From Micromonospora parathelypteridis (GTDB lineage Bacteria; Actinomycetota; Actinomycetes; Mycobacteriales; Micromonosporaceae), in NCBI RefSeq assembly GCF_014201145.1, contig NZ_JACHDP010000001.1, positions 5,208,001-5,272,000 on the forward strand: a stretch of DNA of 64,000 nucleotides. The letters run 5' to 3'. Both the position numbers and the translations under genes were made by a program. This document shows positions 1-64,000 of this stretch, piece after piece; the stretch's first letter is position 1, and every line of letters starts with the position of its first letter. The notes below the pieces were generated by a model, which ran no database searches, was not told the DNA's origin, and saw only the letters and a program-made list of their open reading frames with translations.

Positions 1-832
1 GCTCGGCGCCGCAGACCCGGCCGTCCGGGCCCTTGCCACCCGGTGGGCACTGGATTCGGGTGTTCTCCGCGACCATCGTTCCGTCGGCGTTCCGGATGCC
101 CGTGGAGAGGATCCAGTCACCCCGGCTCATCTCCGGTATCCCGTCCCCCTCGATCGGGAAGGTCTGGGTGCGGGCGGCCTGGTAGTGCGGCCGGGCCAGG
201 ATCTCCACCGCCGCCCGCGCGCCGATGAACCCGGCCAGGGTGATGCCCATGGCGGGCAGCATCCGCTTCCAGACGGTGCCGGCGAAGACGCCGAGCGCCA
301 CGGCGAAGATGGTGTACCCGATCGGTACGACACCCTGCAGATCGAAGACGATCATGCCGAGCCGGCCCTCGTGCGCGGCCTGGGTGAGCGGCTCGACCCA
401 CCATGACATGCCCAGCCCGTAGCAGGCCGCGAGGAGCACTGCGGCCGCACCGACCAGCCCGAACTTCACCAGGGCCCAACGGGTCCGACCGACGCCCTGG
501 GTCCAGGCGAACCGGTGCGTGCCGTGTTCCACCTCGCGGGCGACCAGTGGGGCGCCCCAGAACAGGCCGACCAGCACCGGCAGCGTGATCAGCAGGACGG
601 CGACCAGGTTCAGACTGTCGTACTGATCGCTGAACCGGCGGAAACCCGCGTCGCAGGTCCGCACGGCAGCCTCGCTGAGGTTGACCGGACGGATGCAATC
701 CGCCAGCCCCAGGTCGGCGAAGGTGTTCCGCATCGACAAACCGATGGGCACCATCAGAGCGGCCAGCGCCGCGAACCCCAGCAGGGTGTAGAACGCCTGC
801 TTGCGGTGCTGTCGCCAGGTCAGCCAGATCAT
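1..832 (-). CDS. ABC-2 type transporter permease (3' end cut by window edge)
   Basis: Membrane subunit of an ABC transporter whose ATPase is encoded just upstream. The visible 277 residues begin with a short basic segment (MIWLTWRQHRKQ) followed by a hydrophobic helix at about 15-35, a polar extracytoplasmic loop with two cysteines, and further helices near 75-95, 118-138 and 155-180, the usual layout of small actinobacterial ABC-2 permeases. The ATG at 830-832 overlaps the stop codon of the ATPase gene (ATGA), so the two are translationally coupled. Substrate cannot be told; GntR(YtrA)-linked transporters of this kind often respond to cell-envelope stress, which is inference here. The C-terminus lies beyond base 1. 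Confidence 0.85.
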   Translation of the reverse strand, partial: MIWLTWRQHRKQAFYTLLGFAALAALMVPIGLSMRNTFADLGLADCIRPVNLSEAAVRTCDAGFRRFSDQYDSLNLVAVLLITLPVLVGLFWGAPLVAREVEHGTHRFAWTQGVGRTRWALVKFGLVGAAAVLLAACYGLGMSWWVEPLTQAAHEGRLGMIVFDLQGVVPIGYTIFAVALGVFAGTVWKRMLPAMGITLAGFIGARAAVEILARPHYQAARTQTFPIEGDGIPEMSRGDWILSTGIRNADGTMVAENTRIQCPPGGKGPDGRVCGAE

Positions 833-1719
833 GCCGGCACCCCCCACTCGGTGTGACTGGTCTGCGTGTTGCCATCGGCCAGGTAGGCCAGGACGACGTC
901 CTCCAGGCTGACGTCGCGCACCGTCCAACCGGGATCGGAGACCGGGCCGTCGGTGCGGACCAGCAGGGTGGACTGCCGATCGGTGTGGCTGGCCCGGATC
1001 ACTGCGGCGACGCCCCCGATAGTGCCGCCGTCGTGCCGTGGGCCGACCAGTTGGCGGTGCTCGGCGACCAGGTCGTCGACGGCACCGGTGAGCTGCACCT
1101 TGGAGGCGTTGAGCACGATCAGGTAATCGCAGACCCGTTCCAGGTCGGCCAGCAGGTGCGAGGAGAGCAGGACGGTGGTGTCGCCGTCGGCCACGCTGCC
1201 CATCAGCGACTGGAGGAACTCCCGCCGGGCGAGGGGGTCGAGGCTGGCGACCGGTTCGTCGAGCAGCAGCAGCCGGGGTCGCTTGGCCAGCGCGAGCGCC
1301 AGCGCCACCTGGGCCCGTTGCCCGCCGGAGAGTTTGCCGACCGGACGGTCCGGCGGTATCCCGAGCTGGGCCAGGCGGGTACGGGCCAGCGCCGCGTCCC
1401 ACCGCCGGTTGAGCTTGCCGCCGGCGATGACCAACTCGGCTGCGGTGAAGTCCCGGTAGAGCGGGGTGTCCTGGGCGACGAACCCGATGTCGGCCAGGCA
1501 CTCCGTGTCACCGTACGGCGATCTGCCGAACACCCGGACCGCGCCCGCGTTGGGCTTGAGCAGGCCGACGGCCAGGTGTAGCAGCGTGCTCTTGCCCGCG
1601 CCGTTCGGCCCGACCAGCGCGGCGATCCGGCCGGCCGGCAGGTGCAGCGAGCAGTCCCGCAACGCCCAGGCGCTGCCGTACCGCTTGCCCAGCCGGTCTG
1701 CCTCCAAGACCATGTCCAT
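829..1719 (-). CDS. ABC transporter ATP-binding protein
   Basis: Cytoplasmic ATPase of 296 residues that powers the permease encoded downstream. Seen in sequence: Walker A GPNGAGKST at about 38-46, ABC signature LSGGQ near 133, Walker B LLLLDEP near 152, and the H-loop SSH near 188. The region after about residue 215 is a C-terminal extension with no recognisable motif. It is the middle gene of a minus-strand operon: GntR regulator, then an 86-base gap with a hairpin, then this gene, then a permease overlapping by four bases. Transport substrate unknown. Confidence 0.93.
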   Translation of the reverse strand: MDMVLEADRLGKRYGSAWALRDCSLHLPAGRIAALVGPNGAGKSTLLHLAVGLLKPNAGAVRVFGRSPYGDTECLADIGFVAQDTPLYRDFTAAELVIAGGKLNRRWDAALARTRLAQLGIPPDRPVGKLSGGQRAQVALALALAKRPRLLLLDEPVASLDPLARREFLQSLMGSVADGDTTVLLSSHLLADLERVCDYLIVLNASKVQLTGAVDDLVAEHRQLVGPRHDGGTIGGVAAVIRASHTDRQSTLLVRTDGPVSDPGWTVRDVSLEDVVLAYLADGNTQTSHTEWGVPA

Positions 1720-1741
1720 CCTCTGTCCTCTCGTTCCGGCG

Positions 1742-1763
1742 GCGCCGCCGCTTCAGGCGGCGC
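1742..1763 (-). terminator. Hairpin between GntR gene and ABC ATPase gene
   Basis: Perfect 8-base-pair stem (GCGCCGCC / GGCGGCGC) with a six-base loop in the 86-base gap between the regulator and the ATPase. There is no U-run, so it may weaken rather than end transcription, or may stabilise one part of the message. Role is inference. Confidence 0.35.
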
Positions 1764-1805
1764 AGCCCTCGCTCCTGTGCGTGGTGGTGTGCTCGCTGCG
1801 CTCGT

Positions 1806-2213
1806 TCAGGCGGGCTCCCTCTGCGGGGCGTCGTCGGCCAGGGTGGCCCGCAGCGTGGTCTCCACCAGGGCGATGACGTCCTCGGCCGTGAGGCCCGCGG
1901 CCTGCGCCCGTTGCAGCCAGGCGACCAGGTCGTCGCGCAGCTCGGCCTGGTTGGGCAGCGACGCGCCGGCCAGGGTGCGCCGGACGAAGGTGCCCACCCC
2001 GGGTCGGCCGCCGACCAGACCCTCGATCTCCAGCTCCCGGTACGCCTTCAGCACCGTGTTCGGGTTGATCGCCAGTGACTGCGCGACATCCCGGACCTTC
2101 GGCAGTTGGTCGCCCGGCGTCAGCAGGCCGACCCGCAGCGCCTGTTTCACCTGCTGCACGAGCTGCATGTAGGTGTTCACCTTCGACCGGCTGTCCAGCA
2201 CGAACTCGATCAC
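1806..2213 (-). CDS. GntR family transcriptional regulator, YtrA subfamily
   Basis: DNA-binding repressor of 135 residues. The winged helix-turn-helix covers about residues 10-75 (QVKQALRVGLLTPGDQLP, then VAQSLAINPNTVLKAYRELE), typical of GntR; the very short C-terminal part with no sugar- or acid-binding domain is typical of YtrA, which controls adjacent ABC transporter genes. The GTG at 2211-2213 (protein begins VIEFVLDSRS) is chosen because AGGAAGG lies before it and because longer reading frames would run through the operator palindrome at 2234-2251. First gene of the operon with the ABC ATPase and permease. Confidence 0.9.
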   Translation of the reverse strand: MIEFVLDSRSKVNTYMQLVQQVKQALRVGLLTPGDQLPKVRDVAQSLAINPNTVLKAYRELEIEGLVGGRPGVGTFVRRTLAGASLPNQAELRDDLVAWLQRAQAAGLTAEDVIALVETTLRATLADDAPQREPA

Positions 2214-2233
2214 TCGTGACGATCCTTCCTGTT

Positions 2234-2251
2234 GTCCTACGACAGTAGGAC
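2234..2251 (-). promoter_or_regulatory. Putative YtrA/GntR operator palindrome
   Basis: Inverted repeat GTCCTAC-N4-GTAGGAC immediately upstream of the GntR start codon and its ribosome binding site. GntR/YtrA proteins bind such palindromes and repress their own operon, so autoregulation is the likely role. The divergent Nramp gene begins 171 bases away, so it could also be affected. Confidence 0.65.
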
Positions 2252-2421
2252 TAATAGACAGCTTCATCGGTCCCCCGGCTGCTGTCAAGCGCGACGCGGC
2301 GCGCCGCCGTGGACCCGGCGCGTCGGCCGTGATGACACCGGCAGGCCAGAGGTTGGCACCGACGGGCCAGCCCGGCGGGAAGGGAGCGGCACGCGATCCG
2401 TGCGGACCGGGGAGGTGTTCG

Positions 2422-3690
2422 ATGGTCACCAACGAACTGTCGGTGTCGACGACGACGCCGTTGCAGGCTGCTCGCGCCCGAGGTCGGGTACGCGGGCGGC
2501 TGATCCTGCTCGGCCCGGCGTTCGTCGCCGCCGTCGCCTACGTCGACCCCGGCAACTTCGCCACCAACTCCGCCGCCGGAGCCCGCTACGGCTACCTGCT
2601 GGTCTGGGTCGTGGTGGTGGCCAACCTGATGGCGATGCTGGTCCAGACGCTCACCGCGAAGCTGGGTCTGGCCACCGGGCGCAGCCTGCCCGAGCTGTGC
2701 CGGGAGCGCCTGCCCCGGCCGGTGAACCGGCTGATGTGGGTGCAGGCCGAGTTGGTCGCCATGGCCACCGACCTGGCCGAGGTGATCGGGGGCGCGGTTG
2801 CCCTGTACCTGCTCTTCGGCATCCCGCTGCTGCCCGGCGGGATCATCATCGGTACGGCCGCGTTCGCCGTGCTCGCCCTGCGCTCGCGCGGGTACCGTGC
2901 CTTCGAGATCACCATCGCCGTGCTGCTCGGTGTGATCGTCCTGGCCTTCGCCGCGAACCTGCTCGCCTCCGGCTCCGATCCCGGCTCGGCGATGGCCGGT
3001 CTGGTTCCTCGGCTCCAGGGCACGGACAGTGTGCTGCTGGCCGCCGGCATCCTGGGCGCCACCGTCATGCCGCACGTCATCTACGTGCACTCGGCGCTGA
3101 CCCGGGACCGCATCCCCGCCGCCGACGACACTGAGCGTCGGGTCCTGTTCCGCGGCCAGCGCACCGACGTTCTGCTCGCCCTGAGCGCGGCCGGCGCGGT
3201 CAACCTCGCCATGCTGCTGATCGCCGCGGCCAGCTTCCGGGGCGGCGGCCCGGGCGGCGCGGACAGCCTGGAAGGGGTGCACGCCGGGCTCGGCCAGACC
3301 ATCGGCACCGCGGCGGCGTTCGGATTCGCCGTCGCTCTGCTGGTCTCCGGACTCGCCTCGACGAGCGTCGGTACTTACGCCGGCGAGGTGATCATGCAGG
3401 GCTTCCTGCGGCGGCGGGTTCCGCTGCTGCTGCGCCGGCTGGTCACTCTGCTGCCCGCGTTGGCCGTGCTCGCCATCGGCCTCGACCCGACTCGCTCCCT
3501 GGTGCTGTCCCAGGTCATCCTCAGCTTCGGCATCCCGTTCGCGCTGATTCCGGTGGTCGCCTTCACCCGCCGTCGCGACCTGATGGGCAACCTGGTCAAC
3601 CATCCGCTCACCACCGCCGCCGCGTCCCTGGTGGCCGTGCTGGTGGTCGCGCTCAACGCGTTCCTGCTGTGGCAGATCGCCACCGGCTGA
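2422..3690 (+). CDS. mntH: Nramp family divalent metal ion transporter
   Basis: Integral membrane H+-coupled importer of Mn2+/Fe2+ and similar ions, 422 residues. Both metal-binding signature motifs are present: DPGN at residues 42-45 in the first helix and MPH at 216-218 in the sixth. The sequence is hydrophobic throughout, with about 11 predicted helices. The ATG at 2422 follows GGAGGT; a longer in-frame extension would overlap the GntR gene and is not metal-transporter-like. It is divergent from the GntR-ABC operon. No MntR- or Fur-type box was recognised. Confidence 0.93.
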   Translation: MVTNELSVSTTTPLQAARARGRVRGRLILLGPAFVAAVAYVDPGNFATNSAAGARYGYLLVWVVVVANLMAMLVQTLTAKLGLATGRSLPELCRERLPRPVNRLMWVQAELVAMATDLAEVIGGAVALYLLFGIPLLPGGIIIGTAAFAVLALRSRGYRAFEITIAVLLGVIVLAFAANLLASGSDPGSAMAGLVPRLQGTDSVLLAAGILGATVMPHVIYVHSALTRDRIPAADDTERRVLFRGQRTDVLLALSAAGAVNLAMLLIAAASFRGGGPGGADSLEGVHAGLGQTIGTAAAFGFAVALLVSGLASTSVGTYAGEVIMQGFLRRRVPLLLRRLVTLLPALAVLAIGLDPTRSLVLSQVILSFGIPFALIPVVAFTRRRDLMGNLVNHPLTTAAASLVAVLVVALNAFLLWQIATG

Positions 3691-3761
3691 GCCGGCAGGT
3701 CAGGTGCGCGTCCGGCAGGTGGCGTGCGGCGTGCGGTCCGGCGTCAGCGGTCGATCAGCTG

Positions 3762-4034
3762 TCAGGTGCGGCGACCCTCGTCGCGGGTGGGGATCTCCTG
3801 GCGCTGTTCCAGGGCGTCCGCCGGGTTGGCGTCGGCCGGGAGCGACGTCGCCTCGTCGAGCGTGCCCCCCGGCAGTGCGCCCTGTTCGGCCAGGTCCGCC
3901 TCGGACGCTTCGGGGTCGACGTCACCCGACACTCGGTCCGGCGGCCCGTAGTCGACGGCGTTCTGCCGTTGCTCCAGGGCATCGGCCTCCGGAGGAGGAA
4001 ACGTATCGCCCTGCTCGTCCCGGTACGTGCTCAT
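3762..4034 (-). CDS. Small acidic hypothetical protein with repeated ALEQRQ motif
   Basis: A 90-residue, strongly acidic, probably disordered protein with no membrane segment. The segment DALEQRQ occurs twice, at about residues 19-25 and 73-79. The start is supported by GGAGG a few bases upstream of the ATG. Similar short acidic proteins are common and uncharacterised in Micromonosporaceae. No function is assigned. Confidence 0.7.
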   Translation of the reverse strand: MSTYRDEQGDTFPPPEADALEQRQNAVDYGPPDRVSGDVDPEASEADLAEQGALPGGTLDEATSLPADANPADALEQRQEIPTRDEGRRT

Positions 4035-4235
4035 CGGAGCCTCCTACCCGGCGGGTGTCGACATACCGCCGGGCCGCTGCCTACCCCTCACCGTCACGCT
4101 CACGCATCTTCGGGCCCAGGGGTGTGGTCACGGCGGTCCCGGGGACCGTTCGGCGCAGCCAGCGCGGCGTTCGGCTCCCGTCCGTGCCGTCCCGGGTCCG
4201 GACCACCCTATCAATCGTCAACCATCAATGGATGA

Positions 4236-5423
<1,188 letters not shown>

Positions 5424-5432
5424 CGGACGCCC

Positions 5433-5467
5433 GGCCGGTCCACGCCGTACCCCGGCGGGGACCGGCC
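5433..5467. terminator. Bidirectional hairpin terminator between convergent genes
   Basis: Nine-base-pair perfect stem (GGCCGGTCC / GGACCGGCC) with a 17-base loop that can itself pair partly. It lies between the SGNH-lectin gene (+) and the membrane protein gene (-), so it can serve both. Confidence 0.5.
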
Positions 5468-5509
5468 CTGGGCGGCCCGTGACCCGCCGACGGCCGCGCC
5501 CAACGGCGG

Positions 5510-6475
5510 TCAGTCGGCCGGAGCCTCGGCCGTGGTGTCCCGGCCGGCCCCGGCGGCCAGCGCCAGTGCCAGTAGCACGCAGCCCGCGCCGACCAGGAAG
5601 AGCAGGGAGGCCGCCGGCTGACCCAGCCACTCCCAGAACGGGTGCCAGGCCGGGTGCGGTTCGCCGAGGTGGTGCCCCAGCAACTGCGGCGCGGCCAGCA
5701 GCACCGGCAGCCACCACAGCACCACGGTCACACCGACCAGGACGTGCACCGGGCCGCGACGCCGGCGTCCCTCGACGCGTCGGCTGATCCAGCCGAAGAC
5801 CAACCAACCCGCCACCGCGCCCAGCACGGTGCCGAGCACCCCGGCGGGGACCACCGCCGGCGGTGGCGCGCGATGCATCTCGACCGAGAGGTAGCTGGCT
5901 TCGGCGGCGGTCTGTGTGGAGACCGAGGCGTTCAGGATGGTGTCGCCCCGCCGGGCGACCAGAGCGGTGTCGGTGATCGCCCGCGGCGTGGCGCAGACCT
6001 TGTCCTCGCAGGTGATGCCCTCGGTCACCTCCGGGTCGTACACCCGCCAGCCGGCACCGGTCAGCCGTTCCCGGGCCACCGCGACGATCTGCTCGGCGGG
6101 CACCGGTGGCGCGCCGAAGGCGGCGGCGCCGGTGGCGCTCTCCTGATATTCGCCACCGTCACCGAACACCAGGGTCTTGACGGTGCCCAGACGCAGCGCG
6201 TGCCCGTAGACGACGAAGAGCGCGGGCGGGGTGTCGATGTCGCCGAGGTCGTGTCCGGGAAACACCTCGGTCAGGATCGCGGCGGCCTCGGCCCGGTCGG
6301 GTTGCGGTCGGGAGGTCTCCCAGGCGGCCCGGCTGGCCAACGCGCCGGTGAAGAGGCCACAGATTACCGCGGCGAGCGGCACCCAGGCGAGGGCGAAGCC
6401 CCTGGTCGGACGGCCGAGCCCAGCGCGCAGCAGCCGTCCGAAAAGGCCGGCCACTGACGTGTCGATCACGGACAT
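5510..6475 (-). CDS. Hypothetical membrane protein with extracytoplasmic domain
   Basis: A 321-residue protein of unknown function. One helix near residues 28-48 is followed by an exported polar domain of about 150 residues containing a CEDKVC cysteine pair that may form a disulfide. Three more hydrophobic helices lie at about 207-228, 243-263 and 285-308, and the tail is Ala-rich. The ATG at 6473-6475 is preferred because GAAGGG precedes it; a GTG two codons earlier is possible. It is convergent with the SGNH-lectin gene. No catalytic motif seen. Confidence 0.75.
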   Translation of the reverse strand: MSVIDTSVAGLFGRLLRAGLGRPTRGFALAWVPLAAVICGLFTGALASRAAWETSRPQPDRAEAAAILTEVFPGHDLGDIDTPPALFVVYGHALRLGTVKTLVFGDGGEYQESATGAAAFGAPPVPAEQIVAVARERLTGAGWRVYDPEVTEGITCEDKVCATPRAITDTALVARRGDTILNASVSTQTAAEASYLSVEMHRAPPPAVVPAGVLGTVLGAVAGWLVFGWISRRVEGRRRRGPVHVLVGVTVVLWWLPVLLAAPQLLGHHLGEPHPAWHPFWEWLGQPAASLLFLVGAGCVLLALALAAGAGRDTTAEAPAD

Positions 6476-6622
6476 GGGCACCCTTCGGATTCAGAATCAG
6501 GCCGAGCGACAGTACATCGACACGAGGCGCGGGCGCGTCCCCCGCGATGAGCGCCGCCGGTGGCCGCGATCGGTCAGGATGGGCGGGTGGCCGGGGCACG
6601 GTCACGACGAGGAGGGTGGGCG

Positions 6623-7735
6623 ATGCGGGTACGCGGGCGGTTGACCTGGGCGCGGCGTTCCCGTGCGCGGGCCGCGCTGGTTGCCGTGCTCGCCGGGGTG
6701 CTACCACCGGCCGCGCTGGCGACACCGAGCGCGGCGGCGGGCACGGCAGCGGCCGGGACGCCCGTGTGCCAGGTGCGCGACGACCGGCTCCGCGAGATCT
6801 CCGGGATGGTCGCCACCGACGACGGGTACGTGATGATCAACGACGGTGCCGACGACGAGGCTCGCCGCCGGATCTTCTTCCTCGACCAGCGTTGCGCAGT
6901 GGTCCGGTCGGTCGCCTACCCGTCCCGGCCCCGCGACACCGAGGACCTGGCCGTCGGCCGGGACGGCACCGTCTGGGTCGCCGACATCGGCGACAACGAC
7001 CGCTCCCGACCGACGATCGCCCTCTGGCGGCTCACGCCGGGCGCGGGTAAGCCGGTGCTGCACCGGATGACGTACCCGGACGGCCCGCACGACGCGGAGG
7101 CGTTGCTGCTGGACGCGGACGGCCGGCCGCTGGTCATCACCAAGGGCGGCAGCGGCACCGTCTTCCTGTACGCGCCGACCACCGCGCTGCGGCCCGGCGC
7201 CACGACGCCGATGGCCTCGGTCGGCCAGGTGACCCTTCCGAGGACCAGCACCAGCAACCCGTTCTCGTTCCTCGGGCGGGGTGTGATCACCGGCGCGGCG
7301 AGCGCACCGGACGGGCGTCGGGTGGTGCTGCGCAGCTACGCCGACGCCTTCGAGTACGACGTTCCCGCGGGCGATGTGGTCACCGCCTTGACCTCCGGCA
7401 CCCCGCGGATCACCCCGCTGCCGGACGAACCCCAGGGTGAGTCGATCACCTACAGCCGTGACGGCCGTTCGTTGCTCACCGTCTCCGAAACCGCCGACCA
7501 GCCGGCGGGCACCCGTCCGACGGTTCTGCGCTACCCGGTCACGGACGCGCCGGCCGCCGCCGCAGGCCCGACGGGGTCCGCTGGCCCGGTGGCCTCCACC
7601 TCAGTCCGCCCCGCCGCTGAGGAGGATGGCGGCGCGGGCGGCCGGACCTGGCCGTTGGCGGCCGGCGCCGGAACACTGTTGGCACTGCTCGGCGTGGGCG
7701 GCGTGCTGTGGTGGAGGCACACCGCGCGCCGGTGA
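6623..7735 (+). CDS. Secreted, C-terminally anchored beta-propeller-like protein of unknown function
   Basis: Protein of 370 residues. An N-terminal signal peptide (about 1-40, ending AAA) is followed by a beta-rich domain with repeated strand-turn patterns such as DLAVGRDGTVWVADIGDND and SITYSRDGRSLLTVSE, resembling six- or seven-bladed propellers of the NHL/SdiA-regulated type. An Ala/Gly/Thr linker leads to one helix at about 343-364 and an RR tail, so the domain likely sits on the outer face of the membrane. GGAGGG precedes the ATG. The fold is inferred from pattern only; no enzyme motif is visible. Confidence 0.75.
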   Translation: MRVRGRLTWARRSRARAALVAVLAGVLPPAALATPSAAAGTAAAGTPVCQVRDDRLREISGMVATDDGYVMINDGADDEARRRIFFLDQRCAVVRSVAYPSRPRDTEDLAVGRDGTVWVADIGDNDRSRPTIALWRLTPGAGKPVLHRMTYPDGPHDAEALLLDADGRPLVITKGGSGTVFLYAPTTALRPGATTPMASVGQVTLPRTSTSNPFSFLGRGVITGAASAPDGRRVVLRSYADAFEYDVPAGDVVTALTSGTPRITPLPDEPQGESITYSRDGRSLLTVSETADQPAGTRPTVLRYPVTDAPAAAAGPTGSAGPVASTSVRPAAEEDGGAGGRTWPLAAGAGTLLALLGVGGVLWWRHTARR

Positions 7736-7766
7736 GCGAACACCAGCGATGCGGCAGGATGAGTGG

Positions 7767-8816
7767 ATGTCCGTGCTGTCCACGCTGCGTCACCCGATCA
7801 TCGCCGCCCCGATGGCTGGCGGCCCGTCCACGCCGGCGCTCGCGGCAGCCGTCTCCGCGGCCGGTGGGCTGGGCTTCCTGGCCGCCGGGATGATCGACAC
7901 CGAGCGACTCGCCGCCGACGTCGCCGAGGTCCGCGCGCGCACCGACAGGCCGTTCGGTGTCAACGTCTTCCTGCCCGACCCCGGCTCGGTCGACGAGGCT
8001 GCCATCCAGGGGTACGCCGAGCGGCTCGCGCCGCAGGCCGCTGCGCGTGGGGTGAGCCTGGGCGAGCCGGTGGGCGGCGACGACGCGTACCCGGAGAAGT
8101 TGGCCGCGCTGCTCGCGGATCCGGTCCCGGTCGTGTCCTTCGTGTTCGGGCTGCCCGATCGGGCAGCGGTGGCCGCCCTGCGCGAGCGGGGCACCGAGGT
8201 GTGGGCCACGGTCACCGGCCCGGAGGCCGCGACGGTCGCCGCCGACCTGGGCGTGGACGCGGTGGTGGTGCAGGGCACCGAGGCCGGCGGGCATCGCGGC
8301 GGCCTCCCGGACGATGACGACTACGCGCTGCTGCCGTTGCTCCGACTGGCTGCCGCCCGCTGCGACCGCCCGCTGGTGGCCGCCGGCGGCCTCGTCGACG
8401 GCCCCGCAGTGGCCGCCGTGCTGGCTGCCGGTGCCGCCGCCGCGCAGCTCGGCACGGCCTTCCTGCGCTGCCCGGAGGCGGGCAGTTCGCCGATGCACCG
8501 GGCGGCGGTGGCGAGTGCCAGGCCGACCGCCTTGACCCGGTCCTACACCGGCAAGCAGGCCCGCGGTGTGGCCAACGACTTTCTGCGCCAGCACGACGCG
8601 GCGGCGCCGGCCGGCTACCCCCAGGTGCTCCACCTGACGCGTCCGCTGCTCGCGGCCGCCCGCCGCGACGAGGACACATCGGTCGCGAACCTCTGGGCCG
8701 GGCAGGCCCACCCCCTCGCCCGGGACCTGCCGGCGGCCGAGGTGGTCGCCACGGTGAGTGCCGGCGCCCGGGCCGCGCTGGCCGCGGTGGTCGAGCGGTC
8801 GACCCGCTGGGGCTGA
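7767..8816 (+). CDS. NAD(P)H-dependent flavin oxidoreductase, nitronate monooxygenase-like
   Basis: Cytoplasmic FMN enzyme of 349 residues that would oxidise nitronates or act as an enoyl reductase-like flavin oxidoreductase. Seen: PIIAAPMAGGPSTPALAAAVS at the N-terminus (the first strand and FMN-phosphate-side loop of the TIM barrel), VVQGTEAGGHRGG in the middle (the conserved His-Arg segment of the family), VAAGGLVDG and GAAAAQLGTAFLRC for FMN binding. Nothing in the neighbourhood points to a pathway. The ATG at 7767 follows AGGATGAG; an ATG six codons earlier is possible. Confidence 0.88.
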   Translation: MSVLSTLRHPIIAAPMAGGPSTPALAAAVSAAGGLGFLAAGMIDTERLAADVAEVRARTDRPFGVNVFLPDPGSVDEAAIQGYAERLAPQAAARGVSLGEPVGGDDAYPEKLAALLADPVPVVSFVFGLPDRAAVAALRERGTEVWATVTGPEAATVAADLGVDAVVVQGTEAGGHRGGLPDDDDYALLPLLRLAAARCDRPLVAAGGLVDGPAVAAVLAAGAAAAQLGTAFLRCPEAGSSPMHRAAVASARPTALTRSYTGKQARGVANDFLRQHDAAAPAGYPQVLHLTRPLLAAARRDEDTSVANLWAGQAHPLARDLPAAEVVATVSAGARAALAAVVERSTRWG

Positions 8817-8858
8817 CCGGCCGCTCGGGCGGGAGGAACGGCCGGCCGCGGTAACCCG

Positions 8859-8864
8859 TAGAGT
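8859..8864 (+). promoter_or_regulatory. Putative -10 box of a leaderless gene
   Basis: TAGAGT ends six bases before the GTG at 8871 and no ribosome binding site precedes that codon, as expected if transcription starts at the start codon. Confidence 0.5.
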
Positions 8865-8870
8865 CTCGCC

Positions 8871-9968
8871 GTGATCGAGATCGGCGCGCAGGTCGACCTG
8901 TCCCACCCGCCAGACCGGGTCTGGCTCGCACTGACCGATCGAACGTTGCTCGGTCGGTGGTTCGCCGAGGCCGAGACGGTCCAGGGCGTACCGGACCGAC
9001 TGCTGCTGCACACGGCCGGGCTGCCCGGCTTCGAGGCCGACGTCGAGGTCGAGGTGACCGAGCGGCAGGTGCCGGAACTCCTCGTGCTGGCCTGCGACGA
9101 GGCTGGCCGGCTCAGCGAGCTCACCTGCGCGGTCACGGCCACCAAACAGGGCTCCCGGTTGGACGTACGGGAGGTCACGACCCACGGCGCGTGGTCCGCC
9201 GAGCAGCACGAACCACGCGAGCAGCAGCTCCGGCAGTCGCTGACCGTGCGACTGCCGGCCATCCTCGACTGGCTCGCCTTCCAGCAGGTCGACCTGCGAC
9301 GCGGCGACGGTGGGATGACCGCCGAACTGCCGCTGGTGGGTGCGCGCGGCAAGGGTCCCGCCCGCGCCCGTCGGCGCCGCCACCAACTGGCAGCGATGCT
9401 GGGCGGGGTGGTGGTCGTCGGGGGAGTGGCGGCGTGGGTGGCGCTCCCGGTCGACTCGAACCGGAGCGCCGCGCCGTCCTCGACGCCGTCGCAGTCGCCA
9501 TCGCCGTCCGGGACGCCCGCCGCGCCCACCGCCACGCAACGGGCGACGCCCTCGGTGCGCCCCTCGCGGACGACCGCGTCGGCGACCGCCCGCCCGAGCC
9601 GGAGCGTGGCGGTACAGCCGTCGCGTACCCCCACGTCGGCGCCACCGCCGCCCCCGCCGTCGTTGACCGCCCGCTACGACACCGACTCCAGCCGGTTGTT
9701 CGGCTACACCGGCGAGGTGGTGGTCGCCAACCCGGCCGGCACACCGGTGGGGGACTGGGCCGTGGTGGTCACGCTCGCCGAAGGCAGCACCGTGGACGAC
9801 GTCGACGGTGCGAACTGGCGTCAGAACGGGCTGGCGATCACCTTCACCGGGGCGGCCGTACCGGCCGGAGGGTCGCAGACGTTCCGCTTCGACGTACGCG
9901 ACAACCGGCCGAAGGCAAGGGTGCCGGAGGCCTGCACGGTGGGCGGTAATCCCTGCGCGGGCCTCTGA
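8871..9968 (+). CDS. SRPBCC-domain protein fused through a membrane helix to a CBM2-like domain
   Basis: Unusual 365-residue fusion. Residues 1-140 match the AHSA1/START-type SRPBCC fold (HPPDRVWLALTDRTLLGRWF; ILDWLAFQQVDL at the end), normally a cytosolic ligand-binding domain. A basic stretch (about 162-171) precedes one helix at 173-193. Residues 197-264 are a Ser/Thr/Pro/Arg linker. Residues 265-365 resemble family 2 carbohydrate-binding modules (GYTGEVVVANPAG..VGDWAVVVTL..., terminal cysteines 355 and 362). The layout predicts a cytoplasmic sensor-like domain joined to an external cellulose/chitin-binding-like domain. The CBM2 assignment is by pattern only. GTG start, apparently leaderless. 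The next gene starts 15 bases later but has its own -10 box. Confidence 0.75.
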   Translation: MIEIGAQVDLSHPPDRVWLALTDRTLLGRWFAEAETVQGVPDRLLLHTAGLPGFEADVEVEVTERQVPELLVLACDEAGRLSELTCAVTATKQGSRLDVREVTTHGAWSAEQHEPREQQLRQSLTVRLPAILDWLAFQQVDLRRGDGGMTAELPLVGARGKGPARARRRRHQLAAMLGGVVVVGGVAAWVALPVDSNRSAAPSSTPSQSPSPSGTPAAPTATQRATPSVRPSRTTASATARPSRSVAVQPSRTPTSAPPPPPPSLTARYDTDSSRLFGYTGEVVVANPAGTPVGDWAVVVTLAEGSTVDDVDGANWRQNGLAITFTGAAVPAGGSQTFRFDVRDNRPKARVPEACTVGGNPCAGL

Positions 9969-9970
9969 CC

Positions 9971-9976
9971 TAGGCT
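9971..9976 (+). promoter_or_regulatory. Putative -10 box of a leaderless gene
   Basis: TAGGCT lies six bases before the ATG at 9983, with no ribosome binding site. It follows the stop codon of the upstream gene directly. Confidence 0.5.
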
Positions 9977-9982
9977 GCCGTG

Positions 9983-10618
9983 ATGGCACTGCTGCACCGG
10001 GCGACCCTGCGCCCTACGAAACTCGAATTGCTGGCGGCCTGGCTGCCCGGCCGGCCCTGGTTCTCGGGGCCGACCGGCGTCGAGGTGGTGAGCCGGGGCG
10101 CTTACCGCTTCGACGACCCGGCCGGCGAGGTCGGCATCGAGACGATACTTGTCGGCACCGCGGACGGGCCGGTCCATCAGGTCCCGCTCACCTACCGTGC
10201 CGCGCCTCTGGACGGTGCCGCCGGCTGGCTGGTCGGCACGGTCGAGCACTCGGTGCTCGGCCCACGCTGGGTGTACGACGGCTGCGCCGACCCGGTGTAC
10301 GCCGCCGCGCTCGCCCACGCGGTCCTCGCCGGTGGCGGCCAGGCGGAGCAGTACTTCGAGGTCGACGGCCGGCGCGAGGTGCGCGAGCCGGCCATGACGG
10401 TCGTCGTCAGCGGCGCCGGTGACGCCGACGTGCCCCCGGCCGGCGCTGTCCGGCGGGTGGTCGACGGGGACGTCACTGTCATCGACACCGACTCCCTCGA
10501 GCTGGTCGTCATCCGTCGACCCGGCGCCGGGGCCGACGGGGGCGCCGGCGCCACCCTGAGCGGCAGTTGGGCCGGGCAGCCGACGACCGTGCCGTTGGCG
10601 TACGTGAAGACGCTCTGA
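9983..10618 (+). CDS. Maltokinase N-terminal cap-like domain protein
   Basis: Stand-alone 211-residue protein beginning MALLHRATLRPTKLELLAAW, a close match to the N-terminal cap domain of actinobacterial maltokinase (Mak_N_cap family), followed by a domain rich in beta strands. The kinase domain of true maltokinase is absent, so it cannot be a phosphotransferase itself. Stand-alone caps are common in actinobacteria; a link to trehalose-glycogen metabolism is inference from the family only. The last codons and stop codon are copied in a 28-base tandem duplication. Confidence 0.8.
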   Translation: MALLHRATLRPTKLELLAAWLPGRPWFSGPTGVEVVSRGAYRFDDPAGEVGIETILVGTADGPVHQVPLTYRAAPLDGAAGWLVGTVEHSVLGPRWVYDGCADPVYAAALAHAVLAGGGQAEQYFEVDGRREVREPAMTVVVSGAGDADVPPAGAVRRVVDGDVTVIDTDSLELVVIRRPGAGADGGAGATLSGSWAGQPTTVPLAYVKTL

Positions 10619-10662
10619 CCTGCTGCGCAGGTGCAAGACGCTCTGACCTGCTGTGCGGGTGC
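10607..10662 (+). repeat. 28-base tandem duplication spanning a stop codon
   Basis: Two adjacent 28-base copies (10607-10634 and 10635-10662) differing at two positions. The first contains the last codons and TGA of the maltokinase-cap gene; the second is a non-coding copy of the same end. Confidence 0.85.
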
Positions 10663-10696
10663 GGTGGGCGGCCCGACTCCTCGGGCCGCCCACCGC
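10661..10696. terminator. Strong bidirectional terminator hairpin
   Basis: Perfect 14-base-pair stem (GCGGTGGGCGGCCC pairing with its complement) and an eight-base loop, placed between the convergent maltokinase-cap gene (+) and the beta-helix glycosidase gene (-). Confidence 0.75.
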
Positions 10697-10698
10697 GT

Positions 10699-12735
10699 TC
10701 ACCACTGCGCCGGAGGCGGGGGCGGCGACACGGGTGGCCGGTCGTCGCAGGTGATGGTGTTGGGCAGCAGCCACGGAGCGAGCCACCCGCCGTCGTTACC
10801 GCCGAGGTCGGTCAGGGTGAACTCCGAACCCGCCGGGGTGAAGTGGAACGAGCCGCAGTTGTTGACCCCGACCGCGCCCACGTTGCGGGCGTCCACGTTG
10901 GCGAACGAGGCGGACCCCGCCGAGCGGGCGCTGACCACCGAGGTGCCGGTGCCGTCGACCCGGATGTTTCGGAACCGCACGTTGGAGATCGAGTAGAGGT
11001 CCTTCACCGGCCAGTCGCTGACCAGCATGATCGCGTTGTAGGTGTTGTCGAGGTACGCGTCGCCGGTCACCTCGATGGCCGCGTCGATGCTCCGGTCCAG
11101 GGCGAAGATCCAGATCGCGCCCAGCCCGATGTTCCAGTTCAACTCGTAGGTGCCCGCACGGGCGGTGGTGTTGTTGGTGATCCGTAGGTGCCCGGTGAAC
11201 GGCTCCGCGCCGAAACGGGCACCGGCGTGGATGCCGCTGCCCTCGCGGACGGGATCGGCGATGAGGTTGTGCGAGACGGTGGTGTCCGTGCCGCCGTAGA
11301 TGGCGATGCCGTTGGCCAGGGTCGGTGACTGCACGGTGTTGTGGTCGAACGTGTTCCGCGCGTTGGCCGTCTTCTCCGACCACATCGCCAGGCCGTCGTC
11401 GCCGGTGTTGCGGACGAAGTTGTGCGCGACGACGGAGTCGGTCACACCGGTGTGGAAGTTGAGCGCGTCGGCGATCTGGTCGACGATGATGTTGTTGGTG
11501 ACGCGGACGTTCCTCATCGGTCCGTCGAACCACAGGCCGGCCTTGGTGTGCCGCACGTGAAGCCCGTCGATGGTCGAGTCGCTCATCGCGCCGCCGATGG
11601 CGTTGACCTGGTCGGTGTCGATGCGCTCCCGCACGTCTCCCTCGATGGCGAAGTCGGAGAGGTGAACGTTGCGGCTGCCGCCGTCGGCGGCGTCCCGGCC
11701 GTAGAACCCGACGCCGGTGTGCACCGAGCCGTCCGGTGCGGGCGTCGGCAGGGCGACCTCGCGGCCCTTGAAGATGGTGTACCAGTTGCCGGCGCCCTCG
11801 ATGGTCACGTCGTCGACGATGACGTGCCGGTTGACCTGGTAGGTGCCCGGCGGGACGTACACCTTCAGGTGGGTGCGCCGGGCGAAGGCGATGGCCCGGT
11901 CCAGGGCGTCGGCGGAGTCCCGCCGGCCGGTGGGGTCGGCGCCGAAGGCGAGCACGTTCGCCGCGAGCAGCCGAATGCGCGGCGGCGCGACCAACTCGGA
12001 GTCGAGCAGGTCGATGACCGTCCAGGCTGCGGCGCTGCCGGGCGGCGCGGTGAGGCGGATCTTGTCACCGGCCCGGTAGGTGCGGCCGAGCAGGAGCCGC
12101 TGTTCGTCGTAGAAGTGGGTGGGCCTGAACGGCGTGCTGATGCTCGGGTACGGGGTGGTGGCCGACGGCACGCACTGGCACTCGGTGATCCACCAGTCCG
12201 GGTGCAGCAGCCCGGCCTGGGGGTCGTTGGAGAACGGGTACTGGTTGTAGAGCCACGAGTACTGCGACGTCAGCGTCATGGTGCGTGCGTTCTTGCCGTT
12301 GACCGTCACCCGTAGCGGCGCGGTGATCCCACCGCCCTGTGGCGCGTCCGGGATGCTGTACCGCACGGTGATCCCGTTGGCCGCGCTGGGCAGGACGAAC
12401 TCGACGTACTCGCCGGGGGTGAGCCGGACGGCCCGGCGGCCGGAGGCCTCGGCGGGCAGCGTGTAGGCGGACCGGTCGGGCCCGATGATCTCGCCGGTGG
12501 TGCGGGCGTTCTCCGCTTCCTGCTCGACGAAGTCGACGTCCGCGCCGCGTCCGGCGACCAACGCCGGATCGAGGGCGGCCCGGGTGACGACCGGCGCCGC
12601 GCCGGAGGACGCGGGTGGGCCGGCGACGGCCACGGTGGGGCCGAGGAGCAGCACGGTGAGGCCGGTCGCGAGCGCGGCCCCGGTGGCCGCCGGCCGGCCG
12701 GGGCGTCCCCGCGCCGGCATGATGGCACGAAACAT
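10699..12735 (-). CDS. Secreted right-handed beta-helix glycosidase, GH87 (mycodextranase / alpha-1,3-glucanase)-like
   Basis: Exported 678-residue protein. Signal peptide about 1-38. Residues about 70-250 form a CBM35/CBM6-like beta-sandwich (EAEN start; TVIDLLDSEL end). From about 255 the chain is a right-handed parallel beta-helix: ANVLAFGADPTGRRDSADAL is the usual pectate-lyase-fold entry, followed by N- and D-rich coils. TGDDGLAMWSE with Asp446-Asp447 matches the catalytic Asp pair described for GH87 alpha-1,3-glucanases. A Pro-rich tail ends in QW. GAGGAGG precedes the ATG. It probably degrades alpha-glucans of fungal walls; the exact substrate is inference. Confidence 0.75.
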   Translation of the reverse strand: MFRAIMPARGRPGRPAATGAALATGLTVLLLGPTVAVAGPPASSGAAPVVTRAALDPALVAGRGADVDFVEQEAENARTTGEIIGPDRSAYTLPAEASGRRAVRLTPGEYVEFVLPSAANGITVRYSIPDAPQGGGITAPLRVTVNGKNARTMTLTSQYSWLYNQYPFSNDPQAGLLHPDWWITECQCVPSATTPYPSISTPFRPTHFYDEQRLLLGRTYRAGDKIRLTAPPGSAAAWTVIDLLDSELVAPPRIRLLAANVLAFGADPTGRRDSADALDRAIAFARRTHLKVYVPPGTYQVNRHVIVDDVTIEGAGNWYTIFKGREVALPTPAPDGSVHTGVGFYGRDAADGGSRNVHLSDFAIEGDVRERIDTDQVNAIGGAMSDSTIDGLHVRHTKAGLWFDGPMRNVRVTNNIIVDQIADALNFHTGVTDSVVAHNFVRNTGDDGLAMWSEKTANARNTFDHNTVQSPTLANGIAIYGGTDTTVSHNLIADPVREGSGIHAGARFGAEPFTGHLRITNNTTARAGTYELNWNIGLGAIWIFALDRSIDAAIEVTGDAYLDNTYNAIMLVSDWPVKDLYSISNVRFRNIRVDGTGTSVVSARSAGSASFANVDARNVGAVGVNNCGSFHFTPAGSEFTLTDLGGNDGGWLAPWLLPNTITCDDRPPVSPPPPPAQW

Positions 12736-12942
12736 CGGTGACCCTCCTCAGTGGGTGGTGGTGGGAGGTCCGCCCGGCGCCCCCGACGCCCGACATTGAT
12801 CGTCATGATGCCAGCACCGAACACTGCGTTGCAAGACCGCAATCGAACAGCGAAAAGAAGCGACAATCAGTCCGCAAGAAATGGACGATTGTCGACTTCG
12901 GGTATTGCGCGTCGCGTGCCCACCGCCAGCTCACGCCCGGCG

Positions 12943-12948
12943 TAGGCT
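12943..12948 (+). promoter_or_regulatory. Putative -10 box of a leaderless gene
   Basis: TAGGCT lies seven bases before the GTG at 12956, with no ribosome binding site. The rest of the 220-base divergent gap (12736-12955) is less GC-rich than its surroundings and shows no other clear element. Confidence 0.45.
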
Positions 12949-12955
12949 GGTCCGC

Positions 12956-14053
12956 GTGGATCAAGAAGACCGGATCGCCCTTTTCCTCGACTACGAAAAC
13001 CTCGCGTTGGGCGCTCGCGACCACCGTGGCGGCGCGGCCTTCGACTTCCGGCCCATCGCCGACGCGCTGGCCGAACGAGGTCGGGTGGTCGTCCGACGGG
13101 CGTACGCCGACTGGTCCTACTTCGACGAGGACCGCCGGATGCTCACCCGGTCCCACGTCGAGCTGATCGAGATCCCGCAGCGGATGGGGGCCTCCCGCAA
13201 GAACGCCGCGGACATCAAGATGGCCGTCGACGCGATCGAGTTGGCGTTCGAGCGCGACTACATCTCCACGTTCGTGATCTGCAGTGGCGACAGCGACTTC
13301 ACCCCGCTGGTGCACAAGCTGCGCGAGCTGAACAAGCGGGTCATCGGGGTCGGGGTCGAGGGGTCGACGTCCGCGCTGCTCCCGCCGGCCTGCGACGAGT
13401 TCCTCTACTACGACCGGCTGGAGGGTGTGGACATCCCGCCGACCCGCAGCCGGCGCGGACGCCCGACCCGGCAGGCCGGCCCGGACGTTCGCCCGCCCGA
13501 GCCGGAGATCGAGCGGGAACCGGAGCCGGAGGTGGACCGGCGACCCGTCGGCGAGGAGCCCGAACGGGACGTGGACGCGCTCGCCGTGCTGGTTGCCCAG
13601 ACGGTGGCCGGACTGCAGGGCAGCGCCAACGGCGAGGTCACCGCCTCCCGGCTCAAGCGCACCCTGCTGCGCAAGGACCCGACGTTCAGCGAGTCCGACT
13701 ACGGTTTCCGCACCTTCGGCGAACTGCTGCGGCACCTCGCCGAGCACAACGTGATCGAGTTGGCCGAAGGCCCCGCGAAGGGTGATCCCGAGGTCTCGCT
13801 GCCCGAGCACGGCGACCGGGAGGTGGCGTTCGGTCTGCTCCGTGGTGTGGTGGCGGACCTCGGCAGCAGCGGCAACCCGGTGGCGCTGTCCGGTCTGAAG
13901 AACCAGTTGCGCCGGGCCCGACCCGACTTCAGCGAGAAGAAGCTCGGCTACCGCAGCTTTCTCCAGTTCTGCAAGGCCGCCGCCACGGGTGGCGTAGTCG
14001 ACCTCCGCTGGAGCCCCGAAGCCGACGACTACCTGCTGACCATCCAGGGGTAG
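12956..14053 (+). CDS. NYN-domain (PIN-like) protein with two C-terminal OST-HTH/LOTUS domains
   Basis: Predicted cytoplasmic RNA-processing protein of 365 residues. Residues 5-155 form a NYN/LabA-type nuclease domain with the expected acidic residues: FLDYEN (Asp12, Asn15), KMAVDAI, and CSGDSDF (Asp112, Asp114). After an acidic Glu/Pro linker come two OST-HTH (LOTUS) modules at about 200-262 (SRLKRTLLRKDPTFSESDYG..FGELL) and 285-362 (GLKNQLRRARPDFSEKKLG..FLQFC), which bind RNA in other systems. The two modules share the same internal FSExxxGxRxF pattern and probably arose by duplication. RNA target unknown. Confidence 0.9.
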   Translation: MDQEDRIALFLDYENLALGARDHRGGAAFDFRPIADALAERGRVVVRRAYADWSYFDEDRRMLTRSHVELIEIPQRMGASRKNAADIKMAVDAIELAFERDYISTFVICSGDSDFTPLVHKLRELNKRVIGVGVEGSTSALLPPACDEFLYYDRLEGVDIPPTRSRRGRPTRQAGPDVRPPEPEIEREPEPEVDRRPVGEEPERDVDALAVLVAQTVAGLQGSANGEVTASRLKRTLLRKDPTFSESDYGFRTFGELLRHLAEHNVIELAEGPAKGDPEVSLPEHGDREVAFGLLRGVVADLGSSGNPVALSGLKNQLRRARPDFSEKKLGYRSFLQFCKAAATGGVVDLRWSPEADDYLLTIQG

Positions 14054-14147
14054 GCCAGCTCGGCCATCGACCGCTGTCGAGCGGGAGTGCCGGAACTGCC
14101 CATAGGGTGGGCGGTGGGGCGACCCCGAGGGCGAGGTGAGGGTCGGC

Positions 14148-16808
14148 ATGTCGGGACGTGGCGAATGGACGCTCGTCGGCCGCGACGACGAGCTGAAGAC
14201 CATCGAGGCCGTCGTGTCGGCACAGCTGCCCGGGTTGGTCCTGGTCGGTGACGCCGGGGTGGGCAAGACTCGGCTGCTTCGGGAGGCGCTCGCCCGGGCT
14301 GCCCAGGACGAGGTGGAGTGTCACTGGGTCTCCGCGACGGGAGCGGCCCGGTCCATCCCGTTCGGCGCGGTCTCCCACCTGATCCCCGCGCAGACCCGAC
14401 CTCGTGCGGACCCGGTGGGGCTGGTCGTCAGCGTGGAGCGCGACTTCGCCCGGCGTGGCGGCGGCCGGCCGGTGATGATCGGCATCGACGACGCGCACCT
14501 GCTGGACGAGCCCTCGGCAGGGCTGCTGCACCAACTCGCCGTGCACGGCCTGGCGACCGCGGTGGCGACGGTCCGGGCAGGCGAGCCGCTCTCCGATGCC
14601 CTCACCTCGCTGTGGGCGGGTTCCGGCCGGCGACTGGACGTACGCCCGCTGCCGGCCACCGCAGTGGATCACCTGCTCGAGGAGGCCGCGCCCGGTCCGC
14701 TCGACGCGATCAGCCGCCGCCGGCTACGGCACCTCGCCGACGGCAATCCGCTGCTGCTGCGGGAGTTGCTGGCCGACGCGATGGACACCGGTGGGTTACG
14801 CGAGTCGCGGGGGGTCTGGCGCTGGCGCGGAACCGGGTCGGGCAGTCCTCGGCTGGCCGAGCTGGTCAGTGCCCGGCTGCGAGCCCTGGAGCCGGCCGCC
14901 CGCCAGGTGCTGGAGGTGGTGGCCTGCGGCGAACCGCTCTCCCTGGCCCTGCTCGAACGGTTCACCGACCCGGTCGCCATCGAGGCCGCCGAACGCAGCG
15001 GGATGGTCGTCGCGGAACGCTCCGGTGCCCGTACGGCGCTGCGGATGGCCCACCCGCTCTACGGGGAGGCGCTGCGCGCCAGCATGCCGGCCAGTCGGTC
15101 CCGCACCGTGTTCGGGCAGCTCGCTGACGTGCTGGCGAGGATGCCGCTGCGCCGGCGTGACGACGCGCTGGTCGCCGGGGTGTGGCAACTGCGCTCGGGT
15201 AGCGTCCGGCATCCGGGCATCGCGCTGGCCGCTGCCCGCCAGGCGATCGACCGGTTCGACATCGACCTGGCCGAACGGTTGGCCCGCACGGCGTACGACG
15301 CGGGACAGGGCTGGGAAGCGCAGTGGCTGCTGGCCCGGGTGTTGCAGTACCAGGCGCGCAGCCAGGAGGCATTCGACATGCTTCCGCCGGCCCCACCACC
15401 AGGCAGCAAACGTCTCGCCATCTGGGCGATCACCCGCGCCGGGCTGCTCTACTGGGGCCTGGACCGGATCGACGAGGCGCACGAGACGCTGCGAATGGTG
15501 CCGGCGGATTCGCCGGGCCACGACCTGGCCGAGGCCACCCGGTCGTGGGTGCTGTTCTACGACGGCCGGTGCGAGGCGGCACTGGCCGTCGGGCAGGCCG
15601 TGCTGGCCCGGCCCGACACCGGCGTACGGGCGGCCAGTTGGGCGACCATGGGCGCGGCCTCGGCAGCCGGGATGCTCGGTCGGCTCGGGCTCGCCGCCGA
15701 GCTGGCGGAGCGGGGCCGTGCGGTGCTCGCCGCCGAACCCGAGCGTCTGCCGTGGAACGAAGCCCAGGTCGGGTTGGGGCTCTGCTACGCCCGGTACGCG
15801 GCCGGCGAGCTGGCCGGGGCCGCCGAGCTGGCCGATCAGGGCTATCGCGCGGCGGTCGGCAGCGACGCGCGAGGGATGGTCGCCGTGTGGGCGGGATTCC
15901 GGGGAATCATCGCCAAGGCGCAGGGTCGGCTCGACGCCGCCGAGGCCGATCTGCGGGAGGCCATCGCACTGGTCGAGGAGAACGACCAGTACCACCTGGT
16001 GCGGACGTACTGGGCCGAGCTGGCGGGCGTCCGCGCTCTCGCCGGTGACCTGCCCGGCGCTCGCCGCTGGCTGGCCGCAGCCGACGCACGGGAGCGGACC
16101 GCCAATCGGATCTTCCATCCGTGGGTGGAGCTGAATCGAGCCTGGGTGGACGCGGCCGAGGGCGATCTCACCGCCGCGATCCGTACCGCCCGGCACGCCG
16201 CCGACCTGGCGCGGGGCAGTGAGCAGCCGACCATCGAGGCGGTGGCGCTCTACGAGTGCGCGCGGCTGGGCGCGCCGGAGTCGGTACTGGACCGACTGAC
16301 CGCTCTCGCGGACCGGCTCGGTGGCCTGGCGTCGACGCTCGCCAGCGCGGCCGACGGTCTGGTCCGCGATGACGGACCGGCACTGGAGACGGCCGCGGGC
16401 GCGCTCATCGTCCGTGGGCACACCCTGCTCGCCGCCGAGGCGCTCGGCGCCGCCGCCCGGGCGTACGCGCGGCGCGGCCGGCCCCGCGTGGCGGTCGCGC
16501 AGCGGGCCGCGACCCTGGCCCGGGACTGCCGGGCGGTCCGGACGCCGCTGCTCACCGCGACCGCCCCCGGCGCCGAGCAGGCGACGCTGACCCGGCGGGA
16601 ACGGGACGTGGCCCTGCTCGCGGTGACCCTGCCGAGCCGCAGCATCGCCGATCGGCTGGGGCTGTCGGTCAACACCGTCAACAACAACCTGGCCCGCGTC
16701 TTCACGAAGCTCGGCGTTCGCAACCGCCGGGAGCTGGCCCTGGTGCTCGGCCACGATCGGCCGGGGGCATCGGACAGGTCACCGGGTGCGTTTCATCCTC
16801 CACAGTAG
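14148..16808 (+). CDS. LuxR family regulator with N-terminal AAA ATPase (LAL/STAND type)
   Basis: Large regulator of 886 residues. Residues 10-170 hold a P-loop NTPase: WTLVGRDDEL, Walker A GDAGVGKTR from Gly34, Walker B MIGIDDAHLL. The long middle is alpha-helical TPR-like repeats. The last 65 residues are a LuxR helix-turn-helix (LTRRERDVALLAV, SIADRLGLSVNTVNNNLARVFTKLGV). ATP and ligand binding are thought to gate DNA binding in this family. GAGGTGAGG supports ATG 14148; a GTG at 14136 is possible, and TAGGGT at 14103 could be the -10 box. The secreted SGNH-like gene starts 87 bases downstream, with repeated CTACCG motifs between, so it is a plausible target. Confidence 0.9.
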   Translation: MSGRGEWTLVGRDDELKTIEAVVSAQLPGLVLVGDAGVGKTRLLREALARAAQDEVECHWVSATGAARSIPFGAVSHLIPAQTRPRADPVGLVVSVERDFARRGGGRPVMIGIDDAHLLDEPSAGLLHQLAVHGLATAVATVRAGEPLSDALTSLWAGSGRRLDVRPLPATAVDHLLEEAAPGPLDAISRRRLRHLADGNPLLLRELLADAMDTGGLRESRGVWRWRGTGSGSPRLAELVSARLRALEPAARQVLEVVACGEPLSLALLERFTDPVAIEAAERSGMVVAERSGARTALRMAHPLYGEALRASMPASRSRTVFGQLADVLARMPLRRRDDALVAGVWQLRSGSVRHPGIALAAARQAIDRFDIDLAERLARTAYDAGQGWEAQWLLARVLQYQARSQEAFDMLPPAPPPGSKRLAIWAITRAGLLYWGLDRIDEAHETLRMVPADSPGHDLAEATRSWVLFYDGRCEAALAVGQAVLARPDTGVRAASWATMGAASAAGMLGRLGLAAELAERGRAVLAAEPERLPWNEAQVGLGLCYARYAAGELAGAAELADQGYRAAVGSDARGMVAVWAGFRGIIAKAQGRLDAAEADLREAIALVEENDQYHLVRTYWAELAGVRALAGDLPGARRWLAAADARERTANRIFHPWVELNRAWVDAAEGDLTAAIRTARHAADLARGSEQPTIEAVALYECARLGAPESVLDRLTALADRLGGLASTLASAADGLVRDDGPALETAAGALIVRGHTLLAAEALGAAARAYARRGRPRVAVAQRAATLARDCRAVRTPLLTATAPGAEQATLTRRERDVALLAVTLPSRSIADRLGLSVNTVNNNLARVFTKLGVRNRRELALVLGHDRPGASDRSPGAFHPPQ

Positions 16809-16823
16809 GTAAGGGCGACTGAT

Positions 16824-16869
16824 CTACCGGGTTACCGCGCGCCTGCCTACCGTGCGGTAACAACTACCG
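16824..16869 (+). promoter_or_regulatory. Inverted repeat and three CTACCG motifs before the secreted SGNH-like gene
   Basis: GTTACCGC (16831-16838) and GCGGTAAC (16854-16861) form an inverted repeat separated by 15 bases. CTACCG occurs at 16824, 16847 and 16864. The cluster ends 26 bases before the ATG at 16896 and looks like a binding region for a dimeric regulator, possibly the LuxR protein encoded upstream (inference). Confidence 0.5.
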
Positions 16870-16895
16870 GCGCACCTCAGTCCCTGGAGGACGGC

Positions 16896-18890
16896 ATGAG
16901 CCATGTGAATCCGAGTGGACCGCCAGGACCCCGACCCACAAGGTCGTTCCACGTCCACAATGCCCTCTTCGCCGCCGGGGTGGCGGTGGTGGTGGCCGTG
17001 GTCACCGCGGTGGTCGCCCCGGCCGCCGGCGGCGCCCCGGCCACCCCCGTCGCCGCCAGTCCGGAGCGGGCGTCGTACGACGCACCGCCGTGCACACGTG
17101 AGCTGGAGGGCACGATCTGGTTACTCGACCCGTGCGTCGAGCCGGGCGCGAAACTGCCGGCGGAGGTCGAGGCGCGGCTCGCGCACGTCCGAACCCAGAA
17201 GGCCGCCGCCGCTGCCGACTGCCCAGAGCCGACCGCGTCGCCGTCCGCCTCGACGTCGCCGACCCGGGCGACCCGGCCGCCCGTGACAGCCGAGCCGGTC
17301 GCGGTACGTGCTCCCGCCGCCACCGCGACCGCACCCACCTCGACAACGTCGCCCACCGCGACCGGGTCGCCCAGCTCGACGGCGTCGCCCACCGGCACGC
17401 CCTGCCCCTCCGGCAGCGCGTCCCCGTCCGGTAGCGCCTCCCCGTCCGGTAGTACGTCTCCGTCGGGTAGTTCTTCGCCGTCGGGCAGCGCGTCTCCGTC
17501 CGGCAGCGCCTCCCCGTCCGGTAGCGCGTCTCCGTCGGGCAGTTCTTCGCCGTCGGGTAGTGCGTCTCCGTCGGGTAGTTCTTCGCCGTCGGGTAGTGCG
17601 TCTCCGTCGGGCAGCTCTTCGCCGTCGGGTAGCGCGTCTCCGTCGGGCAGTTCTTCGCCGTCGGGTAGCGCGTCGCCGTCCGGCTCCGCGTCGCCCAGCG
17701 GCAGCGGTTCGCCGGAACCGACCGACCCGCCCAACCCGACCGACCCGCCCACCGGCGGACCGCCTTCGCCTCCACCCCCGCCGCCGACCGGCTGCCCGAA
17801 CGTGGCCGGCAACCCCACCCTGGTGGACGCGAACAAGGACCGGATCCGCTGCCGTGAGGTGCAGACGGTCACGGACGACACGGTCCTCACCCTCACCGGC
17901 GACTCGATCAGTTCATCGCACCACCAGTTCGGCTTCGGCATCGGCCCCGGCTGCCCGCTGACCTCATTCGACGGCCGCGGCATGCCCGGCAACAACGGCG
18001 TCTACAGCTACGGCCGGCGCTACTTCGACATGAACGGCAGCATCGTCGACTACGACAACTACGCGCGCACCGGATACGGCACCGGTGACATCATCGCCGG
18101 ACGCGCGGGCCCCGACGCCTGCGGCAACGCCTGGGGTCGGGTGGCCAGCCCGCTCGGCCTCGCCACCGCCCGGATCGCGAAGGCGAAGGCGGACGGGCAC
18201 GACGCGTACCACGCCACCACCGGCGGCGTGAACAACACCAACTGGACCACCGTCCTGACCCGGCTGGCCATCTGTCGGGCGCTCGAGTTCGCGGGCGAGA
18301 CCCTCAATCCGTACGGGGTGTTCCGCTTCGAGTGGGCGGCGGTCGGCGGTAAGCAGGGCATCGTCACCAACGGTGGTGGCTGCAACTTCTGGCTCGACCT
18401 GCCGGTCGGCGAGGACTACTACATCAACATCGGGGTGCCGCGCTACGACGGCCCGGCCCAGTACGCCGGCGTCACCGCCGACGCCACCACCATCGTCAAC
18501 TCGCTGCTGGCCGCTGGCGCGGACAAGGTCGTCTGGATGCTGTACTACGACATCACCCCGGCCAACGTCGATGTCGGCCAGTACGCCTGGGCCAAGCTCA
18601 GGTCCCTTCTACCGACCGGGATGCAGTCCTACCTTCCGGCGGCCCCGGTGTCGACGTTGCAACCACTTATCGACCCGCTCTGGGTGGGCTCCGTGCGAGG
18701 CGTGATCAACGATCTCAACTGGGCCGTCCAACTCGGCGTCCCGTTCGACCCGGCCGTCCGGGTGGCGTTCCCGCCGCCGTTCACTCCGAGTGACCTCCAG
18801 ATCACCCAGGAGGGTGGCTCTCCGCACCCCAGTCCTGCGGGCCAGGACAAGTTGGCCAATGCCCTGGCCGGTGTGCTGAACGGCATGTGA
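16896..18890 (+). CDS. Secreted SGNH-like protein with long Ser-Pro-Ser-Gly repeat linker
   Basis: Exported or N-terminally anchored protein of 664 residues. A hydrophobic helix at about 23-45 is followed by a small domain with two cysteines (PPCTRELEGTIWLLDPC), a Thr/Pro/Ala linker, about 17 hexapeptides of the form SPSGS(A/S/T/G) (about residues 171-270) and a Pro-rich segment. The C-terminal domain (about 300-664) has an SGNH block I, GDSISSSHH with Ser337, and a late GGSPHPS with His644 that could be the catalytic His; the usual Asp three residues earlier is Gly, so a Ser-His dyad is suggested. RBS GGAGG before the ATG. Substrate unknown; cell-wall or polysaccharide location is likely. 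Confidence 0.8.
   Translation: MSHVNPSGPPGPRPTRSFHVHNALFAAGVAVVVAVVTAVVAPAAGGAPATPVAASPERASYDAPPCTRELEGTIWLLDPCVEPGAKLPAEVEARLAHVRTQKAAAAADCPEPTASPSASTSPTRATRPPVTAEPVAVRAPAATATAPTSTTSPTATGSPSSTASPTGTPCPSGSASPSGSASPSGSTSPSGSSSPSGSASPSGSASPSGSASPSGSSSPSGSASPSGSSSPSGSASPSGSSSPSGSASPSGSSSPSGSASPSGSASPSGSGSPEPTDPPNPTDPPTGGPPSPPPPPPTGCPNVAGNPTLVDANKDRIRCREVQTVTDDTVLTLTGDSISSSHHQFGFGIGPGCPLTSFDGRGMPGNNGVYSYGRRYFDMNGSIVDYDNYARTGYGTGDIIAGRAGPDACGNAWGRVASPLGLATARIAKAKADGHDAYHATTGGVNNTNWTTVLTRLAICRALEFAGETLNPYGVFRFEWAAVGGKQGIVTNGGGCNFWLDLPVGEDYYINIGVPRYDGPAQYAGVTADATTIVNSLLAAGADKVVWMLYYDITPANVDVGQYAWAKLRSLLPTGMQSYLPAAPVSTLQPLIDPLWVGSVRGVINDLNWAVQLGVPFDPAVRVAFPPPFTPSDLQITQEGGSPHPSPAGQDKLANALAGVLNGM
17406..17703 (+). 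repeat. 18-base coding minisatellite (SPSGSx repeats)
   Basis: About 17 tandem 18-base units encoding SPSGS followed by A, S, T or G. The third-base pattern varies in blocks: GTCGGG-type units in the centre and GTCCGG-type units at both ends, suggesting expansion by repeat slippage. Confidence 0.9.
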
Positions 18891-18914
18891 TCGCGCCCTG
18901 ATTCGTCGCTCAGG

Positions 18915-18948
18915 ACGGGGAGGATCCGCCGTTGCGGGTCCTCCCCGT
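18915..18948 (+). terminator. Strong hairpin terminator
   Basis: Fifteen-base-pair stem with one T-G wobble and a CGTT loop, 25 bases after the stop codon of the secreted SGNH-like gene, followed by TAACGCTT. Confidence 0.8.
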
Positions 18949-19035
18949 TAACGCTTAGGTCGAAGTGCGCCGGAATTGCGGCTATCACCCTACTTCGGGC
19001 CCACCTGCGACGTACCCCCGGCGCAGAATTTGCTA

Positions 19036-19041
19036 TACGGT
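19036..19041 (+). promoter_or_regulatory. Putative -10 box of a leaderless gene
   Basis: TACGGT lies six bases before the ATG at 19048 in a locally AT-richer patch, without a ribosome binding site. Confidence 0.5.
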
Positions 19042-19047
19042 CGGCGA

Positions 19048-19269
19048 ATGAAGGTCGAGGAGCATTGGTGGAACGGAGACACGACTCCGCGCGGGCGCCG
19101 GGACGTGTATATCCGTACTGACGGGCAGGGTTGGGAGGTCCGCGCCCAGATCGGTGGGGCGTCGGGTCGTGAGCGGGTGCAGCAGTGCCCTAGCCGGGCC
19201 TCGGCGGCCATCCTCGCCGACGCCTGGCGCGGCACGCACCCATCCTGGCGCGAGCTGAAGCAGCGCTGA
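19048..19269 (+). CDS. Small hypothetical protein
   Basis: A 73-residue protein rich in Trp and Arg (MKVEEHWWNGDTTPRGRRD..., ending HPSWRELKQR). The N-terminal half alternates polar and hydrophobic residues (DVYIRTDGQGWEVRAQIG) as in a small beta sheet, and the end is helical (SRASAAILADAWR). It starts six bases after a TACGGT box. No family was recognised; codon use fits a real gene. Confidence 0.6.
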   Translation: MKVEEHWWNGDTTPRGRRDVYIRTDGQGWEVRAQIGGASGRERVQQCPSRASAAILADAWRGTHPSWRELKQR

Positions 19270-19482
19270 TCCGGCACCGGGCCGGGCCGGCAACGCTCCT
19301 GGGCTCCAGCCCGGTGCGCCCCCCCGACCGGCCCGGCGCTCGGTTCACCCCCTGCAGTGGAAACCTTCCGCTGCTCTCGACTGCTCGCCTTCAAGTGATC
19401 AAGGGATAGCGCATCCGTTTCGTGTCGCCGCCGTCAGGCCGGGTACACCGAGGCCGACCGGTCGTGCCCATGGAGGTCGCGC

Positions 19483-19641
19483 ATGTCGCAGAGTCCCGAC
19501 GAGGAGAACCCCAGGCTCGACGAGGAGGCCCGAGAGGCCGAGCGTCGGCTCGGCAAACTCACCAACTCGTCGGACGACGCGCTGACCGACGACGACGCCC
19601 GAGCGCCGGATGATGCCCCTTCCGAGCAGGACGCCGACTAG
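19483..19641 (+). CDS. Small acidic hypothetical protein (52 aa)
   Basis: Short open reading frame starting MSQSPDEENPRLDEEAREAE and ending SEQDAD, with net charge strongly negative and no hydrophobic core, so it is probably disordered or a helix that needs a partner. GGAGG lies ten bases before the ATG, and a good hairpin terminator follows 65 bases after the stop, which together support a genuine transcription unit. Function unknown. Confidence 0.65.
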   Translation: MSQSPDEENPRLDEEAREAERRLGKLTNSSDDALTDDDARAPDDAPSEQDAD

Positions 19642-19706
19642 CGCCCGTCTTCCACCGGTGAACGCATGATCCGTCGGGTCTGAGAAGCTCACCTCCCGCC
19701 CTGGGC

Positions 19707-19739
19707 GGGCCTGCCCGGCGGTTCAAGCCGGACAGGCCC
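19707..19739. terminator. Hairpin terminator between convergent genes
   Basis: Thirteen-base-pair stem with one wobble pair (GGGCCTGCCCGGC / GCCGGACAGGCCC) and a seven-base loop, between the 52-residue protein gene (+) and the DUF1062 gene (-). Confidence 0.65.
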
Positions 19740-19757
19740 ACGGTCGGCAGAGAGGGC

Positions 19758-20306
19758 TCAGCGCTTCAGGGTGAACGTGAAGTCACCGGAGAGCTTGCTG
19801 CTCAACCGGACTGCCGAAACGAGTTTCCCCTCCACGATCAGTCTCTCGACCTCGGCCCGTGAAAGACCGAAACCGTCAGCGATCAGTCGCACCGGCCGGA
19901 CCGGGATCTGCGCCGCGAAGCGGACCGCGACGTCGACCGTCTCGCGGTCCAGGTGATCCGACCCGCCGGTGTCGAGACACCAGGCGTCGTCCCAGTCGAG
20001 GGCGATGTGATTACGGCGCTGCACGAGCGGGTTCTGGAGCAGCCTGGCGGTCAGTCCAGGGTCGTTGTGGTGCAGCCGGTCCAGCAGCCAGGGTCGTACG
20101 GAGCGCACGGTCACCCGCTCCAGGAGCGTGAGCTTGGCCGTTACCCCACAGGCGGTACAGCGCACGAGGAGCCAGACGTCGAGGAGCTTGTGGTTGGCGT
20201 TGACGCGGAATTTACCGCTTGGCCGGAAGCGCTCGGACGCGCACGCGTGGCAGCGACGGCAGACGAGCGGCAGGCAGGTGGGCACGACGGCCCAGTGTGT
20301 GAGCAC
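19758..20306 (-). CDS. DUF1062 domain protein with CxxC zinc-ribbon-like cysteines
   Basis: A 182-residue cytoplasmic protein matching the DUF1062 family: WAVVPTCLPLVCRRC at the start, then FRPSGKFRVNANHKLLDVWLL. Two CxxC pairs (Cys19/Cys22 and Cys50/Cys53) are spaced like a zinc ribbon. The last 45 residues (VRLIADGFGLSRAEVERLIVEGKLV) resemble an S4-type RNA-binding turn. A nucleic-acid role is inference. GTG start. The 190-base gap to the next gene (20307-20496) shows no recognisable element. Confidence 0.8.
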   Translation of the reverse strand: MLTHWAVVPTCLPLVCRRCHACASERFRPSGKFRVNANHKLLDVWLLVRCTACGVTAKLTLLERVTVRSVRPWLLDRLHHNDPGLTARLLQNPLVQRRNHIALDWDDAWCLDTGGSDHLDRETVDVAVRFAAQIPVRPVRLIADGFGLSRAEVERLIVEGKLVSAVRLSSKLSGDFTFTLKR

Positions 20307-20496
20307 AGAAGTACACCGATTTCAGTGAGAAGTCCGCAGCAAAAGGGAGCGCGGCGCACAGGCGCGACGCGCGACACATCAGCACTCGGGAGGTCTCACA
20401 GGGTGTACAACGGCACGTCCTTGCCTAGACGATCCGATTCCGTTGCACGGTAATGGCGCAGAGCGGCGCTACTCCACCGATTTTCGATCGCGCCGG

Positions 20497-21558
20497 TCAG
20501 GCGGTCGGGACCGGCAGCACCACGCCCTCGACCGCGGACCGGTGCGCCAACTCGATCAGCTCAACCGTGTCGACCGAGTCCCGTGGGTCCACCGGCATCG
20601 GCGCGCCCTCGCGCAGTGCCGTCGCCACCTGCGCGTAGAAGCTCTGGTACGCGCCGGGCTCGGTCGGCACCGACCGCAGGTCACCGTCGACGCCGAGCAT
20701 GCCGTACCGCTCCGGCGGGACCTCGCCCCAGCCCGGCTGGTCCGGTCGGCCGCCGTCGTGGAGCGCCGCCTCCTGCACGTCCAGCCCGTAACTCGTGTAC
20801 GCGGCCCGGTCGCCCAGCAACCGCAGTCGCGGCCCGAGCTGGGCGGTCACCGCGCTCATCCAGAGGTGCGAGTGGACCCCGCTGGTGTGCGTCAACGCCA
20901 CGAACGCGTCGTCGTCGACCAGGGCGCCCGCGCGGCGACGGTCCACCTCCGCGTAGACCCGGTCGACCCGGCCGAAGAGCTGCACCGCCTGGTCGATGAG
21001 GTGCGCGCCGAGGTCGAACAGGGCGCCGCCGGCCTCCTCGGGGCCGGCCAGCTCCCGCCAGCCTGGCTTGATCGTCGGACGGAACCGCTCGAACCGGGAC
21101 TCGAAGCGCAGCACCCGCCCCAACTCGCCCTGGTCCACCAGCCGGCGGGCGGTGCGGAAGTCGCCGTCCCAGCGCCGGTTCTGGAACACCGTCAGCGGCA
21201 CCCCACGCTCGGTCGCCTCGGCGATGAGCGCGCGGCCCTCCGCGGCGGTCGGGGAGAGGGGCTTGTCGACGACGACCGGCAGCCCGGCGGCCAGCGCCGC
21301 CCTGGCCATCGGCACGTGATGCCGGTTCGGCGTCGCCACCACGACCAGGTCCAACGCGTCCGGCGTACGCCACAGCTCGTCGGCGTCGTCGACCAGGCGG
21401 GCGTCGGGGTGGTGCTGGTGGGCCTGCTCGCGCCGCTGCGGATCGCGGGTCACGATGGCGTCGAGCCGCAACCCGGGGGTCGCGGCGATCAGCGGTGCGT
21501 GGAACACCCGGCCCGCCAGCCCGTATCCCAGCAGACCGACCCGCAGCGCCTCCGCCAT
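20497..21558 (-). CDS. Gfo/Idh/MocA family oxidoreductase
   Basis: NAD(P)-dependent sugar or inositol dehydrogenase-like enzyme, 353 residues. The Rossmann motif GLLGYGLAGRVFHAP lies at residues 8-22, the conserved VVVDKPLS (EKP-type motif, Lys near 98) follows, and the C-terminal alpha/beta domain holds GGALFDLGAHLIDQAV with the usual catalytic-site His. GGGGAG precedes the ATG. It stands alone between the DUF1062 gene and a two-component system, so the substrate cannot be inferred. Confidence 0.9.
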   Translation of the reverse strand: MAEALRVGLLGYGLAGRVFHAPLIAATPGLRLDAIVTRDPQRREQAHQHHPDARLVDDADELWRTPDALDLVVVATPNRHHVPMARAALAAGLPVVVDKPLSPTAAEGRALIAEATERGVPLTVFQNRRWDGDFRTARRLVDQGELGRVLRFESRFERFRPTIKPGWRELAGPEEAGGALFDLGAHLIDQAVQLFGRVDRVYAEVDRRRAGALVDDDAFVALTHTSGVHSHLWMSAVTAQLGPRLRLLGDRAAYTSYGLDVQEAALHDGGRPDQPGWGEVPPERYGMLGVDGDLRSVPTEPGAYQSFYAQVATALREGAPMPVDPRDSVDTVELIELAHRSAVEGVVLPVPTA

Positions 21559-21645
21559 GCCGTACCCCTGTCTCCCCGGTCCGCGCTCCGACGTGGCGGC
21601 GGTACCGCTGGTCGAATCTACGCCCCGACGTCAGCCCGCCGCTGG

Positions 21646-22302
21646 TCAGCCCGCCGGGTCGCTGCGCAGGTAGGTGAGCACCGCGAGCACCCTTCGATTG
21701 GTGTCGTCGCTGGGCGGCAGGTCGAGTTTCAGCAGGATGTTGCCGACGTGCTTGCCGACCGCGGCCTCGCTGACGTGCAGGCGGGCGGCGATCGACGCGT
21801 TGGACCGGCCCTCCGCCAGCAGCGCCAGGACCTCGCGTTCACGGGCGGAGAGCGCGGCGAGCGGGTCGCGTGGCCGGTGCAGCAGTTGCCGGACCACGTC
21901 CGGGTCGATGGCGGTGCCGCCGGCCGCGACCCGGCGCAGCGTGTCGACGAACTCGGTGACCTCGGCGACCCGGTCCTTGAGCAGGTAGCCCACCCGCTGA
22001 CCGTCGCCGCTGTCCAGCAGTGCCGCCGCGTACCCGGTCTGCACGTACTGGCTGAGCACCACGACCGGCAGGTGGGGCCGCTCGGCGCGTAACGCGACGG
22101 CCGCGCGGAGCCCGTCGTCGCGGCGGCCCGGCGGCATCCGGATGTCGGTCAGCACCAGGTCCGGTTCGTGTTCGCGGGCCGCGTCCAGCAGTTCGGGAGC
22201 GGAGCCGACGGCGGCGCACACCGCGAACTCGAAGCGGGTCAGCAGCGCGACCAGGCCCTCGCGGAGCAGCACCTCGTCCTCGGCGAGCACCACCCGCGTC
22301 AC
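21646..22302 (-). CDS. NarL/LuxR family response regulator
   Basis: Two-component response regulator of 218 residues. Receiver: Glu8-Asp9 acidic pocket, phosphoacceptor Asp53 in LTDIRMP, Lys109 in LLKDRV. Effector: LuxR helix-turn-helix near 150-210 (LSAREREVLALLAEGRSNASIAARLHVSEAAVGKHVGNILLKLDL). The GTG at 22300-22302 overlaps the kinase stop codon (GTGA), so the pair is coupled. The receiver contains an insertion after the Asp (PPGRRDDGLRAAV), normal for this subfamily. Target genes unknown. Confidence 0.93.
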   Translation of the reverse strand: MTRVVLAEDEVLLREGLVALLTRFEFAVCAAVGSAPELLDAAREHEPDLVLTDIRMPPGRRDDGLRAAVALRAERPHLPVVVLSQYVQTGYAAALLDSGDGQRVGYLLKDRVAEVTEFVDTLRRVAAGGTAIDPDVVRQLLHRPRDPLAALSAREREVLALLAEGRSNASIAARLHVSEAAVGKHVGNILLKLDLPPSDDTNRRVLAVLTYLRSDPAG

Positions 22303-23588
22303 CGCCGGCACGGAAGCTCCACCCGGACCAGGGTAGGCCCGCCGGGCGGGCTGGCGAGCAACAGCCGGCCGTCGGCTGCGGCGACCCGGTCGGCGAGACC
22401 GGTCAGACCGGTGCCCCGGGCCGGGTCGGCCCCGCCGTGGCCGTTGTCGGACACCTCGACGACGAGGTCCCCGCCGGCCCGGGTGAGGCGCACCTCGGCA
22501 CGCGTCGCCCTGGCGTGCCGGTCGACGTTGCCCAGCGCCTCGGACACCACGAAGTAGGCGGTGGTCTCCACGATCTCCGGCATTTCGCCGTGCAGGTCGG
22601 CGTGCACGGTGACCGGAATGGTGGCGGCGTCGGCCAGCTCGCGGACGGCGCCGGCCAGGCCGAGGTCGGTGAGGCTCTGCGGGCGAATGCCGTGTACCAG
22701 TTGCCGCAACATCACCATCAGGCCCCGGGCCTGGTCGTGCGCCACGGCGAGCGGCCGGGCCGCGGGGGAGTCCTCGGGTACGTCCAGCCGGGCCAGGCCC
22801 AGCTGAAGGGTGAGGCTGGTCAGTCGGGGTTGCGCGCCGTCGTGCAGGTCCCGCTCGATCCGGCGGCGTTCGGCCTCGTACGCGCCGACCAGCCGGGTGC
22901 GGGACCGGGCGACCTCGCGCAGCGCCGTCGCGTCGACCGGCCAGGCCAGCGCCCACCGGGCCACGGCGGCCTGGGCGGCGGCGAGCAGACCGGCCAGGTA
23001 GCAGAGGACCGGCAGAAGCAGCACAGCCACGATCGCGTACGGGATGGCTTCGCCGGTGGTTTCGATCGGGCGCCAGATCACGACCGGTCCGGCGTCGCCA
23101 ACCAGCCAGGGGCTGGTGACCATGCCGAGGTCGAGCAGCACCAGTAGCAGGAAGACCCAGTACGCGACCGGCGCGAACCCACCCAGCCAGAACAGGTACG
23201 CCACCTCCCGCCAGGTCGCGGCGCTGCGGTAGCGGGCGACCAGGCCGGGCCACGGCGACGCGGGCAGCGGGCGGCTGTCCACGAGTCGCAGCCGCCACCG
23301 CTCGATGGCGGCCACCGGGAAGCTCACGATCGGCGCCAATGCCAGCAGGAAGAGGCTGCCGAGGGCCAGGAACAGCAGCAGCGCGATGCCCGGTGGCCGG
23401 CCATGCAGCAGCAGCGCGTTGACGGCGGCCAGCAGGGGTGCGCCGATGACGAGCAGCCCGCCGGCGAGCACGCCCGAGATCGGCACGGTGCTGGTGAGGT
23501 AGGCCAGCGTCCGCCACGGCCAGGCAGAGATCAGCCAGCTGCGGCGGCGCAACGCCTCGGCCAGGTGACGAGGGTGTTCCGGGGTCAT
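22299..23588 (-). CDS. Membrane sensor histidine kinase (HisKA_3 type)
   Basis: Sensor kinase of 429 residues, partner of the downstream response regulator. The N-terminal half contains hydrophobic helices at about 35-62, 68-92, 135-157 and 185-212 (putative sensor domain of the actinobacterial type). The dimerisation box is ERRRIERDLHDGAQPRL with phosphoacceptor His249; the HATPase has DNGHGGADPARGTGLTGLADRV. The ATG at 23588 is chosen over a longer frame because a TAGCGT box sits seven bases before it and the family begins near there. Confidence 0.92.
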   Translation of the reverse strand: MTPEHPRHLAEALRRRSWLISAWPWRTLAYLTSTVPISGVLAGGLLVIGAPLLAAVNALLLHGRPPGIALLLFLALGSLFLLALAPIVSFPVAAIERWRLRLVDSRPLPASPWPGLVARYRSAATWREVAYLFWLGGFAPVAYWVFLLLVLLDLGMVTSPWLVGDAGPVVIWRPIETTGEAIPYAIVAVLLLPVLCYLAGLLAAAQAAVARWALAWPVDATALREVARSRTRLVGAYEAERRRIERDLHDGAQPRLTSLTLQLGLARLDVPEDSPAARPLAVAHDQARGLMVMLRQLVHGIRPQSLTDLGLAGAVRELADAATIPVTVHADLHGEMPEIVETTAYFVVSEALGNVDRHARATRAEVRLTRAGGDLVVEVSDNGHGGADPARGTGLTGLADRVAAADGRLLLASPPGGPTLVRVELPCRR

Positions 23589-23595
23589 GCCGCAG

Positions 23596-23601
23596 ACGCT
23601 A
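23596..23601 (-). promoter_or_regulatory. Putative -10 box of the two-component operon
   Basis: On the minus strand TAGCGT ends seven bases before the kinase ATG, with no ribosome binding site between, suggesting a leaderless transcript. Confidence 0.45.
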
Positions 23602-23761
23602 ATCGCGGCGGCCGGGTTGCCCCAGCCGTCCAGATCCACTCCTCGGGTATGCCCAGCCCTACCGTCGCCCGTCTCGACGGTCCGGGCCAAACGGGTGTGG
23701 TGGGGCCGAGAACGGGAAGAACGCGGCGCGCGTGACCTGTCCGGGCGGCGGCTGGAGAGAC

Positions 23762-24457
23762 ATGGGTGCCAGAACCTTCGTGGTTGTCGGCGGTACCAGC
23801 GGGCTCGGTCTCGCGGTGGCCCGGCTGCTGGTGGACGAGCACCACGTCGTGGTGTTCGGCAACGAGCCGGCCGAGGTCGCCGCGACGGCCGATGAGCTGG
23901 GTTGCGACGGGGCGGTCTGCGACATCTCCTCGTACGAGCAGGTCCGCGAGGGCTTCGCCGAGGTGGTGGAGCGCTACGGCACGATCGACGGGGTGGCGGC
24001 CTGCGCTTCGATGTGGGCGGGCGGTGAGCTGACGGACCTGTCGGCGGAGCACATCCGCCGAGCCGTGGAGATCAACGTCCTGGGCATCACGTACCTGCTG
24101 CGGGAGGTGGTGGGGCACCTGCACCGACAGGGGCACGGCAATGTCGTGTACATCGGCGCGTTGGCGCTGGCGGCTCCCCGGCCCGGCATCCCCGTCTACC
24201 GGGCCACCAAGAGCTACGGCAGCAGCCTGGTCGATTCGCTGGCCGAGGCCCAGCACAGCAACCGGGTCAAGGTGATGCAACTGCATCCCGGTCCGATGCC
24301 GACCCGGCTGCAGGAGCGGGTGGGGGCCGAATTCCTGGACGAGGTGTACGCCATGCCCGAACAGGTCGCCACCGAGGTCGTCCGGCTGCTGCTGCTCGAA
24401 CCCGACGATCTCTACGTCTCCGGTGAGCGCGTCCTGCGCGCGGACGGGCGGTGGTGA
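23762..24457 (+). CDS. SDR family oxidoreductase with atypical active site
   Basis: Short-chain dehydrogenase of 231 residues. The nucleotide-binding motif is VVGGTSGLGLA (residues 8-18) and the catalytic pair is Tyr146-Lys150 (VYRATK). The usual NAG motif reads CAS and the catalytic Ser segment reads VVYIGALAL with no Ser at the normal place, so activity is uncertain or altered. GGAGAG precedes the ATG. The stop overlaps the start of an MFS transporter (GTGA), so product export or a shared pathway is suggested. Confidence 0.88.
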   Translation: MGARTFVVVGGTSGLGLAVARLLVDEHHVVVFGNEPAEVAATADELGCDGAVCDISSYEQVREGFAEVVERYGTIDGVAACASMWAGGELTDLSAEHIRRAVEINVLGITYLLREVVGHLHRQGHGNVVYIGALALAAPRPGIPVYRATKSYGSSLVDSLAEAQHSNRVKVMQLHPGPMPTRLQERVGAEFLDEVYAMPEQVATEVVRLLLLEPDDLYVSGERVLRADGRW

Positions 24458-26085
24458 CGGCAGCGGCCGGACCCGACGACCGTCCGGCCTCGGCGTGGGC
24501 GCCGCTGCGGATCGCGGTCTATCGCAACCTGTGGCTGGCTCTGCTCGCCGCCAACATCGGCACCTGGATGCAGACGGTCGGCGCGCAATGGCTGCTGATC
24601 CACCACTCCAACGCCTCCACCCTGGTCGCGCTGGTCCAGACCGCCAGCCTGCTGCCGGTGCTGCTGCTGGCGTTGCCCGGCGGGGTGCTGGCCGACAACT
24701 TCGACCGCCGGCACCTGCTGATCGCCGTGCAGCTGTTCCTGGTGGCGGTGGCGGTGGCGTTGACGCTGCTCACCCTGACCAACCGGATGCCTCCCGCGCT
24801 GCTGCTCACCCTCACCTTCGCGTTCGGGGTCGGGCAGGCGCTCACCCTGCCGGCCTGGGCGGCGGTGATCCCGGAGCTGGTGCCACAGGAGCAGCTCCGG
24901 TCGGCGTCCGCGCTCGGCTCGATCAGCGTGAACATGGCGCGGGCGGTCGGGCCCGCGGCGGCGGGTGTGCTGATCGCCCGCATCGGCGTCGCGCCGGTCT
25001 TCGGTCTCAACGCCATCGCGTTCGCAATCTTCGCGTACGCGTTGTGGCGCTGGCGGCCCCGCAGCGCCCGCGCGGTCGAGGTGCCCGAGCGGTTCACCGC
25101 CGCGTTGCGGGCCGGCAGCCGGTACGTCCGCCACTCGCCGATCGTGCGCCGACTGTTGCGCCGCGCGCTGGTGTTCGTGGTTCCGGCCAGCGCGCTGTGG
25201 GCGTTGCTGCCGTTGGTGGCCAACCGGCGCCTGGGGCTGGGCTCCGGCGGGTACGGGTTGTTGCTGGCCGCACTCGGCGTGGGTGCCATCGCCGGCGGTG
25301 TGCTGCTGGCGATGATCCGCACCCGGCTGTCGGCCAATCAGCTCCTGCTGATCGCCGGGGCGCTGTTCACCGTGGCGCTGACCGTGGTCGGCACCGTGCG
25401 GGTGGTGCCGCTGGTGCTGCTCGCCCTGCTGCCCGCCGGGATGGCCTGGGTGACGGTGCTGGCCAACGTCAACGCCGAGATGCAACTCTTCCTGCCCAGT
25501 TGGGTACGCGCCCGGGGCCTGGCCGTCTACCAGGTGTGCTTCGCGGGCGGGCAGGCGGTCGGCGCGCTCGTCTGGGGCCTGGTGGCCGACGTCGCCGGGC
25601 TGGTCCTGGCCTACCTCGCGGCGGCGGCGCTGATGCTGGTGGGCACCGTGACGAGTCGGATCTGGCCGTTGCCGAACCTGCGGTCGGTGAACCGCGAACC
25701 GGCGGCGTACTGGCCGCAACTGCACCTGGCGTACGAGCCGGACCCGGGGGTGGGGCCGGTGTTGGTGATGGTGCAGTACACCGTCCGGCCGGAGCGAACC
25801 CAGCCGTTCCTGGCGGCCATGGACCTGGTGCGCGGCGCGCGGCAGCGGACCGGCGCGATGCGCTGGGGGCTGTTCCGGCCGGCCGAGACGACGGACCGGT
25901 TCGTCGAGGTGTATCTGGTGCCGTCCTGGGGCGAGCACCTGCGCCAGCACGGCGGCCGGTTGACGGGCGAGGACCGCGAGGCCGAGGAACGGGCCCGGGA
26001 GCTGACCGACGGCGAGGTGGAGGTGCGACACCTGGTGCCCGCCGCCGCCGGCTCGGCGCTGTCCGACGACCGCGAGGCCGTGTGA
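24454..26085 (+). CDS. MFS transporter (MFS_3/EntS type) with C-terminal ABM-like domain
   Basis: Inner-membrane exporter of 543 residues. About 12 helices between residues 20 and 405, with the loop GVLADNFDRRHLL between helices 2 and 3 matching the MFS signature. The family (transmembrane secretion effector type) includes siderophore exporters. Residues about 430-520 (VLVMVQYTVRPERTQPFLAAM..MRWGLFRPAETTDRFVEVYLV) form a soluble domain like antibiotic-biosynthesis-monooxygenase/dimeric alpha-beta-barrel folds, as in some members of this family. GTG start overlapping the SDR stop by four bases; a GTG one codon upstream is also possible. Confidence 0.9.
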   Translation: MTAAAGPDDRPASAWAPLRIAVYRNLWLALLAANIGTWMQTVGAQWLLIHHSNASTLVALVQTASLLPVLLLALPGGVLADNFDRRHLLIAVQLFLVAVAVALTLLTLTNRMPPALLLTLTFAFGVGQALTLPAWAAVIPELVPQEQLRSASALGSISVNMARAVGPAAAGVLIARIGVAPVFGLNAIAFAIFAYALWRWRPRSARAVEVPERFTAALRAGSRYVRHSPIVRRLLRRALVFVVPASALWALLPLVANRRLGLGSGGYGLLLAALGVGAIAGGVLLAMIRTRLSANQLLLIAGALFTVALTVVGTVRVVPLVLLALLPAGMAWVTVLANVNAEMQLFLPSWVRARGLAVYQVCFAGGQAVGALVWGLVADVAGLVLAYLAAAALMLVGTVTSRIWPLPNLRSVNREPAAYWPQLHLAYEPDPGVGPVLVMVQYTVRPERTQPFLAAMDLVRGARQRTGAMRWGLFRPAETTDRFVEVYLVPSWGEHLRQHGGRLTGEDREAEERARELTDGEVEVRHLVPAAAGSALSDDREAV

Positions 26086-26240
26086 CCGGGCCGCCGCCGG
26101 TCGCGCGTCAACGCGGCGTAATGATCGCGCCGATCGGCGTAGCGGAAGCGTGAAAGCCCTGGCCGGTTGCGCGCGGGTCGAGGTGCGATGGCCTTCGGCG
26201 GGTCCGAGGTACGGGCCGTCGCCTTCGCCGGAGGCGTGCA

Positions 26241-26618
26241 GTGGTTGTCCATTGGGAGCAGAAGACCACGGTGGTCGGCGGGTCGACCCCGACCGGGGTG
26301 AGTGTGGCGTTCGGCTGGGTGGTGATGATCGGTGCCGCCCTGCTCGCCGGGGCACTCTTCTCCTCGGCCGAGCTGCCAGCCCGGACGTTGGTCATGTGCC
26401 TTGCCGCCGGGGGGTACGCCGCGGTGGTGGCCGATCTGCGCGCGGTGATCGCGGTGACCGGGCTGGGCATGGCGACCTTCGTCGGCTTCCTGGCCCACCG
26501 CTTCGGTGACCTGAACGCCGGCGGGGACGCCTGGTCGTACGCCATGGTGATCGCCTTCGCCGCCACCCTCGGGGCAGGTTACCGCTGGCTGCGGTCGGTG
26601 GCCGCGAACGCCGACTGA
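26241..26618 (+). CDS. Small hypothetical membrane protein
   Basis: A 125-residue protein with four hydrophobic helices (about 22-40, 47-65, 66-86 and 98-115) and short polar ends. It starts at a GTG preceded by GGAGG. No family recognised. The 155-base gap before it (26086-26240) contains nothing that I can identify. Confidence 0.65.
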   Translation: MVVHWEQKTTVVGGSTPTGVSVAFGWVVMIGAALLAGALFSSAELPARTLVMCLAAGGYAAVVADLRAVIAVTGLGMATFVGFLAHRFGDLNAGGDAWSYAMVIAFAATLGAGYRWLRSVAANAD

Positions 26619-26664
26619 CCGGCGTCACGACCGGTGGCGGGCGGCCCGTGACAGGGCAGCGCCC

Positions 26665-26681
26665 GGCGTACGGCGTACGCC
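26665..26681 (+). promoter_or_regulatory. Putative TetR operator palindrome
   Basis: Inverted repeat GGCGTAC-N3-GTACGCC placed just upstream of the TAGGAT box of the TetR gene, where a bound repressor would block RNA polymerase. Autoregulation is likely. Confidence 0.6.
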
Positions 26682-26689
26682 CTCGTTGT

Positions 26690-26695
26690 TAGGAT
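26690..26695 (+). promoter_or_regulatory. Putative -10 box of the TetR gene
   Basis: TAGGAT lies nine bases before the ATG at 26705; there is no ribosome binding site, so the message is probably leaderless. Confidence 0.45.
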
Positions 26696-26704
26696 GGCCG
26701 CACC

Positions 26705-27472
26705 ATGGCGAGTGAGCGCAAGGCGACCGCGGACCCGGCCCGCAGTCTGGCCATCCTGTGGCGCACCCGGGAGCCGACCAGCCGCAGCGCCGGGCCGGGG
26801 CTCAGCGTCGACCGGATCGTCCGGGCCGCGATCGACATCGCCGACGCCGAAGGTCTCGACGCGCTGACCATGCGCCGGGTCGGCGAGGCGCTGGGTGTCG
26901 GCACGATGTCGGTCTACACCTACGTTCCGGGTAAGGCCGAGCTGGTCGACGTCATGATCGACACCGTGTACGGCGAGATGCCACGCCCCGCCGTCGAGGG
27001 AGACTGGCGGGTCCGGCTGGAGCGGGTCGCCCGCGACAATCTGGTGCTCTACCAGCAGCATCCCTGGATGTTGCGGGCCGAGACGACCCGGCCCGTGCTC
27101 GGCCCCTACCTGGTGGCCAAGTACGACCACGAGCTCGGCGCGGTCGTCGACATCGGGCTCACCGACGTCGAGATGGACGCGGTGCTCACGCTCGTCCTCG
27201 GCCACGTGAAGAGCGCGGCGCGGGCCGCCTCCGAGGTGGTCGACCTGGAGCGTGCGACCGGTATGACGGACGGCCAGTGGTGGCAGTCGCACGCGCCCTG
27301 GCTGGAGACGTTCATGACGGCCGGCAACTACCCGACCGCCTCCCGGGTCGGCACCGCGGCCGGTCAGCAGCACGGCGCCGCGTACGACCCGGAGTACGCC
27401 TTCGAGTTCGGCCTGCAACGCGTCCTCGACGGGATCTCGGTGGTGGTCGCCGAGCGGGCGACCTCCGGGTAG
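26705..27472 (+). CDS. TetR/AcrR family regulator with TetR_C_1-type effector domain
   Basis: Repressor of 255 residues. Helix-turn-helix at about 35-85: VDRIVRAAIDIADAEGLDALTMRRVGEALGV.GTMSVYTYVPGKAELVDVMID. The C-terminal domain (VRLERVARDNLVLYQQHPWMLR... and the late FEFGLQRVLDGI) matches the tetracycline-repressor C-terminal family. A perfect palindrome lies at 26665-26681. The target may be itself and the LtrA/hydrolase pair downstream; this is inference. Confidence 0.92.
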   Translation: MASERKATADPARSLAILWRTREPTSRSAGPGLSVDRIVRAAIDIADAEGLDALTMRRVGEALGVGTMSVYTYVPGKAELVDVMIDTVYGEMPRPAVEGDWRVRLERVARDNLVLYQQHPWMLRAETTRPVLGPYLVAKYDHELGAVVDIGLTDVEMDAVLTLVLGHVKSAARAASEVVDLERATGMTDGQWWQSHAPWLETFMTAGNYPTASRVGTAAGQQHGAAYDPEYAFEFGLQRVLDGISVVVAERATSG

Positions 27473-27603
27473 CTCGCGCTACCGCCAGCCGCGCCACCGA
27501 TCCCCGACCCGACCGTCGGGCCTGACGGAACCCGCCCGGCACCGGTCGTCCAGGTGGTACGACTTGGGCGGCGGTGGCAGCTGCGGGCCGGGGAAGGGTG
27601 GCG

Positions 27604-28785
27604 ATGGCGAACGGGCTTCCGGGGCGGCTGCTGCAACGGCGGGAGAATCCGCGGCGCGCGTCGTTCCTGGAGCTCTTCTTCGACCTGGCGTTCATCTTCG
27701 CGCTGAGCCGGCTGTCCCAGGCGCTGCTCGACGACTCCAGCCTCAACGGCGGTTTCCGGGTCCTGCTGATGCTGGCGGCGCTCTGGTGGGTGTGGTTCGT
27801 GACCGCCTGGTCGGCGGACTGGTTCGACCCGCGTACCCCGTTGATCGTCGCCCTGCTGCTCTGGGTGATGCTCGGTGGCCTGCTGATGGCCGCGGCCGTG
27901 CCCACCGCGTTCGGCAGGCACGCCCTGGTGTTCGCCATCGCCTACGTGGCCATCCACCTGGGCCGGGCGGCTCTGCTGATCCCCGCCCTGCGGGGTCACC
28001 CGCTGCAACTGCGCACCGTGCGGGTGGCGGTCTGGTTCGCGATCTCCGGGGTGCTCTGGGTGGTCGGGGCGGCCGTCGCCCCGGCCCGCGAGGTGCTCTG
28101 GGCACTGGCTCTGGTGATGGAGTTCTCCCTGGCTCGGCTGCGCTGGCCGTTCGCGGGGCTCGGGCGCAGTTCCTGGCCGGACCTGCAGGTGAACGGCACA
28201 CACCTCTCCGAGCGCTACCAACAGGTGTTCATCATCGCGTTGGGCGAGCTGATCCTGATGTCCGGTGTCACCTACAGCGGCTCCGGCCTGGACCGGGACA
28301 GCACCGTGGCGTTCGTCCTGGCGTTCGTGACCGCGGTGGCCCTCGCCCGGCTCTATCTCGTGCCCGCCGGCGCGCGGCTGGGCACCAGTATCGAGGAGGC
28401 CGGCCCACCCGGCAGCAAGCTGGCGCTCAAGGCGGGCTACCTGCACCTCGTCATGATCGCCGGTGTCCTGGCCACCTCCGCCGGGATGGAGGTGTCGATC
28501 GCCAACCCCGGAGCGCGCGAGCCGGCGCGTCTGGTCCTGTCCGTCACCGGCCCGGCGCTGTTCCTGACCGGCCGCATCCTGCTCTCGGCGCTCGTCGACC
28601 CCCGCCTGCCCCTGGCCCGGCTGATCGGCGTACCGCTCATCATCCTGGGCGGTTTCGCGAGCGTGAACCTTCCGCTGGTCGGCACCAGCGGGATCGTCGC
28701 CGGGGTGCTCCTGCTGATCGTCGTGCTCGACGCGTTGCCCGGACTGTGGCAGCCGGGACGACCAGCTCGGCGGACCGATGGATGA
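27604..28785 (+). CDS. Low temperature requirement protein A (LtrA) family membrane protein
   Basis: Integral membrane protein of 393 residues with about 10 helices. The N-terminal family motif is present: RRASFLELFFDLAFIFALSRLSQ, then WWVWFVTAWSADWFDPR and ERYQQVFIIALGELILMSG. LtrA proteins are widespread in actinobacteria but have no proven reaction; the name comes from a Listeria cold-growth mutant. GGAAGG precedes the ATG at 27604. The last eight bases overlap the start of the next gene, so the two are likely made together. Confidence 0.88.
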   Translation: MANGLPGRLLQRRENPRRASFLELFFDLAFIFALSRLSQALLDDSSLNGGFRVLLMLAALWWVWFVTAWSADWFDPRTPLIVALLLWVMLGGLLMAAAVPTAFGRHALVFAIAYVAIHLGRAALLIPALRGHPLQLRTVRVAVWFAISGVLWVVGAAVAPAREVLWALALVMEFSLARLRWPFAGLGRSSWPDLQVNGTHLSERYQQVFIIALGELILMSGVTYSGSGLDRDSTVAFVLAFVTAVALARLYLVPAGARLGTSIEEAGPPGSKLALKAGYLHLVMIAGVLATSAGMEVSIANPGAREPARLVLSVTGPALFLTGRILLSALVDPRLPLARLIGVPLIILGGFASVNLPLVGTSGIVAGVLLLIVVLDALPGLWQPGRPARRTDG

Positions 28786-30952
28786 CGGCTCAGCGCCGCA
28801 GGGCGAGCGGCCGGGACGCCACGACATCGTGGAGTTACGGGTGCACGGCGTGTCGGGGGCGCGGCCGGAGCGGATCCTCGGCCGGGCGCACGTCACGCAG
28901 GTCGCGGGTGACCGCAGCGGCGGCTTCCACCGCCCGGACGGGTCGGACGCCACCGAGCCGGACGGGCTGACGCTGGAGGCGTACCGGTGGGGTGATCTGC
29001 CCTCGGGCACCGTGGCCCGGACGCTCTCGTTGGTCTTCCTGCTGCCGTTCATGCTCAGCAACGTGGCGGTCTGGATGCGGCCGACCGGCCGTCGCAGCGG
29101 TGCCGGCGTCACCGTGCTGTGTCGGCTCCTCGCGCTCAACCTCACCGTGTTGTACGTGGTGTCCATCTCCGGGGTGGCACTCGACCTGCTGGCCTGGCGG
29201 TGTCTCGGCGCGGCCCCGTGCCGCGCACCCTTCGACACGGTGGCCGGGCTCGACGGACGGCAGGTCGGAATCCGGCTGGCGGTGCTCGCCCTGTTGCCGA
29301 TCGCCGCCGTCGCATTCCTCCGGCTGCTGGGCACCCGGCGGCCCCGCCCGGCGGGCAACCCGCTGTGGGCCGTCGAGCCAATCGTGGGACGGCTGCGGGC
29401 GATCCACGTCGCCGCCGCGTTCGCCGTGCTCGACCTGACGCTGCTCATGGCCCGTACCGCTGGCGGTGGGACGGCCTCGACGGCCGTGCTGCTGGCGCTC
29501 AACGCAGCGGTGCTGCTGGTCTGCGCCGGCCTGCTCGCGGTCCCCGGGCTGCTGGACCGGGCGGCGACCAAGCGGATGGTCACTCGGGCCGGCAGCGCGG
29601 TGGGCGCGGTGGCCTTCGGTCTGAGTGCGGCCACCCTCCTGACCGTCGCCCTGGACGACCGCGCCTGGCCGTCGTCCGACGGGCTGCCCGGCTACGACGC
29701 CATCGCCAACTGGGCACTGTTGGGCCAGATGTCGCTGCTGGTGGCGCTGAGTGGACTGGTGCTGTGGCACCACGGCCGGGGAGAGCGCGACAAGGCGTTG
29801 CCGCGGGGTCTGGGCGCGGCGGTGGTCGCGGCCATCGCGGTCGGCCTGGCCGCCGCGCTCGCCGCCGACCTCGTCTATCAGAGTGGGGACCTGCTTGGCG
29901 GCTACCGCGGCGACGGCGGGCCACCGGTGCCGTACCAGTGGGCGATCCTGTCGTTCTTTCTGCACGCGTCGGCAGGCGTGATGCTGTGCGGTGCGTTGAC
30001 CCTCCTGTCCCGGCGACGCCGGTGGCGGGCGGCGGCGGCGATCACGGACCGCGACTTCCCGGCGGTGACGCCCTCGGCCGCCGGGCGGCTGCGGCAGGTG
30101 ACGAAGACGGTCGCCCGTGCCCGGTTCGCCGAGTGGCTGGGGCTGCTCGCCGTCACGTACGCGGCGCTCGCGGTGATCGGCCTCGCCACCGGCCTGCTGA
30201 GGCTGTTCGACCTGACCCCGGCCCAACTGGTGCGCTCGCTGTTCGGGCTCCGGCCCGGGGCCGTCGACAGGGTGCTGGCCATGGGCAGCACCCTCGTCGC
30301 CGTGGTGGTCGTCGCCCTGCTCCTGGGTGGGGTGTTCGCCTACCGAACCGCGTGGTTCCGCCGGCACGTCGGCATCCTGTGGGACCTGGGCACGTTCTGG
30401 CCCCGGGCCGCGCACCCGTTCGCACCCCCGAGCTACGCGGACCGCGCCGTGCCGGAGTTGGCCGACCGGATCACCCAACTGACCGAGCGGCACCGCGGGG
30501 TGTTGCTCTGTGGGCACAGCCACGGCTCCGTGCTGCTGGCCCTCGCGGTGCTGCGGTTGCCACCGCGGGTACGCCAGCGCGTCGCGCTGCTCACCTACGG
30601 GTCGCCGCTGGATCGCCTGTACGCCCGGCTCTTTCCGGCCTATCTGAACGAGAAGGTGCTGCGTACGGTGGGGGAGCGGGTCGAGTGGCGGTGGCTCAAC
30701 CTGTGGCGGGACACGGATCCGGTCGGCGGTTGGATCTTCGCCGCGAACCGACCCGGCGATCCGCCCCCGGACCCCGCCGATCCGGCCAGTCGGGTCGACC
30801 GGCGGTTGCGGGATCCACGGGACCTGCTCGCCTCGCCGGGGGAGCGCCGCCCGCCGCCGGTGCGGGGACACCATCCCGGCGAGTCCGACCCCGAGTTCCG
30901 GGCGGCGGTGCGCGAACTCGCCGGACGACTCCTCGACACCGACGGCGGCTGA
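28778..30952 (+). CDS. Multi-pass membrane protein with split alpha/beta-hydrolase motifs
   Basis: A 724-residue protein. Near the N-terminus is DIVELRVHGVSG (His23-Gly24), like the first strand and oxyanion loop of alpha/beta hydrolases. Residues about 80-545 hold about 10-12 membrane helices. The C-terminal region has VLLCGHSHGSVLLALAVL with a nucleophile elbow GHSHG (Ser581), then LLTYGSPLDRLY and WLNLWRDTDPVGGWIF, in the order seen in lipases. It looks like a hydrolase domain interrupted by a membrane domain. It overlaps the LtrA gene by eight bases. Substrate is unknown; a lipid is plausible because the site would sit at the membrane. Confidence 0.8.
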   Translation: MDDGSAPQGERPGRHDIVELRVHGVSGARPERILGRAHVTQVAGDRSGGFHRPDGSDATEPDGLTLEAYRWGDLPSGTVARTLSLVFLLPFMLSNVAVWMRPTGRRSGAGVTVLCRLLALNLTVLYVVSISGVALDLLAWRCLGAAPCRAPFDTVAGLDGRQVGIRLAVLALLPIAAVAFLRLLGTRRPRPAGNPLWAVEPIVGRLRAIHVAAAFAVLDLTLLMARTAGGGTASTAVLLALNAAVLLVCAGLLAVPGLLDRAATKRMVTRAGSAVGAVAFGLSAATLLTVALDDRAWPSSDGLPGYDAIANWALLGQMSLLVALSGLVLWHHGRGERDKALPRGLGAAVVAAIAVGLAAALAADLVYQSGDLLGGYRGDGGPPVPYQWAILSFFLHASAGVMLCGALTLLSRRRRWRAAAAITDRDFPAVTPSAAGRLRQVTKTVARARFAEWLGLLAVTYAALAVIGLATGLLRLFDLTPAQLVRSLFGLRPGAVDRVLAMGSTLVAVVVVALLLGGVFAYRTAWFRRHVGILWDLGTFWPRAAHPFAPPSYADRAVPELADRITQLTERHRGVLLCGHSHGSVLLALAVLRLPPRVRQRVALLTYGSPLDRLYARLFPAYLNEKVLRTVGERVEWRWLNLWRDTDPVGGWIFAANRPGDPPPDPADPASRVDRRLRDPRDLLASPGERRPPPVRGHHPGESDPEFRAAVRELAGRLLDTDGG

Positions 30953-30993
30953 GCGCTCGGTCACCACCGCCCGGACCCTGGGCAGGCGGTCGA

Positions 30994-31872
30994 TCAACGG
31001 GTGAGCAGGGCGCGCAACTCCCGTACCACCTCGGCCGGTGCCTCCTCGGCCATGAAGTGCCCGCAGGTGACTGTCCGGTGCGCCAGGTCCGGCGCCCACG
31101 ACCTCCACAGCCCCGCCGCGTCGTAGCCGAGCGCCGCGCCCCAGTCCTGCTGGAGCACGGTCACCGGCATCCGGAGCTGGTTGCCGGCCGCCCGGTCGGC
31201 GGTGTCGTGGGTGACGTCGACCCCGGCCGACGCCCGGTAGTCGGCGACGATGGACGTGACCGCGTTGCGGGACGCGCGCAGGTACGCGGCCCGCACGTCC
31301 GCCGGCAGGGCTTCCGGATCACGGGTCCAGACGTCCAGGAAGTGACCGAAGAAGGCGTCCGGGCTGGCGCTGATCAGCTCCTCGGGCAGACCGGGTGGCT
31401 GTGCCATCAGGTACAGGTGGAACGCGACCGCCGCGGTGGCGCCGTGCAGCACGCCCCACATGTCCAGGGTTGGCAGCACGTCGAGCAGGGCGAGCTGGCT
31501 GATCGCCTCCGGATGGTCGAGACCGGCGCGGAACGCGACCAGGGCGCCCCGGTCGTGCCCGGCCAGGGCGAACCGTTCGTGGCCGAGCGCGCCGGCCAGC
31601 GCCACGACGTCGGCGGCCATGGTGCGCTTGGCGTATCCGTTGCCGTCGGTGTCGACCGGCTTGTCGCTGTCGCCGTAGCCGCGCAGGTCGGGGCAGATGA
31701 CCGTGTGGTCGGCGGCCAGGTCGGCCGCGACGTGCCGCCACATGAGGTGGGTCTGCGGAAAGCCGTGCAGCAGCACGACAGCTGGCCCGGAACCGCCCAC
31801 GGCGGCGTTGAGCGTCACACCGTCGGCGACGGTGACGCGCCGGTAGTCGAAACCGTTGATCTTGGGGTCCAC
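30994..31872 (-). CDS. Alpha/beta hydrolase, haloacetate dehalogenase / epoxide hydrolase type
   Basis: Cytoplasmic hydrolase of 292 residues. LLHGFPQT (His36-Gly37) forms the oxyanion region; VICPDLRGYGDSDKP is the usual beta4 segment; the nucleophile elbow is AGHDRGA with Asp107, as in fluoroacetate dehalogenases and epoxide hydrolases, not Ser; the base is His in VTCGHFMAEEAP. The substrate may be a haloacid or another ester and cannot be told from sequence alone. GTG start preceded by AGGAAGG. Divergent from the SARP regulator, whose putative binding repeats lie between them. Confidence 0.87.
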   Translation of the reverse strand: MDPKINGFDYRRVTVADGVTLNAAVGGSGPAVVLLHGFPQTHLMWRHVAADLAADHTVICPDLRGYGDSDKPVDTDGNGYAKRTMAADVVALAGALGHERFALAGHDRGALVAFRAGLDHPEAISQLALLDVLPTLDMWGVLHGATAAVAFHLYLMAQPPGLPEELISASPDAFFGHFLDVWTRDPEALPADVRAAYLRASRNAVTSIVADYRASAGVDVTHDTADRAAGNQLRMPVTVLQQDWGAALGYDAAGLWRSWAPDLAHRTVTCGHFMAEEAPAEVVRELRALLTR

Positions 31873-31949
31873 GGGGAACCTTCCTGGTGAGCAGGGGCGG
31901 CTGGGGCAGTGGCCCGTCGTCGCCGTACGTCGTCGAGCCTGCCCGCCGG

Positions 31950-31982
31950 TGATCAGCAGATGATCAGTGCCGGATCAGTGCC
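31950..31982 (+). promoter_or_regulatory. Direct heptamer repeats with 11-base period, SARP-type binding site
   Basis: TGATCAG at 31950, TGATCAG at 31961 and GGATCAG at 31972, separated by four-base spacers (CAGA, TGCC) and followed by another TGCC. SARP proteins are known to bind direct heptamers spaced 11 bases apart. The site lies between the divergent hydrolase and SARP genes, so it may serve autoregulation, control of the hydrolase, or both. Confidence 0.7.
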
Positions 31983-32013
31983 GGCAGGTCGCCGTCGCCC
32001 GCGCCGATCCGCC

Positions 32014-32019
32014 TAGATT
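32014..32019 (+). promoter_or_regulatory. Putative -10 box of the SARP gene
   Basis: TAGATT lies six bases before the ATG at 32026 and no ribosome binding site is present, so transcription probably begins at the start codon. Confidence 0.5.
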
Positions 32020-32025
32020 GGTGCC

Positions 32026-35000
32026 ATGACCAGGCAGCCGACGGCACCTGTCGCGGTGACGTTCGGCGTACTCGGGCCGGTGACCGCCGCGACCGAGAGT
32101 GGCCCGGTCCCGCTCAAGGGGCACCGGCAGCGCCTGGTACTGGCCCGGCTGTTGATCGCGCACGGCCGGGTGGTGCCGGTGGATCGCCTCGTCGACGACC
32201 TGTGGGAGGTCGCGCCGGACGGGGCGGTGGGCGCGATCCGGACCTTCGTCGCCGACCTGCGCCGGGCGCTGGAACCCGATCGACCGCCCCGGCAGCCGCC
32301 CCGGATCCTGGTCACCGAGCCACCCGGGTACGTGCTGCGGTCCGCACCGGACGCGGTGGACGCCGACCGGTTCGAGGCGGCCGTCGGCGAGACCGGTCGC
32401 CTGCTGGCGGTGGGACGTCCCGCGCCGGCCCTGGCCGCGCTCGACGCGGCCCTGCCACTCTGGCGCGGTCCCGCGTACGCCGACTGCGCGAACGAGGCCT
32501 GGGCGGTCGCGGAGATCAATCGACTGGATGAGCTGCGGATGCTCGCCGTCGAGCGGCGGGCGGAGGCGCTGTTGGCGTTGGGTCGGCCGGACGAGGCCGC
32601 CGCCGACCTGCCGGCCCATCTCGCCCGCCATCCGCTGCGCGAGGACGCCTGGCGGCTGCTCGCGGTGGCCCGGTACCGCTCCGGCCGGCAGGGTGACGCG
32701 CTGGCCGCGCTGCGTGCGGCCCGGGACGTCCTGGTGACCGAGCTGGGCGTGGATCCGGGCCCCGACCTGCGGCGGCTCGAAGCCGACATCCTGGCCCAGG
32801 CACCGCACCTCACCCCGCCTCCCGAGGACGCCGCCACCCCCAGCGGCACGGGACTTGTCCCACCCGTCAACGCGGGTTCGGCCCGGCGGCGTTCGTTCGT
32901 CGGCCGCGATGCCGAGCTGGGTCGGCTGCGGCGGGCCGCCGCGGCCGCCACCCAACGCCACCAGCCCACCCTGGCGCTGCTCAGCGGTGATCCGGGCGCC
33001 GGCAAGACCGCGCTGGCGGAAACCCTGACCCAGGGGCTCGCCGCCGAGGGCTGGACCACGGCGTGGGGACGTAGCCCGGAGTACGAGGGCGCCCCGGCGG
33101 CCTGGCCGTGGACCCAGGTCACCGACGCGCTCGCCGGGCCGGCCGAAACCGTTGAGCCCGCCGGGTCGGCCGATGGCCCGGGTGATCCGGCCGGGACGCG
33201 GTTCCGCCGGCAGCGTGCCGTGGCGGCGCTGGTCTCGGCGGTCGCCGACCGGGGGCCGGTGCTGCTGGTCCTCGACGACCTGCACCGCGCCGACGGCGAC
33301 ACCCTGGACCTGTTGACCGCCCTGCTCACCGGCCCACAGCCGGCCACCGGGCCGGTGCTGATCCTCGGCACCTACCGGGCCACCGAGATCAGCCCGGAGC
33401 TGACCGCCACCCTGGCACGCGCCGCCGGGCTGGAGCCGACCCGGGAGTATCTCGCCGGCCTGCCCGCACCGGCGACCGGCGAGTTGGCCCGCGCTGTCGT
33501 CGGGGCGGACCTGGACCCGGCCACCGTCCAGCTGATCCACCACCGCAGCGGCGGCAACCCGTTCTTCGTCCGCGAGCTGGCCCAGTTGTACGCGGGCGAG
33601 GGCGAGGCGGCACTGGTCGCGGTGCCGCCCGGGGTGCGCGACGTGATCCGGCACCGGTTGGCGCAGTTGCCCGCCCCGACCCGTACCGTGCTGCGGCAGG
33701 CGGCCGTGCTCGGGCGGGACCTCGACCCGGAGGTGCTCAGCGCGCTGGCCGGTGATCCCTCGGCGGTGCTGGACGCCGTGGACCGTGCCCTGCAGGCCGG
33801 GTTCCTCAGCGAGCGGGAGACCGACGGGCGGCTGCGCTTCACCCACATCCTGGTCCGCGACACGCTCTACGCCGACCTGTCCGCGCCGCGCCGCGCCGCC
33901 TGGCACGGGGCCGTCGCGGAGGTGCTGGGACAGCGGGAACCCATCGAACCCGCCGCCCTCGCGCACCACCTGCTCCGCGCCGGTGGCCCGGTCGCTGCCG
34001 GTCGCGCGGGGGCGTACGCCCGCACGGCTGCCGAGCGGGCCGAACGGGACGGTAATCCGCACGAGGCGGCCCGCCTGTGGGGCCAGGCGCTCGACGCGTA
34101 CGACCGCGCTGGTGGGGTCGCGCAGCGCGAGCGGTTGACCGCGTTGCTCGGCCTGGGGCGCGCGCTGGCCGTCACCGGCCGGTTGGCCGAGGCGCGGCGG
34201 CGGCGCGCCGAGGCGATCGCCGCCGCCGAAACCGTCGGTGACCCCCTGCTGATCGAGGAGGTGTTGGCGGGTTTCGACGTGCCCGCCATCTGGACGCGCA
34301 ACGACGACGACGTGCTCTCCGGGCACATCGTCCGAGCCGTCGAGCACGCGCTGACCGCTCTCGGCTCGACCGGTTCGGCACAGCGCAGCCGGCTGCTGAG
34401 CACCCTTGCGCTGGAGTTGCGCGGCACCACCACCGATCGGGGCCGCCGTGCGGCGGACGAGGCCGAGGCGATCGCCCGGACCGTTGGCGACCCCGGGCTG
34501 CTGGCCTTCGCGCTCAACGCCCGCTTCATGCACGCCTTCCGGCGTGTCGGTCTGGCCGGTGCACGGGCCCGGATCGGCGCCGAACTGGTCGACCTGGCCG
34601 CCCGACACCAGCTGGTGACCTTCGAGGTGCTCGGGCACCTCGTCCTGGTCCAGGCCAACTGCGCGCTGGCCGACCGGCGCGGCGCCGACGCGCACGCCCG
34701 CGCCGCCGACCGGCTCGCCGAACGGTACGAACTTCCGTTGGTCGGCGTCTTCACCCGGTGGTACGCCGCGCTGCGGCTGGCGCTGGACGGCGACCGGGAC
34801 GCCGCGGCAACGGCGTACCGGGCCGCCGCCGAACGACTGCCCGCCGACGGTATGCCGGGACTGGCCCAGGGGTTGCTGCCGCTCGCCCTGCTCGGCCTGC
34901 GGCTGGCCGACGCCGTGGGCGACGACCGGCTGGCAGGTGACGCCCGGCTGCTCCCCGGGTGGCGGCCGGTTCCCGGGCCGGACGACGAGGACTGGGCGCG

Positions 35001-35373
35001 GCTGGACTGGGGTCCGCACGGGCCCTGGGTCCGACCCCTGCTGCTCGCTGCCGCCGACGATCCCAGCGCCGCCCGAGTGGCGCTGCGGGCCCTGCCGGAC
35101 GGGCCGCACGACCTGCTGCGGGAGGTGCGGCTGTGCCTCACCGCTCGGGCGGCGCTGGCCATCGACGACCGGTCCACCATGGAACGCGTCGCCGCCGCAC
35201 TCAGCCCGGCCGCCGCCGAACTGGCCGCTGGCAGCGGGGTGCTTACCGTCGGCCCGGTGGCCGGGCACCTCGCCGATCTGGCTGCTGCTCTGGGCCGCGA
35301 CGAGGAAGCCGCCGGGCACCGCCGTACCGCTCGGGTGCTCACCGCGCGCGTCCGCGCCGACGACTCAACCTGA
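32026..35373 (+). CDS. SARP (AfsR/DnrI-type) regulator with BTAD, AAA ATPase and TPR-like regions
   Basis: Regulator of 1115 residues. Residues 10-105 are the OmpR-like winged helix of SARPs (VTFGVLGPVTA, RLVLARLLIAHGRVVPVDRLVDDLW, IRTFVADLRRAL); 112-255 the BTAD helical domain (AVDADRFEAAV, ending VLVTELGVDPGPDLRRLEADIL). Then an AAA ATPase with SFVGRDAEL, Walker A GDPGAGKTA near 322 and Walker B VLLVLDDLHRAD, and a long helical repeat region to the end. AfsR-like proteins switch on secondary metabolism or other local genes. No biosynthetic cluster is visible here; the nearest candidate target is the divergent hydrolase. Confidence 0.92.
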   Translation: MTRQPTAPVAVTFGVLGPVTAATESGPVPLKGHRQRLVLARLLIAHGRVVPVDRLVDDLWEVAPDGAVGAIRTFVADLRRALEPDRPPRQPPRILVTEPPGYVLRSAPDAVDADRFEAAVGETGRLLAVGRPAPALAALDAALPLWRGPAYADCANEAWAVAEINRLDELRMLAVERRAEALLALGRPDEAAADLPAHLARHPLREDAWRLLAVARYRSGRQGDALAALRAARDVLVTELGVDPGPDLRRLEADILAQAPHLTPPPEDAATPSGTGLVPPVNAGSARRRSFVGRDAELGRLRRAAAAATQRHQPTLALLSGDPGAGKTALAETLTQGLAAEGWTTAWGRSPEYEGAPAAWPWTQVTDALAGPAETVEPAGSADGPGDPAGTRFRRQRAVAALVSAVADRGPVLLVLDDLHRADGDTLDLLTALLTGPQPATGPVLILGTYRATEISPELTATLARAAGLEPTREYLAGLPAPATGELARAVVGADLDPATVQLIHHRSGGNPFFVRELAQLYAGEGEAALVAVPPGVRDVIRHRLAQLPAPTRTVLRQAAVLGRDLDPEVLSALAGDPSAVLDAVDRALQAGFLSERETDGRLRFTHILVRDTLYADLSAPRRAAWHGAVAEVLGQREPIEPAALAHHLLRAGGPVAAGRAGAYARTAAERAERDGNPHEAARLWGQALDAYDRAGGVAQRERLTALLGLGRALAVTGRLAEARRRRAEAIAAAETVGDPLLIEEVLAGFDVPAIWTRNDDDVLSGHIVRAVEHALTALGSTGSAQRSRLLSTLALELRGTTTDRGRRAADEAEAIARTVGDPGLLAFALNARFMHAFRRVGLAGARARIGAELVDLAARHQLVTFEVLGHLVLVQANCALADRRGADAHARAADRLAERYELPLVGVFTRWYAALRLALDGDRDAAATAYRAAAERLPADGMPGLAQGLLPLALLGLRLADAVGDDRLAGDARLLPGWRPVPGPDDEDWARLDWGPHGPWVRPLLLAAADDPSAARVALRALPDGPHDLLREVRLCLTARAALAIDDRSTMERVAAALSPAAAELAAGSGVLTVGPVAGHLADLAAALGRDEEAAGHRRTARVLTARVRADDST

Positions 35374-35424
35374 GCGCCGTGCGGTAACCGTGCTCGATGC
35401 TGTCGGCGCCGGTTACCATGCTCG

Positions 35425-35709
35425 ATGCTCTTCATGGTCATCGAGCGGTTCCGCGACAACGACATGGTGCCGGTGTACCGGGCGGTCCGCGACCGCGGCC
35501 GTCAGCTCCCGGACGGACTGGAATACGTGGACAGCTGGGTCGAGCCGACCTTCGGCCGCTGCTTCCAGCTCATGCGATGCGACGACCTGCGACTGCTTCA
35601 GCAGTGGGTGCTGGGGTGGCGCGGCGCGGGCGTCACATTCGAGATCGTTCCGGTGGTGAGCAGCGCCGACACCCGTGCGGTCGTGGCGCCCTATCTCGAC
35701 GAAGACTGA
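35425..35709 (+). CDS. DUF3303 family protein
   Basis: Small 94-residue soluble protein (MLFMVIERFRDNDMVPVYRAV) of the DUF3303 type, with the expected ferredoxin-like beta-alpha-beta pattern: VIERF strand, GLEYVDSWVEPTFGRCFQLM, and the late ITFEIVPV-like segment VTFEIVPVVSS. These proteins are thought to be dimeric stress- or substrate-binding folds, but no reaction is known. TACCAT five bases before the ATG may be a -10 box for a leaderless transcript. The 210 bases after it (35710-35919) show no clear element. Confidence 0.8.
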   Translation: MLFMVIERFRDNDMVPVYRAVRDRGRQLPDGLEYVDSWVEPTFGRCFQLMRCDDLRLLQQWVLGWRGAGVTFEIVPVVSSADTRAVVAPYLDED

Positions 35710-35919
35710 TGCGCCCGAGGTCTCTTGAGTGATCTGGGCAGGGCTCGCATCGCCTGTGTCGCCCATCGACCACTGCCGAGGGTCGGCGAGCGGGCGGGGC
35801 GGGGCCGATGAACACGACGTCTCCGGCGACTTGCCGGTTTCCGCTGGAACCGGCCGGCGGGTGCGGTCAGATGGAACCACCGGCGCGTCCGCCGTCGGCC
35901 ATGGTCCGAGGGGGTACGC

Positions 35920-37500
35920 GTGGAGGTGCTCGTCCTGATCGTGGTGCTGGGCGTCACCGTCCTGATCGGCACCACGCTCGGCGGTCGGTACCGGGTCGCC
36001 CCGCCGGTTCTGCTCATCGCGTTCGGGGTGCTGCTCGGGTTCACGCCGCCGCTGTCCGAGGTGACCCTGGAACCGGACCTGGTGCTGCTGATCTTCCTGC
36101 CGGCGATCCTGTACCGGGAGAGCCTCACCATCAGTCTGCGCGAGATCCGGGCCAACCTGCCGGTGATCGGGTTGCTCGCCGTGGTGCTGGTGGTGCTCAC
36201 CATGGTCACGGTGTCGTTCACCGCGCAGGCGTTCGGGGTGAACCCCGCCGCCGCCTGGGTGCTCGGCGCGGTCCTCGCGCCGACCGACGCCGCGGCGGTC
36301 ACCGGGCTCGCCAAACGGTTGCCTCGGAAGCTGCTCACCACCCTGCACGCGGAAAGCTTGATCAACGACGGCACCGCCCTGGTGATCTTCGCGGTGGCGG
36401 TGGGTCTGCTCGCCGAGGGTGCGAAGCCGGGTGTGCTGGGCGTCAGCGAGGAGTTCGTCGGGGCCAGTGTCGGCGGCGTGCTCGCCGGTCTGCTGGTGGG
36501 GGCCGCCGTGGTGCTGATCCGCAAGCGGCTCGACGATCCGCTGCGCGAGGGCGCGCTGAGTGTGCTGACACCGTTCGGCGCCTTCCTGCTCGCCGACGCG
36601 GTGCACGCCAGCGGTGTGCTGGCGGTGGTGGTCGCCGGACTGATGCTGGCCTACGCCGGCCCACGGGTGATCCGCGCCCGGTCCCGGGTGCTGGCGTACG
36701 CGTTCTGGGACCTGACCACGTTCCTGATCAACGGTGGGCTGTTCGTCCTGCTCGGCACGCAGATACCTCGGGCGGTGCGGGGCATCAGCAGCACCTCGCC
36801 CGGACGGGCGCTGGTGATCGTGCTCGTGGTCACCGTGGTCGTCCTGGCGACGCGGCTGCTCTTCATCTATCTGACGACGCAGTCGGCGAGGTTGCGGCGC
36901 CGCCGGATGGTGAGCGAGGGAGAGGGCGAGGGGCCGTCCGGCTGGCGGGTGGGGACCGTCGCCGGCTGGTCCGGTTTCCGGGGTGCGGTGTCGCTGGCCG
37001 CCGCGTTGGCCGTCCCGACGATGACGGTCGACGGTCGGCCGGTGGTCGAACGCGATCTGATCATCTTCGTCACCGCGCTGGTGATCGTGCTGATCATGCT
37101 CCTGCAGGGCACCACCCTGCCGCAGGTGGTGCGCTGGGCGGGCCTGGTCGGCGACCCCGAACGCGTCGACGAGGCCCGCAACGCCCGGCGGCGGGCCACC
37201 GAGGTGGGCCTGGCCGCCCTGCCCCAGATCGCCGCCGAGATCGGTGCCCGGGAGGAGTCGGTGCGCCGGCTGCAGGCCGAGTACCAGCGACACCTGGATG
37301 ACGTCAACGAGGGTGGGGAGAGCACCGCCGAGGAACGTCGCCTGGAACGTCGGCTGCGCCTCGGGGTCCTCGCCCACAAGCGGCGGGAGATCACCCGGCT
37401 GCGCGACAGCCGGGAGATCGACGACCTCGTGCTGCAGGAGCTCCAAGCCTCGCTGGACAACGAGGAGATCCGGCTGTTGGGGCGCGGGCCCAACGACTGA
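35920..37500 (+). CDS. CPA1 family Na+/H+ antiporter
   Basis: Membrane antiporter of 526 residues. About 12 helices fill residues 1-415; the ion-site motif is VLAPTDAAAVTGLAKRLP followed by HAESLINDGTALVIF with the conserved Asn-Asp pair, as in NhaP/YjcE-type exchangers. Residues 420-526 are a charged cytoplasmic tail rich in Glu/Arg and probably coiled-coil (ESVRRLQAEYQRHLDD, RRLERRLRLGVLAHKRREITRLR). GTG start with GAGGGGG upstream. Likely keeps cytoplasmic pH and Na+ in balance. Confidence 0.92.
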   Translation: MEVLVLIVVLGVTVLIGTTLGGRYRVAPPVLLIAFGVLLGFTPPLSEVTLEPDLVLLIFLPAILYRESLTISLREIRANLPVIGLLAVVLVVLTMVTVSFTAQAFGVNPAAAWVLGAVLAPTDAAAVTGLAKRLPRKLLTTLHAESLINDGTALVIFAVAVGLLAEGAKPGVLGVSEEFVGASVGGVLAGLLVGAAVVLIRKRLDDPLREGALSVLTPFGAFLLADAVHASGVLAVVVAGLMLAYAGPRVIRARSRVLAYAFWDLTTFLINGGLFVLLGTQIPRAVRGISSTSPGRALVIVLVVTVVVLATRLLFIYLTTQSARLRRRRMVSEGEGEGPSGWRVGTVAGWSGFRGAVSLAAALAVPTMTVDGRPVVERDLIIFVTALVIVLIMLLQGTTLPQVVRWAGLVGDPERVDEARNARRRATEVGLAALPQIAAEIGAREESVRRLQAEYQRHLDDVNEGGESTAEERRLERRLRLGVLAHKRREITRLRDSREIDDLVLQELQASLDNEEIRLLGRGPND

Positions 37501-37515
37501 CCGCCCCTGGCGGGC

Positions 37516-38259
37516 TCAGAGCACCTGGGCGAGGAACCGCCGTAGCCGGGGATGCTCGGCCCGTTCGAAGATCCCCTCGGGCGGCCCGGCCTCCAGCACG
37601 ACGCCCCGGTCCATGAAGGCGACGGTGTCGGCGACCTGCCGGGCGAAGCCCATCTCGTGGGTGACCACCACCATGGTCATGCCCGCGGCGGACAGGTCGG
37701 CCATCACCCCGAGCACGCCCTTGACCAGCTCCGGGTCGAGCGCCGAGGTCGCCTCGTCGAAGAGCATCACCTCGGGCCGCAGCGCGAGCGCCCGGGCGAT
37801 CGCGACCCGCTGCTGCTGACCGCCGGAGAGCTGCGCCGGCCGCGCGTCGGCCTTGGCGGCCAACCCCACCAGCTCCAGTTGGGCTCGGGCGATCGCCTCC
37901 GCCTCGTCCTCGCCGAGCTTGCGGAGTCGGCGCAGCGCGAGGGTGACGTTGCGCAGCACGCTCATGTGCGGGAAGAGGTTGAACTGTTGGAAGACCATGC
38001 CCACCCGCTGCCGCAGCGCGTCCGGGTCGTCGTCCAGCACGCTGCGCCCGTCCAGCAGCACGTCGCCGCGGTCCGGCTCGATCAGCCGATTGATGGTGCG
38101 CAGCAGGGTGGACTTGCCCGACCCGGACGGGCCGATCACGCAGGCCGTCGCCCCGCGGGGCACGGTGAGGTCGACACCGCGCAGCACCCGGTTCGGCCCG
38201 AAGGCAAGGTGCACGTCGCGTACGTCGAGGCTGACCGAGGTGGTGGTCGCGGTGGTCAT
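37516..38259 (-). CDS. Amino acid ABC transporter ATP-binding protein
   Basis: ATPase of 247 residues of the polar amino acid family (GlnQ/TcyC-like). Walker [10 protein letters not shown] near 44-52, Q-loop [15 protein letters not shown], signature LSGGQQQR near 145, Walker [16 protein letters not shown], and H-loop [11 protein letters not shown]. The ATG overlaps the permease stop (ATGA), so it is translated in step with it. The operon begins with a SAM riboswitch and a Met/Cys leader peptide, which suggests cystine, cysteine or methionine as cargo rather than glutamine (inference). Confidence 0.93.
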
Positions 38260-39029
38260 CGCCGGTCCCCTTCCGTCGCGGCGTAGGACGCCAGGTCGTC
38301 GTCCTCTTCGGTCGACACGGTGGTCGGTCGGCCGTTGCGCAGCCGCCGGTCGATCCAGTTGACGACGTGCGTCAGCGGGACGGTCAGCACCAGGTAGCAG
38401 AGCCCCGCCAGCAGCAGCGCGGACTCGTTGCCGGTGGTCGCCGCGTAGTCCTGGCCGATCCGGAACAGCTCTCGTTGACTGGCCACCAGGCCGAGGAAGT
38501 AGACCAGGCTGGAGTCCTTGATCAGGGCGATGAGCTGGTTCACCCAGGCCGGCAGCACCCGCCGGATGCCCTGCGGGATGATCACCAGCCGCATCGCGTC
38601 GGCCCAGGAGAAACCGAGAGCACGGGCGCCCTCCAGCTGGGCGGCCTCCACCGACTGGATGCCGGAGCGGAAAATTTCTCCGATGTACGCGGCCGCGATC
38701 AGCGACAACGCCAGGATGCCCAACGGGTAGGGATCCGGCCCCCAGACCTCCATGCCCAGCGGGGCCAGCCCGACGCCGATCAGCAGGATCGTCGCCGCGG
38801 CCGGAAGCCCTCGGAACACGTCGGTGTAGACCCGCGCCGGCCAGCGCAGCCAACGGCTGCGGGAGATACCGGCGACGGCCAGCAACAGGCCCAGCACCGA
38901 GCCGAGCAGGGCGGCGGAGACCGCCAGGATCAGCGTGTTGGGCAACCCGACGGTCAGCATCTCGGGCAGTGCCTCGCGCATCGCGTCCCAGTCGAAGAAG
39001 GTCTCCCACAGGGTGCTCAACGGATCCAT
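38256..39029 (-). CDS. Amino acid ABC transporter permease (HisM/TcyB-like)
   Basis: Membrane subunit of 257 residues. The N-terminal helix and the motif [23 protein letters not shown] match the HEQRA-type permease family; the coupling loop facing the ATPase is [29 protein letters not shown], the EAA motif. An acidic C-terminal tail ([19 protein letters not shown]) is unusual but follows the last helix. Coupled to the ATPase gene by a four-base overlap and 45 bases downstream of the binding-protein gene. Confidence 0.93.
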
Positions 39030-39074
39030 CGGTCGCCTCTCCTACCGCCCTGCTCGCTCGTCACCGGGTACGCC

Positions 39075-39935
39075 TCAGGAAGCGGCCGACGCGGACGCCG
39101 ACGGCGTCACCGTGCCGCTGCCCGGCTTGAAGTCCGCCGGGATCGGCCGGCCGGGGTAGTACTGCGCCTGCAGCCGGCTCCAGGTGCCGTCCGCGATGAC
39201 CTCGTCGAGGCCCTTGTTCAGTGCCTCGCGCAGCTTGTCGCCGCCCTTGGCGACGGCGTACGCGGTCGGTGCCGGGCTGAGCTGCTTGGCCGCAACGGTG
39301 ATCTTGCCGCTGCTGTCGGTGGCCGACTTCTCGCCGATCTCGGCCGGGGCGATCCACGCGTCGGCGGTGCCGGCCTTGAGCTGGTTGATCGCGCCGTTGT
39401 AGTCCGGCACCCGCACCGGGTCGAGCTTCTGGCCGGTGGCGTAGTCGTCCTGGACGGTGCCCTGCACCACCACGACCCGCTTGCCGGCGAGCTGGTCGAA
39501 GCCGGTGATCGGAGAGCCGGCCGGCACGTCCAGGCCGAAGTAGCCGAAGTCGTAGCCGTTGCCGAAGTCGACGGTCTTCTTACGAGCCTCGGTGATGGTG
39601 ATCGAGGAGCTGCCCACATCGAACTTGTGGTTGTTGACCTGGGAGAGCAGGGCGGAGAAGTCGGTGCCGACGAACTCGACCTTGAGGCCGAGCTTGCCGG
39701 CCACGGCGGTCAGCAGGTCGTTGTCGAAGCCGGTGAACTTGCCGTCCTTGAGGTAGACGTTCGGCGGGGCGTCGGTCAGCGTGCCGGCCCGCAGCACGCC
39801 CGGCTGCGCCAGGCCGTAGGGGTTGGCGGTGGCGTCGGACGAGCTGTCGTCGCCGCAGGCGGTGAGCGTGGTGGCGGCCAGGATCGTGGCCGCGCCCAGG
39901 GCGGCGGCGCGGGTCAGGGCAGGAAGAAATCGCAC
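39075..39935 (-). CDS. Amino acid ABC transporter substrate-binding lipoprotein
   Basis: Exported solute-binding protein of 286 residues, the first structural gene of the ABC operon. Lipobox LTAC with Cys27 means lipid anchoring to the outer face of the membrane. The periplasmic-binding-protein family 3 features are there: GVLRAGTLTDAPPNVYLKDGKFTGFDNDLL at the start, FSALLSQVNNHKFDVGSSSITITEARKKTVDF, then the hinge strand KRVVVVQGT. The C-terminal Pro/Ser tail is disordered. The riboswitch upstream suggests sulfur-containing amino acids as ligand. Confidence 0.92.
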   Translation of the reverse strand: MRFLPALTRAAALGAATILAATTLTACGDDSSSDATANPYGLAQPGVLRAGTLTDAPPNVYLKDGKFTGFDNDLLTAVAGKLGLKVEFVGTDFSALLSQVNNHKFDVGSSSITITEARKKTVDFGNGYDFGYFGLDVPAGSPITGFDQLAGKRVVVVQGTVQDDYATGQKLDPVRVPDYNGAINQLKAGTADAWIAPAEIGEKSATDSSGKITVAAKQLSPAPTAYAVAKGGDKLREALNKGLDEVIADGTWSRLQAQYYPGRPIPADFKPGSGTVTPSASASAAS

Positions 39936-40037
39936 GGGTGTCTCCGGAAGGGTCGCGTCTCGGCGCGCACGGACGTGCGCCGCCGACGGTGCGCCCGATG
40001 GGCGTACCGCTGGGGAGGGTTCGGGAAGGGGAGTGCG

Positions 40038-40178
40038 CTAGTGCGTGGTGCCGCGACGACAGGCGGCGCTGCACATTCGCATCATGTCCACGTGCCGTCG
40101 CCGGGTCAGGGCCGGCGAGGGCCAACCGGCGCGGACATCCGCGACGTCGGTCGGTGGGGCGGTGCTGAGGATGCTCAT
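40038..40178 (-). CDS. Putative Met/Cys leader peptide
   Basis: A 46-residue reading frame between the SAM riboswitch and the binding-protein gene, starting with ATG after GGGAGAA. Near its end is LTRRRHVDMMRMCSAACRR, which matches the RRHxDLxRxxSAxC pattern of actinobacterial putative leader peptides found before sulfur-metabolism genes; Met and Cys codons cluster there, as expected for a ribosome-stalling sensor. The peptide itself probably has no separate job. It ends 102 bases before the lipoprotein gene. Confidence 0.7.
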   Translation of the reverse strand: MSILSTAPPTDVADVRAGWPSPALTRRRHVDMMRMCSAACRRGTTH

Positions 40179-40200
40179 GGTTCTCCCGGGTCTGTGCTGA

Positions 40201-40322
40201 CCTGGGTGCCAGGCCACGCTTGCACCGGCGTCGTGCCGGTGCCTGGTCTTCACCCGGGGCACCCCACCGCGGAGGAGGGTTGCCGGCCAGCGAGCCGGGG
40301 CTTCGCGCTGGCACTCATGACC
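40201..40322 (-). promoter_or_regulatory. SAM riboswitch, SAM-IV type
   Basis: Read on the minus strand, the core (40322 down to 40241) opens with GGTCATGAGTG, continues with AGCCCCGGCTCGC, then GGCCGGCAACCCTCC, then GCGGTGGGGTGCCCCGGGTG, and closes with AAGACCAGGC; GGTC and GACC pair as the closing stem. This order matches the SAM-IV (or SAM-I/IV variant) aptamer of actinobacteria. After the core are a hairpin GCACCGGC-N5-GCCGGTGC and CCTGG-N3-CCAGG, likely the expression platform. It should lower expression of the leader-ABC operon when S-adenosylmethionine is plentiful. Confidence 0.88.
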
Positions 40323-40409
40323 TGCGGCGAGGTTAGCAGCACGCCCGGGTGGATCGTCCAGTCGTTATGACCACGCTCACTGTCTGCGAAGGGATGGCCC
40401 GCCCGCAGG

Positions 40410-42350
40410 TCAGCCGGCGTGCACGTGCGGCCGGCGGTGCGGGTCGGGCTCCTGGCGGCGCAAGATCTCTCGGGTCACCGAGGCGATGGCACCCTGTCCG
40501 AACGCCAGGTAGCGCAGGAGGTTGCGAGCCGGTCCGCCCTCGGACCACTCGAAGTAGATGTGGGGGCGGCGACGGCTACGGTCGCGGATCTCCAGCAGCA
40601 GGGCGGCGAGCGCGGTGGGCACTGAGGAACTGGCCAGGCTGAGCACCGGGAAGCGGCCGTCGACCACGCTGCCGCGCACCAGCAACTCGGTCTCGAAGTC
40701 GGACGGGTCGGTGACCTGGACCTCGACGAAGATGACGTCGCTGTCATCGGGGAAGTCGTTGTCCGCCATGGTCTGCGCCAGCTTGGCGCGGTACTCCGCC
40801 GCGTTGCGCGTGTCGGGATCATGGGCGATGAGCCGGATTCGCCGTCCGGCACGTTCGTCGATCATCCGGGCCGCGTCCGCGTCCAGCTCGACATGGTCCA
40901 CGCGCAGCTCGTAGGCCCGCATCAGCCGGGACAGCACCGACACCACGATGAATCCGCCGATGAAACAGGCTGCGATCTTGACACCGTCGGGGCGTTCCAC
41001 CACGTTCGCCAGGGTGGTATAAACGAAGATCACCGCGATGGCTCCGAACGCGACGGTGCGGCCGCGCTGACGCCGCCGCGCCGCCGCGAGCGTCACCGCT
41101 GTCGCCGCCGAAGTGATCAACACCAGGACACCGGTGGCGTACGCGCCGCCCTGCGCGTCCACGCTGGCCTCGAAGAGGACCGTGATCAGAAACGCCACCG
41201 CGGTGAAGACCAGCACCAGCGGCCGGACGGCCCGCGCCCAGGTCGGTGCCATGCCGTAGCGGGGCAAATAGCGGGGTACGAGGTTGAGCAGACCGGCCAT
41301 CGCCGACGCCCCCGCGAACCACAGGATCCCGATGGTGGACAGGTCGTAGACGGTGCCGAACACCTCCCCGAGGTGCTCGTGCGCCAGGTAGGCCAGCGCC
41401 CGGCCGCTCGCCGGTCCGCCCGGCTGGAAATCCTCCGCTGGGATCAGCACGGTGGTCGTCACGCTGCTGGTGATCAGGAAGGCGCTCATGATCACCGCGG
41501 CGGTGGTGAGCAGTCGGCGGGCACCGCGGATCCGGCCCAGCGGTCGAGCCTCGGAGTCCTGCGGGTCACCTCGTACGCTCGGCATGACCGCCACCCCGGT
41601 CTCGAAGCCGGACAGGCCCAACGCCAGTTTCGGGAAGACCAGCAGCGACAGCCCGACCACCATCCAGGGATCGCCGTGGCCGGTGGTCAGCGTGGTGGTC
41701 CAGTCTCCGACCGCGCTCGGGTGCGTCGCCACCCGCCACAGCGCAACGACCATCACCACCGCGTTCAGCCCCAGGTAGACCCCGACCAGGACTACCGCGA
41801 TCCCGATGGCCTCGCCGAATCCCTTGAGGAACACCGCGCCCAGCAGCGTCAGCAGCAGCAGCGTGAGCAGCACCTGGTGCCCCTTGAGCCCGCTCGGCCA
41901 GAACGGGTTCTCGTCGATGTGCGCGGTCGCGTCGGCGGCCGACAGGGTGATGGTGATGATGAAGTCGGTGGCCGCGAAACCGAGCAGCACCAGCACCAGC
42001 AACTTGCCCGGCCAGTAGCTCAACAGGCGTACCAACATCGCGATCGAGCCCTCACCGTGCGGGCTCTCCACCGCCACCCGTCGGTAGACCGGCAGCGCGC
42101 CCAGCAGTGTCACCAGCACCAGCACCAGGGTCGCCACCGGCGACAGCGCCCCGGCGGCCAGCGCCGCGATGCCCGGCTGGTAGCCCAGCGTGGAGAAGTA
42201 GTCGACGCCGGTCAGGCACATCACCTTCCACCACGGGTGGTGCCGGTGCTCCGGCGGACGCCCGTGCGGCCCCGGGTGCTGCACGACCTGCTCGGAGCCA
42301 GCGTCGAGCAACCACCCCCGCAGCCGGCTGGCGCGCCTGTTGACCTCCAT
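40410..42350 (-). CDS. APC superfamily permease with C-terminal soluble domain
   Basis: Membrane transporter of 646 residues. It starts with a soluble stretch, then [29 protein letters not shown], the first APC-type helix of this actinobacterial group, with about 12 helices up to residue 470. The last 170 residues are soluble ([30 protein letters not shown]... [21 protein letters not shown]), resembling the cytosolic tails of KUP-like K+ or amino acid permeases. The cargo is probably an amino acid or K+, not decided. ATG 42350 follows GGGGGA; ATG and GTG codons up to 42383 are possible. Divergent from the CorA gene. Confidence 0.85.
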
Positions 42351-42537
42351 CGGCGCGTCCCCCGTCATCCCGCCCATGGTCACCGTGAGTATCCGCCCGT
42401 CCGGGCGCGCCCGTCCGCCGGTGCTCCGAACTCGCCCGCCGCCCGGTCGGGTTTCGGGCCGGAGACAGGGGGGAAACAGCGCCCCCGGGTTGGCGGGATC
42501 GCGCCGGACCGGACGTCACCGGGGGAGGGGACAGGGC

Positions 42538-43668
42538 ATGGTCGGTGGCCGTCGCTCCCGCCCGGGTGGTGGTTTCGGTCGCCAACTGGACGAGTACGAG
42601 ACGAGGGATGGCAGCCCGCCACCAGCGGAGTCGCCCGATCCACCCGCCGGTGGCCTGGTGGACAGCGCCGTCTACGTCCGAGGGCACCGGTTCGCCTCGC
42701 CGTCCGGCCTCGCCGAGACGTACCGCTGCCTGCAGGAGCAGGACGGCGCGATGGCCTGGATCGGGTTGTACCGGCCCGACATCGGCCAGATCACGTCCCT
42801 GGCCCGGGAGTTTCGGCTGCACGACCTGGCGGTCGAGGACGCGATCAACGCCCACCAGCGACCCAAGCTGGAACGGTACGGGCACACCCTGTTCGTGGTG
42901 CTGCGTGCCGCCAGCTACGACGACCTGCGGGAGGAGGTCGAGTTCTCCGAACTGCACCTGTTCATCGGGCCGGGTTTCGTGGTCACCGTTCGGCACGGTG
43001 AGGCACCGGACCTGGCCGCGGTGCGGCGGCGGATGGAGACCGAGGCGCAGATGCTCGCCCGGGGCCCGCAGGCGGTCCTGTACGCGATCCTCGACCAGGT
43101 CGTCGACGGGTACGCGCCGGTGGTGGCCGGGCTGGAGAACGACATCGACGAGATCGAGACGCAGGTGTTCGGCGGCGACCCAAACGCCAGCCGGCGCATC
43201 TACGGCCTCAGCCGCGAGGTCATCCAGTTCCAGCGGGCCGCCCGCCCACTGCTCAGCGTGCTCGACGCGCTGGCCGACGGTGCCGGCAGCGCCAGTACGG
43301 ATGAGGAACTGCGCCGCTACCTGCGCGACGTGACCGACCACCTGACCCAGGTGGTGGAGCGGGTGGACGGGTTCCGGCACCTGCTGCAGAACATCCTCAC
43401 CGTCAACGCCACCCTCGTCTCGCAGCAGCAGAACGAGGAGATGCGCAGCCTCACCGCGGCCAGCTACGCGCAGAACGAGGAACTGAAGAAGGTCTCGTCC
43501 TGGGCGGCGATCCTGTTCGCTCCCACGCTCATCGGCACGGTGTACGGGATGAACTTCATCCACATGCCGGAGTTGAGCTGGCGCTTCGGCTACCTGTTCG
43601 CGCTGCTGCTGATGCTGCTGGTCTGCGGCACCCTCTACGTGATCTTCAAGCGTCGCGGTTGGCTGTGA
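42538..43668 (+). CDS. corA: CorA family Mg2+/Co2+ transporter
   Basis: Divalent cation channel of 376 residues. The long cytosolic N-terminal domain contains AWIGLYRPDIGQITSLAREFRLHDLAVEDAINAHQRPKLERYG, the usual CorA entry, and a long stalk helix. Two C-terminal membrane helices follow (about 322-342 and 350-368), joined by YGMNFIHMPEL with the signature Gly337-Met338-Asn339. The basic tail KRRGWL ends the chain. ATG is preceded by GGGAGGGG. Its closeness to the divergent APC permease suggests no direct link. Confidence 0.94.
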   Translation: MVGGRRSRPGGGFGRQLDEYETRDGSPPPAESPDPPAGGLVDSAVYVRGHRFASPSGLAETYRCLQEQDGAMAWIGLYRPDIGQITSLAREFRLHDLAVEDAINAHQRPKLERYGHTLFVVLRAASYDDLREEVEFSELHLFIGPGFVVTVRHGEAPDLAAVRRRMETEAQMLARGPQAVLYAILDQVVDGYAPVVAGLENDIDEIETQVFGGDPNASRRIYGLSREVIQFQRAARPLLSVLDALADGAGSASTDEELRRYLRDVTDHLTQVVERVDGFRHLLQNILTVNATLVSQQQNEEMRSLTAASYAQNEELKKVSSWAAILFAPTLIGTVYGMNFIHMPELSWRFGYLFALLLMLLVCGTLYVIFKRRGWL

Positions 43669-43684
43669 ACCGCGCCGCCGGTGA

Positions 43685-43870
43685 TCACTCGATGCCGCGC
43701 AGGATGTGCCGTTCGTCCTCGACGTCGTCGTCGCCGGCACTGATTCGACCGAGTAGTACGGCGGCGGCCCAGATCGTCAGCGGCGTGGCCGCCCCGGTCA
43801 TGCCTCCGCCGGTCCGGTCGTCCCGGGTCTGGCTCCGCTCCGCGCGCGGTGGCCTGCGCTGAGCCTGCAT
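43685..43870 (-). CDS. Small hypothetical protein with one membrane helix
   Basis: A 61-residue frame with a basic N-terminus (MQAQRRPPRAERSQTRDDR), one hydrophobic helix (about 28-43, ATPLTIWAAAVLLGRI) and an acidic tail (DDDVEDERHILRGIE). GAAGGGG precedes the ATG. It is convergent with corA. No family recognised; the 220 bases to its left neighbour's start (43871-44090) contain no other feature. It could be a chance frame. Confidence 0.45.
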   Translation of the reverse strand: MQAQRRPPRAERSQTRDDRTGGGMTGAATPLTIWAAAVLLGRISAGDDDVEDERHILRGIE

Positions 43871-44090
43871 AGGCACTGCCCCTTCTCGTCGAAGCCGCCT
43901 CGGCGGCACGGCGTGCGCCCGCGCCGCCGGCCGGGTCACCCGCGCTCGGGCAGGTCACCATCGGTACGGCATCCATGTCGAACCATCCCACGCCGGGCCG
44001 CTCAAGTGCCGCTTGTTTTCGGTTTCCCGACTGTCGCCCGCCAAACCGGACATTTCGCCAAAGTCGTGAGCTGGGCCGGTCGACGCCCTC

Positions 44091-44606
44091 TCAGGGCAGG
44101 GGGTGGGCGATGCCGCGAGCGTGATCGGTGAGTGCCGCGCCGACCACGGTCGCGGCCAGCGGCAACACCTCGAGGCAACGCCGCACCGCGGCGGCCATCA
44201 GCGCGTTCGGCACCCGCATGGAGAGCGTGCAGTGCGGCACCCAGCGGCCCGGTTGGTAGTGCTCGGCCAATCCGATGTCGGCGGCGGTGAGTCGGTCGTA
44301 CACCATGCGTTGGTGGGTCAGCAGCTCCGGTGTGGGTGCCGGGCCGAGCCAGAGCACCCGACCGACGAACTGGCCGGCGTACTGGAAGTCGAGTGGCAGC
44401 GGCGCGGCCACGACCGTCCCGCGCAGCGCGTCGGCGACCTGCTCGGGGTTGAGCCGGGGCGCCACCGCGAGTGAGACGTGCGGCCGGTGGCGCTGCTCCC
44501 ACAGCGACCGCATGCTCTGCACACCCTCGGCCTCCAGCGCTTCCCAGAGCACCCGGATCCGCCGCGTGGCGTCCGGGTCCAGATACAGCTCCAACGCCGC
44601 GACCAC
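44091..44606 (-). CDS. 2'-5' RNA ligase family protein (2H phosphoesterase)
   Basis: Soluble protein of 171 residues starting VVAALELYLDPDATRRI, a close match to the 2'-5' RNA ligase/2H family. The two catalytic HxS/T motifs are PHVSLAV (His43, Ser45) and PHCTLSM (His125, Thr127), spaced as in LigT-like enzymes, which act on 2',3'-cyclic or 2',5'-linked phosphodiesters. Physiological substrate unknown. The GTG start is supported by TACGGT six bases upstream and by the family's usual N-terminus. Confidence 0.88.
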   Translation of the reverse strand: MVAALELYLDPDATRRIRVLWEALEAEGVQSMRSLWEQRHRPHVSLAVAPRLNPEQVADALRGTVVAAPLPLDFQYAGQFVGRVLWLGPAPTPELLTHQRMVYDRLTAADIGLAEHYQPGRWVPHCTLSMRVPNALMAAAVRRCLEVLPLAATVVGAALTDHARGIAHPLP

Positions 44607-44612
44607 GTGATC

Positions 44613-44618
44613 ACCGTA
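44613..44618 (-). promoter_or_regulatory. Putative -10 box of a leaderless gene
   Basis: TACGGT on the minus strand, six bases before the GTG of the 2H phosphoesterase gene; no ribosome binding site. Confidence 0.45.
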
Positions 44619-44678
44619 GCGGTCGAGGTTTGATCGGTCCCGGTCGGCGGTACTGGTTCGGAGGCCGACCAGGAAGGT

Positions 44679-45197
44679 GTGTCCGTGGACGTGAGTGACC
44701 TGCTGACCGAGACCTACGACCGACTGCCCGACCTCGTCCGCGCGGCGGTGGACGGGCTGAACCCCGAGCAACTGCACTGGGCTCCCGGCCCGGACGCCAA
44801 CTCGATCGGCTGGCTCGTCTGGCACCTGACCAGAGTCCAGGACGATCACGTCGCCGACCTGCTCGACACCGAACAGCTCTGGGTGAGCGGCGACTGGGCG
44901 GGCCGGTTCGGGCTCGCCGCCGACCCGGACGACACCGGCTACAACCACTCGCCCGAGCAGGTCGCGGCGGTGCGGCCGGAGAGCGCGCAGGCCCTGATCG
45001 ACTACTACGAGGCGGTCTCCTCGCGTACCGGGTCGTTCCTGGCCAGCCTGCGCCCGGCGGACCTGGACCGCGTGGTCGACGAGGCGTGGGATCCGCCGGT
45101 CACCCTCGGCGTCCGGCTGGTCAGCGTCGCCGAGGACGACCTGCAACACGTCGGCCAGGCCGCCTACCTGCGCGGCCTGATCGAGGCCGACTTCTGA
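44679..45197 (+). CDS. DinB superfamily protein (DUF664-type)
   Basis: Four-helix-bundle protein of 172 residues of the DinB/YfiT-like group, many members of which are mycothiol- or bacillithiol-dependent transferases or metal-binding proteins. The metal-site histidines appear in SIGWLVWHLTRVQDDH near residue 49 and DLQHVGQAAYLRGL near 157. GTG start with AGGAAGGT upstream. Divergent from the 2H phosphoesterase gene. Substrate unknown. Confidence 0.85.
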   Translation: MSVDVSDLLTETYDRLPDLVRAAVDGLNPEQLHWAPGPDANSIGWLVWHLTRVQDDHVADLLDTEQLWVSGDWAGRFGLAADPDDTGYNHSPEQVAAVRPESAQALIDYYEAVSSRTGSFLASLRPADLDRVVDEAWDPPVTLGVRLVSVAEDDLQHVGQAAYLRGLIEADF

Positions 45198-45278
45198 GTT
45201 CGGCTCTCACCCGTTTCGGGTGAACCGAACTCACCCCGGTGTGGGCGATCCTCCGAAGAACCGTGGGGAGGGGACCTG

Positions 45279-45722
45279 ATGGGCACGACGGCGGCGCAGT
45301 ACCTGCAACAGTTGGACGCCGGCCGGCGACCCGATCTGCCGGAGACCACCGCCGGGACGCTACGACTGGACTTCCGCGGCGACGGCTGCACCGATCACTG
45401 GTACCTGACCATCGCCGACCAGCACGTCCAAGCCACCCGGAGCGCGGACGACGCCGACCTGGTGGTCCGCGCGGATCGGACGGTCTTCGACCGGATGGCC
45501 AGCGGCGAGTTGCACCTGGCTCAGGCTCTGTTGAGCAACGAACTGGCCGTACGCGGCGACCTGCGCCTACTGACGCTGCTGCGGCGGATCTTTCCCGGGC
45601 CGAGCGGTGCCCGGCACCCGCGCGAGCTGGGACGGGCGGCGTTGGCCGGTCGAGCCGGGTCAGCCGGTCGGGCCAGGTCGGCTGGTCGGGCCGGGTCGGC
45701 CGGTCGGGATGAGCGGCCATGA
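45279..45722 (+). CDS. SCP2 sterol-binding-like domain protein with repeated tail
   Basis: Protein of 147 residues. Residues 5-105 fit the SCP2 lipid-binding fold: TLRLDFRGDGCTDHWYLTIADQHVQATRSADDADLVVRADRTVFDRMASGELHLAQALLSNELAVRGDLRLL. The final 25 residues are a run of six-residue units (GRAGSA/GRARSA/GRAGSA) made by an 18-base repeat. GGGGAGG precedes the ATG. Its stop overlaps the start of the debranching-enzyme gene (ATGA). Such SCP2-debranching pairs are seen in other actinomycetes as far as I recall; their joint role is not known. Confidence 0.85.
   Translation: MGTTAAQYLQQLDAGRRPDLPETTAGTLRLDFRGDGCTDHWYLTIADQHVQATRSADDADLVVRADRTVFDRMASGELHLAQALLSNELAVRGDLRLLTLLRRIFPGPSGARHPRELGRAALAGRAGSAGRARSAGRAGSAGRDERP
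45645..45716 (+). repeat. 18-base tandem repeats at the end of the SCP2 gene
   Basis: Three full units (45645-45662, 45663-45680, 45681-45698) and a partial fourth of GCCGGTCGGGCCGGGTCG-like sequence, ending just before the ATGA overlap with the next gene. Confidence 0.8.
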
Positions 45723-47779
45723 GGCAGGAACTGGTGCACGTCATGGCCGGCAACGTGTTCGCCATCAGCGACGCCCAGGGTGACATCGAGCTGGATCCGC
45801 AGGCGCCGGTCGGTCTCTTCGCGTTCGACACCCGCTTTCTGTCCCACTGGGTACTCAGGATCGACGGCGAACGGATCAACGCGCTCTCCCGCGACGACAT
45901 GACCTACTTCGAAACCCGGTTCTTCCTGGTCCCGGGCGCGGCGAGCCACTACGTCGACGCCGATGTGTCGATCATCCGGCACCGCTCGGTCCATGACTGT
46001 TTCCACGAGAAGATCACCGTGCTCAACCACGCGTCGCAGGCCGCCGAGTTCACCGTACGGGTGGAGGTGGCGAGCGACTTCGCCGACATCGCCGAGGTCG
46101 GGCAGCTCAGAGAGCGAGACGTCCAGATCGCCGTCGACTCCGCGGGTCAACGCCTCCTGCTGAGCTACGAGCGGGAGCGGTTCGCGCGCGAGACCACGGT
46201 GCAGAGCACCGCTCCGGCCGAGGTGGACGAGGGCGGGATGACGTTCCGGATCCACATCGCCCCCGGAGGATCGTGGGTGACCGACCTGCACGTCTCCATG
46301 ACCATCCGGGGTGAGGAGGGCCGGGACCTGCGCGCCGGCCTGCAGTCGCACCAGCAGGCCGTCCGCGGGACCATGCGCGACGATCTCACGGACTGGCTGG
46401 ACCGGGCGCCGCAGCTGGTGGCCGAGCGGGAAGGGCTGGAGGAGACGTACCGGGGCAGCCTGGCCGACCTGGCGGCACTGCGGTACCAGCCGCTGGCGTA
46501 CAGCGAGCGGGTGCCGGTCGGTGGCCTGCCGTGGGCGATGGCGTTGTGCGGGCGGGACAGCATCATCACCTGCCTGCAGACGATGGCGTTCACCCCCGAG
46601 TTGGCCCCCGCGACGCTGCGGACGCTGGCGCTGTTGCAGGGCGGTCAGCTCGACGATGAGCACGACGAGGAACCGGGCAAGATCCTGGCCCAACTCCGCT
46701 ACGGCGAGTCGGCCGCGTTCGGCGACCGGCCGACCGCGCTGTACTACGGCGCGGCCGACACCACCCCCCTCTTCGTCGTCCTGCTCGACGAGTACGAGCG
46801 CTGGTCCGGTGACGCCGATCTGGTGCGCGAGCTGCGCCACCCGGCTCGGATGGCCCTGGACTGGATCGACGAGTACGGCGACCTGACCGGTGACGGCTAC
46901 GTGCGCTACCAACGCCGCAACGAGCGCGACGGCGCGATCAACCAGTGCTGGAAGGACTCCACCGACGCGATCGTCGACGCACACGGCCGGCAGCCCGCCT
47001 TTCCCCGCGCCACCTGCGAGGTGCAGGGCTACGCGTACGACGCGAAACGGCGTGGCGCTCGGCTGGCCCGGGAGTTCTGGGGCGACCCCGCGTACGCCGA
47101 CCGGTTGGAGCGGGAAGCGGCAGCGCTCAAGGAACGCTTCAACCGGGACTTCTGGCTGCCTCGGCAGGAGTACTACGCGCTGGCGCTCGATCCGTACGGC
47201 GAGCCGGTCGACTCGCTGTCCTCCAACATCGGGCATCTGCTGTGGAGCGGGATCGTCGCGGACGACCGGGCGGAAGCGGTCGCCGAGCACCTGGTCGGGC
47301 CGCGGCTGTTCAGTGGCTGGGGGGTGCGTACCTTCGCCACCGGACAGCGCGCGTACAACCCGGTCGGCGCCCATCTGGGCGGGGTGTGGCCGTCGGACAA
47401 CGCTCTGATCGCCGCCGGGCTGCGCCACTACCGTTTCGACGTGCAGGCGGCACGGATCGCGGCCGGCATCTTCGACCTGGCGCAGACGCTTCGTGGGGCG
47501 GTGCCGGAGGTGATTGCCGGCTACGACCGCAGCGTGACGAAGTATCCCGTCCAGCTGCCGTCGGCGGGTCGCCCTCAGTCGTGGTCGTCGGGGGCGCTGC
47601 TGATGCTGCTGGGCACCTCGCTGGGGCTGCGGCCCACCGGCGACGACCTGTTGGTGAACCCGGCCGTGCCCGGGGGCTTCGGCCGGCTGGAGCTGCTGGA
47701 CATCCCTGGCCGCTGGGGCCACTCCGACGCCTACGCGAGAGACCGAACCGCCAGTCCCCACCGCTCCAGAACCACCTGA
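45719..47779 (+). CDS. Amylo-alpha-1,6-glucosidase / glycogen debranching-like enzyme
   Basis: Cytoplasmic enzyme of 686 residues. The N-terminal domain (VMAGNVFAISDAQGDIELDPQAPVGLFAFDTRFLS) is the GDE_N_bis region; the C-terminal (alpha/alpha)6 barrel has VGGLPWAMALCGRDSIITCLQTM, NQCWKDSTDAIVD, CEVQGYAYDA and GWGVRTFATGQRAYNPVGAHLGGVWPSDNALIAAGL, typical of GH15/GH63-like debranching enzymes. It is coupled to the SCP2 gene by ATGA. It likely removes glucose from branched alpha-glucans or related glucosides. The cytosolic location is inferred because no signal peptide is visible. Confidence 0.88.
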   Translation: MRQELVHVMAGNVFAISDAQGDIELDPQAPVGLFAFDTRFLSHWVLRIDGERINALSRDDMTYFETRFFLVPGAASHYVDADVSIIRHRSVHDCFHEKITVLNHASQAAEFTVRVEVASDFADIAEVGQLRERDVQIAVDSAGQRLLLSYERERFARETTVQSTAPAEVDEGGMTFRIHIAPGGSWVTDLHVSMTIRGEEGRDLRAGLQSHQQAVRGTMRDDLTDWLDRAPQLVAEREGLEETYRGSLADLAALRYQPLAYSERVPVGGLPWAMALCGRDSIITCLQTMAFTPELAPATLRTLALLQGGQLDDEHDEEPGKILAQLRYGESAAFGDRPTALYYGAADTTPLFVVLLDEYERWSGDADLVRELRHPARMALDWIDEYGDLTGDGYVRYQRRNERDGAINQCWKDSTDAIVDAHGRQPAFPRATCEVQGYAYDAKRRGARLAREFWGDPAYADRLEREAAALKERFNRDFWLPRQEYYALALDPYGEPVDSLSSNIGHLLWSGIVADDRAEAVAEHLVGPRLFSGWGVRTFATGQRAYNPVGAHLGGVWPSDNALIAAGLRHYRFDVQAARIAAGIFDLAQTLRGAVPEVIAGYDRSVTKYPVQLPSAGRPQSWSSGALLMLLGTSLGLRPTGDDLLVNPAVPGGFGRLELLDIPGRWGHSDAYARDRTASPHRSRTT

Positions 47780-47794
47780 GCGCCCCGGCCGAAC

Positions 47795-48298
47795 TCAGCC
47801 CATGGTCTTCGCGCCGTCGATCGACTCCCGCAGGATGTCGGCGTGCCCGGCGTGCTGGGACGTCTCGGCGATCAGGTGCAGCAGCACCCGGCGCACCGTC
47901 CAACTGGCACCCGGCTCGAACCAGGGCGCCTGCGGCAGCGGGTGCGCCGCGTTCAGGTCGAGAGTGGCAATCAGCTTGTCCGTCTGCTCGGCCACCTCGT
48001 GGAACCGCTCGACCAGACCGCTGAGGGTCTCACCCGGCGCCACCCGGAACTGACCGACCCAGTCGAGTGGCTCGCGCTCCATCGCCTCGGCGCCGCCCTG
48101 GGCGAAGAGCATCCAGCGGTACTCGGTGCCGGCCACGTGCTTGATGAGACCACCGAGGCAGAGCTCGCTGACGGTGGTGCAGGTGGCCGCCTGCTCGTCG
48201 GTGAGACCGTCCACGGTCTGCAGGAGGAAACCCCGGTGCCGGCGGAGCGTCTGCAGCAGGTCAGCCCGCTCCCCGGTGAGCTGCTCAGTGCTGGGCAT
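47795..48298 (-). CDS. DinB family protein (DUF664)
   Basis: Four-helix-bundle protein of 167 residues, second DinB-like gene in the window. Family features: LLQTLRRHRGFLLQTVDGLTDEQA, LGGLIKHVAGTEYRWM with a metal-site His, and TVRRVLLHLIAETSQHAGHADILRESIDG with His residues near the end. The ATG at 48298 follows GAAGGG. Convergent with the debranching-enzyme gene. Function probably thiol- or metal-dependent, unproven. Confidence 0.87.
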   Translation of the reverse strand: MPSTEQLTGERADLLQTLRRHRGFLLQTVDGLTDEQAATCTTVSELCLGGLIKHVAGTEYRWMLFAQGGAEAMEREPLDWVGQFRVAPGETLSGLVERFHEVAEQTDKLIATLDLNAAHPLPQAPWFEPGASWTVRRVLLHLIAETSQHAGHADILRESIDGAKTMG

Positions 48299-48447
48299 GG
48301 TGCCACCCTTCTCGTTGTCGGCTGAACCCTCGATGTCCAGCTGTCGCCACCGTAGGACGAGGTACCGACACTTCTGGGGCGCGACACGAGGGCGGCGTGA
48401 CACCCCAGCGGTTGCCGATCCACGCTCGTAGCGGTCCACTGGATGGC

Positions 48448-49365
48448 ATGGGTGTGATCAAGGTGGGCACGTCGTCCTGGGCGGACCAGTCGCTGCTGCG
48501 CTCCGGGTGGTACCCGCGCTCGGCCAACACGCCGGCCCGGCGGCTGGGTTTCTACGCCTGCCGGTTCCCACTGGTCGAGGTGGACACGTCCTACTACGCG
48601 ATCCCCGTTGCGGAGACCACGCAGGGCTGGGTCGACGCCACACCGGACGACTTCACCTTCGACGTCAAGGCGTTCAGTCTCTTCACCGGCCATCCGACGC
48701 CGGTCGCCGCGCTACCCCGGGACCTGCGCCCGGCCGGCGGCCCGAGCCGGATCCGCCGCCGTGACCTGCCCGAGCGGGCGTACGACGAACTGTGGGCCCG
48801 GTTCCGCGCGGCCCTCGACCCGATCGCGGCGGCCGGCAAGCTGGGTGCGGTGCTGCTGCAGTTCCCACCGTGGCTGGTACGCGGCGCGGCCGCCGAACGC
48901 CGGATCATCGAACTGGCACAGCGTTGCCGGCCGTGGCGGGTCGGCGTGGAGCTGCGGCACGGCTCGTGGTTCGACGGCCCGGCCGCGACGGACACTCTGG
49001 ACCTGCTGCGCGCGCACGACCTGTCCCTGGTCTGCGTCGACATGCCTCAGGGACACCCGTCGTCGGTGCCACCGATCCTGACCATGACGGCGGAGCCGGC
49101 GGTCGTCCGGTTCCACGGCCACAGCGACGCCTGGAGCGACGGCGACAAGCAGGAGAAGTTCCGGTACGCGTACGCCGATGACGAGCTTCGGCACTGGGCC
49201 GGCCTGCTGGCCGAGCTCGCCGGTCCCTCCGACGACCTGCACGTGCTGTTCAACAACTGCTGTGCCGGTCAGGCCCAACGCGACGCGACACGTCTGGCGC
49301 AACTGCTCACCGAGACGATGATCGCTGATCGGGCTGTTCCGGCCCAGGCCACACCGACCGGCTGA
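48448..49365 (+). CDS. DUF72 family TIM-barrel protein
   Basis: Soluble protein of 305 residues of the DUF72 (YecE-like) family: IKVGTSSWADQSLLRSGWYPR at the start, FPLVEVDTSYYAIPV, FTFDVKAFSLFTGHPTP, then LLQFPPWL, GVELRHGSWF and the late DLHVLFNNCCAGQAQRDATRL. A TIM barrel is expected; no reaction has been shown for the family. The start ATG is preceded by a poor ribosome binding site. Its stop codon is copied in an 18-base tandem duplication. Confidence 0.88.
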   Translation: MGVIKVGTSSWADQSLLRSGWYPRSANTPARRLGFYACRFPLVEVDTSYYAIPVAETTQGWVDATPDDFTFDVKAFSLFTGHPTPVAALPRDLRPAGGPSRIRRRDLPERAYDELWARFRAALDPIAAAGKLGAVLLQFPPWLVRGAAAERRIIELAQRCRPWRVGVELRHGSWFDGPAATDTLDLLRAHDLSLVCVDMPQGHPSSVPPILTMTAEPAVVRFHGHSDAWSDGDKQEKFRYAYADDELRHWAGLLAELAGPSDDLHVLFNNCCAGQAQRDATRLAQLLTETMIADRAVPAQATPTG

Positions 49366-49386
49366 CGGACACCGACCGGCTGACGG
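49351..49386 (+). repeat. Perfect 18-base tandem duplication spanning a stop codon
   Basis: ACACCGACCGGCTGACGG occurs twice in a row (49351-49368, 49369-49386). The first copy holds the last codons and TGA of the DUF72 gene. Confidence 0.9.
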
Positions 49387-49435
49387 TCGCGCCCGCGCGG
49401 TGCCCACGGTCCGGGCACGGCGACCGGGGGTGGTG

Positions 49436-49807
49436 TCAGGAGCGTCGGCCCCGACTACGCAGGGCGTCCTGTGTCGAATCGCCGATGTCCGCGTCGTCCG
49501 GGAAGGTCCGGCCGCTGGGCGCCGGATCCGGTGGGGCGCCCGGTCCGGCCATCGTCGTACGGGTCGGCTCCACCGAGCCGAAGCCATGCCGTCCCGCCGG
49601 GTCGGACGGGCCGGTCGGCTTGCCCGCCCGCCGCTCCCCGCGGCGTCCCTCGGGTACCGCGGTCTGCTCGCTGCCCTCGTCCATCGGCGAGTCCTCGTCG
49701 GTCCCCCAGGGCGCGTCGGCGTCGAAGCCGTCGCCGGTGCCCCACGGTTTGACCGCTTCCGGCTCCAGCCGGTCGTTGTCCCCGCCGCGTCCCTTGTGTG
49801 CCGTCAT
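49436..49807 (-). CDS. Small hydrophilic hypothetical protein
   Basis: A 123-residue protein with no hydrophobic segment, rich in Gly, Asp, Pro and Arg (MTAHKGRGGDNDRLEPEAVKPWGTGDGFDADAPWGTDEDSP), probably disordered. The motif PWGT occurs twice, 14 residues apart. GGGGTGG lies before the ATG. The 170 bases to the next gene (49808-49978) contain no recognised element. It may be a real lineage-specific gene; no family known. Confidence 0.55.
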   Translation of the reverse strand: MTAHKGRGGDNDRLEPEAVKPWGTGDGFDADAPWGTDEDSPMDEGSEQTAVPEGRRGERRAGKPTGPSDPAGRHGFGSVEPTRTTMAGPGAPPDPAPSGRTFPDDADIGDSTQDALRSRGRRS

Positions 49808-49978
49808 GGCCACCCCGCTCGTCGGTCCGCCGCTACCGGCGGACGTTGTGCCGTCCTCGGGCCGTTCCTGCCCGCCCGGGTGTCGCCGCACGACGTGCGT
49901 CGTCAGTCCGGTGAGCGCGCAGGGCCGGCCAGCGCCCCGCCGTCGAGGTGGCGGCGGGACGCCGGCCGGCCCGACGCC

Positions 49979-50608
49979 TCAGCGCCCGGCCATCGCCATC
50001 GGCCGCTTGCCATTGCTCATTCCGGCCATCTTGATCACGCTCTTCGAGGCGCCCTTCATCCCGCCGCCTCGGCCGAGAATGCCCTTGAACACCTGGCCGG
50101 GCTTCTGCTGCTCACCCATGTACGCGGTGACCACGACCAGGGTCCCGGTCAGCGCCGGGATGGCCCACTGGAGCAGCTTCATCTGCCGCTGCGAGGAGGC
50201 CACGCTGGCCGGGGTCTGGTGGTTCGGCTCGGTGGTACCGCTGACCGGTGAGGCACCAGCCTTCTCCAGGCGCATGCCGATCAACCGGCTGTAGCCGGTC
50301 ACGGCGAGCGCACCGATCGTCAACGCCGTCTTGATGGCGCTGGTACGGCCCACCCCGGACTGAGCCGCCACACGTGGACTCTCCGTCACCAGTTCGCCGA
50401 CCGCCCCGGCCAGGTGCGCGCCGATGGCGGCGGCGTTGACCGGGGTCCACCTGGACCACCCGGCCGACGCGACCGAGAGCCGCTGGGTCGAATCGCTGAT
50501 TTTCCCCGCCGCGCCGTTGACGCCGAAGGCACCCATGAGGGAGCCGCCGAACCAGGCCGCGAGGCCCAGATCGTGCATCGAGCGCAGTGCGGTATGCCGT
50601 TCGGACAT
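49979..50608 (-). CDS. Hypothetical membrane protein
   Basis: A 209-residue protein with likely helices at about 13-33 (LGLAAWFGGSLMGAFGV), 57-70, 90-110 (AIKTALTIGALAVTGYSRL) and 145-165 (LLQWAIPALTGTLVVVTAYMG), and a basic Gly/Met-rich tail. GGAAGGGG precedes the ATG. Similar uncharacterised membrane proteins are common in actinomycetes. Divergent from the 56-residue protein gene. Confidence 0.7.
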   Translation of the reverse strand: MSERHTALRSMHDLGLAAWFGGSLMGAFGVNGAAGKISDSTQRLSVASAGWSRWTPVNAAAIGAHLAGAVGELVTESPRVAAQSGVGRTSAIKTALTIGALAVTGYSRLIGMRLEKAGASPVSGTTEPNHQTPASVASSQRQMKLLQWAIPALTGTLVVVTAYMGEQQKPGQVFKGILGRGGGMKGASKSVIKMAGMSNGKRPMAMAGR

Positions 50609-50804
50609 GTGATCCCCTTCCGCCGTGTTGGGCGCTGCGGCTTACCCGCCGCCCGGGCGGCTAACCCCGTCGCCCACCAGGTGATCCGCCCCGCATCGGC
50701 ACGAGAGGGACATCCGGTTCTCGCGGTGCCGCGGCACCGCCGGCAGGAGTCGTCCGCGCGGTGGCGGGTAGATCCCGAGCGACGCTGACGGAGAGGGGAA
50801 CGGA

Positions 50805-50975
50805 ATGTCGCAGCCGGACGAAAGTCGGGAGAAGACCCCCAAGACCGACGCGGTGCTCATGCACCCGGACAACGACCCACACAAGAACACCGCGGAGGTC
50901 GCGCCGCGCAAGGATCACGCGGAGATCCAGGTGGAGCGCGACGGCGAGCTGGTGCCGCTGGACCAGGACGAGTGA
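50805..50975 (+). CDS. Small hydrophilic hypothetical protein (56 aa)
   Basis: Short frame encoding MSQPDESREKTPKTDAVLMH... and ending LVPLDQDE, highly charged with no hydrophobic core. GAGAGGGG precedes the ATG. Codon third positions are G/C-rich as in its neighbours, which supports a true gene. It resembles the 52-residue acidic protein at 19483 in size and in opening MSQ-PDE but not clearly in sequence. Function unknown. Confidence 0.65.
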   Translation: MSQPDESREKTPKTDAVLMHPDNDPHKNTAEVAPRKDHAEIQVERDGELVPLDQDE

Positions 50976-50998
50976 GTCAGCCGGACCGTCACATGCCG

Positions 50999-51064
50999 GC
51001 CGGCCGGTGGGGCTCAGCGGCCCCGGCCGGTACGGCTCAGCGGCCCGGCCCGTAGGGCTCAGCG
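50999..51064. repeat. Triple tandem repeat containing three copies of a stop-codon region
   Basis: Units at 50999-51019, 51020-51042 and 51043-51064 (21-23 bases), each ending GGCTCAGCG on the plus strand. On the minus strand each unit begins CGCTGAGCC, and the first unit read contains the TGA of the alpha/beta hydrolase gene at 51059-51061. Confidence 0.8.
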
Positions 51065-51922
51065 GGGCGGCAGGTCGTCGGCGAAACGGGCGATCCGCCG
51101 CGCCAGCGGGGTGCTCGCGCGGACCCACGTGAAGTGGTCCAGCGCGGCACCGGCCTGCGCCACTGTGTAGCGCTCCCGGGTGAGCGGGGCGGAGGTGAGC
51201 TTCGCGCAGAGGGCGTCCATCGTCTCGTGCGGGGTGTACTGGTCATCGTCCACACTGATCGCCAGCGCCGGTGTCCGCACCGCGCGTACCGCCGCCTCGG
51301 TGTCCGTACCGTTGAGGCGGGGGAAGCGGCCGGTTCGCGCGGTGTACGCCCAGTCGCGGATCACGCCGCGTGCCTGCCGGCCGCCGAAGCCCCAGCCCGG
51401 CCAGACCCCGAGCAGCGCCGCGGTGGCGGCGATCCCCTGGGTGTACGGCAGCACGCTGAGGCCGCGGAGGCCGGGGTAGCTTCGCCAGTAGGGGATGCCG
51501 ACCGCGATCAGCGCCAGCCCGTCCACCTCGTCGCCGCCGTGCAGGGCGAGGTGCAGCAGCGCGGCCTGGCCGCCGAGCGAGTGCCCGACCAGCAGTCGCT
51601 TCCGCCCGTCCAGTCGGGATTTGAGCGCGGCCAGGACGGCTCCGACGTCGTCGGCCAACTCGGTGTAGCCGTAGCGGTCCGCCCGGCTCGGTGTCGGCGT
51701 GCTCGCCCCGTTGCCGCGCAGGTCGGCTACGGCCACGGCCAGCCCGGCGGCGCGTAGCGCGGCGGCGAAGGGGCGGTAGTAGCGGGCCCGCACACCCATC
51801 GCGGGCCAGATCACGACCATGGGCGCGCCCGTCGTCCCGGCCGGCTCCGGATAGACCTGCACCCCCAGCCGACCGCCGTCGACGTCGACGAACTCCTGGA
51901 CGTACTCGGGATCCCCGTTCAC
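51059..51922 (-). CDS. Alpha/beta hydrolase
   Basis: Soluble hydrolase of 287 residues. The nucleophile elbow is LLVGHSLGGQAAL with Ser115; the acid is probably Asp in ISVDDDQYTP and the base His in ALDHFTWVRAS. The oxyanion strand reads MVVIWPAMGVRARYYRPFA, that is, Pro-Ala in place of the usual His-Gly, as in a lysophospholipase/YheT-like subgroup. Leaderless GTG start with TAGGCT upstream. Substrate not inferable. Confidence 0.87.
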   Translation of the reverse strand: MNGDPEYVQEFVDVDGGRLGVQVYPEPAGTTGAPMVVIWPAMGVRARYYRPFAAALRAAGLAVAVADLRGNGASTPTPSRADRYGYTELADDVGAVLAALKSRLDGRKRLLVGHSLGGQAALLHLALHGGDEVDGLALIAVGIPYWRSYPGLRGLSVLPYTQGIAATAALLGVWPGWGFGGRQARGVIRDWAYTARTGRFPRLNGTDTEAAVRAVRTPALAISVDDDQYTPHETMDALCAKLTSAPLTRERYTVAQAGAALDHFTWVRASTPLARRIARFADDLPPR

Positions 51923-51928
51923 CGGCCC

Positions 51929-51934
51929 AGCCTA
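51929..51934 (-). promoter_or_regulatory. Putative -10 box of a leaderless gene
   Basis: TAGGCT on the minus strand, six bases before the GTG at 51922. Confidence 0.5.
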
Positions 51935-51978
51935 GGGCCCGGACATTACCGTCGGGTAGCCGCGGCCGGTCGGACGCG

Positions 51979-52010
51979 ACGGAGGCCCCGCCGGTTGGCG
52001 GGGCCTCCGT
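51979..52010 (-). terminator. Strong hairpin terminator
   Basis: Perfect 14-base-pair stem with a four-base loop (GGTT) just after the stop codon of the secreted SGNH lipase gene, which is read on the minus strand. Confidence 0.8.
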
Positions 52011-52022
52011 GTGGTGACGCGG

Positions 52023-53279
52023 TCAGGAGACGGAGATCGTCCCGTTGCCGGCGCGGACGCAGGCCACCGCGCGAGCGGCGGTGACGGCGGCGCCGGCGAG
52101 GCACTGGCCGAGCACCTGGTGCCCGGTGGCGTTCGGGTGCCACGACTCCTGGCAGGTCTGGAAGTAGCTGACGCAGGTGTTGGCGATCCGCTGGATGGCG
52201 ATCTTGTCCTTGCCGGCGAGGCTCGTGACGAAGGTGCCGGTCGCGCCGTCCTGGAGCCGGATCGGCGTGGCCAGCGCGCCCGTCGGGCTGCTCGTCTGCT
52301 CGCAGAGCCGAGCGCCGTTGAAGGCCTGCTGCACGTTCAGGTACACCAGATCGTCGGCCGGGAACTCGGCGGCCAAAGTGTCCCGGGTGGACCTCACGAT
52401 GGTGCCCAGACCCTGCGAGAAGCGGTGCCCGGGCGCCAGGCTGGCCCGGTGGATCGGGCAACCGGCCGCGTACCGCTCGGCGCCCAGGTCACGGAACTTG
52501 TCCCGGGTGTCGTCGCGGCTGTCCTCCTCGTGGAACTGCTGGTTCAGGTCCAGCGGCAGCGGGTTCGTGTAGTCCTGGAACACCACGCGGTGCTGTCCGT
52601 CCGCGTCCACCTGGTCGAGGGTGGTCAGCACCTGGCGTACGGCGGCGGTGGTCTCCGCGGTCGCGGCGCTGAGCTGTGCGGCGGTGGCCAGGTCGGCGTC
52701 GGTGCACGGCTTCTGCTCGACCGGGCCGTTCAGGTACGCCCAGAACTCCCACCAGCCGGTCCAGGCGTCGGCGATGAACCGGTTGGCGCACTTCTCCGCG
52801 ACGCTGCCGAAGGTGAACGAGCTGTTGTTGGAGCCCAGACCGATCAGCACCAGGTCGATGTCCTGGGTCTGCGCGACGGCGCGGAGCTGGTCCAGCTGCG
52901 CGGCCACGGTGCGGCCGTTGGTACGCGCCTGCGAGGCGGTGGCGATGTCGTGTGGCTGGCCGCCGGAGCAGGCCAGGTTGAACCGGTTCTGGATGCCCGG
53001 CAGGTTGGCCTGGTTGAGCGAGGCGTTCGCCGACCGGTGGCAGAAGAACGCGTTGTTGTTCGGCGCGGTCCAGCCGGGGAAGCCCTGGGTGACTCCGTTG
53101 ACGTCGACCACCGGGGTGTACGCCCCGGCGCCCTCGCCACTGATGAAGCTGTCCCCGAGTGCCACCGCGGCGGTGGGTAGCGCGGCGGACGCGGGTGCGG
53201 GCAGCGCGACGGCGGTCGTCAGCGCGGCCATGGCGATCGTTAGTCCCGCGGCGAGCGCGGTACGCCGGAACCTGGGCAT
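52023..53279 (-). CDS. Secreted SGNH hydrolase / lipase-like protein
   Basis: Exported enzyme of 418 residues. Signal peptide about 1-33 (cleavage after ASA). Block I is VALGDSFISGEGAG with the nucleophile Ser; block III GLGSNNSSFTFG; block V SWHPNATGH with the catalytic His. Several cysteines (FFCHRS, NLACSGG, CANRF, KPCTD, CLAG, VACV) would form disulfides, as in Streptomyces secreted GDSL lipases. ATG 53279 is chosen because GGGAG precedes it; an ATG four codons earlier is possible. Followed by a strong terminator. Confidence 0.9.
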   Translation of the reverse strand: MPRFRRTALAAGLTIAMAALTTAVALPAPASAALPTAAVALGDSFISGEGAGAYTPVVDVNGVTQGFPGWTAPNNNAFFCHRSANASLNQANLPGIQNRFNLACSGGQPHDIATASQARTNGRTVAAQLDQLRAVAQTQDIDLVLIGLGSNNSSFTFGSVAEKCANRFIADAWTGWWEFWAYLNGPVEQKPCTDADLATAAQLSAATAETTAAVRQVLTTLDQVDADGQHRVVFQDYTNPLPLDLNQQFHEEDSRDDTRDKFRDLGAERYAAGCPIHRASLAPGHRFSQGLGTIVRSTRDTLAAEFPADDLVYLNVQQAFNGARLCEQTSSPTGALATPIRLQDGATGTFVTSLAGKDKIAIQRIANTCVSYFQTCQESWHPNATGHQVLGQCLAGAAVTAARAVACVRAGNGTISVS

Positions 53280-53387
53280 GGGGGCTCCCATCCATCGAAA
53301 GATGAAAGATTCTCTGAGAGCGCGATCAGATCACCCCTGTGCGACGGGCGTCAATGGCCCGTAACAGATTCGTTCGATGAAAGACAT

Positions 53388-53403
53388 GCACGCGTCGGCG
53401 TGC
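53388..53403 (-). terminator. Small hairpin after the membrane protein gene
   Basis: Stem GCACGC/GCGTGC with loop GTCG, immediately after the stop codon of the gene at 53407-54117. Short for a terminator, so only a candidate. Confidence 0.35.
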
Positions 53404-53406
53404 GGT

Positions 53407-54117
53407 TCACCTCGTCGAAGTGGACCCGTTCGCCCGGTCGCGGCGCTTCAGCACGGCCGCGCCAGCGGTGTTCAGACCGACACCCCAGATCAGCAGGACG
53501 CACCACCACTGCGCCCAGCGCAGCACGCTCATGTCCCCCGAGAGCAGGTTGCGGACGCTGCCGAACGGAGTCAGCCAGGCCTGGGCGGGACGGAGGGCAT
53601 CCACGCCGCCCAGCAACGCGAACAGGCCCAACGGCAGGACGATCGTGGCGAGGAACGCGACCACCGCCGAGCGCAGCAGCAGGCCTAGCCCGGTGCCCAC
53701 CAGACCGGCGACGATCTGCACCAGCACACTGCCCACCGCGATCGTCCCGGCGTGCCGCCACGGGTCATCGGCGATGTCAGCAGGAGTGAGGGCGAGCGTC
53801 GTGGCGCAGATCAGCACCCCCACGACGCCGATGACAGCGGCCGGCAGGCACACCGCCAGCACCGTCGGCCCGACCCGGACGGCGTCAGCCGCCCGCCGCA
53901 GGTCGCGCACCAGCAGGACGCCGAAGAGCGGCGTCGCGACCGACATCAGGCTCTGAACGGTGTCCGAGAGTGCGGCGAACGTCCGGTCGGCAGGAGCCGC
54001 CGCCGCCGTCAGCGCCACCGCCACGAGCAGCCCGGCCAGCAGGGTGCCCGCGAGCAGCCACCGGCGGGCGGGCGTCCCGATGGCGCGCCGGAGAGGGCTC
54101 CGCGTCGTCTCGTCCAC
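53407..54117 (-). CDS. ABC-2 type permease-like membrane protein
   Basis: A 236-residue protein with six hydrophobic helices (about 18-36, 55-72, 84-107, 127-150, 156-176 and 200-222) and a basic tail KRRDRANG. The arrangement resembles stand-alone ABC-2 permeases, but no ATPase gene is adjacent, so a partner would have to be encoded elsewhere. The GTG at 54117 is preferred because GGAGG lies eight bases before; a GTG three bases earlier is equally usable. Divergent from parE. Confidence 0.7.
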   Translation of the reverse strand: MDETTRSPLRRAIGTPARRWLLAGTLLAGLLVAVALTAAAAPADRTFAALSDTVQSLMSVATPLFGVLLVRDLRRAADAVRVGPTVLAVCLPAAVIGVVGVLICATTLALTPADIADDPWRHAGTIAVGSVLVQIVAGLVGTGLGLLLRSAVVAFLATIVLPLGLFALLGGVDALRPAQAWLTPFGSVRNLLSGDMSVLRWAQWWCVLLIWGVGLNTAGAAVLKRRDRANGSTSTR

Positions 54118-54296
54118 CACAATCGCCTCCAGTCGATGCGTCAGCGGCATCCGGCCGGTGTCAATCGGTCGCGATCATGGGTCAGCGTAACGGTGGAGGT
54201 GTCTCTGCGTGGTCCCGTGATCACCGGTGGGCTGTTTGTTGGCTCACGTCCGCAGGCTCACGCGCGGCGGGTCGGAGCGGGGGCCAAGGGAGTTGT

Positions 54297-54313
54297 CCTA
54301 GCCTCGGGCTAGG
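54297..54313 (+). promoter_or_regulatory. Inverted repeat upstream of parE
   Basis: CCTAGCC-N3-GGCTAGG, 77 bases before the ParE start. It contains TAGCCT and TAGGCT, which could be -10 elements, so it may overlap the promoter or be an operator. Confidence 0.4.
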
Positions 54314-54389
54314 CTCGCTCCGGCGCGCCACGCCGGCTGAAGTCGCCGGTGACCGGCTGCACACCGCCGAGACCGGGGAGTACGACCAG

Positions 54390-56447
54390 TTGACCGCAGA
54401 GCCTGACACCCTGTACGGGGCCGATGACCTCACTCACCTTGAGGGGCTGGACGCTGTCCGCAAGCGGCCCGGCATGTACATCGGTTCCACCGACAGCCGT
54501 GGCGTGGGTCACCTCGTCAACGAGATCCTCGACAACTCCACCGACGAGGGTGTCGCCGGTCACGCCAGCAACGTCGAGGTGACCCTGCACGCCGACGGCT
54601 CGGTGCAGGTCGACGACGACGGCCGGGGCATCCCCACCGACGTGCACGCCAAATCCGGCATCTCCGGCGTCGAGCTGGTGCTCACCCGGCTGCACGCCGG
54701 CGGCAAGTTCGGCGGCTCCGGCTACAAGACCTCCGGCGGCCTGCACGGCGTCGGCGCCTCAGCGGTCAACGCGTTGTCCCACCGGTTCGACGTGACCGTC
54801 CGCCGGGCCGGCAAGGTGCACGCGATGTCCTTCCGGCACGGCGTCCCGGGCATCTTCGAGGGCGACGGTCCGGCCGCGCCCTTCACCGCCGGCCCCGGGC
54901 TGCAGGTCACCGGGGCGATGAAGCGCGGCCAGCGCACCGGCACCTCGATCCGCTGGTGGCACGACGCCCGCTACTTCGAGACCGGCGCCGCACTCGACGT
55001 CGACGCGGTCCGCACGAAGCTGCGCAACACCGCCTTCCTGGTCCCCGGCGTGACCTACCTGCTGCGTGACCTGACCGGCGAGGTCCCCGCCGAGGAGCGG
55101 TTCCACTACCCCAACGGGCTCAGCGACATGGTGGAGTTCCTCGCGCCGGCCGGCGACCGGCCGGTCTCCGGCACCCTGCTGGTCAACGGGGAAGGGACAT
55201 ACCGGGAGAACGCCGCCGACGCCAACGGCGTCATGCAGTCCAACGTGCAACGGCGCGCCGAGGTCGAGGTGGCGTTCCGCTGGGGCACCGGCTACGAGCG
55301 CACCGTCGAGTGCTTCACCAACACCATCCGCAACGCGCACGGCGGCACCCACCGCAAGGGCTTCGAGCGGGCTCTCGTCCGCGCCCTCGCCGACGCGGTC
55401 CGCAACACCCGCGGTCTGCTCAAGGCCAAGGAGGAGCCGCCCACCCTGGACGACGTCCTGGAGGGGATGACGGCGGTGGTGCACGTGCGGATCCCCGAGC
55501 CGCAGTTCACCTCGCAGACCAAGGACGAGCTCTCCACCCCGGGCATCACCAAGGTGCTCCAGGGGCTGGTCGACGCGCACGTCAAGGCCTGGCTGGAGGA
55601 CCGGCGCACCAAGGCCGAGGCGCGCACCGTCCTGCAGAAGATCGTCGACGCGGCACGGGTGCGGCTCACCCAGAAGCAGCAGAAGGACGCCGCCCGGCGC
55701 AAGACCGCCCTGGAGGGCGCGTCCATGCCGCCGAAGCTGGTCGACTGTCGAGCCACCGGCATCGACCGCAGCGAGTTGTTCATCGTGGAGGGCGACAGCG
55801 CGCTCGGCACGAGCCGGATGGCGCGATCCTCCGAATACCAGGCGTTGCTGCCGATCCGGGGCAAGATCCTCAACGTGCAGAAGGCCAACCTCCAGCAGGT
55901 TCTGGACAATGCCGAGTGCGCCGCGATCGTCCAGGTCCTCGGGGCGGGCTCGGGGCGTACGTTCGACCTCGCCTCGCTGCGCTACGGCCGCGTACTGATC
56001 ATGGCCGACGCCGACGTGGACGGCGCCCACATCCGGACGCTGCTGATCACCCTCTTCGCCCGCTACATGCGTCCGTTGATCGAGGCCGGTCGGCTCTTTG
56101 CCGCGATGCCGCCCCTGCACAAGATCACTACCAAGGGGCGCAACCCGCAGACCGTCTACACCTACACCCAGGCCGAGATGGAGACGACGGTCCGCAAGCT
56201 GGAGAAGGCCGGCAAGCAGATCGTCACGCCCATCCCGCGCTTCAAGGGCCTCGGTGAGATGGACGCCGACGAGTTGTGGGACACCACGATGAACCCCGCC
56301 ACCCGTGCCGTCCGCCGGATCACCCTCGACGACGTCGACGCCGCCGAGCGGATCCTCGAGCTGCTGATGGGTGAGAAGGTCGAGCCACGCCGCAACTGGC
56401 TCATCGACTCCGCGGACCGGGTCGACCGGGAAGCGATCGACGCATGA
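54390..56447 (+). CDS. parE: Type IIA topoisomerase subunit B (ParE/GyrB-like)
   Basis: ATPase subunit of 685 residues. GHKL domain: EGLDAVRKRPGMYIGSTD, NEILDNSTDEGVAGH, DDDGRGIPTD and the lid GLHGVGASAVNALS. TOPRIM: EGDSALG with Glu467, then PIRGKILNVQKA, and DADVDGAHI with Asp540-Asp542-Asp544. The chain lacks the extra GyrB insert of E. coli. A TTG start at 54390 (protein begins MTAEPDTLYG) is chosen because GGGGAG lies upstream and no ATG or GTG is in frame at that point. Next gene is parC-like, 32 bases on; together they form the second topoisomerase of actinomycetes. Confidence 0.93.
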   Translation: MTAEPDTLYGADDLTHLEGLDAVRKRPGMYIGSTDSRGVGHLVNEILDNSTDEGVAGHASNVEVTLHADGSVQVDDDGRGIPTDVHAKSGISGVELVLTRLHAGGKFGGSGYKTSGGLHGVGASAVNALSHRFDVTVRRAGKVHAMSFRHGVPGIFEGDGPAAPFTAGPGLQVTGAMKRGQRTGTSIRWWHDARYFETGAALDVDAVRTKLRNTAFLVPGVTYLLRDLTGEVPAEERFHYPNGLSDMVEFLAPAGDRPVSGTLLVNGEGTYRENAADANGVMQSNVQRRAEVEVAFRWGTGYERTVECFTNTIRNAHGGTHRKGFERALVRALADAVRNTRGLLKAKEEPPTLDDVLEGMTAVVHVRIPEPQFTSQTKDELSTPGITKVLQGLVDAHVKAWLEDRRTKAEARTVLQKIVDAARVRLTQKQQKDAARRKTALEGASMPPKLVDCRATGIDRSELFIVEGDSALGTSRMARSSEYQALLPIRGKILNVQKANLQQVLDNAECAAIVQVLGAGSGRTFDLASLRYGRVLIMADADVDGAHIRTLLITLFARYMRPLIEAGRLFAAMPPLHKITTKGRNPQTVYTYTQAEMETTVRKLEKAGKQIVTPIPRFKGLGEMDADELWDTTMNPATRAVRRITLDDVDAAERILELLMGEKVEPRRNWLIDSADRVDREAIDA

Positions 56448-56479
56448 GCACCCGTTCCGTTCGAGTGGAGAGCTGAGTC

Positions 56480-58963
56480 ATGGCACGGCGCAAGGAAAAC
56501 AAGGTCGACCTCTCCTCGTTCGACCAGGCCGGCGCGCGGGTCTTCGACAATCCACTGGTCACCGAGGTTTCCGACTCCTACCTGGAATACGCGTTCTCGG
56601 TCATCCACTCCCGCGCCCTGCCCGACGCCCGTGACGGCCTCAAGCCCGTGCACCGGCGCATCCTCTGGTCGATGTACGAGCAGGGCTACCGTCCCGACCG
56701 TGGGCACGTGAAGTCCGCCCGCATCGTGGGCGACACCATGGGTAAGTACCATCCGCACGGCGACACGGCGATCTACGACGCGATGGTCCGCCTCGCGCAG
56801 GACTTCTCGCTCAACGTGCCGCTCATCGACGGGCATGGGAACTTCGGGTCTCCGGACGACGGACCGGCCGCGTCGCGCTACACCGAAGCGCGGATGTCGC
56901 GCGAGGCCATGCTGCTCGTCGGTGAGCTGGGCGAGGACACCGTCGACGTCGAGCCCAACTACGACGGGTCGCTGACCCAGCCGACCGTGCTCCCGGCGGC
57001 CTTCCCCAACCTGCTGGTCAACGGTGCGTCCGGGATCGCGGTCGGCATGGCCACCAACATGATTCCGCACAACCTGGCCGAGGTGGTCCAGGCGGCTCGT
57101 TGGCTGATCAACCACCCGGACGCCAGTCTCGACAAGCTGATGGAGTTCGTTCCCGGCCCCGACCTGCCCACCGGTGGCGTGCTGCTGGGCCTGGACGAGG
57201 TGCGCCGCGCGTACGAGACGGGGCGCGGCGTGGTGCGGATGCGCGGCAAGGTGGAGATCGGCCCGATCGAGGGCAGCCGGGGTCGCCAGGCCATCACCGT
57301 GGTCGAGCTGCCCTACGGCGTCGGCGCGGAGAAGGTCATCGCGGCGGTCACCAACGAGGTCACCAAGACCAAGCGGCTGACCGGCATCGCCGACGTCAAG
57401 GACCTCACGGACCGGGAGAGCGGCACCCGACTCGTCGTCGAGTGCAAGGTCGGGGTCAACCCGCAGGCGCTGCTCGCCGACCTCTACCGGCTGACCCCGC
57501 TGGAGCAGTCGTTCGGCGTCAACAACCTGGTCCTGGTCGACGGGCAACCCCGCACGCTGGGGTTGAAGGCGCTGCTGGAGGTGTTCCTCGCCCACCGGTA
57601 CGAGGTGGTCACCCGGCGCACCTCGTACCGCCGGCGCAAGCGGCAGGAGCGGCTGCACCTGGTCGACGGTCTGCTGATCGCCCTGCTGGACATCGACGAG
57701 GTGGTCCGGCTGATCCGTGGCAGCGACGACGCGCAGGCCGCGAAGGACGGGCTGATGAGCCGCTTCGGTCTCTCCGACATCCAGGCCACCTACATTCTGG
57801 ACACTCCGCTGCGCCGGTTGACCAAGTTCGACCGGATCGAACTGGAGGCCGAGCAGGAGCGGCTGCGCACGGAGATCGCCGAGCTGAGCGCGATCCTCGA
57901 CGACGAGCGGGTACTCAAGAAGGTGGTCTCCGACGAGTTGGCGGCCGTGGTCAAGCAGTTCGCCACCGAACGGCGGACGACGCTGGTCGACGGCGACCTC
58001 AAGGAGGTGCTGGCCGCGTCCGCGCCGGCTGGCCCGCTGGAGGTCGCCGACGACCCGTGCCAGGTGATCCTCTCCGCGACGGGGCTGGTCGCCCGGACCG
58101 CGGCCGAGTCGGAGGAGAGCGCCGAGGGGCGCCGGCGCAACGGCCGGGTCAAGCACGACACGGTACGCGCGATCGTGCACTCCACCGCCCGTGGTCGGGT
58201 GCTGTTGCTGACCAGTGCCGGTCGGGCCTTCAAGGTCGACGTGCTGCCGCTGCCGGTGCTGCCCGAGCAGGCCGGCACGGTGTCGCTGCGGGGTGGCATG
58301 TCCGCGGCCGAGTTGGTGCCGTTGGAGGCGGGGGAGACCGTCGTCGGCCTGGCCCCGCTGGGTGGGCAGGCGGAGGGCTCACCGGGGCTGGCGTTGGGCA
58401 CCCGGCAGGGCGTGGTGAAGATCTGCGCGCCGGAGTGGCCGGTGCGTTCCGACGAGTTCGAGGTGATCGGTCTGCGTGCGGGCGACGAGGTGGTCGGGGC
58501 GACCTGGCTGACCGACGGCGACGAGACGCTGACCTTCGTCACCTCGGAGGCGTCGCTGTTGCGGTTCCCCGCCGCGCTGGTCCGTCCGCAGGGTCTCAAG
58601 GGTGGCGGCATGGCCGGCATCAGTCTGCCGGCCGGGGCGCGGGTGGCGTTCTTCGGCGCGGTACGCACCGACGACCCGGGGCATGGCGAGCCGATGGTGG
58701 TCACCTCCACCGGGGCGACGGTCAAGGTGACGCCGTTCAAGGCGTACCCGGCGAAGGGCCGGGCCACCGGCGGGGTGCGCGCGCACCGCTTCCTCAAGGG
58801 TGAGACGGATGTGGCCGTCGCGTGGGTGGGTCCGCGTCCGGTCGGCGCGACCGGCACCGGTGACCCGGTGGAGCTGCCCGCGGCGGACCCACGCCGCGAC
58901 GGCTCGGGCTTCGCGGTGATGCTCGGCCCAACGGTGGTCGGCCACGTCATCGAACGCGACTGA
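56480..58963 (+). CDS. parC: Type IIA topoisomerase subunit A (ParC/GyrA-like)
   Basis: DNA-cleaving subunit of 827 residues that pairs with the upstream ParE. The catalytic tyrosine is Tyr134 in AASRYTEARM. In the quinolone-binding segment KYHPHGDTAIYD the positions equal to E. coli GyrA 83 and 87 are Thr96 and Asp100. The C-terminal beta-pinwheel holds repeats like VLLLTSAGRAFKVDVLPLP, SLRGGMSAAELVPL and MVVTSTGATVKVTPF. A true GyrA box (QRRGGKG) is not seen, which fits a topoisomerase IV role in separating linked chromosomes rather than supercoiling. ATG with a weak GAGAG upstream. Confidence 0.92.
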   Translation: MARRKENKVDLSSFDQAGARVFDNPLVTEVSDSYLEYAFSVIHSRALPDARDGLKPVHRRILWSMYEQGYRPDRGHVKSARIVGDTMGKYHPHGDTAIYDAMVRLAQDFSLNVPLIDGHGNFGSPDDGPAASRYTEARMSREAMLLVGELGEDTVDVEPNYDGSLTQPTVLPAAFPNLLVNGASGIAVGMATNMIPHNLAEVVQAARWLINHPDASLDKLMEFVPGPDLPTGGVLLGLDEVRRAYETGRGVVRMRGKVEIGPIEGSRGRQAITVVELPYGVGAEKVIAAVTNEVTKTKRLTGIADVKDLTDRESGTRLVVECKVGVNPQALLADLYRLTPLEQSFGVNNLVLVDGQPRTLGLKALLEVFLAHRYEVVTRRTSYRRRKRQERLHLVDGLLIALLDIDEVVRLIRGSDDAQAAKDGLMSRFGLSDIQATYILDTPLRRLTKFDRIELEAEQERLRTEIAELSAILDDERVLKKVVSDELAAVVKQFATERRTTLVDGDLKEVLAASAPAGPLEVADDPCQVILSATGLVARTAAESEESAEGRRRNGRVKHDTVRAIVHSTARGRVLLLTSAGRAFKVDVLPLPVLPEQAGTVSLRGGMSAAELVPLEAGETVVGLAPLGGQAEGSPGLALGTRQGVVKICAPEWPVRSDEFEVIGLRAGDEVVGATWLTDGDETLTFVTSEASLLRFPAALVRPQGLKGGGMAGISLPAGARVAFFGAVRTDDPGHGEPMVVTSTGATVKVTPFKAYPAKGRATGGVRAHRFLKGETDVAVAWVGPRPVGATGTGDPVELPAADPRRDGSGFAVMLGPTVVGHVIERD

Positions 58964-59002
58964 CCCCACCCGCCCGGCAGGCCCGGCCTGAGATCCGCCG
59001 AA

Positions 59003-59075
59003 GATCGCGCTCGATCCCGGAAGTAGTGGCATCACCGACGTGGCGATACCACTCGATCCAGGATCGAGCGCGATC
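59003..59075. repeat. Intergenic palindromic element A
   Basis: Perfect 15-base arms (GATCGCGCTCGATCC at 59003-59017 and its complement at 59061-59075) with an inner imperfect hairpin AGTGGCATC / GATACCACT around an 11-base loop. It lies after parC and before the RNA methyltransferase gene. It resembles element C in its GCTCGATCC core. Confidence 0.8.
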
Positions 59076-59199
59076 ATGCGGAGTGGGGCGTTCGTCGACG
59101 CGGTATGGTGAGGGCTCTGTTGTCGGTGAGGGTCCGGGTGCGCCGCTAAGCACCCCTCAACATGATTTCTCCTTTGTCCGGCGGAGTCGCCGGCGCGGC

Positions 59200-59718
59200 G
59201 TGAGCGCCGCCATCCGGGTCCGGCCGAGGCGTGAGCTGCGCGCCGCCCGCCGTCCCCGGCCACACCGTTGTTGGGGTCACCTGATCGCCGCCCCACTCTG
59301 GCCGATGCACGGCGCGAATCTGGGCACCCTGTTACGTACGTGCGACGCGGTCGGTGCCTGCCTCGCCGTGCCTCCGTTTCCCTGGGTGGACGAGGCCGTG
59401 GCCCGGGGCAACACGCTGCGCCGGCCGGGCTGCGTCCACCGGGTCGGCAGTCCGCTGCGCTGGCTGGCCGCCGAACGGGCCGCCGGGACTCGGGTCCTCG
59501 GGGTGGAACTGGCCGACGAGGCTGTCCGGCTCGGTGATCTGCCCGCCGCTCGGGGCCGCACCGTGGTGCTGCTGGGGCACGAAGCGACCGGCATCCCGCC
59601 CGAGGCGCTCGACCATCTGGACGCGGCGGTGGAGATTCCCATGGTGGGCCAGGGCCACAGCCTGAACGTCGCGGTAGCCGGCTCCCTGGTCCTCTACAAA
59701 CTAGCCGGCCTCCTCTAG
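59200..59718 (+). CDS. SpoU/TrmH family RNA 2'-O-methyltransferase
   Basis: Predicted tRNA or rRNA methyltransferase of 172 residues. The SPOUT knot motifs are present: PLWPMHGANLGTLLRTCDAVGA (motif 1 region with Asn and Arg), VVLLGHEATGIP (motif 2) and IPMVGQGHSLNVAVAGSLVLYKL (motif 3). The chain is short, lacking a separate RNA-binding domain, and the N-terminus is Arg-rich. The start is uncertain: GTG 59200 is taken as the first suitable codon after the palindromic element. RNA target unknown. Confidence 0.8.
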   Translation: MSAAIRVRPRRELRAARRPRPHRCWGHLIAAPLWPMHGANLGTLLRTCDAVGACLAVPPFPWVDEAVARGNTLRRPGCVHRVGSPLRWLAAERAAGTRVLGVELADEAVRLGDLPAARGRTVVLLGHEATGIPPEALDHLDAAVEIPMVGQGHSLNVAVAGSLVLYKLAGLL

Positions 59719-59761
59719 CCGCCACCCCGCCCCGCCCTCGCCCCTCGCCCCCTGCCCTCGC

Positions 59762-59831
59762 CGATCTTGCAGTTCTTGCCCCGACAGTGCGCCCCAAAAG
59801 GGGCACAACGACGTCCGAATGTGCAAGATCG
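59762..59831. repeat. Intergenic palindromic element B
   Basis: Ten-base arms CGATCTTGCA (59762-59771) and TGCAAGATCG (59822-59831) enclose an inner hairpin GCCCC-AAAA-GGGGC. It sits between the convergent methyltransferase and alkB genes, and could also act as a terminator. Confidence 0.7.
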
Positions 59832-59873
59832 ACGAGCTGGGCTGGGCTGGGGTCGACGTGGGGCGGGGTGGGG

Positions 59874-60509
59874 TCAGGCGACGTTGTGTGGGCGGAACTG
59901 GACGCTGACTCGGGGGCCGACCGGGCGGGTGGTCTTCGGGATGGCGTGCTCCCAGGTGCGTTGGCACGAGCCACCCATCACGATCAGGTCGCCGTGGCCC
60001 ACCGGGAAGCGCAGGCTGTCGCCACCGCCGCGTGGGCGGAGCAGCAGCGGGCGGGGTGCTCCGAAGGAGACGATCGCGACGATGGTGTCGGTGTGCGCGG
60101 AGCGGCCGATGGTGTCGCCGTGCCAGGCGACGCTGTCCCGGCCGGAACGGTAGAGGCACATGCCGGCGGTGACGAAGGGTTCGCCCAACTCGGGCGCGTA
60201 GTGCCGGGTCAGCGCGGCCCGTGCCTCGGTGAGCACGGGGTGGGGCAGTCGAGCCTCGCCGTCGTACCAGCAGAGCAGGCGGGGTACGTCGACCTCGGTG
60301 TCATACATGGTGCGCCGCTCGGCCCGCCAGGGCACCTCGGTGAGCAGGGTGTCGAGGATCGTGTCGGAGCCGTGCACCCAGCCGGGGAGGTGGTCGACCC
60401 AGGCGCTCCGGCTGAGCTGGTGTCGGCGGATCACGCCGGGCAGCGGCCCCAGGGTTGGCCCGGCGTCGGTCAGGTCGAGCATCGACGGCTGGTAGGCGGC
60501 CTGCGTCAT
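59874..60509 (-). CDS. alkB: AlkB-type 2-oxoglutarate/Fe(II) dioxygenase
   Basis: DNA or RNA alkylation-repair enzyme of 211 residues that would remove N-alkyl groups by oxidation. Iron ligands His130 and Asp132 (AWHGDTIGR) and His188 (WEHAIPKT); 2-oxoglutarate arginines Arg200 and Arg206 (GPRVSVQFRPH). MYDTEVDVPRLLCWYDG is the nucleotide-recognition region of the family. Length is normal for AlkB. ATG is six bases after TAGGGT, with no ribosome binding site. Not part of an Ada operon here. Confidence 0.9.
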   Translation of the reverse strand: MTQAAYQPSMLDLTDAGPTLGPLPGVIRRHQLSRSAWVDHLPGWVHGSDTILDTLLTEVPWRAERRTMYDTEVDVPRLLCWYDGEARLPHPVLTEARAALTRHYAPELGEPFVTAGMCLYRSGRDSVAWHGDTIGRSAHTDTIVAIVSFGAPRPLLLRPRGGGDSLRFPVGHGDLIVMGGSCQRTWEHAIPKTTRPVGPRVSVQFRPHNVA

Positions 60510-60515
60510 GCGGCC

Positions 60516-60521
60516 ACCCTA
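60516..60521 (-). promoter_or_regulatory. Putative -10 box of the alkB gene
   Basis: TAGGGT on the minus strand, six bases before the ATG at 60509; leaderless arrangement. Confidence 0.5.
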
Positions 60522-60581
60522 GCAGCACTTTCGTACACCCGTGCTAGGAGTGGTTCGCGCCGGCCCGCTGCTACTCGGCAA

Positions 60582-60653
60582 GATCGTGCTCGATCCTGGA
60601 TGCAGTGCCCTCCCGTGCGTTCGAGGGGACTATTTCCAGGATCGAGCGTGACC
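60582..60653. repeat. Intergenic palindromic element C
   Basis: Thirteen-base perfect arms GCTCGATCCTGGA (60588-60600) and TCCAGGATCGAGC (60635-60647), with extended partial pairing outside and an imperfect inner hairpin. Shares the GCTCGATCC core with element A. It lies between alkB and the end of the PseG-like gene. Confidence 0.75.
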
Positions 60654-60667
60654 TTGACCTTCTGCGG

Positions 60668-61753
60668 TCAGTCGGAGACGGCGGCGGCGCGTACGGCGTC
60701 GAGTACCGCGTCCACGACCCGTGCCCGGCCCTGCCCGTCAACGGTTGACCAGGCCTGTGCGGCGAGCGTTGCGCGCCGCTGCGGCGAGCTGAGCAGCCCG
60801 TGCAGGGTCCGCGCCGCCGTCGCGCGGGCGGCTCGTCCGGCGACCCCGGCGGCGGTCAGCTCCGGCAGCTCGCCGAGGCCGGCGGCCAGGCCGTGCCGCA
60901 CCACCCGGCCGTACGACTCACGTTGGTTGTCGACCACGCAGACCAGCGCGGCGGGTGCGCCGAGGCAGCAGAGTTCCCAGGTCGAGGTGCCGGCGGCGCT
61001 GACCACCAGGTCGGCTTCGGTGATCAGTTTCGGCAGTGCGCTGGTGGGCGGGACCGGCCGGATGATCTGCCCGCGGCCGGGGGCGACGTCCTCGACCTCC
61101 GCCTCGATCTCGGGTCGACCGACGATGACCGTGAGGTCCATCGGATGGCCGGTGGCCACCAGCACCCGGGTCAGGACCGGCGCCGCACCGACCGCGTCGG
61201 TGCCGCCGAAGAACGCCAGCACCCGGGGTCGGCTGACCGTCGTGGCGGGCGGCGGAACCGGTGGCCGGGCGGTGATCACGGAGTCACGCAGCAGGGCGTA
61301 CCCGCTGCCGGCGAGCAGCCGACCGGGCAACACCGGGGGCTCCGCGGCGGAAGCCGGCCCCGGCAGCTCCGCTCCGAAGTTCTGGTCGAGGTAGAGGTCG
61401 GCGACCTGGCCTCGGCTGTCTCCGTCGATCACGGCGAGGGTGAACACGCCGGCGGCGCGCAGGGCGCCCGCCCCGGCCGGGTCCAGCTCGTAGGAGTCGA
61501 GGACCAGCACGTCCAGTTCGTGGCGGTGGGCTGCCTCGACCAGTTCGGCCGGCGTTTCCGGGCCCGGGTGCAGGGGAATGCCCCGCGCGGTGAGCTCTGC
61601 GGTGGCCCAGGGGAGGCGTTCGACGGTGCCGAACACGGCGACGTGGGCGCCGCGCGCGAGGAACTCCTCGGCGAGCGCGAGGCAGCGGACGAGATGGCCG
61701 ACGCCGCGCTGCGGCCCGGCGTCGCAGCGCAACCCGACCCGGAGGGTGCTCAG
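60668..61753 (-). CDS. PseG-like UDP-sugar hydrolase / nucleotide-sugar glycosyltransferase fold protein
   Basis: Protein of 361 residues with the GT-B-type fold of PseG (UDP-2,4-diacetamido-trideoxy-altropyranose hydrolase). LRVGLRCDAGPQRGVGHLVRCLALA at the start carries the conserved His20 region; later FFGGTDAVGAAP and VVSAAGTSTWELCCLGAPAALVCVVDNQ form the nucleotide-sugar site. It overlaps the cytidylyltransferase gene by four bases as CTGA, and no ATG, GTG or TTG lies before the conserved core in this frame, so CTG at 61753 is the most likely start, with GGAGGA just before. Part of a surface-sugar operon. Confidence 0.8.
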   Translation of the reverse strand: MSTLRVGLRCDAGPQRGVGHLVRCLALAEEFLARGAHVAVFGTVERLPWATAELTARGIPLHPGPETPAELVEAAHRHELDVLVLDSYELDPAGAGALRAAGVFTLAVIDGDSRGQVADLYLDQNFGAELPGPASAAEPPVLPGRLLAGSGYALLRDSVITARPPVPPPATTVSRPRVLAFFGGTDAVGAAPVLTRVLVATGHPMDLTVIVGRPEIEAEVEDVAPGRGQIIRPVPPTSALPKLITEADLVVSAAGTSTWELCCLGAPAALVCVVDNQRESYGRVVRHGLAAGLGELPELTAAGVAGRAARATAARTLHGLLSSPQRRATLAAQAWSTVDGQGRARVVDAVLDAVRAAAVSD

Positions 61754-62526
61754 GACTCCTCCAGCTGCTTCTGACGTACGTCCGCGTTGAGCGCGCGCAG
61801 TCGGGGTTGCCCGTGGAGCCAGTCGGCGAGTTTGGCCAGCGGCACGTTGACGTCCCCGAAGTGGTCGATGACGGCGCTGACCAGTGCCCAGTCCTGCTCG
61901 GTGTCGAGGGTCAGCCGCAGCGCGGAGCGGTCCGGAGTGAGGGTCACGCCGAGCACCCGGAACAGCTCCGGATGGGTGTACGCGTACGAGGTCACGTGCA
62001 CCCGGTGGTGGTCGGTGGCGAGCCGGCCCAGGGTGCGCAGCGTCTCCGCTCGGATGATCTCGACGTCCAGCCCTCGGGGCAGGGTGCGGGCGATCGACGT
62101 GCTCGCGTAGTCCAGCCCGGGGACCGCCCGGTACACCGACGCGACCAGGGTGATGATCTCCGGGTCGAGCAGTGGGCAGTCGGCGGTGAACCGCATGACC
62201 GCGTCTCCCGGGTGCGCCGCGAGAGCACCCACGAACCGGTCCAGTACGTCGTCGACGGGCCCGCGGTGGCAGGGCACGCCCAGCCGCTCGCACTCGGCCA
62301 CGACGGCGTCGTCGACCACGTCGGTGCTGGTCGCGACCACCAGGTCGGCCAGGACGCCGCTGTCACGCGCGGCACGCACCACCCGGCCCAGCACGGAACG
62401 CCCGGCGAGCGGGCGGAGCACCTTGCCGGGCAGCCGGGACGAGCCCATCCGGGCCTGCACGATGCCGACGATCCGTGGCTCCGCGCCGTCGGTCGGGGCC
62501 AACCCGTGCGCCGGTACGCCGGTCAC
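61750..62526 (-). CDS. Acylneuraminate cytidylyltransferase-type (SpsF-like) protein
   Basis: Nucleotidyltransferase-fold protein of 258 residues that would activate or transfer a sugar for surface polysaccharide. RIVGIVQARMGSSRLPGKVLRPLAGRSVLGRVV is the classic N-terminal signature; FTADCPLLDPEIIT carries the metal-binding Asp; TLPRGLDVEIIR follows. Such proteins pair with PseG-like hydrolases in spore-coat, flagellar-glycan and pseudaminic/legionaminic-type pathways. GTG at 62526 overlaps the upstream gene's stop (GTGA), and the stop overlaps the next start, so the operon is tightly coupled. Confidence 0.88.
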   Translation of the reverse strand: MTGVPAHGLAPTDGAEPRIVGIVQARMGSSRLPGKVLRPLAGRSVLGRVVRAARDSGVLADLVVATSTDVVDDAVVAECERLGVPCHRGPVDDVLDRFVGALAAHPGDAVMRFTADCPLLDPEIITLVASVYRAVPGLDYASTSIARTLPRGLDVEIIRAETLRTLGRLATDHHRVHVTSYAYTHPELFRVLGVTLTPDRSALRLTLDTEQDWALVSAVIDHFGDVNVPLAKLADWLHGQPRLRALNADVRQKQLEES

Positions 62527-64000
62527 TGCTGCTCCTCCTGCTGCGGCGGGGCGAGCGCCGCGACGGCCCGGCGCTTGGCGGCGCGGGCGCCGCGCTTGGC
62601 CAGCCGGGCCGGGGTGATGGCGAGCCGGCCCACCCGGTAGCTGAGCGACCCGCTGAGCAGGCCGATCGTCGTCTCGGCGCGACGCAGCGCCCGTTCCCGC
62701 GAGGTGAGCAGCTCCTCGGTCCATGCGGTCAGTGCCGCCAGCCGGGTGAGCTCCTCACGCTGTCGCAGCCACGCCTCGCGCAGCTGCTGGTAGCTGTCCG
62801 CGCCGACCGGCGGGTCGGTCGGCGCCACGGCGTGCAGCTCGGTGGCGAGGTTGACCCTGCCGTCGTGGTCCAGCCCGTGCAGGGCGGCGGCGATGGCCGC
62901 CTCGGCCTCCACCGCCTCGGCGACGGTCGCACGGTCCACGTCGTGGCCGGTGAGCCCGCCGAGCACCACGGTCAGACCGGCGACGTCGAGGGTGGACGAC
63001 CACGGGTGGGCGTATCCGCCGGTGAGCAGGCCCGCCGCGAAGCGCCACAGCCCGCGGGCCAGCACCACGTCGGTGGGCAGCGCGTCGGTGGCCCGCCAGC
63101 TCGGGTCGAGCACCGCGTACCGCTCGCCGTCGACGACCACGTTGTCGGTGCCGGCCAGCGCCGCGGCGCCGGCGATCCGGCCGTCGGTGTCGGCCTGGTC
63201 GGCGAGCCAGCCCGCGTACCCGTGCAGCAGCGTGCGCAGGGTCGCCAGGTCGCGGCGCAGGGCCGCGTCGAGCAGCAGGGTACGCAGCAGCCGGCCGGAC
63301 GGCACCGGCCCGGACAGCGCGTCCGCGTCCCGGTACGCGGCCTCGCGGCTGGCGAACGGCGCGGCGGCCGGCACGGTCGTGCCGGTGGCCGCGGTGAGCC
63401 CCCACCGCCATCCCGACGGGCCGTGCAGCACCTCCAGTACGCCGATTCCGGGGCGCCCGGTCTGCACCAGCGCCACCGGTAGGTCCCGGTCGACGGATGG
63501 CGTGGTCGGGGCCGCGGGGTCGGCGGGCCGGTGGGCGAGCATCAGCCAGCCCGGTGCGAGGTCGGCGGCGCGTCCGGCGTGCAGCGCGTCCACCGCCAGC
63601 CGGGCCGGGTCCTGGAGCACGGTGTCGTTGGTGAAACCTCCGGCGCACGCGCCGTGCAGCACCGCGTCGAAGAGGCCGGAGCCGGCATCCCGGTCGAGGT
63701 GGTCGGTGTCGAGCAGCGCCGTCGGGGTGCTGGCGTCGGGGTACGCGGCCCAGCACGCGACCGGCTGCAGCTCCGCCGCGGTGAGCCGTTCGCGCAACTG
63801 GTCCCGGTTGGCCGGGTGGGTGCGATCGAGCACTCCGCCGATCGTCCAGGCGGAATCGTCACGGCCGGCGTACCAGGGGGTGGTGGCGACCAGTCGGTGC
63901 AGGCCGAGCGGGTTGTCCAGGCGCAGCAGCAGCGCGCCACCCGGCCGTACCGCGGCGACCAGTCGCGCCAGCACGCGGTCCCAGCCGAGCCGGGTGCCCT
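62523..64000 (-). CDS. Class I methyltransferase-like large protein of sugar operon (5' end cut by window edge)
   Basis: The visible 492 codons start inside a Rossmann-like methyltransferase region: LARLVAAVRPGGALLLRLDNPLGLHRL is the post-motif strand of a SAM-dependent methyltransferase. After it comes a long domain with GTDNVVVDGERYAVLDPSWRATDALPTDVVLARGLWRFAAGLLTGG, then a helical region, and a basic tail (RLAKRGARAAKRRAVAAL) ending QQEEQQ. It is the first visible gene of the operon with the cytidylyltransferase and PseG-like genes. Start and full function are outside the window. Confidence 0.7.
   Translation of the reverse strand, partial: GTRLGWDRVLARLVAAVRPGGALLLRLDNPLGLHRLVATTPWYAGRDDSAWTIGGVLDRTHPANRDQLRERLTAAELQPVACWAAYPDASTPTALLDTDHLDRDAGSGLFDAVLHGACAGGFTNDTVLQDPARLAVDALHAGRAADLAPGWLMLAHRPADPAAPTTPSVDRDLPVALVQTGRPGIGVLEVLHGPSGWRWGLTAATGTTVPAAAPFASREAAYRDADALSGPVPSGRLLRTLLLDAALRRDLATLRTLLHGYAGWLADQADTDGRIAGAAALAGTDNVVVDGERYAVLDPSWRATDALPTDVVLARGLWRFAAGLLTGGYAHPWSSTLDVAGLTVVLGGLTGHDVDRATVAEAVEAEAAIAAALHGLDHDGRVNLATELHAVAPTDPPVGADSYQQLREAWLRQREELTRLAALTAWTEELLTSRERALRRAETTIGLLSGSLSYRVGRLAITPARLAKRGARAAKRRAVAALAPPQQEEQQ

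Follow-up and report, generated by a model that had tools for sequence, protein, structure and literature searches.

A SAM-IV riboswitch followed by a cysteine-type leader peptide upstream of an ABC importer in Micromonospora: a candidate two-step sulfur switch

In the 64,000-nucleotide stretch of Micromonospora parathelypteridis DNA that was analysed here (the window), a SAM-IV aptamer, a short leader ORF and the genes for the binding protein, permease and ATPase of an ABC transporter follow each other on the minus strand between 40322 and 37516 (Table 1), the order given by the initial annotation of this DNA. We propose, with a probability of about one half, that these elements constitute a sulfur switch with two steps in series: SAM gates the translation of the leader, and slow cysteine decoding at a UGU codon of the leader protects the transcript from Rho. 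Two sulfur sensors in a row had been suggested from the sequence; SAM and then cysteine in series is retained, but not their independence, the anatomy rather pointing to a riboswitch that controls leader translation.

The switch may operate as follows. Transcription would start just 5' of the aptamer. Binding of SAM would keep the PK-2 strand GCGUGG in the aptamer and deny it to an anti-sequestor hairpin, so that a sequestor hairpin could capture the leader RBS and leave the leader untranslated. With SAM low, the anti-sequestor would form first during transcription and the leader would be translated, the ribosome then reaching a conserved tract that ends in the UGU cysteine codon. If Cys-tRNA is charged and plentiful, the ribosome would pass and leave, exposing the C-rich RNA past the stop codon to Rho. 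With too little charged Cys-tRNA, the ribosome would stall at UGU, perhaps aided by the conserved nascent chain, and shield this RNA, allowing the transporter genes to be transcribed. The importer would be made only if the SAM and cysteine supplies were both low; that both signals must be low is, in our view, probable. If true, two sensors of one pathway, SAM by RNA and cysteine by the ribosome, are joined serially on one transcript. A broader version is advanced more tentatively: SAM-IV in Actinobacteria may often act on a short upstream ORF instead of the metabolic gene; in this lineage the ORF would be a nascent-chain-assisted cysteine sensor with a fixed, wobble-decoded UGU, and a single transcript would act as an AND gate that requires both SAM and cysteine to be low.

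Table 1. Features of the riboswitch-leader-importer locus (window coordinates)
Feature	Position	Strand	Basis
Promoter-like pair TGGACG (40360-40355), 19 nt, TAACCT (40335-40330)	40330..40360	-	pattern
SAM-IV aptamer (RF00634)	40322-40211	-	cmscan 106.8 bits, full length
Aptamer P1 strands	40322-40319 and 40248-40245	-	
PK-2 3' strand GCGTGG, common to the anti-sequestor hairpin	40214..40219	-	aptamer 3' end, compare PMC6890682 (available part)
Anti-sequestor hairpin TGGCCTGG / CCAGGTCA (40216-40209 with 40205-40198)	40198..40216	-	8 pairs in 72/72 loci
Sequestor hairpin pairing leader-RBS bases	40178..40211	-	-15.1 ± 2.2 kcal/mol over 72 loci
Leader RBS GGGAG	40183..40187	-	sequence; purine-rich site before all 72 leader starts
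Leader ORF, 46 aa, motif RRHVDMMRMCSAAC	40038..40178	-	NF042936 24.7 bits, NF042934 20.4 bits; relatives in 72 loci
UGU Cys codon, motif position 13, proposed stall codon	40059..40061	-	UGU in 72/72 and 73/73
C-rich, G-poor stretch, rut-like candidate	39998..40033	-	C-G = 0.42; last 13 bases overlap first GC-rich hairpin
Two GC-rich hairpins (40010-39986 and 39985-39961)	39961..40010	-	folding against shuffles; without T tail
Substrate-binding lipoprotein (SBP_bac_3)	39075..39935	-	PF00497, E 2e-31
ABC permease	38256..39029	-	TIGR01726 71.4 bits, over cut-off
ABC ATPase	37516..38259	-	best NCBIfam match GlnQ, 280 bits (cut-off 379)

The locus belongs to a group of 72, of which 69 are in Micromonospora and three in two other genera, and all 72 have the order aptamer, RBS, leader and binding-protein (SBP) gene, with 143-148 nt from P1 to the leader start. 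The group was picked by a leader-motif pattern ending in Cys (L034 was added by eye; L101 has no core by this pattern), so that the presence of the leader is built in, but not the RBS, the spacing, the SBP gene, the hairpins or the codon choice. It comes from 116 SAM-IV loci chosen partly by aptamer length, which favours this group, and 72 of 116 is therefore not a frequency.

The leader ORF runs from an ATG at 40178 to a TAG stop at 40040-40038 and encodes MSILSTAPPTDVADVRAGWPSPALTRRRHVDMMRMCSAACRRGTTH; it had been described as ending in MMRMCSAAC, but six further residues come after. Its scores against the sulfur-linked actinobacterial leader families NF042936 and NF042934 are under the cut-offs (45 and 27), and we therefore call it a likely divergent relative rather than a member; the low scores also count against the series switch. 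Near its end lies the core R-R-x-V/I-D-x-x-R...C by which the loci were selected. Over motif positions 0-12 in 62 distinct motif DNAs from the 72 loci, mean entropy is highest at third codon positions (0.60 bits, against 0.32 at first and 0.20 at second positions), which marks coding selection on the motif, beyond chance.

The last Cys codon of the motif is UGU in all 72 leaders of the group and in all 73 other family members that were read (145/145), these 73 being the best-scoring family matches plus five copies from the same genome (L167 is not included) and partly near-identical relatives (e.g. L184, L185, L188). At motif position 9 of the group's leaders, Cys is encoded by UGC in 64 cases and UGU in 4; the parts of the SBP genes that were read have 71 UGC to 1 UGU, and 43 high-GC3 ORFs of the window 144 to 19. 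The UGU codon lies 1 to 9 codons ahead of the leader stop. This fixation of UGU at the last Cys codon is a new observation; if it holds family-wide, it would be a codon-level signature of sulfur attenuators, of which we found no description. The Met/Cys leader of the initial annotation stands as a cysteine type, while its methionine part is weak and is not kept at the family level. The Met at motif position 6 is present in 62 of the 62 distinct motif DNAs of this group, but the five other likely family members of the genome have C, L, M, M and G there, and methionine was dropped as a second signal because the residue is not kept across the family. The extra M of MRMC occurs in 8 of the 62.

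The leader may instead be an arrest peptide, presumably TnaC-like, in which the nascent chain 1-16 residues upstream of UGU senses a sulfur metabolite in the exit tunnel, with Cys-tRNA charging in a secondary role. In favour of such a peptide, the 62 distinct motif DNAs all encode R-R, H, D, M and the last C, whereas its N-terminal half is free to vary, and a similar core recurs across the actinobacterial class; the conservation of R-R-H-V-D also exceeds the need of plain codon attenuation and counts against our series switch. We nevertheless consider an arrest peptide rather unlikely: the fixation of a rare codon for a single amino acid suggests decoding rather than the peptide alone, and variants with Cys runs occur in the family (L162, L163, L165 and L166).

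A sulfur context, as first suggested, is upheld alongside the SAM-IV aptamer and the cysteine-type leader. The leader-type family was matched in 144 of 197 genomes sampled from the actinobacterial class and, if the proposed series switch is right, its mechanism could be tested via a single codon. Of the five other likely family leaders in this genome, three lie upstream of sulfur-type genes, with matches, all under curated cut-offs, to a 3-mercaptopyruvate sulfurtransferase, to a YeiH-type putative sulfate exporter and to a ferredoxin nitrite/sulfite reductase family. Among the matches listed, the family relatives mostly have no SAM-IV nearby, which, like the fixed UGU, argues against a single-input device in which the riboswitch acts only on the leader, the leader is only a translation gate against Rho and its Cys codons are incidental. 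Such a device has a precedent in the M. tuberculosis Mbox, where, in the available part of the report, sequestration of a uORF RBS is combined with Rho (PMC12810186), and mini-ORFs without Cys, such as MSKRMR, are found after SAM-IV in other lineages. We regard this explanation as improbable. The same part of the Mbox study places the main termination site upstream of the uORF (PMC12810186), a point that we count against the series switch.

The SAM-IV assignment, for which the initial annotation had suggested a covariance search, was confirmed in this way: RF00634 matched over its whole length (model positions 1-116 of 116; E 1.1e-18), far above its gathering cut-off of 38 bits, and nothing else in the 64 kb window reached an Rfam gathering cut-off. 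The promoter-like pair ends 7 nt 5' of the aptamer, and the pattern T(T/G)GACN - 15 to 20 nt - TANNNT or CTANCCT was found in the 60 nt upstream in 70 of the 72 loci, a count without shuffle control; a strict sigma-70 scan of the window found no promoter. According to the available part of a cryo-EM study, the PK-2 strand sits at the 3' end of the SAM-IV aptamer and pairs with an internal loop, and the isolated aptamer binds SAM without disruption or large change of base pairing, PK-2 included (PMC6890682); the latter counts against the series switch. The PK-2 pairing is present in the 72 loci, between a CCGCG or CCACG loop and a GCGTGG, GCGCGG or ACGTGG strand, and one pair position is G-U in 55, A-U in 14 and G-C in 3.

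Two conserved hairpins that are mutually exclusive lie between the aptamer and the leader, one using the PK-2 strand and the other burying the leader RBS. The eight pairs of the anti-sequestor are consecutive in every locus, the outermost being U-A in 68, U-G in 1 and a compensatory C-G in 3; its stability is -13.1 ± 0.5 kcal/mol with the PK-2 strand and -6.1 without, and it stands out from shuffles (mean z -3.2, below -2 in 70 of 72 loci). The sequestor does so less often against dinucleotide shuffles (mean z -2.3, below -2 in 44 of 72). Its GACC arm has this sequence in 70 loci, reads GATC in one and differs in L096. In the equilibrium model, the window's own RNA switches, the anti-sequestor going from 0.00 to 0.95, the sequestor helix from 1.00 to 0.04 and RBS opening from 0.34 to 0.53. 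Over the 72 loci, equilibrium folding gave no general switch: mean RBS accessibility was 0.37 in both states, freeing the PK-2 strand opened the RBS further in 35 of them, and 184 shuffled controls behaved alike (accessibility 0.36, difference between states zero on average). Two further folding set-ups, with 72 loci and with 71 (L104 left out), were also null on average, and the riboswitch step of the series switch therefore depends on co-transcriptional folding. Pairing of the P1 3' strand with downstream elements was rejected as a switch (mean probabilities 0.00-0.03, 71 loci modelled).

Past the leader stop, the C-G value of the rut-like candidate is matched by 0.12% of the 36-nt windows on both strands of the window; at the same place the 72 loci have a mean of 0.33 and a minimum of 0.00, with one locus without C excess, and C-rich, G-poor RNA peaks directly after the leader stop. 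The region around the two GC-rich hairpins folds better than shuffles (z -2.6 in the window; over the 71 loci folded, mean z -2.9, with 60 below -2); by eye, L003 is without both hairpins and L036 without the first. An intrinsic terminator or classical attenuator was rejected for the window, which has no GC hairpin with a U run, and five T in 8 nt occur anywhere in the leader-SBP gap in 8 of 72 loci. The loci with such T runs, those lacking hairpins and the one without C excess count against the series switch. Translational coupling from the leader to the SBP gene is unlikely, the gap being 55-146 nt with all three frame relations occurring. RNAalifold on a plain MAFFT alignment of this gap was uninformative because of alignment gaps. 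In Streptomyces clavuligerus, an aminotransferase class V gene is preceded by a SAM-IV leader that yields a premature transcript, according to the available part of that report (PMC8269248), which fits transcript loss after SAM-IV. That the riboswitch works by termination or directly on the binding-protein gene, with the leader as an independent second device, would agree with this transcript and with the neutral equilibrium folding at the leader RBS, but it is very improbable given that nothing terminator-like was found in 39850-40450, that the SBP start lies so far past the leader stop and that the leader RBS is where the two conserved hairpins lie.

Through its regulation, the proposed circuit would give a lead on what this importer carries; by annotation it would be labelled 'polar amino acid'. 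The permease scores best with the cystine permease family PRK15100, under cut-off (116 bits, cut-off 300), and the nearest solved relatives of the binding protein are named deoxyfructosyl-amino acid binders. In family-3 amino acid binders we take an Asp to contact the amine and an Arg the carboxylate. In alignments with 5l9o and AncQR, the Arg is aligned but a Pro replaces the amine-contacting Asp, a departure from the residues of cystine/amino-acid (PAAT) importers; DAW(I)(A/S)P stands at this site in 65 of 72 SBP homologs, the other seven being unmatched by the pattern, perhaps where the sequence stretch ended. The initial annotation would have corrected the cargo to sulfur amino acids, and this is borne out only in part: regulation points to sulfur, whereas the deoxyfructosyl-amino acid relatives and the Pro do not favour it. 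The importer probably carries a sulfur compound, which need be neither cystine nor methionine. Importer relatives were matched at E 1e-40 in 25 of 296 genomes of the class. One other family of the order accounts for 20 of these, and 19 of the 20 matches there lie in open frames of 593 codons or more; these are probably kinase-SBP fusions and thus of little help with the cargo. The closest importer outside the family (G556, 73% identity) has no SAM-IV and no such leader within 600 nt upstream, by pattern and by eye.

The aptamer is a full SAM-IV riboswitch over the gathering score, but its context differs: here a Cys leader comes first, ahead of an ABC importer as structural gene, whereas of 44 other SAM-IV loci read in the family and genus 39 have a long ORF in first place, many of these ORFs being cysteine desulfurase-like by eye (L002 was tested). 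With NF042934 (cis_reg_atten) and NF042936 (Ms4527A family Cys-rich leader), the leader shares a short ORF, the R-R-x-V-D-x-x-R...C core and, for three copies in the genome, sulfur-type genes downstream, the sulfur link of this operon being a presumed one. Mycobacterial polycysteine ORFs are leaderless in the available part of their description (PMC9031893), whereas here a strong RBS lies 143-148 nt into a structured leader. Mbox-rv1805A and the B12 riboswitch uORFs of M. tuberculosis likewise combine a riboswitch leader with a short upstream ORF, but the available parts of these reports state no amino-acid sensing (PMC12810186, PMC11260477), whereas the two inputs proposed here come from the same pathway. 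Candidate leader peptides of cys operons resemble ours in Cys codons near the stop, no terminator and a suggested role of Rho, but have Cys-codon runs and no riboswitch mentioned in the available part of the source (PMC1262725). uORFC-8-2, before alphaproteobacterial cysS, is also a Cys-codon uORF attenuator, with, in the part available, a U run consistent with an intrinsic terminator and UGC dominant, unlike the UGU leader here (PMC8632094). Among the open-access papers listed, we found no report of SAM-IV paired with a leader peptide, an earlier mention being possible in the founding SAM-IV or mycobacterial polycysteine papers. In a genome of another family (G331), the same SAM-IV-leader tandem precedes a gene for an LLM-class oxidoreductase (flavin monooxygenase, over cut-off).

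The initial annotation had read a SAM-IV riboswitch, a leader peptide and ABC transporter genes in this order; the layout was confirmed and strengthened. A covariance-model check recovered the aptamer at full length (table below), and no other Rfam match in the 64-kb window reaches gathering level. The leader is followed by genes for a family-3 binding lipoprotein (SBP), one permease and one ATPase, with a convergent Na+/H+ antiporter gene as downstream neighbour. The 657-codon ORF upstream reads as amino acid permease-like despite its lack of a family match. A second SAM-IV in the source genome (7.0 Mb, one contig) lies directly 5' of a SufS-like cysteine desulfurase gene.

Features of the riboswitch-leader region (window coordinates)
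Feature	Position	Strand	Description
SAM-IV aptamer	40322-40211	-	Rfam model, full length, 106.8 bits against a cut-off of 38
Leader ORF	start 40178	-	46 residues, ending ...ALTRRRHVDMMRMCSAACRRGTTH; GGGAG ahead of the start
Upstream neighbour ORF	40410-42383	-	657 codons, membrane-type; no Pfam/NCBIfam match at E 0.1

Of the genomes surveyed, 98 of 150 in the family, 142 of 151 in the genus and 114 of 197 in the class carry SAM-IV. From family and genus we read 116 loci, chosen partly by aptamer length, and the order aptamer, RBS, leader and SBP gene was present in 72 of them. These were selected by the leader-motif pattern, except L034, which was added by eye; the window's genus holds 69, a second genus two (L003, L011) and a third genus one (L104). 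Of the 44 remaining loci, 39 have a long ORF first after the RBS and 2 a short one; in 2 no such ORF was found, and one is without the core by the pattern used; by eye, many of the long ORFs, though not all, are cysteine desulfurase-like.

The leader is a genuine gene. Leaders of the class of 72 have 28-50 residues, a freely varying N-terminal half and a fixed last part; in the 62 distinct motif DNAs, mean column entropies are 0.32, 0.20 and 0.60 bits at codon positions 1, 2 and 3, and all four CGN codons are used for the Arg at motif position 0. The Cys codon at motif position 13, 1-9 codons before the stop, is UGU in 72/72. Cys is encoded by UGC and UGU in ratios of 64:4 at motif position 9, 71:1 in the SBP gene parts read and 144:19 across 43 window ORFs of high GC3. 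Outside the class of 72, UGU occupies position 13 in 73/73 leader-family members read (29, five of them from the source genome, plus 40 and 4; L167 was unreadable), which are top-scoring matches of shared ancestry, some near-identical, and not 73 independent events. These 73 HVD-type leaders lie within L117-L119, L121, L125 and L162-L230; where they have Cys at position 6, its codon is UGC except in L172 and L174. Drift is unlikely to be the cause of the fixed UGU, since these GC-rich genomes often show synonymous change at other sites. We infer that selection has favoured wobble decoding by Cys-tRNA, which would prolong ribosome dwell when charging of this tRNA falls.

The window's leader scores below the cut-offs of NF042936 (24.7 bits against 45) and NF042934 (20.4 against 27). 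A relaxed search of the source genome gave 23 matches at E 10, mostly chance; two copies exceed the cut-off, and below it stand the window's leader and three others that share its core, picked by reading. ORFs behind three of the other copies match 3-mercaptopyruvate sulfurtransferase, YeiH-type putative sulfate exporters and ferredoxin nitrite/sulfite reductases, all below curated cut-offs; the ORF behind the fourth has no NCBIfam match. Behind the fifth, L118, which is over the NF042934 cut-off, the ORF reads as a secreted carboxypeptidase and so has no evident link to sulfur. Class-wide, 144 of 197 genomes have a leader-family match at E 0.001.

Between aptamer and leader, nearly all of the 72 loci show GCGTGG-CCTGG-loop-CCAGGTCA-loop-GACC-RBS in this order; L104 has CCGGGTC, L094 has GATC and L096 lacks GACC. 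UGGCCUGG can pair with CCAGGUCA in an eight-pair anti-sequestor in 72/72 loci (outermost pair U-A in 68, C-G in 3, U-G in 1). This helix takes up the 3' strand of the aptamer pseudoknot PK-2, whose own pairing is G-U in 55, A-U in 14 and G-C in 3 loci. In the competing sequestor, the partners of CCAGGUC are GACC and bases of the RBS. The anti-sequestor has a mean energy of -13.1 kcal/mol, or -6.1 without the PK-2 strand, against -15.1 for the sequestor, and both helices are more stable than dinucleotide shuffles (mean z -3.2 for the anti-sequestor and -2.3 for the sequestor). Given these energies and the shared strand, formation of PK-2 would favour the sequestor and place the leader under a SAM-OFF switch. 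When the window's own RNA is folded, the model moves RBS opening from 0.34 to 0.53 with an almost complete swap of helices. Against such a switch, equilibrium RBS accessibility over the 72 loci is 0.37 in both states (shuffles alike, 0.36), and two further folding set-ups gave no RBS switching on average; the switch would thus need co-transcriptional folding. Also against it, the cryo-EM study describes SAM binding to the isolated aptamer without disruption of pairing (PMC6890682). Action of the riboswitch on the leader RBS is the weakest structural step of our model.

At the leader stop the RNA becomes C-rich and G-poor (C-G 0.38 at +0 and 0.42 at +6, each over 24 nt). Over the 36 nt after the stop, mean C-G in the 72 loci is 0.33 (range from 0.00); 0.7% of background windows reach this mean and 0.12% the window's own value. 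GC-rich hairpins come next: judged by eye, most members of the alignment have two, L036 one and L003 none. Compared with shuffles this region folds more stably, with z below -2 for 60 of the 71 loci folded. The window's locus has no intrinsic terminator. PMC1262725 suggests Rho for mycobacterial cys leaders, and PMC12810186 reports it for the leader with the Mbox uORF, where the main termination site lies upstream of the uORF; PMC8269248 describes a premature S. clavuligerus transcript at a SAM-IV before an aminotransferase class V gene.

From this anatomy we infer the following logic. A ribosome waiting at UGU would cover the edge of the C-rich stretch, which a terminating ribosome would expose. 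(i), at high SAM the leader would be silent, the RNA naked and the operon off; (ii), at low SAM with sufficient cysteine the leader would be translated, the ribosome released and the operon off; (iii), at low SAM and low cysteine the ribosome would stall and the operon would be on. The anatomy supports the two successive sulfur sensors proposed initially, but the second signal would be cysteine and not methionine, and the riboswitch is predicted to act on the leader.

The predicted regulation of the operon argues for a sulfur compound as cargo. The closest solved relatives of the SBP go by the name of deoxyfructosyl-amino acid transporter binding proteins (E 6e-48), with AncQR (E 1e-27) and the glutamine and Lys/Arg/Orn binders well behind. 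Amino acid binders carry an amine-site Asp; the aligned position reads Pro in the window's SBP and in 65/72 homologs, those where the site was found. Cystine or methionine is therefore not secured. In f2, another family of the same order, SBP homologs of 50-56% identity lie within open frames of 593-859 codons in 19/20 genomes (loci among L140-L160). These frames probably encode the kinase-SBP protein StpK7/MSMEG_1200, to which an NF052427 match in the window's NCBIfam search is tied; PMC6069109 mentions proteins of this type, and the same SBP domain may serve signalling.

SAM-IV control of an upstream mini-ORF may be common; no earlier mention of it stood among the literature matches listed. 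Among 30 class-wide SAM-IV loci read, the first ORF is short in 14, long in 13 and undetermined in 3, and 11 of the 14 short ORFs encode peptides with an R-M step (e.g. MSKRMR, MNQRMR, MCIRRMCCR, MTCRMPF). Two genes behind them were examined, both sulfur-type: a SufS-like cysteine desulfurase (L237) and an O-acetylhomoserine/O-acetylserine sulfhydrylase (L234). The R-M loci are L237, L239, L241, L245, L250, L251, L253 and L254, together with L231, L233 and L234; MSKRMR and MNQRMR belong to genus g66 (probably Streptomyces), and MCIRRMCCR, MSCQRMPRR and MTCRMPF to other families. By eye, a C-rich gap and then a longer gene follow. L027 and L111 have the mini-ORFs MVPCQGLMP and MHRSGLMP, respectively, after SAM-IV, and the next long ORF of L027 reads as O-acetylhomoserine sulfhydrylase. 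In G331, a genome of another family, the leader behind SAM-IV ends ...RRHVDLVRVASCTCR, and its RBS is covered, as judged by eye, by a CTCC-TGAA-GGAG hairpin; next comes a gene for an LLM-class oxidoreductase that scores over cut-off for the MsnO8 family. The same genome holds two divergent SAM-IV aptamers back to back (L170, G331:C16:1956-2291), and the other strand of this pair leads into an ORF reading as cysteine desulfurase.
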